NCBI GenBank assembly: GCA_013154005.1
Contig: JAADDK010000016.1
Coordinates: forward strand, 1-38,302
DNA from: Methanobacteriota archaeon
GTDB taxonomy: Archaea; Thermoplasmatota; Thermoplasmata; Thermoplasmatales; Aciduliprofundaceae
DNA length: 38,302 nucleotides
Reading direction: 5' to 3'
Each line of letters begins with the position of its first letter. Position 1 is the stretch's first letter. The notes beneath the pieces are model-generated. The model was not told where the DNA came from and searched no databases. It saw nothing but the letters and a program-made list of their open reading frames with translations. The position numbers and the translations under genes were made by a program. Of this stretch, positions 1 through 38,302 are shown piece after piece.

Positions 1-467
1 TTGTTGGGATACATAATGATAAACGCACCCATTATGCCGAATATTGCGCCGGAAGCGCCAATCAAAATCGAGTTCACTCCGAAAATATGAAGATACAATG
101 AATATCCCAGATTTGCAATCACTCCGGATATCAGAAATATGGCGGTAAATTTGCGGCTTCCTATCTCACGCTCAAAGGGCATGCCCGCCAGAAAGAAAAA
201 CAGGATATTGAAAAACACGTGCCCGGGCGAGATGCTGTGCAAGAACATGCCCGTGAATATCCCAACGTCCGGAGGATATTTTGCCCCCAGCGTCATGAAA
301 AAGCTGTAAAGTGCGGGCAAATCAAAATAATAAAGCAGAATTTCAATAACATAAATAATCGTGAATGACAGAGATAGCATAACCACTGCATTTTTACGAA
401 ACGCCAAAAGCGTAAATACGACCATGATTATTATCGCAACGAGCTCAGCAAGCATGCATGTGAGCAT
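1..467 (-). CDS. Rhomboid family intramembrane serine protease (N-terminal part, cut by window edge)
   Basis: This gene is missing from the ORF track because it runs off the left edge. Reading the minus strand from ATG at 467 (or the in-frame ATG at 455) gives about 150 hydrophobic residues with several membrane segments. The HVFFN stretch after GMFLHSISPG matches the rhomboid loop and TM2 motif, and GASGAIFG holds the expected catalytic serine. Rhomboids cleave transmembrane substrates inside the membrane with a Ser-His dyad; the histidine should lie beyond base 1 and cannot be checked. An AT-rich TATA-like stretch lies roughly 15-25 nt ahead of the start and is shared with the divergent gene at 557. 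The family call is firm; the substrate is unknown. Confidence 0.88.
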   Translation of the reverse strand, partial: MLTCMLAELVAIIIMVVFTLLAFRKNAVVMLSLSFTIIYVIEILLYYFDLPALYSFFMTLGAKYPPDVGIFTGMFLHSISPGHVFFNILFFFLAGMPFEREIGSRKFTAIFLISGVIANLGYSLYLHIFGVNSILIGASGAIFGIMGAFIIMYPN

Positions 468-505
468 TGAGGGCGATTATTTTAAGTTTGGGTTTTTCAA
501 ACAGA

Positions 506-517
506 AATTAAATAATA
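506..517 (+). promoter_or_regulatory. TATA-type promoter element for the gene at 557
   Basis: The sequence TTAAATAAT sits about 40 nt before ATG 557, so transcription should begin near 538. That leaves a short leader containing GGTGGTG as ribosome binding site. This placement argues against the TTG at 521 listed in the ORF track as the start. Confidence 0.5.
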
Positions 518-556
518 TGCTTGCATAATCTCTCACACAATGGATTTGGTGGTGCT

Positions 557-1117
557 ATGTTCTTCATATTTGGAAGAAAAGATTGCGCAAAGTTGAAAAA
601 AGAATACAAAAAAATCAAAAAAGAACGCGATTCTCTTTATTCATTTTATCAACGATTTTATTATGGTAACCCTGCAACTATGAGAGAGGCAATTAAAAGA
701 GGAATAATGCACAACCAAGATAACATTCGAAATTTTAATTATAAGGATAAAAAATATCATACTCGGAAATACGTATGCATAGACGGCCAAAAAGTACGCT
801 CAAAAGTAGAACGTGAAATTTACAATTATTTGATTCTAAACGGAGTTAAAGTTAGATATGAAGCCATATACAAAACTCCATGGGGCTCTATAATCAGACC
901 TGATTTCTACCTTCCTGAGTATCAAATTTACATTGAATATTTCGGAAAAGAGATTGGCGAGGATAAGAAATACGATGAGATTATGAAATTTAAAAATGGG
1001 CTTTACTCCACCTCCGCAGTTCCCTTCGTAATTCTGCACCGCCACGATGAAGAAAATTTGTATCTAAACATAAAAAATAAACTTGGGAAATTCATAGATG
1101 TTTCCGGTTGGATTTAG
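557..1117 (+). CDS. Small PD-(D/E)XK nuclease-like protein with N-terminal coiled coil
   Basis: The likely start is ATG 557 (186 residues) because GGTGGTG lies just before it; the ORF track begins at an upstream TTG. Residues ~8-30 are lysine/glutamate-rich and probably coiled coil. The C-terminal half shows the order typical of restriction-endonuclease-fold proteins: a helix with a glutamate (KVEREIYNYL), then RPDFYLPEY and YIEYFG, where D and E would be metal ligands. It resembles the stand-alone or helicase-linked nuclease domains that carry RPDFYLPEY..IE. The usual ExK lysine is not obvious, so activity is uncertain. It stands alone between a divergent rhomboid and the mevalonate operon, with no methylase or helicase beside it. 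It is AT-richer than the operon downstream. Confidence 0.6.
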   Translation: MFFIFGRKDCAKLKKEYKKIKKERDSLYSFYQRFYYGNPATMREAIKRGIMHNQDNIRNFNYKDKKYHTRKYVCIDGQKVRSKVEREIYNYLILNGVKVRYEAIYKTPWGSIIRPDFYLPEYQIYIEYFGKEIGEDKKYDEIMKFKNGLYSTSAVPFVILHRHDEENLYLNIKNKLGKFIDVSGWI

Positions 1118-1133
1118 TGCAATAATATGCGCG

Positions 1134-1163
1134 TATCGTCTATTGCCGAATCAAAAAACGATA
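1134..1163. promoter_or_regulatory. Inverted repeat next to the mevalonate operon promoter
   Basis: TATCGT at 1134-1139 and ACGATA at 1158-1163 form a perfect 6-bp inverted repeat with an 18-nt spacer, just upstream of the TATA-like TCTAAATAC at 1167-1175. It could bind a dimeric regulator of the operon or be chance. Confidence 0.25.
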
Positions 1164-1166
1164 AAC

Positions 1167-1175
1167 TCTAAATAC
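1167..1175 (+). promoter_or_regulatory. TATA-like element of the HMG-CoA synthase operon
   Basis: TCTAAATAC lies about 35 nt before ATG 1207. The short leader carries AGGTGAG as ribosome binding site. Confidence 0.45.
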
Positions 1176-1206
1176 TTCTTTATTCTTCTGCCAGACAGGT
1201 GAGATT

Positions 1207-2250
1207 ATGGTTGGTATAGTGACCTACGGTAGTTATGTCCCGTTATACAGAATTAAGACCGCAGAAATTGCCCGAATATGGGGTGACGAACCCTCACACC
1301 CGGAAAAAGGGCTGGGCATAAAGAGCAAGACCGTACCCGCATATGATGAGGACGCCGCAACAATCGCCGTGGAAGCCCTGCGCAATGCACTGCGCAGAAA
1401 AAACATTCCCGGAGAGAGAATAGGCGCGATTTTCGTGGGCAGCGAATCGCACCCCTATGCTGTGAAGCCCACCGCGTCGCTCATCGCCGAAGTGGTTGGC
1501 GCGTACAACGCCCACGCCGCTGATCTGGAGTTTGCATGCAAGGCAGGCACAGCAGCCATGCAGAACGTTTATGCAATGGTCAAAGCGGGCATGATTGACT
1601 ACGGTATCGCAATAGGCACAGACACCTCGCAGGGCCAGCCCGGTGATGCGCTCGATTATTCTGCGTCTGCGGGAGGCACCGCATACATTATTGGAAAAGA
1701 CGAAGTTATTGCCGAAATCAATCATACCATTTCATTCGTTACGGATACTCCCGACTTCTGGCGCAGAGAGGGTCAGAGATATCCCTCGCATGGCGGAAGG
1801 TTCACGGGTGAGCCTGCGTATTTCAAGCATGTGATGACCGCCGCCAAGCGCCTTATGGAAGAGATGGGCACCGGGCCAAAAGATTACGATTACGCAGTAT
1901 TTCATCAGCCCAACGGTAAGTTCCCGCTTAGAGTGGGCAAGAGACTGGGATTCACAAAAGAGCAGATAGAGCAGGGATTGCTCACACCCTACATCGGCAA
2001 CACATACTCTGGAGCAACGCCCACGGGTCTAAGCGCGGTGCTGGACGTGGCCAAGCCGGGAGATAGAATCATAGCAGTATCGTTCGGAAGCGGAGCCGGC
2101 AGCGATGCATTCGACATAACCGTGACAGATGAGATTGAGAAATTCAATCGCGATGCCGCACCCAAAATCTGGGACCAGATTAAGAGGGCGAAGTACATCG
2201 ACTATGCGCAGTATCTCAAATTCAGGCGCATGATTGTGGAGGTGGATTAA
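1207..2250 (+). CDS. Hydroxymethylglutaryl-CoA synthase
   Basis: This enzyme condenses acetyl-CoA with acetoacetyl-CoA to HMG-CoA, the committed entry to the mevalonate route that makes archaeal isoprenoid lipids. At 347 residues it has the usual archaeal size. The thiolase-fold triad is visible: E80 in [12 protein letters not shown], the acyl-accepting C111 in [10 protein letters not shown], and H233 in [13 protein letters not shown] 1207 follows AGGTGAG at good spacing. The gene abuts the thiolase start at 2251 and the DUF35 gene follows directly. In methanogenic archaea these three proteins form one complex that channels acetoacetyl-CoA, so the same is inferred here. Confidence 0.96.
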
Positions 2251-3417
2251 ATGCGAGAAGTTGCAATTATCGGAGCAGGAGAGACAAAATACGGTGAGCA
2301 CTGGGACAAGAGCCTCAGAGACCTGGTTGTAGAGGCGGGATTGAAAGCTGTGGAAGATGCCAACATCACCGCAGATGACGTTCAGGCAATATTCGGCGGA
2401 AACATGAGTGCAGGTAGCTTTGTGGGTCAGGACCATGTGGGCGCATTAATCGCTGATTTTGCCGGTGTGGCAGACAAGAAAATCCCGGCAATGCGCATTG
2501 AATCGGCATGTGCCAGTGGTGCGGCAGCGCTGCACGCAGGATACATGGCAATCGCGTCCGGCATGTACGATATCGTCCTTGTGGGCGGCGTGGAAAAGAT
2601 GACCGACCTGCCCGGAGATATGGTCACGGACATTCTGGCAGGTGCGGCAGACAGAGAATGGGAAGTGTTTTTAGGTGCGACTTTTCCGGCGCTGGCAGCC
2701 ATGATGGCTCGGCGCTACATGCACGAGTTCGGAATGACCAAAGAGCAGATGGCTCTGTTTCCGGTAATAGCGCACAAGCACGGTGCGCTGAATCCCGACG
2801 CGCATTTTCAGCGTGAGATAACCGTGGATGCTGTTCTCAAAGCGCCGATGGTCGCAGACCCGCTAACCATTATGAACTGCTCACCGGTAAGTGATGGCTC
2901 GGCCGCCGTGGTGCTTACCTCCGCGGACATGGCCAGAAAATACACAGACTCGCCAATAAAAATCTCCGCGTCCGCGTTCGCGAACGAGTACATATCTCTG
3001 CACTCCCGTGAATCACTGATTCGCTCCGTATCCACCATAGAAGCCGGGCGCAAGGCGTACAAGATGGCAAAGAAAGAGCCAAAAGATATAGACCTCGTGG
3101 AGATTCACGACGCATTTTCGATAATTGCCATTGAGGGCATAGAGGACCTCGGCTTTGCGAAGAAAGGCGAAGCGTGGAAACTGGCAGAAGAGGGACAGCT
3201 CAATTTAGATGGCTCGCTTCCGTACAATCCCTCTGGCGGTTTGAAAGCAAAGGGACATCCTGTGGGTGCCACGGGTGTTGGGCAGGTTGTGGAGATCGTC
3301 AAGCAACTGCGCAACGAGGCGGGCAAAAGGCAGGTTGACGGTGCAGAGGTGGGTCTCGCGCACAATGTTGGTGGCACAATGACTTCAAGCATCGTGCATA
3401 TTCTGGAGGTGATGTAA
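2251..3417 (+). CDS. Acetyl-CoA C-acetyltransferase (acetoacetyl-CoA thiolase)
   Basis: The product (388 residues) should condense two acetyl-CoA to acetoacetyl-CoA for the HMG-CoA synthase encoded immediately upstream. Visible features are the nucleophile C87 in RIESACASGA, H286 in VEIHDAFS, and H336 in GHPVGATG. The second catalytic cysteine of classical biosynthetic thiolases (CxG) is absent; the C-terminal loop reads HNVGGT, as in the archaeal SCP2/thiolase branch. That reaction is uphill alone, which fits obligate coupling to the synthase. The ATG follows the upstream stop with no gap and GGAGGTGG-like sequence lies in the synthase 3' end. The assignment is firm from sequence and context. 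Confidence 0.95.
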   Translation: MREVAIIGAGETKYGEHWDKSLRDLVVEAGLKAVEDANITADDVQAIFGGNMSAGSFVGQDHVGALIADFAGVADKKIPAMRIESACASGAAALHAGYMAIASGMYDIVLVGGVEKMTDLPGDMVTDILAGAADREWEVFLGATFPALAAMMARRYMHEFGMTKEQMALFPVIAHKHGALNPDAHFQREITVDAVLKAPMVADPLTIMNCSPVSDGSAAVVLTSADMARKYTDSPIKISASAFANEYISLHSRESLIRSVSTIEAGRKAYKMAKKEPKDIDLVEIHDAFSIIAIEGIEDLGFAKKGEAWKLAEEGQLNLDGSLPYNPSGGLKAKGHPVGATGVGQVVEIVKQLRNEAGKRQVDGAEVGLAHNVGGTMTSSIVHILEVM

Positions 3418-3819
3418 ATGGTGGTACCTCGATTCTGGAGAGAGCGCAGATACAGGTATTCGCTTATCGGCACTCGCTGTCCTGTGTGCGGCACAGTGTA
3501 TTTCCCACCGCGTAATGTATGCCCAAAATGCGGACGCGAAAGCGTGGGCAAGATGGAAGAGTTCCAGCTCAGCGGCAAGGGCGAAGTTTACTCGTACACG
3601 GTGGTGCATCAGAACGTGCTGGGATACAAATACCAGAAGCCGTACGTGATGGCCATAGTGCAGACTCCCGAAGGACCCCGGATAACCGGCCAGATTGTGG
3701 ATATTGACCCGGAAGAGGTGCACATTGGCATGCCCGTGCGTGCCGTGTTCCGCAGAATCGCAGAGGACGGCAAGGCGGGCATCATTCAGTACGGATACAA
3801 ATTCGTGAAAGACGAATAA
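3418..3819 (+). CDS. DUF35 zinc-ribbon/OB-fold protein of the thiolase-HMG-CoA synthase complex
   Basis: This 133-residue protein starts one base after the thiolase stop. An N-terminal rubredoxin-like zinc ribbon uses C21, C24, C35 and C38 (CPVCG and CPKCG), followed by an OB fold with the family motif GEVYSYTVVH. DUF35 proteins act as scaffolds with a shared CoA site between thiolase and HMG-CoA synthase, holding the intermediate between the two active sites. No catalytic residues are expected. Conserved gene order (synthase, thiolase, DUF35) supports the role strongly. Confidence 0.93.
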   Translation: MVVPRFWRERRYRYSLIGTRCPVCGTVYFPPRNVCPKCGRESVGKMEEFQLSGKGEVYSYTVVHQNVLGYKYQKPYVMAIVQTPEGPRITGQIVDIDPEEVHIGMPVRAVFRRIAEDGKAGIIQYGYKFVKDE

Positions 3820-3823
3820 AAAA

Positions 3824-3834
3824 CTTTAAATTTT
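3824..3834 (+). promoter_or_regulatory. TATA box for a leaderless transcript at 3855
   Basis: CTTTAAATTT lies 21-31 nt before ATG 3855 with no ribosome binding site in between. Transcription should begin at or very near the start codon. The T-rich run right after it could also end the upstream transcript. Confidence 0.6.
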
Positions 3835-3854
3835 TTTAATTCTTTCCCGATTTT

Positions 3855-4469
3855 ATGTTGTGGATCATTGGATTATTAGTTGCATTCATGGGTACCGGGC
3901 TTGTGTTTATAGCAACGTGGAAAAATTACAGCGGTGAGCAGAAAAACTGGGCGATTATATTCGGCATTCTCGGAGCTCCGGGAGCCATGTACACTTTGAT
4001 TACCGCCATGCTCGTGTACAAAATGGCACCGTCATTGCTCGATTACATTGTCATACCTCTGGGTTTAACTGCCGGGCTTGTAAATGCTGGCAGAGCATAC
4101 GCCAGCGGAGAGTTCATGCAAAAAATTTCTAAAAATAGTCAGCTACGGGCAGTAACCCTTGTTAAAACCATAATGTTTGAGCCATTTATGATATACGCAT
4201 ATATGATTGCCATACTAATCACCCAGCTACCAAGCGAAGGCGTGCATATCCCGCTGAGCCATATTAGCTATGCTATGTGGATCGTATCCATCGCAGGCAT
4301 GGCGGGAGGTCTCATACTCGGATTCTCCGCAAATAGATACGAGAAAGAAACGGACATAGAAGATTCAAAAAACATACGTGGGTTCATAATTAAAGCCCTG
4401 CCGGCTCACATAATCGGCGCATTGGGAGTGATTCTGGCAATAATATTCCTGATGCCATACATGCAATAA
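3855..4469 (+). CDS. Six-helix membrane protein of unknown function
   Basis: I do not recognise a family with confidence; DUF981-type archaeal membrane proteins are a possibility. The 204 residues contain about six hydrophobic segments (roughly 1-22, 34-56, 64-82, 106-126, 137-160, 182-203) and short polar loops. A charged loop (RYEKETDIEDSKN) precedes the last helix. Expression appears leaderless from a TATA box 25 nt upstream. It is convergent with the SPFH operon, its stop lying 10 nt from that operon's last stop, so it is probably a separate unit. No catalytic or metal-binding residues stand out. Confidence 0.75.
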   Translation: MLWIIGLLVAFMGTGLVFIATWKNYSGEQKNWAIIFGILGAPGAMYTLITAMLVYKMAPSLLDYIVIPLGLTAGLVNAGRAYASGEFMQKISKNSQLRAVTLVKTIMFEPFMIYAYMIAILITQLPSEGVHIPLSHISYAMWIVSIAGMAGGLILGFSANRYEKETDIEDSKNIRGFIIKALPAHIIGALGVILAIIFLMPYMQ

Positions 4470-4479
4470 AAGAAAAAAA

Positions 4480-5658
4480 TTATTTGAGTTTGTGGCCGCA
4501 GTACGGGCAGAACGCCACGTCCGGAGGAATCTCCTTGCCGCAGTTGGGACAGTGCATTTTCGCCGGCTCTTGCTTTGCACCGCAGTACGGACAGAACATG
4601 GCATCTTCCGGAATATCGCGTCCGCAGCTCACACATTTTTTCATCTTCTTTTCCACAAATTTATGGCCACAGTACGGGCAGAACTGCGCATCTCCGGGCA
4701 CCATCTTTCCGCACTCCGGACACTTCTTCATGGCAGCCTGCGGTCCCGGCGGCGGTGCCTGCTGCACCCCCTGAGCGGGCTGCATGCTCTGGCCCATGGC
4801 GTTGGCCATGGAGAGCCCGGCACCCATGCCGGCACCAAGCTCGGCCATACCTCCTCCGCTGCCACCCTGTGCCGCACCTTTGCCTATATCCTCTATCGCC
4901 TTGCCGGTCTGATACTGCATGTAATTTACACCCAGTGCAGCCATCGCACCGCGCTTATCAATTGCCTGCTGCACCTCTTCCGGCAAATTGAGATTCAATC
5001 CGGCAATTTTTGTAACTTCCAGTCCGTAGCGGGCGGTATCATCTTTCAACTTTGTAAGCAAAACCTGCTCAATTTCCTGCAAATACGCGGGCAGGTCAAG
5101 AATACTCATATTATGCTTCAGTTTCAGCTCGCCCACCGTGTCGTTCAGGTCCATCACAATCTGGTCCTTGAGCCACTCAATAACTTCCTCGCTCTTCGAA
5201 TATCCTTTTGTGCCCACAAACTCGGTGATGAACACCATGGGCTCGGTGACCTTGTATGCAAACTGTCCAAACGCACGTATGCGCACCACTCCAAAATCCG
5301 GGTCTCGAAAACTCAGAGGCTCCGAGGTTCCAAACTTACCCCGCAGCTCCCGGCGCTGCAGATAGTAAATCTCACCAATCTGCTGCACGCCTGTAACTTT
5401 CTTTACTATGGTGCCCAGAACCGGAACGTTCTCCGTGGTGAGCGCATATCTGCCGGGTCGGTCAAACACGTGCAGCGCCTTACCATCTCTGAAAAACACC
5501 GCCACCTCATCTTCCCGAACCACCACATTATCGTTCCAGCGAATATTGTGCGGCAGACGCCACATCACATTCTCTCCCTTGTACTGGTCCACCCAGAAAA
5601 AGGTTTTCCGGGCATCTGCACCTTCTAAATTGCTCGTCTTTTCACGTTTCAAAATCAT
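4480..5658 (-). CDS. SPFH/flotillin-type protein with three C-terminal zinc ribbons (YdjI-like)
   Basis: Residues ~30-235 look like an SPFH (band 7) domain of the virion-core/YdjI kind: an early GENVMWRLPHNIRWNDNVVV, a strand-rich body, and the helix ending EEVQQAIDKRGAMAALG. A Gly/Met/Ala-rich linker (~260-310) leads to three treble-cysteine pairs: C313/C316 with C327/C330, C342/C345 with C356/C359, and C370/C373 with C384/C387. Each second knuckle reads FCPYCG. There is no transmembrane helix, so partners must recruit it to the membrane. In Bacillus, YdjI is recruited by the zinc-ribbon membrane proteins YdjG/YdjH; here three zinc-ribbon genes sit upstream in the same operon. Its start overlaps the preceding stop by four bases. 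Confidence 0.85.
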   Translation of the reverse strand: MILKREKTSNLEGADARKTFFWVDQYKGENVMWRLPHNIRWNDNVVVREDEVAVFFRDGKALHVFDRPGRYALTTENVPVLGTIVKKVTGVQQIGEIYYLQRRELRGKFGTSEPLSFRDPDFGVVRIRAFGQFAYKVTEPMVFITEFVGTKGYSKSEEVIEWLKDQIVMDLNDTVGELKLKHNMSILDLPAYLQEIEQVLLTKLKDDTARYGLEVTKIAGLNLNLPEEVQQAIDKRGAMAALGVNYMQYQTGKAIEDIGKGAAQGGSGGGMAELGAGMGAGLSMANAMGQSMQPAQGVQQAPPPGPQAAMKKCPECGKMVPGDAQFCPYCGHKFVEKKMKKCVSCGRDIPEDAMFCPYCGAKQEPAKMHCPNCGKEIPPDVAFCPYCGHKLK

Positions 5659-6176
5659 CTAAACACCCCCAGCATCTTATTTCTTCTGGTTCTAAACAGA
5701 GAGTTGAAATCCTTCATCATACCTAAATACTGCTTCATCATTCTGTGCAGCTCGTGAATATTCTCCTCCTCAGCCATTTTAACTGCATAATCCCTCAGCG
5801 CCTGCACCTCCTCTATGAGCTTAACATCAAACTCGTAGAGGCGATTAAGCTGGTCGGTATCCACCCTGTAATCGCTCACCAATCCCATGTAGCCCTGCTC
5901 GGCATGCCGCACCGACTCTTTAAGGGCAACCATATTGTTAATTAACCTTCCAATCAAGCTCATCTCGTCCAGCGCCATGTTCCGGCTTAAATTCTCACGC
6001 ACCTCTTTGAGATTCTCGTGCGCATCATCTAAAATTCGGGCTATGTAATCTCTGAGCAGACTGTCCGCTATGCGCAAATCTTCTCTTTTTCTGTACCCTC
6101 TAAATCCGGGTATGGCCAGCTCGATTTTCTTCAGCAACGTTCTCTCTCTCTCCACTTTATCTCGCATATCGTTCAT
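5655..6176 (-). CDS. Helical coiled-coil protein of the zinc-ribbon/SPFH operon
   Basis: The 173 residues are almost all charged amphipathic helix with no membrane segment or cysteine pair. A distinctive early motif, IPGFRGYRKREDLRIADSLL (residues ~23-42), resembles a motif I recall from bacterial proteins encoded beside SPFH/YdjI genes, but I cannot name the family. Its length and helix content are reminiscent of PspA-type membrane-stress proteins, though similarity to PspA itself is not evident. The start overlaps the upstream membrane-protein stop by four bases and its own stop overlaps the SPFH start, so translation is probably coupled and the products may form a complex. Confidence 0.75.
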   Translation of the reverse strand: MNDMRDKVERERTLLKKIELAIPGFRGYRKREDLRIADSLLRDYIARILDDAHENLKEVRENLSRNMALDEMSLIGRLINNMVALKESVRHAEQGYMGLVSDYRVDTDQLNRLYEFDVKLIEEVQALRDYAVKMAEEENIHELHRMMKQYLGMMKDFNSLFRTRRNKMLGVFR

Positions 6177-6496
6177 TTTTTCTCACCTCTCAACCCATGC
6201 ACAAGCACCACCGCGCCGATAATTATCACGACGAGCACCGCCGTTAGCACGGCATTAAGTCCTGCAAGTATCGCGTAAAGCAATATGCCAATGAGCAAAA
6301 ATCCAATACCTCCATAAAACCGGACCGGTTCTTTTCCAGACAGCACCAGCAACGTAATACCCACGCCGCCAAAAAGAACAAATGATGCATAGGCCCAGAA
6401 ACCTTCGTAAGCAAGAGCCGCCGCTATGCCAATGAGTACGATAGCGATGCCCCACGCCATATAGAATATTCTATCTCCATCTTCCATCTTTATCAC
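6173..6496 (-). CDS. Small four-helix membrane protein of the zinc-ribbon/SPFH operon
   Basis: This 107-residue protein has about four hydrophobic segments (roughly 12-30, 35-52, 58-77 and 80-100) and a lysine-rich C-terminal tail (RGEKK), so both ends are likely cytoplasmic. No family is recognised. It overlaps its neighbours by four bases on each side, so it is likely made in step with them. It could be the membrane platform for the soluble helical protein and the SPFH protein encoded next. Confidence 0.75.
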   Translation of the reverse strand: MIKMEDGDRIFYMAWGIAIVLIGIAAALAYEGFWAYASFVLFGGVGITLLVLSGKEPVRFYGGIGFLLIGILLYAILAGLNAVLTAVLVVIIIGAVVLVHGLRGEKK

Positions 6497-7074
6497 CCCG
6501 TATATTTTCTGAATGCGGGCACATAGTAGCCTCTGTAATTCATGGGCATGTACACCAGCTCTCTGAAACTCGCCTCAAACGAGTAATCAATGCGCTGAAG
6601 CGTGCCACGCATCTCCACCTCGTACGAGAGAAACAGAAACTCTGCCAGTTTCTCACCTTCTTCAATCGTGATACCCACTGGCAGAGCGCTCACTCCCCGG
6701 AAACTGTCAATCTCATGAGGCCTGTCTGGCGGGTTCGATGTGAGCAACTTTCCGATTCGTACAATCTCCTCCGCCGGAAGCTCGGCCCATGCGGGTATGT
6801 ACGAGAGCCATTCACCGCTCTTTCCATGCTGTGCCAGCAGCCCTTTCACCTCCTCCCTGTATATCTGCACCTTTGTGAGATATGTGAAAAACGGCATATA
6901 AGCTTTATCTTTACTGTCCACCTCAAAATCGTATATCTTTCCAGGAATGGTTGCTCCGGTGGGCGCATATATAAACTCACCGCAGTTTTCGCATCGGAAT
7001 ACCATATCCTTTCCCGAGCCCTTGACCACTGAGCCGCATTTGGGACATTTGAGCGGCACGAGTTTTATGCCCAT
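6493..7074 (-). CDS. Soluble zinc-ribbon protein, paralogue of the two membrane-anchored ones upstream
   Basis: The 193-residue product begins with a zinc ribbon (C10/C13 and C28/C31: CPKCG and CENCG). It continues with a mixed domain containing YMPFFTYLTKVQIYR, which matches YLPFWRY and YFPVYRF in the two larger upstream proteins. There is no C-terminal membrane pair, so it is a shortened soluble relative. A conserved end, YMPMNYRGYYVPAFRKY, repeats the aromatic-proline theme. The first ten bases overlap the preceding gene's end. Function is unknown; zinc ribbons here could bind protein partners rather than nucleic acid. Confidence 0.78.
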   Translation of the reverse strand: MGIKLVPLKCPKCGSVVKGSGKDMVFRCENCGEFIYAPTGATIPGKIYDFEVDSKDKAYMPFFTYLTKVQIYREEVKGLLAQHGKSGEWLSYIPAWAELPAEEIVRIGKLLTSNPPDRPHEIDSFRGVSALPVGITIEEGEKLAEFLFLSYEVEMRGTLQRIDYSFEASFRELVYMPMNYRGYYVPAFRKYTG

Positions 7075-8033
7075 TTTAGCACCCCCTTCAAATAGGGTAT
7101 ATCCACACCTTTATAGGGCTTCTCTATGTCTCCCTCTACAATCTCAGAGCCATGACGGAAAAACGAATACGCGCCCAGAAATATAATGCCTCCTATAATG
7201 AGCAGAAACAGCCCCGCTCGCGCATCTACGTACTGCATTGCAGGCAGAGCCAGCCCCACAAGCACGCCGCCCACAGTCGAACCCGTCGCAATGGCGAGCC
7301 CCTGCCACACCGAGTCTCCGGGCGCACGGCCAGAGAGAACCTGCCCGGTCACACCGTCCACCGTGAGGAAATACATCTTATCTTTATACTCGTACCGAAT
7401 AATCCAAACCGGATAATAGAGAAGCACAAAATGCCTGGGCACCACGAAAGTCTTTGAGAAGGTGATGTTCTGAATCTGCGCTTCTTTCACAATGCGCTTG
7501 GATATTTCCTGAACACCCATATCCACCGCATCGTCCTTCGAGGTGGTGACTTCGAACGTCGGGGCGTCTTCAGGCAGAGGAACAACCTCACCACGATAGT
7601 TACGAAGATGCATTATACCTATATCTCCCGCATCGCAGGCAATGTGTGACCAGTCGTAATCTTTCATTATCTCCTTTTCTTTGTACACCTTCTCGGTATT
7701 GCCCCGGGAATCGGTACGATAGTTATAGCCACACACCACGCCGAGCCCCTTCGCAGTGTAGCGCCAGAAAGGTAGATACACGTGGTAAATTTCCTTTATC
7801 TTTCCCACTTCTTTCAAATCCCTCGCTTTGAACCCGTGCTTGAACCATTTATGCGCCGCCTCCAGCGCCTTCTTCTCGTCCACCACAAGGGCGTAGGCAA
7901 GCGTTTTCACGTCATCTTCTCCTTCAATCTTCGAGACAGTATGGCAGAACGGGCATATGGCAAGATGGTCTCCTTCCTCCACATCGATTCTGCCTCCGCA
8001 GCTGGGACAGCTTAACCCAAACGTGAGTTTCAT
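7065..8033 (-). CDS. Membrane-anchored zinc-ribbon protein (322 aa)
   Basis: An N-terminal zinc ribbon (C9/C12 and C27/C30) is followed by a large domain with two aromatic-proline motifs, YLPFWRY and YYPVWIIRYEY. The second runs into MYFLTVDGVTGQVLSG, which looks like a PepSY-type strand pair. Two transmembrane helices (~244-266 and ~275-294) lie near the end, followed by a ~28-residue tail, so ribbon and tail should be on the same, probably cytoplasmic, side. The layout recalls Bacillus YdjG. The gene starts 9 nt after the upstream stop, with GGTGGTATT near the start as ribosome binding site. Confidence 0.8.
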   Translation of the reverse strand: MKLTFGLSCPSCGGRIDVEEGDHLAICPFCHTVSKIEGEDDVKTLAYALVVDEKKALEAAHKWFKHGFKARDLKEVGKIKEIYHVYLPFWRYTAKGLGVVCGYNYRTDSRGNTEKVYKEKEIMKDYDWSHIACDAGDIGIMHLRNYRGEVVPLPEDAPTFEVTTSKDDAVDMGVQEISKRIVKEAQIQNITFSKTFVVPRHFVLLYYPVWIIRYEYKDKMYFLTVDGVTGQVLSGRAPGDSVWQGLAIATGSTVGGVLVGLALPAMQYVDARAGLFLLIIGGIIFLGAYSFFRHGSEIVEGDIEKPYKGVDIPYLKGVLKWA

Positions 8034-8042
8034 AATACCACC

Positions 8043-8783
8043 TCAGAATTTTTTCGCAATGAAATAACCTCCTATTCCTCCAACCAGAAAGCCCGCGAGC
8101 ACCAGAAACCAGAGCACACCGGATATCATCACTCCACCGGCGGCGCCCGCCATGGCAAGCACAAACGCAATAACCGCTAAAAGCAGGTACGGTGCGGAAG
8201 AGCGTGTGGGATAATACGATGAAAACACCTCTCCCGACGAGCCGTCAATAAGTACGTTGTACTCCTGTCCGTTGAACACGTACCGAATTTCGTACAGTGG
8301 AAAATACACAATCTCCTGCTCTTTCGCCTCACCAGGAAGGTTGCCAAGATACGCGTCCATGGAGGTATCTGGTTGAATGACCTCCGCGTCCCCGGTATCG
8401 TATTTGTCGTCAAAGATTCGCATATCCCCCGGCGGAATTTTGAGATTACTCATTCCCGGAAGCAACGTGGTCTTTGCGGGCTTAATCACATCTTCTTCCC
8501 GGCCATTTATGCGGCGCACAAACCGATACACGGGGAAATACATCTTCTTTATCGATTTGATTTGCGCGGCATCGAGCCCCTTCGCCTTCGTGGAGCCGGC
8601 GGCCCAGCGCCTGAACACTTCCGTGGCCTGCTGAGAATTGAGCGAGAAAGGAATGATGTAATAGAACATCACACGGCTCTTATCTATGTAAATCATTGTG
8701 CCGCAGTAATCGCATTTTTTGAATCGCATTCCCGGCTCGTACTCAAAAGGTGCCCCACATTTCGGACAGTTCATCGTAACCAT
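8043..8783 (-). CDS. Membrane-anchored zinc-ribbon protein (246 aa), first gene of the operon
   Basis: The protein has an N-terminal zinc ribbon (C6/C9, C24/C27), a middle domain with YFPVYRF and later YFPLYEIRYVFNGQEY followed by LIDGSSGEVFS, and a C-terminal hairpin of two transmembrane helices (~197-243). It is an evident paralogue of the next two genes. GGTGGG lies 8 nt before ATG 8783; a second ATG three codons on is possible. A TATA box at 8811-8823 makes this the promoter-proximal gene of the six-gene set. Orientation predicts a cytoplasmic sensor or adaptor anchored by its C-terminus. Confidence 0.8.
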   Translation of the reverse strand: MVTMNCPKCGAPFEYEPGMRFKKCDYCGTMIYIDKSRVMFYYIIPFSLNSQQATEVFRRWAAGSTKAKGLDAAQIKSIKKMYFPVYRFVRRINGREEDVIKPAKTTLLPGMSNLKIPPGDMRIFDDKYDTGDAEVIQPDTSMDAYLGNLPGEAKEQEIVYFPLYEIRYVFNGQEYNVLIDGSSGEVFSSYYPTRSSAPYLLLAVIAFVLAMAGAAGGVMISGVLWFLVLAGFLVGGIGGYFIAKKF

Positions 8784-8810
8784 ATCTATCCCACCATATA
8801 AACGAGATTG

Positions 8811-8823
8811 TATTATTTAATGA
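8811..8823 (-). promoter_or_regulatory. TATA box of the six-gene zinc-ribbon/SPFH operon
   Basis: On the minus strand TCATTAAATAATA lies 28-40 nt before ATG 8783, followed by a short leader with GGTGGG. No other clear promoter is seen inside the tightly packed operon. Confidence 0.55.
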
Positions 8824-8837
8824 TTTCTGGAATTGTC

Positions 8838-9095
8838 TTATCCGAATTTCAGCTTAGCCACCAGCACCAGGGCCGCGAGAATCACCGTCACCACGTTAGC
8901 AATTATTATCGGCCAGTCCATTAGCGCTATGCCGTACACGAGCCAGAGCAAAACGCCGAGTGTGAACAATAGAAACATACCCAGCGATACGTCTTTCGTG
9001 CTCTTCGTCTTCCACGCTTTGATTACCTGCGGTAGAAAGGATATCGTGGTGAGCGTGCCTGCTGCGAATCCGAGAATTTGAATTGCATAACTCAT
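8838..9095 (-). CDS. SemiSWEET (MtN3/PQ-loop) sugar transporter
   Basis: This 85-residue, three-helix protein carries the PQ motif in FLPQVIKAWKTKST, followed by the conserved second helix with FTLGVLLWLVYG and the Asn-bearing third helix IIIANVVTVILAAL. SemiSWEETs work as homodimers and move small sugars by facilitated transport. The size is exactly that of the family. A TATA-like ATATTATTAATA lies about 25-35 nt upstream with no ribosome binding site, suggesting a leaderless message. Substrate cannot be read from the sequence. Confidence 0.9.
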   Translation of the reverse strand: MSYAIQILGFAAGTLTTISFLPQVIKAWKTKSTKDVSLGMFLLFTLGVLLWLVYGIALMDWPIIIANVVTVILAALVLVAKLKFG

Positions 9096-9134
9096 ATCTG
9101 TGTGGATACCGTGCAGGTATTAATAATATTCCGC

Positions 9135-9941
9135 TCACAAAAGTGAAAGTATCTTTTCGGATTGCATTTTATCGAGAGCACATATATCGTAGCCCTTTTG
9201 AACGAGCCGCAGAATCAGCGCAGTGCCTGCCACATAGCCCGTCTTCTCTTCGCCGTAGAATTTACCGGCAAGCTCTGGAGTTATACGCTCGTCTTTTATC
9301 GCATCGAGCTCGCGCAAAGCCCGTTCTATTCTCCCAGACATGTTTTCGCAGGGTACGTCAATATATTTGCACATACGCTCCGGGTCAAACTCGTTATCGT
9401 AGAGCATAGAAAACGCCACCCCCAGCCCCTCAAACACCGCAAGCTCCGAAAATCTCATCTGATACGGCGAATCCACACCCTGCGGCAGGAGCACGTTTTG
9501 AATGCGCACGACATGAGCATACTCGTGAGGCAAATACACGTGAATTCTATCCGCAGAAAACCCCGGAGCCACGCCAAACATCACGAACGCCCCCAATTCT
9601 TCGGAATGCTGGGTTACAATCATATCACCCGACACGGGAACCGGCAGGAAATAAACGGTAAATGGAGCGGATGGCGCGCAGATTTCCATGCAGCGCCCGA
9701 TAATTTTTTCGATGTGCGCTCTCTTTTCTTCCAGAACATTCATAATCTCCCGTATGCGGTCAAGCTTTTCCCGGCTCTCATCTGCAGTATCCGCCTCGAA
9801 CAGCATTTTCGCAGAGGCGTTCATCATTTTACCTATTGCCGCCTCAAAAATCGTACCGAACTTCTCATAAAAGCATCGCCATGGCTTCTCGCCACCCATG
9901 CACTTTTCAAACTCACGGGTCCCGTAAACAAGCTTATACAT
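9135..9941 (-). CDS. Predicted zinc-dependent protease (DUF2268-like, HExxH)
   Basis: The 268-residue product has HEYAH at residues 139-143, and 27 residues later EGLG with E171, a good candidate for the third zinc ligand of a gluzincin. This layout and the flanking YLPHEYAHVVR..FSELAVFEGLG match DUF2268, a family of predicted zinc proteases found in bacteria and archaea. No signal peptide or membrane helix is seen, so it is probably cytoplasmic. The biological substrate is unknown. The start ATG has no strong ribosome binding site; it is divergent from the NUDIX gene. Confidence 0.78.
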   Translation of the reverse strand: MYKLVYGTREFEKCMGGEKPWRCFYEKFGTIFEAAIGKMMNASAKMLFEADTADESREKLDRIREIMNVLEEKRAHIEKIIGRCMEICAPSAPFTVYFLPVPVSGDMIVTQHSEELGAFVMFGVAPGFSADRIHVYLPHEYAHVVRIQNVLLPQGVDSPYQMRFSELAVFEGLGVAFSMLYDNEFDPERMCKYIDVPCENMSGRIERALRELDAIKDERITPELAGKFYGEEKTGYVAGTALILRLVQKGYDICALDKMQSEKILSLL

Positions 9942-10048
9942 ATACCATTATCCGGACCACACAATATCAATCTTTCGGACACTGCGCATTTCGAATCACG
10001 CACATACCGCTCACAAAATGTTATTTACGTTGCCCTGCATGCCCGCCC

Positions 10049-10498
10049 ATGATTCATGCGGTCATAGTGCACATAATCAAAGACGGCAAAATCCTGCTTC
10101 ATTACAAGAAGCGCGGGCACGGCGCAGGCAAATGGAACGGTGTGGGCGGGAAAATCGAAAAGGGCGAGACGCCGGAAGAATGCGCTGTGCGGGAAGCGCA
10201 GGAAGAGATGGGCGCGCGAGTAATCAACCTGCAACGGCTGGGCGAGATAACCTTTTACGACGTTCAGGGCGAGAACTGGCTCGTTTATGTTTTTCGCGGT
10301 GAGATAGACGGTGAGCCGGTAGAAAGCGAAGAATCCCGGCCACAGTGGTTTCCGCTGTCGGCGGTGCCCTACGATGACATGTGGGAAGATGACCGGTACT
10401 GGCTTCCTCTGGTGATTCACAATTTGCGCTTCAAAGCCGAATTTTACTTTGATGGCGAAAATATGCAGCGGTTCAAAATGAACGCGTGGAAAGGGTAA
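10049..10498 (+). CDS. NUDIX hydrolase, MTH1-like (oxidised purine nucleotide sanitation)
   Basis: The real start is ATG 10049 (149 residues), preceded ~25 nt upstream by TATA-like TGTTATTTACG; the ORF track extends it wrongly to 9836. A perfect Nudix box runs from G34 to A56 (GX5EX7REUXEEXGU). The segment MWEDDRYWLPLV at 111-122 aligns by eye with MWPDDSYWFPLL of human MTH1, including the two aspartates and tryptophan that read 8-oxo-dGTP and 2-OH-dATP. It is therefore closer to MTH1 than to bacterial MutT. Hydrolysis of oxidised purine triphosphates is the likely role. Confidence 0.92.
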   Translation: MIHAVIVHIIKDGKILLHYKKRGHGAGKWNGVGGKIEKGETPEECAVREAQEEMGARVINLQRLGEITFYDVQGENWLVYVFRGEIDGEPVESEESRPQWFPLSAVPYDDMWEDDRYWLPLVIHNLRFKAEFYFDGENMQRFKMNAWKG

Positions 10499-10502
10499 AA
10501 CT

Positions 10503-10512
10503 CTTATATAGG
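10503..10512 (+). promoter_or_regulatory. TATA box of the S19e-aIF6 translation operon
   Basis: CTTATATAGG lies 28-37 nt before ATG 10540, giving an almost leaderless transcript for the five-gene operon. Confidence 0.6.
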
Positions 10513-10539
10513 TAATGTATTTGGCGTCTGGCGATTGAT

Positions 10540-10995
10540 ATGGTCACAGTGTATGATGTTCCATCGGACAAACTGATACGTGCGGTATCCGAGGCTCTGA
10601 AGGAAGAAGGTAAAATAACCCCTCCAGAGTGGACCGACTGGGTTACCACGGGAGTGCATAAAGAGCGCGGACCAGAACAGGAGGACTGGTGGTACGTGCG
10701 CGTGGCTTCAGTGCTGCGTAAGATTTACGTGTACGGCCCGGTGGGTGTGTCGCGGCTTGCAGCGCAGTACGGAGGCAAGGAAGACCGCGGCTCAAAGCGA
10801 TACAAAGCACGGAAAGGTAGCAGGGCAATACTTCGCAAAGCGCTTCAGCAGCTGGAAGAACTTGGATACGTGAAGAAAGAAAAAACCGGTCGTGTGATAA
10901 CACCTCAGGGACAGTCGTTCCTTGATAATATTGCGAAGAAAGTTATGGATGAACTCGTGCAGGAGCGCGAAGAGTTGAAAAAGTACACAAAGTGA
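10540..10995 (+). CDS. rps19e: Small ribosomal subunit protein S19e (eS19)
   Basis: This 151-residue protein matches S19e along its length: VYDVPSDKLI, PPEWTDWVTTG, WWYVRVASVLRKIYVYGPVGVSRL, the YGGKEDRGSKR loop and the C-terminal winged helix ending ITPQGQSFLD. eS19 is an archaeal/eukaryotic small-subunit head protein needed for late 18S/16S maturation in eukaryotes. It heads an operon with the PDCD5-like protein, L39e, L31e and aIF6, a gene order common in euryarchaea. Confidence 0.97.
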   Translation: MVTVYDVPSDKLIRAVSEALKEEGKITPPEWTDWVTTGVHKERGPEQEDWWYVRVASVLRKIYVYGPVGVSRLAAQYGGKEDRGSKRYKARKGSRAILRKALQQLEELGYVKKEKTGRVITPQGQSFLDNIAKKVMDELVQEREELKKYTK

Positions 10996-11001
10996 TGAGA
11001 C

Positions 11002-11328
11002 ATGAGTGAGGATGAGGAGCTTGAGGCAATAAAGCGACGCAAAATGATGGAGTTAATGGCTGCGCAGCAGGGAGAGAGCAAGGAAGAGAGGCAAGAGGAG
11101 GAGATGCTGCGCCAGAACATACTCCGTCAGATACTCGAGCCCGCCGCCAGGGAGCGCCTTGCCCGACTCAAGCTCGCCAGACCTGATGTGGCTCAGGTTG
11201 TGGAAAACCAGCTTATAATGCTTGCACAATCAGGTAGAATATACAAAAAGATAAGTGATGATGAGCTTAAAGAAATCTTGAGGAGATTAACCTCTCAGAA
11301 AAGAGAAATAAAAATCGTGAGGCGATAA
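11002..11328 (+). CDS. PDCD5-related DNA-binding protein
   Basis: The 108-residue protein shows the archaeal PDCD5/TFAR19 pattern: an acidic start, [13 protein letters not shown], a charged helix, [27 protein letters not shown] and the closing helix [19 protein letters not shown]. Archaeal members are described as DNA-binding three-helix-bundle proteins, often encoded beside S19e as here. It starts six bases after the S19e stop. Exact cellular role remains unclear for the family. Confidence 0.95.
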
Positions 11329-11330
11329 AT

Positions 11331-11486
11331 ATGTCGAGAAATAAGCATGTTGCAAGGAAATATCGCTTGCTGAAAAAAATGAAAGGAAACAGACGCGTGC
11401 CAGCATGGGTGGTGCAGAGAACGCAGAGGAAGTTCCAGATGCACCCGCATCGCAGAAACTGGCGCCGCAATAAGCTGAAGGTGTGA
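11331..11486 (+). CDS. rpl39e: Large ribosomal subunit protein L39e (eL39)
   Basis: This 51-residue gene is too short for the ORF track. It reads [16 protein letters not shown], then [13 protein letters not shown] and the arginine-rich [12 protein letters not shown], the standard L39e sequence. eL39 is a short basic protein that lines the peptide exit tunnel of archaeal and eukaryotic ribosomes. It begins two bases after the PDCD5-like stop, with GTGAGGCGAT upstream serving as ribosome binding site. Confidence 0.97.
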
Positions 11487-11496
11487 GGTGAGTAAT

Positions 11497-11760
11497 ATGG
11501 CAGAGAAGGAGATGATTTACAACATTCCGCTTCGTGACGTTAAGAATATTCCCCGAAGCAGACGGGCTAACTACGCGATTAAGTTGGTGCGCAGTTTTGT
11601 TGCAAGGCACATGAAAGTGGACGAGGAAAACGTGTGGATTGACAATCAGGTAAACGAGAAGATATGGAGCCGGGGCATAGAGAAGCCCCCTTCAAAGATT
11701 ACAGTGAAAGTGATTAAGTTCGAAGAGGAAGACAGCGTGGAAGTGCTTATGCCAGAGTAA
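11497..11760 (+). CDS. rpl31e: Large ribosomal subunit protein L31e (eL31)
   Basis: ATG 11497 follows GAGGTGA at good spacing, so the GTG at 11488 in the ORF track is not the start. The 87-residue product has YNIPLRDVKNIPRSRRANYA, VRSFVARHMKVDEENVWID and the KPPSKITVKV strand typical of L31e, which sits near the exit tunnel. It belongs to the S19e-aIF6 operon, between L39e and aIF6. Confidence 0.96.
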   Translation: MAEKEMIYNIPLRDVKNIPRSRRANYAIKLVRSFVARHMKVDEENVWIDNQVNEKIWSRGIEKPPSKITVKVIKFEEEDSVEVLMPE

Positions 11761-11762
11761 TA

Positions 11763-12425
11763 ATGATTGCAAAACTCACTATTTTTGGAAGCCCCTATGT
11801 GGGGGTTTATATTGTCGCCAATGAGAAAATTGCTGTTGTACCCGTAGGTATAGATAAAAAAGAAAAGGATAGGATAGCAAAAACGCTTGGTGTGGAAGTT
11901 TTCGAGACGGTCCTGGGTGGAAGCCATCTTATAGGTAGCCTTGCGGTGATGAACTCAAATGGAGCAATTATAACCAACTTTGCAGAAGAGGGAGAAGTGC
12001 GTTTTTTGATGGATAAAATGAACGTGTTGTTTATCGATGACAAAATTAATGCTGTGGGCAATGACATTCTCGCAAACGACCACGCAGCACTGGTGCATCT
12101 GGATTTTGACAAAAAAACCGTGAAACTGATAGAAGATGCCCTGGACGTCGAGGTGGTGCGCGGGCAGATAGGCGGAATCAAAACGGTGGGCTCAGCAGCC
12201 GTTGTTACAAATAAGGGGATGCTTGTGCACCCGGACGTGGAAGAAAGTGAAATAGATTTCTTAAAAAAGCTATTTAAAGTGCCTGTGTATCTAACCACCG
12301 CAAACTATGGTAGCAAATATGTGGGTGCAGGGGTGGTGGCAAACACAAAAGGGGCATTGGTTGGGGAGAACTGCAGCAATGTGGAAATCGACAGAATTGA
12401 AAATGGCCTTGACCTTATAAGTTAA
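11763..12425 (+). CDS. eif6: Translation initiation factor aIF6
   Basis: The 220-residue product has the five-fold pseudosymmetric repeats of IF6, visible as recurring units such as GSPYVGVYIVANE, GSHLIGSLAVMNSNGAIITN, DILANDHAALVHLDF, GSAAVVTNKGMLVHPD and SKYVGAGVVANTKGALVG. aIF6 binds the 50S subunit and prevents premature joining with 30S. It starts two bases after the L31e stop and ends three bases short of the convergent UPF0173 stop. Confidence 0.97.
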   Translation: MIAKLTIFGSPYVGVYIVANEKIAVVPVGIDKKEKDRIAKTLGVEVFETVLGGSHLIGSLAVMNSNGAIITNFAEEGEVRFLMDKMNVLFIDDKINAVGNDILANDHAALVHLDFDKKTVKLIEDALDVEVVRGQIGGIKTVGSAAVVTNKGMLVHPDVEESEIDFLKKLFKVPVYLTTANYGSKYVGAGVVANTKGALVGENCSNVEIDRIENGLDLIS

Positions 12426-12428
12426 AAC

Positions 12429-13070
12429 TCAGTACGTGAATACCCAAACTTCCTGTTCTTTGGGCAGCTCTGCGCGAGATATTTCTATTTCGTTTCCCAC
12501 ATGAAGCACCCGGTCCTCGGGATACAGTGCCAGAAAATCATCCACCGGCCCTATCGCCAGGCTCAGCCCCGGCAGACGATAATGCATGGGTATGACAACC
12601 TTTGCTCCGACGGTCTGCGCGGTTTCATATGCTTCTTTTGCATCTATAGTATATTTACCCCCCACAGGTAACATAAGAACGTCGACTGACCCTATCTTCT
12701 CCAGCAATTCATTATCAGGAACAGTGCCCAGATCCCCGGCATGAAGAACCGATATACCCTCCGCCAGAATTTTGAACATGGTTATTTTCCCGCGCTTTGC
12801 TCCCTGCACAGCGTCATGATATGCGCCGATACCCAGAATGGTCACCCCATCAAACTGATATCTACCGGGATTCTTTATTAAATCGGGCTTTCCCGACACC
12901 ATATGCACTGCGTTGTGGTCAAAGTGGTCATGAGTGACCAGCACCACATCTGCCCTGAGTTTCGGCGGTTTGATACCTATAGCACGTCCATTGTGCGGAT
13001 CAACCACAATACGCATTCCCGTTACTATCTCAAAGCATGAATGCCCGTGCCACCGGATAAGCAGAGACAT
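12429..13070 (-). CDS. UPF0173 metal-dependent hydrolase (metallo-beta-lactamase fold)
   Basis: The metal site THDHFDH is at residues ~46-52, with further family histidines in GAYHDAV, LHAGDLG and PMHYRLPG. The opening IRWHGHSCFEI is a UPF0173 hallmark. The 213-residue length fits the family, whose natural substrate is not settled. The preferred start is ATG 13070, which shares TGATG with the stop of the upstream gene and follows GAGAGGTG; the ORF track uses the GTG one codon earlier. It forms a two-gene unit with the membrane protein upstream. Confidence 0.92.
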   Translation of the reverse strand: MSLLIRWHGHSCFEIVTGMRIVVDPHNGRAIGIKPPKLRADVVLVTHDHFDHNAVHMVSGKPDLIKNPGRYQFDGVTILGIGAYHDAVQGAKRGKITMFKILAEGISVLHAGDLGTVPDNELLEKIGSVDVLMLPVGGKYTIDAKEAYETAQTVGAKVVIPMHYRLPGLSLAIGPVDDFLALYPEDRVLHVGNEIEISRAELPKEQEVWVFTY

Positions 13071-13597
13071 CACCTCTCTTTACCCCGATAGTAAACCTCT
13101 CCGCCGGCCAGAATGAGCAGCGTGCCACTCAGAGCAACCACCGATGATGGGGGATACGAAATAAGATGCCATCCGTTCCACCTAAGGTAAAATGCCAGAA
13201 CATATATGGCAAACCCAATAATGATAAGCACCGCAGATGCAATTTTAAAGCCGCTTCCATGTTTAATTGCTTTCTCAGGAGTCATAGTAGGGGCGGGTTT
13301 TGGTTGCGGTTTCTGCTCTTCTTTTTCTTTCTTGGGTTCTTCATGTTTACTCTCTGATTTCTTTTCTTTCTTTGGTTCTGCAGCAGCTCCGGCAGCCCCT
13401 GCAGCAGCCTTTTTATCCGTTTCTTTCTTTGTCTCAGATTTTTGCTCTTTCTGCTTCTTTTCACTCTTTTCAGAGGTATCCGAGGACACATCCTTCGTTA
13501 TTTCCTCTATTTCCTGCAGTCCCTTTTCAATATCCTCTTCGCCTTCAACTATCTGCGATAGTTCCTCAAGTTCGCCCAGAATGTCATCGTCAGGCAT
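13070..13597 (-). CDS. Charged-linker protein with two C-terminal membrane helices
   Basis: I do not recognise a family. Residues 1-36 are acidic and helical; ~37-110 is a low-complexity lysine/glutamate linker with a short alanine run; then two membrane helices (~118-136 and ~148-166) end in a basic tail (YYRGKER). The long charged linker on a C-terminal hairpin suggests a cytoplasmic tether. It is translationally coupled (TGATG) to the UPF0173 hydrolase. A TATA-like CATTATAAT lies ahead of its start, shared face to face with the HemK-like gene. Confidence 0.7.
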   Translation of the reverse strand: MPDDDILGELEELSQIVEGEEDIEKGLQEIEEITKDVSSDTSEKSEKKQKEQKSETKKETDKKAAAGAAGAAAEPKKEKKSESKHEEPKKEKEEQKPQPKPAPTMTPEKAIKHGSGFKIASAVLIIIGFAIYVLAFYLRWNGWHLISYPPSSVVALSGTLLILAGGEVYYRGKER

Positions 13598-13644
13598 ATT
13601 AAATCCCCAAAATTATAATGTATATCTCCCATATAACCTTTTTG

Positions 13645-14181
13645 ATGAGAGAATACCCCCCTTCGGAAGACACATATCTGTTAATCGACCATATGAAATG
13701 CGGTAAGAGGGTACTTGAAATCGGCACAGGATCAGGAGAAGTGGCTATTGAATGTGCCAAGAGGGGTTCAGAAGTCACTGCAGTAGACATTGATTCTGCA
13801 GCAATAGAAAAGTTAAAAGAGCGATGTGCAAGGGAGGGGCTTAACATCTCATGCATACAGTCTGATTTGTTTGAAAACGTACATGGAAAATATGATACTA
13901 TAATTTTTAACCCTCCATATTTACCCGGCGAGCCAGAAAGCATCGTAGATTATCAATGGGCAGGAGGAGGTAAATACGGAGATGAGATAATACTGCGATT
14001 CCTCAGCGAAGCACACAAATATTTAGAAGATTATGGCGAAATATACCTGATATTATCCTCATTTAACAGGTTAAACCGGATATTTGCATACCCCTACGAA
14101 TTTAGAAAAATCGCAGATTTAAAACTCTCATTCCATTCAATATATTTGTATCTGTTAAAAAAGCGTAAGGTATATATTTGA
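13645..14181 (+). CDS. HemK2/MTQ2-type protein glutamine methyltransferase
   Basis: The preferred start is ATG 13645 (178 residues), about 25 nt after TATA-like AATTATAATG; the ORF track begins nine codons earlier. The sequence opens with REYPPSEDTYLLIDHM, has the SAM motif VLEIGTGSGEVAI, acidic DID after strand 2, and the catalytic NPPYLPG. These are the marks of the short archaeal/eukaryotic HemK2 branch, which methylates the GGQ glutamine of release factor aRF1 with a Trm112-type partner. The partner is not encoded in this window. RNA or other protein substrates remain possible. Confidence 0.85.
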   Translation: MREYPPSEDTYLLIDHMKCGKRVLEIGTGSGEVAIECAKRGSEVTAVDIDSAAIEKLKERCAREGLNISCIQSDLFENVHGKYDTIIFNPPYLPGEPESIVDYQWAGGGKYGDEIILRFLSEAHKYLEDYGEIYLILSSFNRLNRIFAYPYEFRKIADLKLSFHSIYLYLLKKRKVYI

Positions 14182-14199
14182 TATCACTATGTGCGCCTT

Positions 14200-15021
14200 A
14201 TGAAACTGTGGGTGTATGTTACAGTGCTCCTGGTGATAATGGTGGGAGTATCTGCGGGAATATATGTGTACAATGCGCACACTTACTCCACCAGCAAAAG
14301 CGTACCTGTAGTTGAGGAAGGAGATAAGATTTCTGTAAGATATTATGGTTACATATATTATGGAGGAGAAAGGCGAGTGTTTGATACGAACATAGAAAAA
14401 GTGGCCGTGGATAACCTTACCTATCCAAAAACAGTTACATATAAATGGCCCGGAAAATTCGATTTACTCACATTTACCGTGGGCAGTGGCACTATGATCA
14501 AAGGATTTGACCTGGGAGTTAGAGGAATGAAACTCGGAGAGACAAAAACCATAGTAGTTCCCCCGGACGAGGGATATCCCTTTGACTGGAATAAAGTAAA
14601 AAACGAGTCAACATATCAGACTGTGCCCGTGATAGAGAATCTTACTCTTGATCAGTTCTACAACAGATTTGCACATACTAATCCGGATATAAACTCAGTA
14701 TGGAAAGACAAATGGTACGGGTGGAACGTTATAGTTCTTTACGTTAGCGGTGAGAAAAACATAGTGACCATCCAGAATAACCCGGACGTGGGCAAAGACT
14801 ATGAGCCTTTTGGTGACCCTTCATTTATAATGCATGTAAATGCAATAAAAAATGGAAAAATCTACGTTCATTATATAATAAAGAGCATTCCCATTCTACT
14901 TCCAAACGGAGGCATAATCGACAAAGTATGGGACGATCACTTTAGAATCAACTACAACAAGGAAGTTGCAGGAAAAACACTGTATTTTGTTGTAACTGTG
15001 GTGGATATCAAATCGAGTTAA
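14200..15021 (+). CDS. Membrane-anchored FKBP-type peptidyl-prolyl isomerase
   Basis: The likely start is ATG 14200 (273 residues), ~25 nt after TATATATTTG, instead of GTG 14191. Residues ~3-22 form a signal anchor. The domain that follows has GDKISVRYYGYI, VFDTN, LTFTVGSGTMIKGFDLGVRGMK and GETKTIVVPPDEGYPF, the FKBP core, with an insert in the flap as in archaeal long FKBPs. About 130 further residues follow with no assigned domain. It should fold proteins on the outer face of the membrane. The 3' end overlaps the convergent COG1325 gene by 14 bases. Confidence 0.88.
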   Translation: MKLWVYVTVLLVIMVGVSAGIYVYNAHTYSTSKSVPVVEEGDKISVRYYGYIYYGGERRVFDTNIEKVAVDNLTYPKTVTYKWPGKFDLLTFTVGSGTMIKGFDLGVRGMKLGETKTIVVPPDEGYPFDWNKVKNESTYQTVPVIENLTLDQFYNRFAHTNPDINSVWKDKWYGWNVIVLYVSGEKNIVTIQNNPDVGKDYEPFGDPSFIMHVNAIKNGKIYVHYIIKSIPILLPNGGIIDKVWDDHFRINYNKEVAGKTLYFVVTVVDIKSS

Positions 15022-15433
15022 AAAACTCTATTAAATTTTTTATTGCTTTATCTTTTCTCCAGGGATAACTCAATATTTTCATCTTCATAACAATAGTATC
15101 CCCACCATGAGAGATGGCAATGTTACCGCGATACGCCTCCTGTTTATCAAATCTTAAATGCAAATAGCCAGCATCATCCACCAGCTCATCCAGATTATTC
15201 TGGATCTCATCCACCACCCCAAACTCCTTCATACGTCTCCAGAACCTGACAAATTCCCGCGATTTTGTCATGGTTAGAGAGAGTAAAAAGATATCATTTC
15301 CATGATATCCATGAGTACGCGTCACTTCGGGGCTGTCCATCCCTGTGACAAATAAAAAAGCCTTTTTTACCTTCTCAAGCTCCTCTGTCGCATGTACAAT
15401 ACAGCGAAAAGTAATACTATCAATTACTTTCAT
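15008..15433 (-). CDS. COG1325-type RNA-binding protein (predicted exosome-associated)
   Basis: This 141-residue protein resembles the archaeal COG1325/DUF54 family, including ITFRCIVHATEELEKV at the start and HGYHGNDIFLLSL in the middle, with a basic C-terminal helix. The family is fused or adjacent to L15e and RNase P/exosome genes in many archaea; here it lies eight bases downstream of L15e in the same direction. A role with RNA or ribosome processing is inferred from that linkage and not directly shown. Confidence 0.8.
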   Translation of the reverse strand: MKVIDSITFRCIVHATEELEKVKKAFLFVTGMDSPEVTRTHGYHGNDIFLLSLTMTKSREFVRFWRRMKEFGVVDEIQNNLDELVDDAGYLHLRFDKQEAYRGNIAISHGGDTIVMKMKILSYPWRKDKAIKNLIEFFNSI

Positions 15434-15441
15434 AATAAAAA

Positions 15442-16041
15442 TTAAAGATTTGCCCGTCGTGAGGGCCTGCTCTTTTCTGCACCCATACCTTTGTGCCGCA
15501 TTCCGCGCCCTTTCTTTCCAGCAGAGGTCAGACCACGGAATGCTCTCCCACGATGCTTGCCATTGGCAATCCAGTTAATCTTCGGGTCGCTTTTTATAGC
15601 AGGGTGATTGGGGTCTACCAGTATAACCTCATAATAGTGATGCTTACCATCCTCGCCCACATAGTACGAATTTAAAACCTCCAAGTTGGGATACTTTCTA
15701 GAGGCACGTTCCTCCGCAAGACGTCTGGTACTTTTCCTCATGGGAATCCTGAGCATACCCTTTCTCTTAGGACGTCTTCCACCTTTTATTTTCCGTCTCT
15801 GCAAGTTTCCCCTGCGTACACGCACTCGAGCAACCACATAACCCTGCTTGGCTCTGTATCCCACAGCCCTTGCTCTATCAATACGGGTGGGTCTCTCTAC
15901 CCGCACTATAGCCGGACCTTTACGCCATTCAATCATTCTGGCCCACTGTATATCACGCACATAAGTGCTATCCTTTTCTTTCCACGCATTTTTTACATAC
16001 CCATACATGTTTCCAGATCTTTTTTTAGGTAGTTTGTACAT
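15442..16041 (-). CDS. rpl15e: Large ribosomal subunit protein L15e (eL15)
   Basis: The true start is ATG 16041, with GGAGGTAACC just upstream; the ORF track adds 32 non-coding codons. The 199-residue protein is highly basic and matches L15e: [77 protein letters not shown] and a C-terminal glycine/arginine tail. It binds 23S rRNA in the core of the large subunit. It has its own TATA box and a leader of around 45 nt, unusual here because many nearby messages look leaderless. Confidence 0.96.
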
Positions 16042-16049
16042 TCTGGTTA

Positions 16050-16090
16050 CCTCCTTGGGGATTCTCCTGTCGGGACATCTCCCCTGCTCA
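16050..16090 (-). promoter_or_regulatory. Possible leader hairpin of the L15e transcript
   Basis: The predicted leader contains GGGGA and, 18 nt later, TCCCC, able to pair as a 5-bp stem just before the ribosome binding site; an alternative small GGG..CCC stem exists. It could be an autoregulatory site, since ribosomal proteins often control their own mRNA. The evidence is only base pairing. Confidence 0.25.
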
Positions 16091-16104
16091 GGCGAAATAG
16101 CACA

Positions 16105-16118
16105 GATTATAAATAACC
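16105..16118 (-). promoter_or_regulatory. TATA box of the L15e gene
   Basis: Plus-strand GATTATAAATAACC reads GGTTATTTATAATC on the minus strand, about 65-75 nt before ATG 16041. It implies a leader of roughly 45 nt. Confidence 0.5.
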
Positions 16119-16123
16119 TTCGC

Positions 16124-16966
16124 TCAATCCATATCATTAAGGATATCCACAGCCTTCTGATGCATTATTCCATCGCCGGTTTCTTCATAGAGAAGCAACG
16201 CCTCTTCCACCAATCTTCTCCGCTCATGGGCGGGTCTTAAAAATGAAAATATCATATAAACATCTGCAACATCGTGCGCATATACCATATCCTGCCCTTT
16301 TATAGACTTCCCCATCTCAAGAATCTCCTCAATTCTGGCATCATTCATTATCTTCATGGCAAGCTCTCCAGCAAACACTATTCGCTCTTCACCGATACGC
16401 TTTGCATAGTCCATAGCTTTATTAAGCCATTTCAAACTCATCTCACGATTTCCAGATACTGCATAAACCTCGGCCAGATTCTCACTGGCATATGCGGCCG
16501 CTTTTAGATCATTGTGCTTTTCTGCTTCTTCGACCAGTGCCATGAACAGCTGTTTCGCATTATCTAACTCCCCACTTTTCTTATATATATCCCCGAGATT
16601 GTGCATTGCCCCAAAGTAATATCTGGAACCCTCAGGAAGAAGTTTCACAACTTTCTGATATATGGCCTTGGAAGTCTCCAAATCTCCGTTCAAAAGATAA
16701 AACGCACCGATATGAAACATTATCTCCCCCGCTTCTTTGGTTTCCAAACCTTCCAGCACTCCAAGGGCCTTAGCGAAATAAATCATTGCCTCTGAATGCC
16801 TGTGCATGTAGTACAGAGCACTGGCTTTTTCATAAAGAAGCAGCCCCTGATCAAACGGCTCAGTTACATCCTGCATCTCTCTCTCAATTATTTCCATAGC
16901 AGCCTGATAATCTCCTGCTTTAATCATACCCTCAATTTTACCTCTCAACTCGGATACGTCCGCCAT
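16124..16966 (-). CDS. Tetratricopeptide-repeat protein
   Basis: The 280 residues are a solenoid of TPR-like helix pairs from about residue 15 to 230. Clear repeats include [60 protein letters not shown] and [20 protein letters not shown]. There is no signal peptide or enzyme domain, so it is presumably a cytoplasmic protein-binding scaffold. A 30-bp imperfect palindrome lies 11 bases ahead of its start and overlaps the probable TATA/start region, suggesting a dedicated regulator or autoregulation. It is divergent from rpo6. Confidence 0.88.
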
Positions 16967-16976
16967 ATGGCAAGAT

Positions 16977-17006
16977 ATGCAAATTATTATGCATAAAGAT
17001 TTGCAT
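16977..17006. promoter_or_regulatory. 30-bp dyad between the TPR gene and rpo6 (operator candidate)
   Basis: ATGCAAAT (16977-16984) and ATTTGCAT (16999-17006) are exact reverse complements. Centred on the same axis lies a perfect inner palindrome, TTATGCATAA (16987-16996). Only the two base pairs between inner and outer parts break the symmetry. It sits 11 nt ahead of the TPR start, over its TATA-like ATGCATAATA, so bound protein would block transcription. Confidence 0.5.
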
Positions 17007-17033
17007 TCTCATCTTCAATTCACATGAGAAAAC

Positions 17034-17043
17034 CTTAAATATG
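17034..17043 (+). promoter_or_regulatory. TATA box of rpo6
   Basis: CTTAAATATG lies 35-44 nt before ATG 17078; the short leader has GGTGGT as ribosome binding site. Confidence 0.55.
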
Positions 17044-17077
17044 ACCATCCTTTAAACCCCATTGGCTGGTGGTTTTT

Positions 17078-17251
17078 ATGGAATACACAAGATTTGAAAA
17101 GGCAAGAATAATCGGTGCTCGTGCCCTGCAGATAGCCATGGGTGCGCCGGTAATAATTCACATTCCAGATAACATTTATGACCCTCTGGAAATCGCAATT
17201 TACGAATATGAAAAAGGAGTTATACCCATAACGGTGAGAAGGGCAAAATAA
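17078..17251 (+). CDS. rpo6: DNA-directed RNA polymerase subunit Rpo6 (RpoK)
   Basis: The start is ATG 17078, after GGTGGT, giving 57 residues, the usual RpoK length; the ORF track begins at GTG 17069. The sequence [20 protein letters not shown] and [20 protein letters not shown] are the conserved core of the omega/RPB6 family, which clamps the polymerase assembly. It is a stand-alone gene here, not next to L13/S9/RpoN, and is convergent with the beta-CASP gene, whose stop lies only 4 bases away. Confidence 0.96.
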
Positions 17252-17255
17252 AAAA

Positions 17256-18488
17256 CTAAAGTTCAAACTCCTCATTATTTTTGGGGATAAGCACTTCCAT
17301 TCCTCTGGTTTTCAGGTCCTCCGCGAGTGCTTCGCGATTATCACCGTGCATCAAGACCACAATTTCAGGCTCACACTTTTCCGCAAACTCTATAAGCTCG
17401 CTGTGCCCCGCATGAGCAGAGAAATCGAAAAAGGAAATCTCCGCATCAATCTTCTCTTTTATACCATAAAGGTCAAGAATACCTTCATCCATAAGTAATC
17501 GGCCATTGGTACCTTCAACCTGATAGCCAGTAAGAAGAATACCGCTTCGAATGTCATTTTTAAGATAATTTATATAATGAAGCACCGGACCCCCCTCCAG
17601 CATACCGCCGGTGGTGATTATGACATCCCCCTCCATAGCTTTTTTCCTATCTTTTCTTCGCTTTACAATATTCATTTTGTTGCGCGCTCTTTTAAGATGC
17701 TTTGCGGAACGCAAATATTTGGGATACTTTAGATACACATTATTTATGAATCTACCCATGCCATCAAGCCAGATTTCTAGGTCCATCTTTTCAAGCACGA
17801 GCATAATCTCCTGCGTGCGCCCCACAGCAAATGCAGGAACTATGGCAGTACCACCTCTATCCACGATTTCTTCGATTTTTGCTTTAAAACTCTGCTCAAC
17901 CTCCTCTCTGGGAGGGTGTTCCCTACCCGCATAAGTGCTTTCCATAATCAGTATATCGGTTTTAACAGGTTTTGCGCCCCAGACAAGATGCGTATTTACT
18001 GTCTGTATATCTCCTGTGAAAAGCAGTGTCTTATCTCCCTTTATTTCATACATGGTGCTTCCCGGAATGTGCCCCGCATTATGGGGAGTTACCTCAATCT
18101 CGCCAAGCTCAATACGCTCCGCATAGCCCATGGGGACTATACATTCCATAAGATTTTCAATCTCTTCTTTCATATACGGTATCGGAAAACCCTCTATTTT
18201 AGCAACTTTAATTGTGTCATTCAGAAGAAGAGGAAGCACAGCCATTGTTGCCTCAGTCATATATATATTTGCATCATAAGTGCTGGATATCTTTGGAAGC
18301 ATCCCGGAATGATCCAAATGCGCATGAGTCACAAATACCGCATCCATTGGGGGTGCCATGGGAGGATATGCCGGAGGCTTTGAGGGCGTAAGTCCGTAAT
18401 CAATTAGCATCTTCGTATTGTTCATTTTAAGGTGCAGTGCAAGGCTGCCAACCTCCTCCGCGCCACCAAGAAATTTACCTTCAATCAT
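17256..18488 (-). CDS. Beta-CASP metallo-beta-lactamase ribonuclease (aCPSF2-like, no KH domain)
   Basis: The 410-residue protein has the zinc motif THAHLDH at 54-60, PHNAGHIPGS, LLFTGDIQ and the beta-CASP marks ESTYAGREHPP, PAFAVGRTQEIM, IITTGGMLEGGP and the late HAGHSE and MHGD motifs. It lacks the N-terminal KH domains of aCPSF1/FttA, so it belongs with the shorter archaeal aCPSF2-type or RNase J-like enzymes acting in RNA processing and 5'-3' decay. A TATA box (minus-strand ATTTAAATATA, near 18506-18519) precedes the start. Confidence 0.93.
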   Translation of the reverse strand: MIEGKFLGGAEEVGSLALHLKMNNTKMLIDYGLTPSKPPAYPPMAPPMDAVFVTHAHLDHSGMLPKISSTYDANIYMTEATMAVLPLLLNDTIKVAKIEGFPIPYMKEEIENLMECIVPMGYAERIELGEIEVTPHNAGHIPGSTMYEIKGDKTLLFTGDIQTVNTHLVWGAKPVKTDILIMESTYAGREHPPREEVEQSFKAKIEEIVDRGGTAIVPAFAVGRTQEIMLVLEKMDLEIWLDGMGRFINNVYLKYPKYLRSAKHLKRARNKMNIVKRRKDRKKAMEGDVIITTGGMLEGGPVLHYINYLKNDIRSGILLTGYQVEGTNGRLLMDEGILDLYGIKEKIDAEISFFDFSAHAGHSELIEFAEKCEPEIVVLMHGDNREALAEDLKTRGMEVLIPKNNEEFEL

Positions 18489-18544
18489 AGTCTGCCCTAA
18501 TATCCATTATATTTAAATGTTCTCATGTAAAAGATGCAAAAATT

Positions 18545-18970
18545 TTAGAGGGTTAGCAGGATTATTCCTGCAAATATAACCAGCATACCTATGATTTTCA
18601 GAGGTGACAGGTCCTCTCCCAGCAGTACATATGCCAGAAACGCTACTATGAACGCATTGGCTGCCGTTATTGCCACAGTGGGGCCAGCGGGGCCCTTGGT
18701 AAGTGCAATTTTTATGGCGTACATTCCCATCGCCAGTGCCACACCTGCAGATATAGGAAGCAGAAGAAGCCAAGGATTGGTGTTCTTAAGATTTTCTGCA
18801 AATTCACGGTGATAAATCAGAAGAAACACAAAACCTGTGGCCCCTGTGGCTAGCCACAGTACAATGGACGTGAATACAGAATCCATACCACTGTGCCCAG
18901 CATACTTTACGAGAAAATTCGTCGTGCCGAACATTAGCATGGTTATCAGAGCGTAAATCCACCAGACCAT
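18545..18970 (-). CDS. EamA/DMT-family half-size transporter (five helices)
   Basis: The likely start is ATG 18970 (141 residues), where the protein begins MVWWIYALITMLMFGTTNFL; the ORF track adds 24 polar residues. The sequence is a single EamA unit with five membrane helices and the typical GPAGPTVAITAANAFIVAFLAYVLLGEDLSPLKIIGMLVIFAGI ending, here quoted as family signature only in part: LLGEDLSPLKIIG. Single-unit members act as dimers, as in small drug/metabolite transporters. Substrate is unknown. Confidence 0.85.
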   Translation of the reverse strand: MVWWIYALITMLMFGTTNFLVKYAGHSGMDSVFTSIVLWLATGATGFVFLLIYHREFAENLKNTNPWLLLLPISAGVALAMGMYAIKIALTKGPAGPTVAITAANAFIVAFLAYVLLGEDLSPLKIIGMLVIFAGIILLTL

Positions 18971-19048
18971 ACGCCGGTTAAAGATTAATTCAGTAAAAAA
19001 ATTTACCGTGCAGGAATTGTTTAATATTTCCTCATCATGCACCCCAGC

Positions 19049-19291
19049 ATGAACAAGAAAGCTTTGCTGAAAGGAAAGGCCGCACTATCCATAGTGCTAT
19101 TAATTGATTTTGTGGTGGTTATGATAACTGGAATCCTGCTGTACCTCCATACAGGACCACATAACGTGGGAAAACTTCATACCATATCTGGCTTTCTTAT
19201 GGGCGTTCTTGTTACCATTCACATAATCTTGAATTTCAAACTTCTCATGGGCGAAATCACCGGAAAAATAGAGATTCGCATAAAGAAATAA
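19049..19291 (+). CDS. Small cytochrome-b-like membrane protein (DUF4405-like)
   Basis: The product is 80 residues from ATG 19049 (or 84 from ATG 19037); TATA-like GTTTAATAT ~25 nt before 19049 favours the shorter form. Two membrane helices carry spaced histidines: LYLHTGPHN, KLHTISGFLMG and TIHIILNF. Paired histidines across two helices followed by HxxxN-type ends are typical of DUF4405/ferric-reductase-like heme b proteins, so heme binding is possible. The tail is basic (KIEIRIKK). It lies ahead of MoaC but with a separate promoter. Confidence 0.65.
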   Translation: MNKKALLKGKAALSIVLLIDFVVVMITGILLYLHTGPHNVGKLHTISGFLMGVLVTIHIILNFKLLMGEITGKIEIRIKK

Positions 19292-19322
19292 AGTTAATAT
19301 CCTTCCTTCCCATATTGCGAGT

Positions 19323-19757
19323 ATGAGTATGGTGGATATTTCCAGCAAGCCCCCCGTCACCCGGGTTGCTCGAGCCCGTGGCACAATAGTGCTGCGCAGC
19401 ACCACAATGGAAGTTATTCGCAAGGGTGAGGTTAAGAAGGGAGACGTTTTCGAAACCGCAAAAATAGCGGGTATGCTGGCGGTTAAACGCGCTCCAGAGC
19501 TGATTCCCCACTGTCATCCCATACCTGTGGAAAGCGTGAAAATAGAGTTTAAAGTGCACGGAAATCGCATCGATGTGGAATGCGAGGTAAAGGCACACTA
19601 CAAAACAGGGGTGGAGATGGAAGCGCTGACCGGAGTGAGCGTTGCGCTGCTGACAATCTGGGACATGGTAAAATACCTGGAAAAGGATGAGCACGGGCAG
19701 TATCCGATGACGCAGATAAAGGATATTGAAGTTCTCGAGAAAATCAAGGGTGAGTGA
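19323..19757 (+). CDS. moaC: Cyclic pyranopterin monophosphate synthase MoaC
   Basis: MoaC, with the radical-SAM enzyme MoaA, forms cyclic pyranopterin monophosphate, the first stable precursor of molybdenum/tungsten cofactor. The 144 residues include MVDISSKPPVTRVARA, KGDVFETAKIAGMLAVKRAPELIPHCHPIP, KTGVEMEALTGVSVALLTIWDMVK and the final KDIEVLEKIKG, all family signatures with the catalytic Lys, His and Asp visible. A TATA-like GTTAATATCC about 25 nt upstream implies a leaderless start. MoaB follows one base after the stop. Confidence 0.96.
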   Translation: MSMVDISSKPPVTRVARARGTIVLRSTTMEVIRKGEVKKGDVFETAKIAGMLAVKRAPELIPHCHPIPVESVKIEFKVHGNRIDVECEVKAHYKTGVEMEALTGVSVALLTIWDMVKYLEKDEHGQYPMTQIKDIEVLEKIKGE

Positions 19758-19758
19758 T

Positions 19759-20265
19759 ATGGGACATAAAGAGCATAAAAAACATCGATATTCTCTGAAC
19801 GTTGGAGTTATAACGGTGTCGTCCACCCGTGACAGGGAAAATGATGTGTCGGGGGCAATTCTAAAAGATAAAATAACCGGGCACGGGCACTCGGTATGCG
19901 GGTACGAGGTGGTAAAAGACGACAAACTTGAGATACTGAGCGCGCTGTTCAACATGCTCAAATCCTGCGATGCGGTGATTGTGAACGGAGGCACGGGCAT
20001 AAGTAGAAAAGATGTAACTTACGATTCTGTGGTTTCCGTGTTTGATAAGGAACTTGTGGGGTTCGGAGAGTTGTTCAGGCTTAAAAGTTATGAGGAGATT
20101 GGCACGCCGGCCATGATGAGCCGGGCCACCGCCGGAGTGGTTGCAGGAAAAATCGTGTTTCTCACGCCGGGCTCGCCGGGCGCGGTGTGCACTGCTTCCG
20201 AGCTGATATTTGCAGAGATAGAGCATATGTGGTACGAACTGCACAAGGAAAAAGGAACTATATGA
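19759..20265 (+). CDS. moaB: Molybdenum cofactor biosynthesis protein MoaB
   Basis: ATG 19759 follows GGGTGAGTGAT, and the ORF-track extension into moaC is not needed. The 168-residue protein has the MogA/MoaB fold marks NVGVITVSSTRD, VNGGTGISRKDVTYDSV (molybdopterin-binding GGTG loop) and FLTPGSPGAV. Archaeal MoaB adenylylates molybdopterin before metal insertion, and in hyperthermophiles often serves tungsten enzymes. Its stop overlaps the next gene's start (ATGA). Confidence 0.95.
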   Translation: MGHKEHKKHRYSLNVGVITVSSTRDRENDVSGAILKDKITGHGHSVCGYEVVKDDKLEILSALFNMLKSCDAVIVNGGTGISRKDVTYDSVVSVFDKELVGFGELFRLKSYEEIGTPAMMSRATAGVVAGKIVFLTPGSPGAVCTASELIFAEIEHMWYELHKEKGTI

Positions 20266-20882
20266 GCCGGGCACTGTATCTTATTCTGGCGGTAATCCCG
20301 GTATTGCTAATCCCGGTTATGGGGTGCACCTGGCTTATTTTTTCAATATATGCGTTGATGCTCTACCTCAAAGAGCCTTTGCAACAGCGCTATGAAAAGC
20401 TCCCGGGTGCACCGACCGTTAAGTATTTTATTGTTTTTCTTTTGTTCGGGCTTCTTACTGAGACATTTGCAATTATTGACAATCTGCCCAGACATCCGAA
20501 TCAGCGAATACTTCTTAATCCCGCTCCGTTCACAGACCTGTACCTTGCGCTCGGATACTATGGCGGATTCGCGCTGGTGTGGAGTATGGTGAGAAAAAAG
20601 TTCAGATTCACTCATACAGAAGTCTTTCTAATAGGTGGAATTTTTGGGATAGTATTTGAACAGACCGGAAAACTTCTTTTAAGTTTGCAGATATTTGCGT
20701 GGCCGTATGTGTTTCTGGTGTATGGTTCGTTTCAGGCCATACCCGCACTGCTTGCAGAAAAAGAAAACAAAGCTTGTCCGGTAAACAAATACTGGAAAAT
20801 CGGAATGGGAATTCTAACAGAGTTTGCATGCTTCGTTTCTGCAGGATTATTTCTGTACCTGCTTTCCATACCACTTCAATGA
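20262..20882 (+). CDS. Polytopic membrane protein coupled to moaB
   Basis: The start ATG 20262 overlaps the moaB stop in ATGA, so translation is coupled. The 206 residues carry about six membrane helices (near 3-36, 53-72, 94-110, 121-140, 143-163 and 180-203). Loops contain NLPRHPNQRILLNPAPF and KENKACPVNKYWK. I do not recognise the family. Coupling to moaCB hints at a link to cofactor or metal supply, but a hitchhiking gene is equally possible. The last seven bases overlap the convergent nuclease gene. Confidence 0.72.
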   Translation: MSRALYLILAVIPVLLIPVMGCTWLIFSIYALMLYLKEPLQQRYEKLPGAPTVKYFIVFLLFGLLTETFAIIDNLPRHPNQRILLNPAPFTDLYLALGYYGGFALVWSMVRKKFRFTHTEVFLIGGIFGIVFEQTGKLLLSLQIFAWPYVFLVYGSFQAIPALLAEKENKACPVNKYWKIGMGILTEFACFVSAGLFLYLLSIPLQ

Positions 20883-21547
20883 AATATCTTATAAATCCTC
20901 CGTGCTTTTTTATCACCGATTCCATTAACCCTTTTCAGCTCAGCAATATTTGCCCGTGCCACTTTCTCGATTGTGCCAAACTCCCGTATCAGTTCTTTAG
21001 CAAGCTTCTCTCCGACAAAAGGAAGTGAGGATAGAACATAAACTTTCCATTCCTCATCACTCATATCCTTGCGGGGTATAGCTTTGCTCCAGAGTTCTTT
21101 AATCTCACCACTGTTTTTACCTTCATTTTCCCGCTTAATAAGGATTCGAATAAACTCCAAAAAAGTATTATCATCAGGCACAGAAAATACCGGAATATTA
21201 TAATTAAACTGGATGTCCTGAAGAGCACCTATTATCTGACCCCATGTCAATCCTGAACTTTCGCTCATTAACTCGACGGGGCCATGAATTAAAAGCAATC
21301 TCCGCACCACCGGTATCCCCAGCACGCCATCCACAAACATCCTCCGCAACTGCTCCCACAACCTATTGTCCTTTATACTGTTTCCAAAATCAGTTAAACT
21401 CTTACGTTCGATGAGCACCCCCTGACCGTCCACCACAACAAAGATATCTCCCACGGGAAGAGGAAGAGAGATAACGTTCTCAAATCCATCAAACATCAAT
21501 TTTTTAATCTTTTTTTCCCGATAATCCAGATAAATTGTGTACCGCAT
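20876..21547 (-). CDS. Stand-alone XPF/ERCC4-type structure-specific nuclease with HhH domain
   Basis: The start is ATG 21547 behind GAGGTG; the ORF track uses the GTG before it. The N-terminal half is an ERCC4 nuclease: DYRE near residue 8, GD near 34, and ERKSLTD at ~47-53 (ERKxxxD). The C-terminal ~60 residues form a double helix-hairpin-helix (SLPFVGEKLAKELIREFGT and KRVNGIGDKKARRI). There is no helicase, unlike Hef of many euryarchaea, so this is the short XPF form, which usually works with PCNA as a homodimer on flaps and forks. Confidence 0.93.
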   Translation of the reverse strand: MRYTIYLDYREKKIKKLMFDGFENVISLPLPVGDIFVVVDGQGVLIERKSLTDFGNSIKDNRLWEQLRRMFVDGVLGIPVVRRLLLIHGPVELMSESSGLTWGQIIGALQDIQFNYNIPVFSVPDDNTFLEFIRILIKRENEGKNSGEIKELWSKAIPRKDMSDEEWKVYVLSSLPFVGEKLAKELIREFGTIEKVARANIAELKRVNGIGDKKARRIYKIFH

Positions 21548-21630
21548 CACCTCATAATCGCAAAAATGGATAAAAACCTGTTGTTTTTTAGAAAATCTTT
21601 ATCTACAATAAATGGTATTAAGATAACACA

Positions 21631-24600
21631 ATGACCGAGATGCTAAGGCTCCCATTTATTGGAGAGGAGCGATCAAGAATACTTCTAAAAAAAGGATATG
21701 ATTTGGAAAGAATCCGAAATTCCACTCCAGAGGAGATTTCGGAAATTCTCGGGGTATCTAAATACATAGCATTTTTAATTATAAAAGCAGCCAGAGAGAG
21801 CAACCCTGAAAACGTGCCAGATGAGCTTATTGCCGAAGAGACCCTGTGCCCGGGGTGTGGAGCAATAGTCACCGAACTGGAATATGAATGTGGATCATGT
21901 GGATATGTACTCAAAGACATAAACCCAGTGGAGTACCAAACGTATATGAGCAGATACGTAGAGCTATTTATTGAGATATCAAAAGACCCTGAAAATATAA
22001 AACTGTGGGAAGATTTGAAAAAAATTCTCGAAGCACTTGGCAACATAGAAGAGGCACTGGATGTATCCAGCAAAATTGATTACATAAAATCAGGAATAGT
22101 TCTCTCCACAAAATCAGACATGGAGGAGAAGAAGCTCCCAATTAAAGAGAGCGCTCCAAAAAAGCCAAAATTCAAAAATGGTCTCGTAAATGGGTTTGGA
22201 GTCCAGTTAATAACTGTAGAAAAACGGGTTAGAGCAAGAAGATATCTTGCCATCCTGATTGTACTGGGTATAGTAGCGGGCACATTGATAGGGCTGTACT
22301 TCATGAACTCTCCATTCAAAATAGATGGAAATTTTGATGACTGGAACAGCATACCGGGATACCACACATTCGACTCTCAAATAAAAATTTTCAAAATGGG
22401 CGAATACGGCAACAATTACTATTTCTATATAGCCGGAGACCTGTCCCTTAAACTGGGTGTATCCATATTTGTGGATTCCGATGGAAATCCTGACTCGGGA
22501 TACTGGATGGGAAGTATAGGGGCCGATTATCGACTCCTCATTCACAATATCGGAAACAAACTTCAGGGAACAATCTATTCTTTTGAAGGAAATAATCCTA
22601 CAAACTGGGCATTATGGAAAAATTCAGGTGGCTTTAAAGTGGCCGGATATCACTATGGTATAGAAATGCAGGTTCCCAAAAACATATTTACCAGAAATGC
22701 CGTGGTTATGCTGGTAGACGGCGAGCATAGAGGATACCCCATAGGTCTATTTCACCCTGTTGTGCTCGCAGAGATGGAACTGGGTGGGGGTGTGGTAAAA
22801 AACGGGACTTCAGTAGGCACACTCTACCTCAACAATACATTCAAATCACCCACAAAAATAACCTCAATATCCGTGGACAATATGGGTAATGCCAGCTCAC
22901 TTCATCTTCGGGCAATCATAGACGGAAAAGACATACCTATAAAAGATGGAAAAATACTGCTAAACTCCTCATTAATTCTGGATAAAACGAAGGTGATCCG
23001 CATTGAATATCTTGAGGGAGGCACCTCCGGGTCCACCATACGACTTTCAGTAAAAAATCTGACGGGCGTAAACTCATTTAAATTTGTGACTGGCGATGGA
23101 TATTATGTGAAAAAAGCACCTTCTGCACCAAGAATAGATGGCGTTTTTTACGACTGGGCCCCGTATCGACACAGTGCCCCAGTAAACGATTTGCCGCCCA
23201 ATGTGGACATAGTATCTTACGCCAAATATATGGCAAACAACAACTCATATTTCTATCTTCAAACCAAAGGAGAGATAGCTTCCGGAACAATCATCCCTGT
23301 GTATGGGACTACTGTAAAAGATAGTGATAGAGACACCATACCCGATAACCTTGACCCGTACCCGCACGATTTTAATAACGATGGCATACCCGATGACAAA
23401 AGTTATGTGGTAATTAACGGCACCCGGTACCCGGATGTGGACGGCGATGGCATCCCTGACTATCCACAGGGACCGGATATGTGGCTTAACACAACAATAC
23501 CCAACACCACTGCATTTCCACTGCAGTATCGGGGAAAATTCGTAAGTGTGTATATAGGACCACCAAAAGCGCCTAAACCTGAATATCCGTATGATTACAT
23601 TGAAATATACATAAGCGGCAATAATGGGTATCCCATTGGAGGCATCTATGCTCAGTATCTGTTCCGACTCTACGGACTCTCTGGCACCATCAAAGGATAC
23701 AACTTTTTGGAATACCGAAACGGTAAATTTGTAAACAAAACTCTTAGTTTCGATTTGCATACCAATATTGCCGAAGGCTGGAAACAGCTGGAGATGAAGC
23801 TTCCAATATCAATCACCGGCAGAAACGTGGTTTACAGAATTGTAAGCTATGAAAAACTATGGCAGGATACCGCGCATTTGCCATTTCAAAAATCAAATAA
23901 TATTCCCATGCCCATTCCACATACAAACAAAACCAAGCCCCAAAACTCAACAGAATACATGGCCCCAGGAAAAGACGATTTTGAAGCAGGTGCATACGGA
24001 GAATGGCTAAAACAGAAATTCGGAAATGAAGTGCGGCTCAACACGCTGACCTCTTGGATCTCATCCCTCAATCTTTCAGAGGGAGCAGAGAAAAATCATG
24101 TGTTCACCGCCAGTGATTTCATTGACGGAAACGTATCTCATTTCAAAGAGGAAAAATATGCAGCAAATAAACTCAGAGAACTGAAAAAAGAGGCACCTGA
24201 TAAACCAGTATATAGAGTGCAGTTGCTCAACGAATCAATTTTCAGAGAAGAATGGCAGAATTTAACCATCAAGACAAAAGAATGGGAGATTCTTCACTAT
24301 ACCCATGACCTTGAGAGATACCGGCTCAAGGAATTTGGTTATTTCAGGCCATACAAACCGAACTGGTACGATGCAGATGAGATAAGAACGATAGAGTGGC
24401 TTGTATATAAATTATCTGAAAATCTCTCAGATTGGCATACTGCTTTTGCGGTGGCAAAAGGTATAAAGAGTTTGGACGATGCCCGGCTCGGGCCACTTTA
24501 CATGCCTCATGCACCGAGTACTGAGCTGGGTGCGGGCACGCATGCTGTTACTGTTCATGTGGTAGATTATTACTCAGGAGAATCAGATTGCAACGGAGAA

Positions 24601-25920
24601 AACGATATATATTACTATGTGTGGATAGGCAATGAGGTATTTGAGTCCCCGGAGAGAGATGACCAGAATTCCTGGTCGGGTGATGATGCGTACACAAACT
24701 ATTCCGTGACCGGGGACACCGTTCAGATAGGAATCCATGTTTATGAAGCTGATTCTGGGTTATGCGGCAGTGATGACGATTACGGATACGTTACTTTCAC
24801 ATATAATCTTACCACAAAATTATGGTCTGGTGGAACATCCGCTCCGTATGCATACACAGATGGGCCGGATGGCTGGTGCGATGTATGGTTCCATGTGCAG
24901 AGTGATTCGGATAACAATCCCTCAACCATAAATTATGGTACAGTGGGAGCAGGAACATATGGCTACATCATCCAGGCATACAATGGCAAATCAAATTACA
25001 ACGACCCTTCAGATAACTGGACCTTTTCAATTGATTCAACACTGATCTCAACACATGCCGTTATATATGTGGGAATGGCACCCAACTCCGGCGCAAATTT
25101 CAATATCGCACTTTATGATCCCAATGGCAATGAAAAAGCATCCAGTGCAAGTGCAGGGACGGGTGGCGTGGAAAGAATATTTTACCAGCTTCAACTGGGA
25201 GATACCGCCGGAACATGGACCGCAACAGTATCCATAAATTCAACTGCGGATTACGGAGATTATTATATTTTCCTGTGGTGTGGATATAAGGTAGAATTTT
25301 ACGCTTATACAGACAATGCCGGTCCACATACCCCCATGCACAGCAACAATGGGGTTAACGTCTCCTATGTGGTGGAAGGAGTAACCCATTATGTATGGCC
25401 AAATGATGATTATTACTGGACCGTGTACGTTGACCGCGGCTCATCATACTCCTATGCTGCAGAATCCAATCTCTCCAACGATGCGGGAGGACACAGATGG
25501 ATTTCCCAGACTCCACCCTCAGGGACAATCTCTGCATCCACCACCATCACCGGGCACTACTATGAGCAGTTCTATCTAACCATTAACACCACCTACGATA
25601 CTGGCTACTCATCGGGGCAGCTTTTCGGCGCTGCTAAAAACTATTCGGCACCTGGTTCAGGCTGGTACGATGCGGGCTGTAAGGTAACTATAAAGGTGGA
25701 CTCCCCGGTATCCGACAGTAGCGGTAAAGAATTTGCGTTCACATCATGGACCGGCTCGGGCACGGGCAGTTATTCGGGCACTGCAAATCCAGCTAACTTT
25801 ACAATTCAGGACGTTACCACCGAAACCGCGAACTGGGAGCAGGTTCCAGAGTTCTCAGGGCTCGTATGGGTCGCTCCTGCTCTGGCTCTGCTGTTCATAA
25901 CACGCCGGCGTAGAAAATAA
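21631..25920 (+). CDS. Giant bitopic surface protein: HhH and zinc-ribbon head, membrane helix, ~1200-residue exodomain, PEF-CTERM-like tail
   Basis: Residues ~4-55 form a helix-hairpin-helix-like unit (LPFIGEERSRILLKKGYDLE); C73/C76 and C87/C90 form a zinc ribbon; a lysine-rich stretch leads to one membrane helix at ~204-224. Outside follow two related beta units beginning IDGNFDDW (231) and IDGVFYDW (~502), aspartate-rich calcium repeats (DSDRDTIPDNLDPYP, ~562, and DVDGDGIPDYP), a helical section (~780-960), and C-terminal repeat domains ending TSWTGSGTGSYSG. The last residues, VPEFSGLVWVAPALALLF plus RRRRK, look like an archaeosortase PEF-CTERM signal. Many N-glycosylation sequons (NxS/T) are present. 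A cytoplasmic DNA-type head on an exoprotein is odd. Ligand unknown. Confidence 0.8.
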   Translation: MTEMLRLPFIGEERSRILLKKGYDLERIRNSTPEEISEILGVSKYIAFLIIKAARESNPENVPDELIAEETLCPGCGAIVTELEYECGSCGYVLKDINPVEYQTYMSRYVELFIEISKDPENIKLWEDLKKILEALGNIEEALDVSSKIDYIKSGIVLSTKSDMEEKKLPIKESAPKKPKFKNGLVNGFGVQLITVEKRVRARRYLAILIVLGIVAGTLIGLYFMNSPFKIDGNFDDWNSIPGYHTFDSQIKIFKMGEYGNNYYFYIAGDLSLKLGVSIFVDSDGNPDSGYWMGSIGADYRLLIHNIGNKLQGTIYSFEGNNPTNWALWKNSGGFKVAGYHYGIEMQVPKNIFTRNAVVMLVDGEHRGYPIGLFHPVVLAEMELGGGVVKNGTSVGTLYLNNTFKSPTKITSISVDNMGNASSLHLRAIIDGKDIPIKDGKILLNSSLILDKTKVIRIEYLEGGTSGSTIRLSVKNLTGVNSFKFVTGDGYYVKKAPSAPRIDGVFYDWAPYRHSAPVNDLPPNVDIVSYAKYMANNNSYFYLQTKGEIASGTIIPVYGTTVKDSDRDTIPDNLDPYPHDFNNDGIPDDKSYVVINGTRYPDVDGDGIPDYPQGPDMWLNTTIPNTTAFPLQYRGKFVSVYIGPPKAPKPEYPYDYIEIYISGNNGYPIGGIYAQYLFRLYGLSGTIKGYNFLEYRNGKFVNKTLSFDLHTNIAEGWKQLEMKLPISITGRNVVYRIVSYEKLWQDTAHLPFQKSNNIPMPIPHTNKTKPQNSTEYMAPGKDDFEAGAYGEWLKQKFGNEVRLNTLTSWISSLNLSEGAEKNHVFTASDFIDGNVSHFKEEKYAANKLRELKKEAPDKPVYRVQLLNESIFREEWQNLTIKTKEWEILHYTHDLERYRLKEFGYFRPYKPNWYDADEIRTIEWLVYKLSENLSDWHTAFAVAKGIKSLDDARLGPLYMPHAPSTELGAGTHAVTVHVVDYYSGESDCNGENDIYYYVWIGNEVFESPERDDQNSWSGDDAYTNYSVTGDTVQIGIHVYEADSGLCGSDDDYGYVTFTYNLTTKLWSGGTSAPYAYTDGPDGWCDVWFHVQSDSDNNPSTINYGTVGAGTYGYIIQAYNGKSNYNDPSDNWTFSIDSTLISTHAVIYVGMAPNSGANFNIALYDPNGNEKASSASAGTGGVERIFYQLQLGDTAGTWTATVSINSTADYGDYYIFLWCGYKVEFYAYTDNAGPHTPMHSNNGVNVSYVVEGVTHYVWPNDDYYWTVYVDRGSSYSYAAESNLSNDAGGHRWISQTPPSGTISASTTITGHYYEQFYLTINTTYDTGYSSGQLFGAAKNYSAPGSGWYDAGCKVTIKVDSPVSDSSGKEFAFTSWTGSGTGSYSGTANPANFTIQDVTTETANWEQVPEFSGLVWVAPALALLFITRRRRK

Positions 25921-25929
25921 CGAAACTCG

Positions 25930-25947
25930 TTTTTTCTTCTATTTCTG
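25930..25947 (+). terminator. T-rich stretch after the giant surface protein gene
   Basis: A run of six or more T followed by CTTCTATTTC lies just after the stop at 25920. Such U-rich tracts end archaeal transcripts. Confidence 0.4.
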
Positions 25948-25991
25948 TGAAAACTTAATATTCATAATTGCGATATCCCGGCGGTGATGTT

Positions 25992-27077
25992 ATGATAGAG
26001 AATACCCCCAAACTGTTCATTCCCGGACCCACGGAAGTGGATGAGAGAGTTCGTCTCGTTATGGCTCAGAGAGTGATTGGACACCGCACCTCCGAGATGA
26101 CAGATCTCTACGGAGGTATAGTGGAAAAACTGCAGAAATTCTTCGGCACCAAGCACTACGCTCTGGTTTTCACGTCCAGCGGCTCCGGTGTTATGGAGGG
26201 CACCATAAGAAATCTGGCTGCAAAGCATGTGCTGCACGGTGCCTGCGGCGCGTTCAGCAAGCGCTGGTACGAGATGAGCCTTGCCAACGATAAAGAAGCG
26301 GACCTTGTATGGGCCGACTGGGGCAAGGCAGTGAAACCGGAGATGATTGCCGAAGCCATGGAGAAGAAAAAATACGAGCTTCTGGCACAGATACACAATG
26401 AGACTAGCACGGGTGTGCGCAATCCAACCGACGAAATTGCAAAAATAGCCCACGAGAATGACACGCTAATCGCCATAGACGCGGTGTCCTCGCTGGGCGG
26501 AGATATGATTAAGATTGATAACTACGACGTGGTTATCGCATCATCTCAGAAAGCACTTGCACTCCCTCCGGGTCTGGCAGTGGCGTTTGTCAGCGAGGAC
26601 GCGATGGAGAGAAGCAGGAACATGAAGAACAAGGGTTTCTATTTCGATTTTGTGCGCATGCTGGCAAGATACGAGAAAAACAAACAGCATCCGTCCACGC
26701 CGGCAGTTTCTCTGCTATACGCCATGGACATGCAGCTGGACCTGATGCTCAAAGAAGGCTATCAGGGCAGGTACGAAAGGCACCTGAAGATGCAGAAACT
26801 GGTGCACAACTGGGTGAAGAAGCGCGGTTTTGAGTTTTTCGCCGAGCCGGGATACGAGAGCGTGACCGTGACGACGATAAAGAACACTCACGGCATATCC
26901 GTCAAGGAGCTCAACAAAGAGCTGATAAAAAGAGGTATGATGCTGTCCAACGGCTACGGCTCGAATTTGAAAGAAAAGACATTCCGCATTGCGCACATGG
27001 GCCAGCTCACACCTGCAGATATTATGGCTCTCCTCGACAGTGTGGACGAGATTCTGGAATCTTGGGGGGTGTACTAA
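25992..27077 (+). CDS. Class V aminotransferase (alanine-glyoxylate / phosphoserine aminotransferase type)
   Basis: The start is ATG 25992 behind GCGGTGAT; the ORF track begins eight codons earlier. The 361-residue fold-type I enzyme has LFIPGPTEV, VFTSSGSGVMEGTIRN, AIDAVSSLGG (PLP-binding Asp) and the PLP lysine in ASSQKALALPPG. It directly precedes serA, which supports a role as the phosphohydroxypyruvate aminotransferase of serine synthesis; a broad-specificity class V enzyme does this in Methanocaldococcus. Alanine-glyoxylate transamination is the alternative. No phosphoserine phosphatase gene is nearby. Confidence 0.88.
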   Translation: MIENTPKLFIPGPTEVDERVRLVMAQRVIGHRTSEMTDLYGGIVEKLQKFFGTKHYALVFTSSGSGVMEGTIRNLAAKHVLHGACGAFSKRWYEMSLANDKEADLVWADWGKAVKPEMIAEAMEKKKYELLAQIHNETSTGVRNPTDEIAKIAHENDTLIAIDAVSSLGGDMIKIDNYDVVIASSQKALALPPGLAVAFVSEDAMERSRNMKNKGFYFDFVRMLARYEKNKQHPSTPAVSLLYAMDMQLDLMLKEGYQGRYERHLKMQKLVHNWVKKRGFEFFAEPGYESVTVTTIKNTHGISVKELNKELIKRGMMLSNGYGSNLKEKTFRIAHMGQLTPADIMALLDSVDEILESWGVY

Positions 27078-27992
27078 ATGAAAGTGGGCATATGTGATGC
27101 GCTGGCCAAGGAAAGTTTTGAGGTGCTCCGCAGCAGGGGCATTGAAGTGCTGGACCTCTCTTCAATTCCCAAAGATGAGCTCATCAATCACGTAGCGGAG
27201 CTCGACGCAATAATCGTTCGTTCGGCCACCAAGGTTCGCAGAGAGATGATTGATGCTGCGAAAAATCTAAAGGTGATCGGCAGAGCGGGCGTGGGACTGG
27301 ACAACATAGATGTCGAGTACGCAAAGAGCAAGGGCATAAAGGTACTCAATACCCCGGGTGCAACGAGCATAAGCGTGGCCGAGCTCACCATCGGACTGAT
27401 TTTAGCAGTGATGCGCAAAATTGCCTACGCAGATAGAGAGATGCGCAAGGGTGCCTGGCCCAAGAAGAAGTGCAAGGGCATAGAGATGTACGGCAAGACG
27501 CTGGGCGTGATAGGCATAGGCAGAATTGGCAGAGAGGTTGTGAAAAGAGCCCGTGCTTTCGGAATGCGCGTCATTTACTATGATGTGTTCAAGCTCAGTG
27601 ACGAGCAGGCCCGCGAGCTGGGCGTGGAGTTCAGAGAACTCGACTCGCTTCTTGCAGAATCCGATGTGGTCTCTCTGCATGTGCCGCTTCTTCCAGAGAC
27701 CAAGCATCTCATCAACAAAGAGAGATTGGAGAAGATGAAAGACGGCGCGATTCTCATCAACGCAGCCCGGGGCGGCATAGTGGACGAAGAGGCACTTTAC
27801 GATGCGCTTAAATCGGGCAAACTGTACGGTGCGGCGCTGGACGTTTACGAGCACGAGCCACTGAAAGAGAGCAAACTGTTCGAGCTGGATAATGTGGTGC
27901 TCACACCCCACATAGGCGCTCAGGCCAAGGAAGGGCAGGCGCGCGCGGGTATAGAGATTGCAGAGAAGGTTGCCGACGCACTTCTCTCCTGA
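27078..27992 (+). CDS. serA: D-3-phosphoglycerate dehydrogenase, short form without ACT domain
   Basis: The 304-residue protein is a D-2-hydroxyacid dehydrogenase: IVRSATKVRREMID, the Rossmann motif GVIGIGRIGREVVKRA, INAARGGIVDEEAL with its catalytic Arg region, and the Glu-His pair in DVYEHEPL and LTPHIGAQAKEGQARAG. The SATKV and GATSISVAELTIGL stretches match SerA more than glyoxylate reductase. It ends after the catalytic fold, lacking the regulatory ACT domain, so serine feedback is not expected. It starts one base after the aminotransferase stop. It oxidises 3-phosphoglycerate with NAD. Confidence 0.9.
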   Translation: MKVGICDALAKESFEVLRSRGIEVLDLSSIPKDELINHVAELDAIIVRSATKVRREMIDAAKNLKVIGRAGVGLDNIDVEYAKSKGIKVLNTPGATSISVAELTIGLILAVMRKIAYADREMRKGAWPKKKCKGIEMYGKTLGVIGIGRIGREVVKRARAFGMRVIYYDVFKLSDEQARELGVEFRELDSLLAESDVVSLHVPLLPETKHLINKERLEKMKDGAILINAARGGIVDEEALYDALKSGKLYGAALDVYEHEPLKESKLFELDNVVLTPHIGAQAKEGQARAGIEIAEKVADALLS

Positions 27993-28012
27993 TTTTTTTG
28001 GAGTGTCCACAG

Positions 28013-28726
28013 TTGACACGAACCTACCCGGAACGAAAATACCGTGAGCTCAGAGGAAAACGCCGGGTTCGTGCACTTTCATTTTTTATCCTATCGTTCG
28101 TGCTGTTTTTAACGGCCATATACATTTCATTTCGAGCAGGTTCTCAACAGCATGGTATTATAATATCCCTGGCAACTCTGCTCTCTGGCTTAATCTTTGC
28201 ATTACTTGGAAAAAGGGCACTTAAAATCAGCGCGGAGGAGCGTATATATCGAGCCGGAGCAATGGGTGAAAAGCAGTTCAAAAAGATTCTGAGCCAAACA
28301 GATGGATACAAATTTTACGGTGTGCCTCTCAAATACGGTGATATTGACGCGCTGCTCATCAGCAAGCGGGGTGTGTTCGCATTTGAAGTAAAAAACTATT
28401 CTGGAGAAATTCACTGTGAGTCAGGCATATGGTATCGGATACTCAGAGGAAAAAAAGAACATATAAACTCACCATCGGAAGAGGCACTCAGGCATGCCAA
28501 CGCACTATCACGATTACTTGAAAATTGCGGAATTCACACCCATGTGAGGCCCGTGGTGGTGTTTATGAATGCGCAGGGAAGGTTGCAAATCCACAGATGC
28601 TCAGTGACCGTGATTCATGATAAAGAGCTCCTCCCTTTTCTAAGCAAATTCCCGCCAATCCTGAGAAAAAATGACAAAAAGAGCATTGCAAAATGTGTGA
28701 AAGAACAAATGTTCCGAAACTATTAA
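28013..28726 (+). CDS. Membrane-bound NERD-domain (nuclease-related) protein
   Basis: No ATG is available near the start; TTG 28013, about nine bases after GGAG, is preferred, with TTG 27998 as the ORF-track alternative. Two membrane helices (~20-40 and ~48-65) are followed by the NERD domain: AGAMGEKQFKKIL, YGDIDALLISKRGVFAFEVKNYSGEI, in which Glu (GE), Asp (GDID) and the EVK pair are the expected nuclease-fold residues. NERD is common in bacteria and found in some archaea, often as part of DNA-processing or defence proteins. Activity here is unproven. Confidence 0.82.
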   Translation: MTRTYPERKYRELRGKRRVRALSFFILSFVLFLTAIYISFRAGSQQHGIIISLATLLSGLIFALLGKRALKISAEERIYRAGAMGEKQFKKILSQTDGYKFYGVPLKYGDIDALLISKRGVFAFEVKNYSGEIHCESGIWYRILRGKKEHINSPSEEALRHANALSRLLENCGIHTHVRPVVVFMNAQGRLQIHRCSVTVIHDKELLPFLSKFPPILRKNDKKSIAKCVKEQMFRNY

Positions 28727-28751
28727 AAGGAACCTTTAAGATTTTGAATTA

Positions 28752-29156
28752 TTGGCTCATAAATACAAGAGCTACAAAGTATATCGAGTAATCATCTTAA
28801 ATATGCTAGCGCATGCTCTAAACATCAACATATATCAGAGTCACCTCGACGAAAAGATAAATAGCATACTGGCCAAAGCAAAATACGAAATTTCCAAGTC
28901 GGATATAAGACATGAGATACGGAGCAATCACAAAATGACAGAAAAGGTGCTTAAAGAACTCGAAGAAGAAGGTCTAATATATCTTGAAACGTCGGGAAAA
29001 AAGACCCTGGTGAAAATAACAAGAAAGGGGATATTTCATCTCAGGAAATGGAATAGATTCTACATGGAACTTTACAGGGAGCAATTAAAGGACCACTACA
29101 AATATGTCGGATATCCAGAGTGGCTCACGGGAGATGATCCGGACGGGGTGCAATAA
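28752..29156 (+). CDS. Winged-helix DNA-binding protein
   Basis: The product (134 residues from TTG 28752, or 117 from ATG 28803) has a winged-helix core: SKSDIRHEIRSNHKMTEKVLKELEEEGLIYLETSGKKTLVKITRKG, split as recognition helix MTEKVLKELEEEGL and wing GKKTLVKIT. The N-terminal stretch KYKSYKVYRVIILNMLA looks like helix 1 of related archaeal regulators, favouring the longer form. Start choice is uncertain: CCTTTAAGAT precedes TTG by ~15 nt. It lies between the NERD gene and a convergent membrane-protein gene, overlapping the latter by 32 bases. A local regulator role is possible. Confidence 0.68.
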   Translation: MAHKYKSYKVYRVIILNMLAHALNINIYQSHLDEKINSILAKAKYEISKSDIRHEIRSNHKMTEKVLKELEEEGLIYLETSGKKTLVKITRKGIFHLRKWNRFYMELYREQLKDHYKYVGYPEWLTGDDPDGVQ

Positions 29157-29874
29157 ATGGTATGCAATCATAGGTTCCATCATCCATCTCCACCACAATC
29201 TGCAGCGGAACCTCTATATTGCCAGATGTGACATACTCATAAGCATCGTCTCCAACACTCCTCGCCAGCACCACTATTCTGCTCAACTCAACTCCCCGGT
29301 CACGGGAATTGTTCTTTGCATGCTCACATATCTTCCGGAGTGTTTTCACATCCGCATGCTCAACACTTACCACATATAGGGAATAACCTCTTCCCTTGCG
29401 TAACACACCAGGCTTAATCTCTGCATATACATCAAAGCTCACATCACCGATTTTCAGATTCCTGTAAATTTTACCGTTTTTTCTGGAGAGTATCTTTTGA
29501 AAATCATACTGTCTGTTGAGGTAGTTCAGGAAACGCTCAACAGCATTTACTCCCTCAGGGATACTTAAATCCGCACTCTCGATAAAACGATACACTTCAT
29601 ATTTGCGTATCACGCGAGCAAGACTCTCTCTAATATCCACCAATCTCAGCATGGTTACAAGAACTATAACAATAAGCACCGCGTAAGAAATTATGTCAAA
29701 CGGAGTGAGCGAGATTATAGAGAGAACCCAGAGAACAACCGCAAAAATAAGCCATACAAGAAGCAAATAAAACGCACCCATCAATCTCCTATCCATACTG
29801 GACGCTTTTTCAGCGAGTTCGTTGAGTGCTGAAAGAATTGCACTCACGGGGTCCTCGTTGGCACGGTCATGCAT
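29125..29874 (-). CDS. Two-helix membrane protein with cytoplasmic domain, unknown function
   Basis: The start is taken as ATG 29874 (249 residues) because a TATA box ATATAAACG-type element lies ~20-32 nt upstream; the ORF track adds 26 residues. A short helical N-terminus is followed by two membrane helices (~33-55 and ~60-80) and a ~165-residue alpha/beta domain with FDVYAEIKPGVLRKGRGYSLYVVSV and ELSRIVVLARS. The domain might be a degenerate nuclease-like fold, but I do not recognise it. Its 3' end overlaps the convergent winged-helix gene by 32 bases. Confidence 0.68.
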   Translation of the reverse strand: MHDRANEDPVSAILSALNELAEKASSMDRRLMGAFYLLLVWLIFAVVLWVLSIISLTPFDIISYAVLIVIVLVTMLRLVDIRESLARVIRKYEVYRFIESADLSIPEGVNAVERFLNYLNRQYDFQKILSRKNGKIYRNLKIGDVSFDVYAEIKPGVLRKGRGYSLYVVSVEHADVKTLRKICEHAKNNSRDRGVELSRIVVLARSVGDDAYEYVTSGNIEVPLQIVVEMDDGTYDCIPFIAPRPDHLP

Positions 29875-29893
29875 GGTTTTGCAATGCGCACAT

Positions 29894-29906
29894 AAGTATA
29901 TAAACG
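29894..29906 (-). promoter_or_regulatory. TATA box for the gene at 29874
   Basis: Minus-strand CGTTTATATACTT lies 20-32 nt before ATG 29874, consistent with a leaderless message. Confidence 0.55.
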
Positions 29907-29973
29907 TATGGGAAAATTTTTCTGAGATTCCTGAGTTTTTTGCGAAACTCATAAATAGGTGTTACGCTATATT

Positions 29974-29988
29974 TTCTCATAATGAGAA
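29974..29988. promoter_or_regulatory. 15-bp palindrome upstream of the pilin-like operon
   Basis: TTCTCATAATGAGAA is a perfect 7+1+7 inverted repeat in the divergent promoter region. It is a good candidate operator for a dimeric regulator. Confidence 0.4.
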
Positions 29989-29991
29989 TGG

Positions 29992-30008
29992 GTCAAGTTG
30001 TCGTTGAC
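29992..30008. promoter_or_regulatory. Second inverted repeat (GTCAA-N7-TTGAC)
   Basis: GTCAA at 29992-29996 and TTGAC at 30004-30008 are separated by seven bases, and lie four bases after the neighbouring palindrome. The pair may form a composite control site. Confidence 0.3.
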
Positions 30009-30047
30009 TTAATTTGTGGTGTTTGCGAGATATTGGGGGTTATGGAG

Positions 30048-30059
30048 GTATATTTATCA
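30048..30059 (+). promoter_or_regulatory. TATA box of the pilin-like/GH25 operon
   Basis: GGTATATTTATC lies 26-37 nt before ATG 30085; the leader carries GGGGTGGT (30072-30079) as ribosome binding site. Confidence 0.55.
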
Positions 30060-30084
30060 TACAGTGCACATGGGGTGGTAATGA

Positions 30085-30540
30085 ATGTATAAAGAAAATG
30101 CAACCTCTGGTTTCTTCGAAGAAATAATTTTGTTCGCGGTAGTAAGTATCCTGTTTGTATCATCTATAACATTCGCCGCATATTACAGCGCAATGAAAGC
30201 CACTGAGTACCAGAAAGAAGAACTTGTTAACGAGGTATACAATTTTGTAATGAAAGTAATGGGATACCAGCCACTGATACACAACGGTGTGGAAGGGCTA
30301 TTTGATTATCATAAAATTAAAAGTGTAACCATGGAGGACCTTAAAAAGGATCTCACACCAAACTTCAAATTTTCAATGACCATAGAAGATGTAAGTGATT
30401 ACTATCATTATTCCAAAAAATGGGGTAATATAAGCAACTCCTATGGATATTACAGGGTGGTTGTCATTTACCCCGTGGACATATGGGTAAGCGACCATGA
30501 AATTCATGCGGCTAAGTTAGAGGTGGTAGCATGGAGGTAG
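30085..30540 (+). CDS. Pilin-like protein with N-terminal hydrophobic helix (first gene of GH25 operon)
   Basis: The 151-residue protein starts with about ten polar residues and then a long hydrophobic helix, SGFFEEIILFAVVSILFVSS (residues ~8-27), continuing to an exodomain rich in aromatic residues. This is the layout of type IV pilin-like or TadE-like subunits with a short cytoplasmic head, though no clear pre-pilin cleavage motif is seen. It overlaps the next gene by ten bases. The family is not recognised; the function is inferred from layout and neighbours. Confidence 0.65.
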   Translation: MYKENATSGFFEEIILFAVVSILFVSSITFAAYYSAMKATEYQKEELVNEVYNFVMKVMGYQPLIHNGVEGLFDYHKIKSVTMEDLKKDLTPNFKFSMTIEDVSDYYHYSKKWGNISNSYGYYRVVVIYPVDIWVSDHEIHAAKLEVVAWR

Positions 30541-31046
30541 ATCGGGGACAGTCTGCAGTTATAGATGCTGCGCTTATCGCACCAATTCTTGTTCTGATAC
30601 TCCTGATGGGCTATGTAATAGTATCTTCAAATACGTCGGTATTCATGCTGGAAAAAAACGAAGTTAGGTACACCCAGGATTTAACATATGCAGTTCTTAA
30701 ATCAACCGTGCGATATGTATGGTACGATACCACCTCTGGACAGAAAATAATCTTAGAGGATAAAACAGTGGAGCATCTCATATCCGAGGATTTGTACTTA
30801 CGTGAGCATGGCGATGTATGGATACCTTCTCTCAGAACGGGGCTGGAAAGCAAAATAGATACTATTCTCTACAACCTCACCACCCCAATATACAGATATT
30901 CCTTACATGCCTCGTATCATAATGTAAGTTTTTACATAGGCGCAAAATATCTGCCTGCAAACCGTATGAGCTATACCACATATATCGATATGCCCACTAA
31001 TAATGATAAAGCAACCATAACACTATATGTATGGAGGGTGAGTTAA
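30531..31046 (+). CDS. TadE-like pseudopilin (second gene of GH25 operon)
   Basis: The 171-residue protein opens MEVDRGQSAVIDAALIAPIL followed by a hydrophobic helix. An RGQSAV start leading into an acidic residue and a helix is the hallmark of TadE/TadG-type and related archaeal pseudopilins. The remainder is an exodomain with N-glycosylation sequons. It overlaps the upstream gene by ten bases and abuts the giant gene downstream (stop 31046, start 31047), so the three proteins are probably made and assembled together. Confidence 0.7.
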   Translation: MEVDRGQSAVIDAALIAPILVLILLMGYVIVSSNTSVFMLEKNEVRYTQDLTYAVLKSTVRYVWYDTTSGQKIILEDKTVEHLISEDLYLREHGDVWIPSLRTGLESKIDTILYNLTTPIYRYSLHASYHNVSFYIGAKYLPANRMSYTTYIDMPTNNDKATITLYVWRVS

Positions 31047-34000
31047 ATGAAAATAATAAAAAAGGAGGGTGGAAGAATACCGTTTGCGTATGTGTTTGCC
31101 ATAATATTTGTGCTTATGCTTTTACTGGCGGGCATATACGCAAGTATACTGGGCAGACATAATATAATAAGCATAGATAAATTCTATAAGGAATCGGACC
31201 AGGACCTTAGAAACATAAATGATATGGTAAGAGAGAAAGCGTACCACAGTCTGATGGAAATCATACATAATATAACGAAACAGAGAGATCCCAAGTTGTA
31301 TATGATTCAAAAATATTTAGAACAAAACATGTCAAATTACATAAATGCCACATTTCCTATAATAACCCAGGATTACGTCGTGAAAGTTGATAATTATACT
31401 GTAAAAGTGGTTATGGATTACAAAAAAACAAAAGCTTTTATAAAAGATTTTAAACTAAAATGGATAGACTATACTTACGGACTGGACAATCTTCAGGAGG
31501 GATATAAAAAGCAAACTCAGTTACCCGTATACCCATATGTGGTGGGATACTTCAATTACACATTTAAGGATAGACGTAGCGGATTCGTAATGAAAAGATT
31601 AATGAAGTTCAATCGTATCGTATATTCCCCACTTCCACTTTTAAAATTCGAATTTGATGAATTCAGAACCTCCACCACCAACGCGGGAGACTTTGGGAGA
31701 CTTATCAAATATATTCTTACAACGATAACCGAATACCGCATACTTATAGGCGATGCTGCGGGGCAATATGGTGGATATAACGTTTCGGTTACCCAGGTAT
31801 TAACAAAAGCAGATGTGGAAAAGGCAGTGAATCTTGCCCTGCTCTTAGAAAGTGTACGTTATTTTGGAACGTATGATAAGAACACCGCAGCTAAAATGGG
31901 TATCGGCACGATTATCGACCAGTATCTTAAAAAGGGAACCATTGACGCTGCGGATATCTATTTCCTCTGGAACCATATGAATTCATACGTATGGGCAAAT
32001 CGCATACTGGGTCAGAGCATATACAGCTATGCAGATAGATTCGTTTACGAATTACTACGAGAATTCTGGACAAACAATGATCTGTACGCAGACCCAACGC
32101 TTAAAGAACCTCTGCTTAACTGGGAAAAAATAAAACAGAAAGGTGACGACTGGATTAAGGATATGCTGGCCAAGTATCTGGACGTGTGGCGAGGCTGGCT
32201 TCAAATACCTAAAATAATTATACCTCACTACGCAAAAGTAGACATCACTGAGAAATTTGACATAGTAATCATACTGCCCAAACCCCCATACATCATATAT
32301 GAACCAGACCAGACAGTTACATTGCACTGGGTAATATGGAACATGCCTGTGGAAAATACCGTGGACCTGATACTCGGACCCAAACCTAAAAACTTCGAAC
32401 TTTATGCCCTGGGAACCTCCACAGATCCGCCATATGTACATATCGGCCATTATCAATATCAGCTAGTAAAGCAATCATTTATAGAAGAGCATCAGCATTA
32501 CAAAGGAGGCAGTGATCCATATCTTAGTACGTTGGAGTATGTGATGGATGCACTTACCAGGTCTATGAAAAAGAGGTCAAATACATGGGATAATACCTCC
32601 CAGAAAGGATTCATAGATTTTGCGGCCTATGATGCTTCCATGTTAAGTTATATCGATAACCGCAATATAAACCTGGCCGGAAATCCAAAAGACGAAAATA
32701 CAATATTAATAAACGGCACCCAGGAAATAGTTAACGGGCCGCTGACCCAGGCGTCAAATACATTTTCAAAATGGATATATCCGCTGAAAGAAACATGGTG
32801 GAAGTATGGTGCATATAGAGAAAATTCGACAGGAGATAACGATGCATATCTTTATTACCTTACAAAAGACACCGTCGATCTGTGGTATCAGGCAATGAAA
32901 AATCTATATGACGGCGGAGATCCCTCACATACAGACGATGCAGGACCTTATGACTCAGACTGTAATCATTATCCATCTCATCATCAGGTCAGCACATGGC
33001 CCACACCGTACTCCGGCTATCCATTCTATGGAGTGGGAAACCACAACGGCTCATTTAATTTTCATAGAGATCTTACCCGTGATGCGTACAACGATATAAG
33101 AGAGCTTATGTGGGAAAAAGCCATTGAAAAAGGACTCGAAAAAGGAGGTGTGGGAATTCCCATATACAGCCACGAAAACGTATGGAACGATGTCAAACAG
33201 AAAACGGAAGATGCAAGACAGAAAGTGGTGGGTCAAGATGGACTTATAAAAAATCTGAATTTCTGGTTCTGGCCATACGTATATTTCAACAAGGCATATT
33301 TCATAGTAAAACAATTTGGAGATTTACGAACGTTTATGGATTACATAACTGACAATGGATCATACAAATCAAAGAGCGATTCAGATTTATCTAATTTCTA
33401 TAAGTTTGTAAGGTGGCGTGTAGGATTACCAATCTTGGGAATAGCTGGATTACCACCCGTAAACCCGGGAAACAGCAGTGGAGGCGGTGGAGGAAATAAT
33501 ACCACCCATGTTACCGGACTGGGGCTGGACGTATCGCATTATCAGGGAACAATAGACTGGACAAAGGTACGCAACGCAGGATACACCTTTGTATTTGTAA
33601 AGGCAAGTCAGGGTACAAGTTATGTGGATCCTCTGTTCTCCACCAATGTCCAGGGTGCGAGTGCGGCAGGACTGAAAGTGGGAGCATATCACTTTGCAGA
33701 ACCAAGTGATGACCCAATTGCAGAAGCTGACCATTTTGTAGATGTGATTAAACCTTACCTTAGTTACATGTCACTGCCACCGGCACTGGATCTGGAGCAA
33801 ACAGGAGGTTTGAGCTGGAGCGCACTAAGCAATTGGGCGAATGAATTCGAGAAAGAAGTGCAGGCTAAAACAGGAATTACGCCGATAATTTACGTTAATG
33901 TGAATTATGCCACAAACTTAGATTCATCAGTCACACAGTGGCCACTATGGATTGCAGACTGGACATACAATCCAAATGCCACACCCAGAACAGGAAAATG

Positions 34001-35780
34001 GAGCTCATGGAGCTTTTGGCAGTACAGTGATAGCGGATCAGTACCAGGAATTGCAGGAAGCAGTGTTGATCTGGACAAGGCATCAGGCAGAACTTTAGAG
34101 ATGCTGTACAGTATAAGAGCGGGATCATCCTACTCCGTAAATGGACTTCTGGGAGAACTAGCAAAATGGATTCCAAACTCATATCAGGTTATGGAAAAGA
34201 ACATAATTCTCAACGCAAGATACAGTTCCATTCCAATATTCCCCTCTGTCCACTCCAATCGCCACATATTCTGGGACACCACTCATTTCCAGGACGCAAA
34301 CATGCATAGGACAAAGAACGAAACCGTGTGGGTGGATTTCCAGCCAGATTACCTTGAAGCGGGAAAGAATCTCAATATAGGCATATCTCTCGGACCCGGC
34401 CACAAGTTTGTAGATGTGCAGGATACAGATTATGATATGAGCGAAGCACCGTACGAGTATCAGTACACAGTAACCATATCCGGCACACTGAATCTGAATC
34501 TTCACACAGATCGCACATCTCTGGTATATGGAGGGATACACTGGCTCACGTGGTACAACGGCACAGTGCCAATTAACCTGAACATTAAAGTGCCCATTTA
34601 TTCGGCATGGTTCCTGGAGTCACACTGGAACAGTTGCACCGCGGCGGATAACTGGGCATTTCACACAGATGTCCCATTCAGTTACACTCGCGGCTACTTC
34701 AATATGCTTGGCAAAGATTCACCAACCAAGCCGTTCTTCATAAGCCAGCCACTCAATACATTTATATACGACTACGAGAAGATTGGCGAGGTGTGGAACA
34801 GATATGCGACATTCACCAACTTCGCGCTGATCAACATAAAAGACGAGCTTGCTGCATGGAATTACACCTATCACAGAATAATCACCAACGCGACCAAAGA
34901 GGTAGCCACCGGGATAAATGCCGCATCATCGGGCTTCAGCACTGCCCAGAATGACCTCAACAACGTATTTGCAAAGGCTAACGGGTACACAAATCAGCTA
35001 CACTTTTTCTACTTCTCACGTGATTTCACGGTGACAAGTTCACAGGTACAGGAAAACAACGGATACCGACAGTTCAACGTGAATTTAGGCAGCAAAACGG
35101 TGCAGGAAAAGTATCAGGAAGGCAAATATTCGGTGCAGGGTCAGCTTTCAGGAAGCGGTGTGAATTTACAGATGAGCAATTACTACGACTACATGCATAT
35201 CAGCTTGAGTATAAAAACAGGGTCAATTACCCCGTATTTCCTATCGTACCACAATATAAGCGGAGGCAGGTCAGTGCGAATGTATGTAGAACGTTTAGAT
35301 AATGTGCTTAAAACCGACTTTGGACTTGTAGGAGATAGCAGTGCAATCAACAACCTTGCAAAGTATTTTCCAAAAAATATCACATATCTAACTCAGGAAT
35401 CATTGATAAAAGTATTCCATCAGATTCTGAAAGATATATACGTAAACGAGACCATTAGCTACAGATTTGGAATATTTGTAAATCTGATAGGCGGAAATCA
35501 GCGCCTTACTTATATTATATGGTACAATGGAACACCCACTCCAGACTCGTTTATTATCTGGCTCAACAACGAAATAAGACCCATTGTCTACGAGCTGGGA
35601 ATATCAGAGTTCCCACAGTACAGTTATGATTTACTGACACTGAATAACATATATTACTCAGTAAACAATCTGTGGATGGACACAGACTACGACTCTTCAT
35701 CGATATTTGGATACGCAACACAGGGTCACGCACGTGCAGCGTGGGACGGATACGTGATAGAAATGTCCTATCATCTCTGA
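31047..35780 (+). CDS. Giant pilin-like surface protein with an internal GH25 muramidase domain
   Basis: The 1577-residue protein begins MKIIKKEGGRIPFAYVFAII and a membrane helix (~12-33), like the large haloarchaeal proteins starting RGRVPFA (DUF7286-like) found in pilin-type operons. Residues ~34-800 and ~1015-1577 are exodomains I do not recognise, with many NxS/T sequons. In between, after a Gly/Asn/Thr linker (~805-823), lies a full GH25 lysozyme domain (~824-1010): GLDVSHYQG with D828, GAYHFAEP, the catalytic pair D915/E917 in ALDLEQ, WIADW, and FWQYSDSGSVPGI. GH25 cleaves bacterial peptidoglycan between MurNAc and GlcNAc. Archaea lack murein, so the target should be bacteria. The domain looks intact. 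Confidence 0.87.
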   Translation: MKIIKKEGGRIPFAYVFAIIFVLMLLLAGIYASILGRHNIISIDKFYKESDQDLRNINDMVREKAYHSLMEIIHNITKQRDPKLYMIQKYLEQNMSNYINATFPIITQDYVVKVDNYTVKVVMDYKKTKAFIKDFKLKWIDYTYGLDNLQEGYKKQTQLPVYPYVVGYFNYTFKDRRSGFVMKRLMKFNRIVYSPLPLLKFEFDEFRTSTTNAGDFGRLIKYILTTITEYRILIGDAAGQYGGYNVSVTQVLTKADVEKAVNLALLLESVRYFGTYDKNTAAKMGIGTIIDQYLKKGTIDAADIYFLWNHMNSYVWANRILGQSIYSYADRFVYELLREFWTNNDLYADPTLKEPLLNWEKIKQKGDDWIKDMLAKYLDVWRGWLQIPKIIIPHYAKVDITEKFDIVIILPKPPYIIYEPDQTVTLHWVIWNMPVENTVDLILGPKPKNFELYALGTSTDPPYVHIGHYQYQLVKQSFIEEHQHYKGGSDPYLSTLEYVMDALTRSMKKRSNTWDNTSQKGFIDFAAYDASMLSYIDNRNINLAGNPKDENTILINGTQEIVNGPLTQASNTFSKWIYPLKETWWKYGAYRENSTGDNDAYLYYLTKDTVDLWYQAMKNLYDGGDPSHTDDAGPYDSDCNHYPSHHQVSTWPTPYSGYPFYGVGNHNGSFNFHRDLTRDAYNDIRELMWEKAIEKGLEKGGVGIPIYSHENVWNDVKQKTEDARQKVVGQDGLIKNLNFWFWPYVYFNKAYFIVKQFGDLRTFMDYITDNGSYKSKSDSDLSNFYKFVRWRVGLPILGIAGLPPVNPGNSSGGGGGNNTTHVTGLGLDVSHYQGTIDWTKVRNAGYTFVFVKASQGTSYVDPLFSTNVQGASAAGLKVGAYHFAEPSDDPIAEADHFVDVIKPYLSYMSLPPALDLEQTGGLSWSALSNWANEFEKEVQAKTGITPIIYVNVNYATNLDSSVTQWPLWIADWTYNPNATPRTGKWSSWSFWQYSDSGSVPGIAGSSVDLDKASGRTLEMLYSIRAGSSYSVNGLLGELAKWIPNSYQVMEKNIILNARYSSIPIFPSVHSNRHIFWDTTHFQDANMHRTKNETVWVDFQPDYLEAGKNLNIGISLGPGHKFVDVQDTDYDMSEAPYEYQYTVTISGTLNLNLHTDRTSLVYGGIHWLTWYNGTVPINLNIKVPIYSAWFLESHWNSCTAADNWAFHTDVPFSYTRGYFNMLGKDSPTKPFFISQPLNTFIYDYEKIGEVWNRYATFTNFALINIKDELAAWNYTYHRIITNATKEVATGINAASSGFSTAQNDLNNVFAKANGYTNQLHFFYFSRDFTVTSSQVQENNGYRQFNVNLGSKTVQEKYQEGKYSVQGQLSGSGVNLQMSNYYDYMHISLSIKTGSITPYFLSYHNISGGRSVRMYVERLDNVLKTDFGLVGDSSAINNLAKYFPKNITYLTQESLIKVFHQILKDIYVNETISYRFGIFVNLIGGNQRLTYIIWYNGTPTPDSFIIWLNNEIRPIVYELGISEFPQYSYDLLTLNNIYYSVNNLWMDTDYDSSSIFGYATQGHARAAWDGYVIEMSYHL
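33466..34080 (+). other. GH25 lysozyme domain with its Gly-rich linker (within 31047-35780)
   Basis: The linker GNSSGGGGGNNTTHVTG is followed by the GH25 barrel. All active-site regions of the family are present: the first-strand Asp, the DxE pair, and the WQY and late VDLD segments. Reading frame and base composition are continuous with the flanking archaeal parts, so if acquired by transfer it has since adapted. Confidence 0.88.
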
Positions 35781-35840
35781 TTTATTTTTAAACAACGACG
35801 AAATCGGAAAGTTTTTTTCCATGTAAGTTATGCTCCTCGT

Positions 35841-36941
35841 ATGTTTGAAAAAGTGAAAGTAGATGAAAATGAGTATGTGAGGGTGCCCAGAGACGAGCTT
35901 TTTAGAGTGGTCAAGGACGTTTTTATGGCCATGAACGTACCCGAGGAAGATGCGGAAATCGTCGCGGAGAACCTGGTTATGGCGGACCTGCGCGGCGTGG
36001 AGAGCCACGGTGTGCAGCGTTTGAAGAGATACGTGGACGGCATCAAGGCCGGCGGCGTGAAGATAAACCCGAACATAAAGGTGGTGAAAGAATCGCCCGT
36101 TTACGCGGTTCTTGATGGTGATGAAGCTCTTGGTCAGGTTGTGGCGTACAGGGCAATGCGCATGGCCATCGAGAAAGCGAAGAAGAACGGAATAGGTATT
36201 GTGGGTGTGAAGAACAGCAATCATTACGGCATCGCTGGCTATTATGCGTACAAGATGGCAAAAGAGGGACTTGTGGGTATGAGCCTGACCACCTCGCGCC
36301 CGCTGGTGGCACCCACCGGAGCGATGGAGAAATTTGTGGGCACTAATCCCATAGCGCTCGGCGCGCCCGTGGAAGGAGAAGAGCCGTTTCTGCTGGATAT
36401 GGCCACAAGCGTGGTGCCCAGCGGAAAGATTGAAGTGTACCGGCGCAAGGATAAGCCAGTGCCTGAGGGCTGGGGCATAAGCACCGAGAACGGCGAAATA
36501 ATAACGGACCCGCACGTGATACTGAGCCCGAAGGGCACCATACTCCCTCTTGGCGGTCTGGGCGAGCTGCACGGCGGACATAAGGGCTACGGGCTCGGCG
36601 TTCTGGTGGATATTCTCAGCGGTGTGCTGATGGGCGCAACATGGAGCAGGCATGTTGGCGGAACGAGCGATAAGCACAGCGATGTGGGGCATTTCTTCAT
36701 GGCGATTGACCCCGGCGCGTTTGGCGATGCGGAAGAGTTCAAGAAAAATATGAAGAAAATGAAAGAAGAACTGCACAACGCCAAAAAGCACCCGAACTTT
36801 GAGAGGATATGGGTGCACGGCGAGAAGGGACATCTCACGGCACAGACGAGATTGGAGATTGGCATACCCATATACCGCAAGGTGTTCAACGAAATTAACG
36901 AAATTGCGAAAGAAGTGGGCGTTGAGCCGCTTAAAGAATAA
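35841..36941 (+). CDS. Ldh2-family malate/L-lactate/L-sulfolactate dehydrogenase
   Basis: The 366-residue protein belongs to the NAD(P)-dependent family unrelated to classical lactate dehydrogenase. Marks are LVMADLRGVESHGVQRLKRY, VGVKNSNHYGIAGYYAYKMA, TNPIALGAPVEGEEPFLLDM, ATSVVPSGKIEVYRRK and HKGYGLGVLVDILSGVL. The substrate (malate, lactate, sulfolactate or ureidoglycolate) cannot be told from sequence alone; malate is the usual annotation in archaea. It is a single gene, GC-richer than the surface-protein operon before it. Confidence 0.9.
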   Translation: MFEKVKVDENEYVRVPRDELFRVVKDVFMAMNVPEEDAEIVAENLVMADLRGVESHGVQRLKRYVDGIKAGGVKINPNIKVVKESPVYAVLDGDEALGQVVAYRAMRMAIEKAKKNGIGIVGVKNSNHYGIAGYYAYKMAKEGLVGMSLTTSRPLVAPTGAMEKFVGTNPIALGAPVEGEEPFLLDMATSVVPSGKIEVYRRKDKPVPEGWGISTENGEIITDPHVILSPKGTILPLGGLGELHGGHKGYGLGVLVDILSGVLMGATWSRHVGGTSDKHSDVGHFFMAIDPGAFGDAEEFKKNMKKMKEELHNAKKHPNFERIWVHGEKGHLTAQTRLEIGIPIYRKVFNEINEIAKEVGVEPLKE

Positions 36942-36942
36942 T

Positions 36943-36969
36943 CTTTTTCTTAATTTTTCATATGTTTTT
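36943..36969 (+). terminator. T-rich terminator after the Ldh2-family gene
   Basis: Three T-runs (CTTTTTCT, ATTTTTC, GTTTTTC) follow the stop within 30 bases, as expected for archaeal intrinsic termination. The remaining gap to 37105 shows only the TATA box of the next gene. Confidence 0.45.
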
Positions 36970-37060
36970 CCGAGATTATCAACTGTTACATGAGGAGCGG
37001 GGATCTGAGATACTAAGTGTGGCGATATCACTGGAAATTATCAGAAAATATGAGCAAAAC

Positions 37061-37073
37061 ATTTAAATATATC
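37061..37073 (+). promoter_or_regulatory. TATA box of the secreted C13-like protein gene
   Basis: ATTTAAATATATC lies 33-45 nt before ATG 37106, and AAGGTG at 37093-37098 serves as ribosome binding site. Confidence 0.6.
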
Positions 37074-37105
37074 TTAAACTATTCATACAATTAAGGTGTT
37101 GGAAT

Positions 37106-38302
37106 ATGAAATGGGGACTGGTTATAGTGGGAATAGTGAGTGTGCTGCTCCTCAGCGGGCTGGGGGGGGGCGATGGGCGCGCATCCGCATGGTAAGCTGA
37201 TAGATCACGGATACTTTAAGGGCCGCATATTTTACAACGGGCACATAAAATATGTGATTCATGGCCTTCACGCCCGGATTTTTAATGCCCATGGTGGAAT
37301 GTATGTTAGAGACGTGCATCCAGAGATACTGGTTCATCTTAACAAATGGAAGAGAATAAAATTTGTAAATATCAGTGAGGAAGAGTACAGTGCGAACGGC
37401 ACGCATTTTGTGGTGGTGGAAGCTGAGCATCATGGTGTGGTGTATGCGCACATATCCATAATGTACCGGCAGAAGGTTAACTTTTCACTGTACGAGCCAT
37501 TGTATCCAAGAATGTGGCTCACATTTAACAGTAGTGTGGAGTACAGAATAATATGGAAAATAGATGGAATACACATACCCCGATTGATGATAAAAGACAA
37601 CGGCACGGGATACACCGAGCCGCCGTTCAGGCACGGGCACATGAAGCGAGTGCTGTTCAACGGCACTGTAAGGAAAAACATGGTGTTCAGAGACTGGCAG
37701 GACATAATGATTGGCTACGAGGGTGGAAAGAAAAGATTCGGGTTCAACTGGGAAGTGTCAAAAGAGCGGTTTCGGGTGCTGAAATTGAGCAGAGTTCGGG
37801 ATGGTGTAAACGCGGAGGTGAGCACGGAGCCACAGGAAAGCGATGCATATCAGAGTTATACATTTAATCCGCCGACACCGGATACAGGGGGCGGAGGCGG
37901 CTCCGGCGGTGGCGGCAGCACCCCGCAGGACTCTGACCACGACGGCCTGAGTGATAATACTGAGGTTGCGGGGTGGTATGTGTACTGGTATGATTCCTCT
38001 GGAAGGTATCACTGGAAGCATGTCACATCTGACCCAAACAAACCGGACACGGATGGAGACGGTTTAAATGATTCAATGGAATACAAGTATCAGTTAGACC
38101 CAAGAAACAAAGACACCGACGGAGATGGAATGAGCGATTACTACGAGGTGCACTATGGCAAGCCGGCGGGCGGCTGGCAGGAGCCGCATTATTACAATCA
38201 CCGGTACGCGGTGATAATTGTTGGTGGGGGATATGATTCCAACACGTTTTATCCCGCTTTCTGGAACGATGGCAAGGCGATGTATGATAAGCTGGTGAAC
38301 GA
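37106..38302 (+). CDS. Secreted calcium-repeat protein with C13/caspase-like region; frame broken at a G9 tract; cut by window edge
   Basis: Absent from the ORF track. ATG 37106, behind AAGGTG, encodes a signal peptide (MKWGLVIVGIVSVLLLSGLG) but that frame stops at 37195. The +1 frame is open from 37140 to the window end and carries the body (HGKLIDHGYFKGRIFYNGHI onward). Removing one G from the run 37162-37170 joins them as LLLSGLGGAMGAHPHGK, a normal signal-peptide cleavage region. The body has a ~230-residue beta-rich part, a GGGGGSGGGGS-type linker, three calcium-type repeats (DSDHDGLSDNTEV, DTDGDGLNDSMEY, DTDGDGMSDYYEV), then RYAVIIVGGGYDSNTFYPAF and FWNDGKAMYDKLV, resembling the start of C13/caspase-like peptidases. 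Confidence 0.75.
37162..37170 (+). repeat. G9 homopolymer in the signal-peptide coding region
   Basis: Nine consecutive G separate the signal-peptide frame from the body frame. Eight G would restore one open frame. It is either a slippage-prone switch or a base-calling error. Confidence 0.7.

Follow-up and report, generated by a model that had tools for sequence, protein, structure and literature searches.

What a compact archaeal operon of zinc-ribbon, membrane and SPFH proteins does, and whether it is the counterpart of the pspA-ydjGHI system of Bacillus subtilis, is the question raised by this locus. An earlier reading of the letters alone (the sequence-only reading) proposed such a counterpart, with another helical protein in place of PspA and perhaps the sensing of membrane damage at low pH. 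PspA/ESCRT-III proteins are thought to be as old as the last universal ancestor; PspA is nevertheless missing from most Thermoplasmata. Our main reading, to which we give a probability of about 0.5, is that the operon would encode one membrane-bound SPFH scaffold complex, with the helical protein E as its partner, protecting or organising the membrane.

Operon layout and gene products

The window, i.e., the whole 38,302-nt stretch analysed, comes from a 1.6 Mb genome (135 contigs, 94% complete) whose nearest named relatives in the genome collection are 'DHVE2 group archaeon' bins, Thermoplasmatota akin to Aciduliprofundum. The features of the operon are as follows.

8813 to 8820, minus strand: TATA-like element TTAAATAA, 29 nt upstream of the gene A start codon
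8043 to 8783, minus strand: gene A, 246 aa; zinc ribbon (CPKC/CDYC) at the N-terminus, then a YpeB/PepSY-like region, with hydrophobic membrane segments at the C-terminus
7065 to 8033, minus strand: gene B, 322 aa; zinc ribbon followed by a beta-rich region of YpeB/PepSY-like type, with two membrane helices at the C-terminus
6493 to 7074, minus strand: gene C, 193 aa; zinc ribbon and A/B-type domain without a membrane helix, a soluble paralogue
6173 to 6496, minus strand: gene D, 107 aa, GTG start; small four-helix membrane protein
5655 to 6176, minus strand: gene E, 173 aa; soluble helical bundle, distant relative of the NCBIfam LIMLP_15305 family
6051 to 6110, minus strand: E motif 1, residues 23-42, PGFRGYRKREDLRIADSLLR; near-invariant (n = 63 sequences)
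5883 to 5906, minus strand: E motif 2, residues 91-98, HAEQGYMG; six residues conserved across 63 sequences
4480 to 5658, minus strand: gene F, 392 aa; SPFH/Band_7_1 protein, no TM segment
4498 to 4722, minus strand: three zinc ribbons at the C-terminus of F (residues 313-387); three CxxC pairs, Pfam DZR/Zn_Ribbon_1 in three stretches

All six reading frames are co-directional, and their coordinates reproduce exactly the tight layout first described, with a 9-nt gap between A and B followed by four overlaps (B/C 10 nt; C/D, D/E and E/F 4 nt each). The single promoter proposed at the same time is supported by the TATA-like element upstream of A, which is retained in 7 of 7 aligned species (as the variant TTATATAA in one of them) within divergent surroundings. 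A SemiSWEET gene (8838-9095) lies on the same strand 54 nt upstream of the operon; therefore read-through from this gene, and with it a longer transcript starting further upstream, is possible. On the other side, F converges with a plus-strand gene 10 nt away (3855-4469), whose 204-aa hydrophobic product weakly resembles a model of V-type ATP synthase subunit K (E-value 1.2e-4) and has no Pfam match.

A, B and C each begin with a CxxC...CxxC zinc ribbon. Hydrophobic segments are present at the C-terminal ends of A and B, D is nearly all hydrophobic, and none was found in C, nor any TM-like segment in E and F. This fits the earlier description of three zinc-ribbon proteins, two of them membrane-anchored, and profile comparison confirms that they are paralogues: A can be aligned with B along almost all of its length (hhalign 99.9%, E-value 1.7e-31), B and C align over 172 columns (hhalign 97.7%, E-value 2.4e-12; C profile built from an alignment of 23), and the similarity of A to C is confined to the ribbon. 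The PepSY/YPEB Pfam matches of A and B are weak and below the cut-off. The AlphaFold model of B (mean pLDDT 90) has no PDB match at E-value <=0.001.

The almost entirely hydrophobic 107-aa product of D is in line with the four-helix membrane protein that had been described. A small 4TM reading frame like D directly precedes E in 40 of 77 loci, compared with a background in which 3% of same-size reading frames are equally hydrophobic, as judged by crude hydropathy rather than a TM predictor. F, likewise, is the SPFH protein with three zinc ribbons that was expected, given its match to PF13421 (SPFH/Band_7_1; E-value 1e-44) and its three C-terminal CxxC pairs. The C-terminal module of these SPFH proteins varies by lineage, being HTH_17 in Comamonas, GYF_2 in Paracoccus and zinc ribbons in archaea. 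Because GYF_2 or HTH stands in place of the zinc ribbon in bacterial SPFH proteins, the tail of the F family looks like an interchangeable docking module. Relatives with a swapped module lie at L151:4953-6053 and L152:4953-6101.

Conservation of the gene neighbourhood

A search for E recovered it from 215 of 300 Thermoplasmata genomes; among 197 genomes of the phylum to which Methanomicrobium belongs, 14 carry it. A neighbourhood comparison, in which the proposed operon could have fallen apart, instead found its genes conserved together. Among 80 species or genomes from Thermoplasmatota and methanogen lineages, 72 loci had enough sequence to be tested, and F lies directly downstream of E in 71 of them, mostly with an overlap or a gap of <50 nt. 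The sole exception (L125) reflects an over-extended ORF start, F being present and overlapping. The A-B-C-D-E-F order was found in all six related DHVE2 loci. Elsewhere the arrangement varies: Methanocorpusculum and Methanomicrobium carry A-B-C-[D]-E-F, Methanoperedens, ANME-2 and some Methanomassiliicoccales carry E-F-A-B-C, and many other Thermoplasmata carry E-F plus one divergent A/B-like protein, or none.

Control genes flanking the operon (HMG-CoA synthase, ChsH2, SWEET, NUDIX, S19e and others) are largely confined to DHVE2; outside this group, an FKBP-like gene (14191) turned up in 7 loci and a thiolase in 4, and there was a single further match. As the flanking genes are, with these few exceptions, unconserved outside DHVE2, the linkage of the operon is not general synteny. 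The distance matrices of E and F are correlated (r = 0.77, with 0 of 500 permutations as high), which shows, with species relatedness not controlled, that the two appear to be inherited jointly. Complete genomes from sister genera (g3 and g5 in family f1) lack the system, and the operon is therefore dispensable.

Helical protein E and the comparison with known systems

Each of the 63 E sequences is a distant match to NCBIfam NF047596 (LIMLP_15305, Leptospira) over most of its length (best E-value 5.6e-18). The E protein of the window scores 45.4 bits (E-value 8e-12), far under the curated equivalog cut-off of 210 bits; E is therefore a distant homologue rather than a member or equivalog of this family. 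We found no functional data for LIMLP_15305, and the one paper that names the Leptospira genes assigns them no function. The operon offers a first genomic context for a helical family that NCBIfam named only from Leptospira.

In the model of E (mean pLDDT 88), a four-helix bundle comes after an N-terminal helix. The invariant residues fall in two loops, one leading into helix 2 (PGFxGYRxREDLR) and the other into bundle helix 4 (HAEQGYSG); in the latter, H91, A92, E93, G95, Y96 and G98 are each at least 90% conserved (n = 63 sequences). Since loops in these two positions share one end of an antiparallel bundle, they may be read as one binding surface. In a Foldseek search the E model, like that of B, matched no known fold in the PDB at E-value <=0.001, and neither PspA nor ESCRT-III was among its top 50 matches. 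The hhalign probability against an archaeal PspA profile of only three sequences was 2.3%, and PF04012 (PspA/IM30) was not among the Pfam families reported for E proteins. Pfam, hhalign and the fold search together rule out E as a relative of PspA or ESCRT-III, and a helical partner other than PspA, as originally suggested, is what the operon contains.

Several Thermoplasmata have an N-terminal zinc ribbon fused to E. A ribbon-like extension occurs at L141, L142, L147, L148 and L054; it was read directly in L054, one motif was counted in L141, and the others have a weak match to the F profile. Second, more divergent E-like copies occur elsewhere in genomes G024, G033, G039, G344 and G374, and the one in G024, at least, is nearer to the LIMLP_15305 profile than the main copy is. 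Bacterial plasmids gave no more than marginal matches to E, from Sinorhizobium (E-value about 0.1), and these lie outside motif 1.

F and A/B are homologous to a bacterial plasmid pair (HMM E-values 1e-15 to 1e-57) in which, in Paracoccus, Vibrio and Comamonas (L151-L153), an SPFH gene adjoins a gene for a TFIIB-type zinc-ribbon protein that combines the A/B domain with a hydrophobic segment at its C-terminus; A itself matches such 2xZnR membrane proteins at 1e-16 to 1e-20. The bacterial pair differs in that its zinc-ribbon protein has two ribbons, its SPFH tail is GYF_2 or HTH, and its loci contain no C, D or E.

The combination of an SPFH protein with a zinc-ribbon/YpeB-like/TM protein is described for B. 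subtilis YdjI/YdjG in passages of PMC11237479. YdjI is soluble and needs YdjG and YdjH to form membrane foci, and PspA foci in turn require YdjI (PMC8581546). The archaeal operon resembles this system in its PF13421-type SPFH protein without a TM segment of its own and with a C-terminal zinc ribbon (F and YdjI), in what is probably a comparable zinc-ribbon, YpeB-like and TM partner (A/B, compared with YdjG by published architecture), and in having a gene for a soluble helical partner within the operon. In contrast to the B. subtilis system, its helical partner is unrelated to PspA by profile and fold, it has no TPM protein (YdjH), its zinc-ribbon paralogues number three instead of one, and it has the additional 4TM protein D.

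The absences extend to whole genomes. PspA (PF04012) is above cut-off in only 2 of 300 Thermoplasmata genomes and was found neither in the source genome nor among the 41 closest genomes (controls positive in 9 of 14), and the TPM domain of YdjH (PF04536) was found in 0 of 41 close-relative genomes including the source (controls positive in 8 of 14). With PspA and YdjH both looked for and neither found, the operon is not a member of the PspA-YdjGHI system. The proposed archaeal counterpart of YdjGHI therefore stands as regards the homologous SPFH and zinc-ribbon proteins and falls as regards YdjH; plausibly, the operon works like YdjGHI-PspA without being a member.

Among 16 E-bearing genomes checked outside the close relatives of the window, PspA coexists with the E system in five: Methanoperedens (L076), its close relative (L079), two Methanosarcinales/ANME-2 (L080, L082) and one Methanomicrobiales (L089). 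For this reason E is not simply a substitute for PspA. The idea of E in the place of PspA agrees with the near absence of PspA from Thermoplasmata, although its strict form, in which E replaces PspA, is weakened by this coexistence; E sits where PspA would be in the operon but does not strictly stand in for it. The suggested role at low pH fares less well. The same operon occurs in rumen and gut Methanocorpusculum/Methanomicrobium and in Methanoperedens/ANME-2, lineages that live near neutral pH, so such a role is unsupported, and on this distribution we reject a low-pH specialisation.

Possible roles of the operon

How might these products act together? By analogy with YdjG/YdjH-YdjI-PspA, F, which has no membrane segment of its own, would oligomerise beneath the cytoplasmic membrane, held there by the zinc-ribbon/YpeB-like, membrane-anchored A and B and the four-helix D, while C would be a soluble regulator or competitor of A/B. 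F would recruit E, probably via the invariant PGFxGYRxREDLR/HAEQGYSG surface of E, and under envelope stress the complex would protect the membrane or organise it, E taking the place that PspA has in bacteria. We infer the physical complex, its recruitment to the membrane, E as effector and the stress function from this comparison. In its favour are the E-F adjacency, the conserved gene orders, the correlated E and F distances, the D-like gene before E, the presence of membrane segments in A, B and D but not in E and F, the zinc ribbon fused to some E proteins, the bacterial plasmid pair, the published dependence of YdjI on YdjG/YdjH and of PspA on YdjI, and the scarcity of PspA in Thermoplasmata where E is common. 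Weighing against it, besides the lack of a TPM protein, the coexistence of PspA with E in 5 of 16 genomes and the dispensability of the system, are that the fold of E has no solved relative suggesting membrane activity and that the bacterial SPFH/zinc-ribbon pairs are found without E.

The same proteins might instead serve membrane-protein quality control, with F building a cage of the HflK/C or prohibitin kind, and E and the zinc-ribbon proteins acting as adaptors that hand substrates to a protease or chaperone whose gene lies elsewhere. Domains of the YpeB/PepSY type are associated with the control of proteases, and the weak Pfam matches in the operon are of this type; zinc ribbons often serve as protein-interaction modules. 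SPFH cages regulate FtsH, according to passages of PMC12048511. We consider this unlikely, as F lacks the N-terminal membrane helix of HflK/C and no recurring protease or AAA+ gene was recognised in neighbourhoods searched systematically with the A-F profiles. Membrane remodelling or vesicle formation with the archaeal ESCRT machinery, the SPFH and zinc-ribbon proteins sorting cargo and E acting as adaptor, appears improbable to us. Passages of PMC10936438 report that Thermoplasmata keep a minimal ESCRT and that Methanobacteriales 'Meth_adaptin' ESCRT loci include an SPFH protein bearing a coiled coil and a zinc ribbon, that is, an archaeal SPFH and zinc ribbon in a membrane-associated operon. 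By the same passages, these loci differ from ours in containing Vps4, ESCRT-III and adaptin-appendage proteins and not A-E, and E has no similarity to ESCRT-III or PspA.

A transcriptional or metal-responsive regulator, whose zinc ribbons would contact DNA or detect metal at the membrane while the remaining proteins transduce the signal, is very unlikely. The zinc ribbon of YdjG is annotated as a DNA-binding type in a passage of PMC9239133, and the Comamonas SPFH protein ends in an HTH; the swapping of zinc ribbon, GYF_2 and HTH at the C-terminus among relatives of F nevertheless fits a protein-docking tail better, and we noticed no metal-transport gene beside the operon. We give hardly any credence to an antiviral defence module at the membrane, even though the PSP literature overlaps phage response and the Vibrio plasmid pair lies near a TIR-domain gene: no PADLOC model matched any of the six proteins at E-value <=0.001, which sets the operon apart from known defence systems, no E relative was found on viral contigs, and presence in most Thermoplasmata (215/300) is unlike the patchy occurrence of typical defence genes. 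The Vibrio plasmid locus (L153:1044-1913) also has a gene with a TRAFs-binding domain near the pair.

Returning to the scaffold complex with E as its partner, we tentatively propose that it may constitute a previously undescribed archaeal membrane-protection system, an SPFH/zinc-ribbon scaffold with a non-ESCRT-III helical effector, widespread in PspA-less Thermoplasmatota. The passages available from PMC9239133 and PMC11237479 (Psp), PMC10936438 (ESCRT) and PMC2636767 (SPFH) contain no description of the E-F pair, and subscription journals may differ. If the operon does the job of PspA by means of an unrelated helical protein, then of the two components it is the SPFH/zinc-ribbon scaffold that would be older or more general, with PspA only one possible effector.

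Two large plus-strand genes elsewhere in the window deserve mention. The 1429-aa product of one (21631-25920), with no Pfam match at 1e-5, is possibly a surface protein. The product of the other (31047-35780), 1577 aa long, contains at residues 828-1002 a lysozyme-type domain of glycosyl hydrolase family 25 (Pfam E-value 2e-50), which is unusual for an archaeon; transfer of GH25 to Aciduliprofundum has reportedly occurred.
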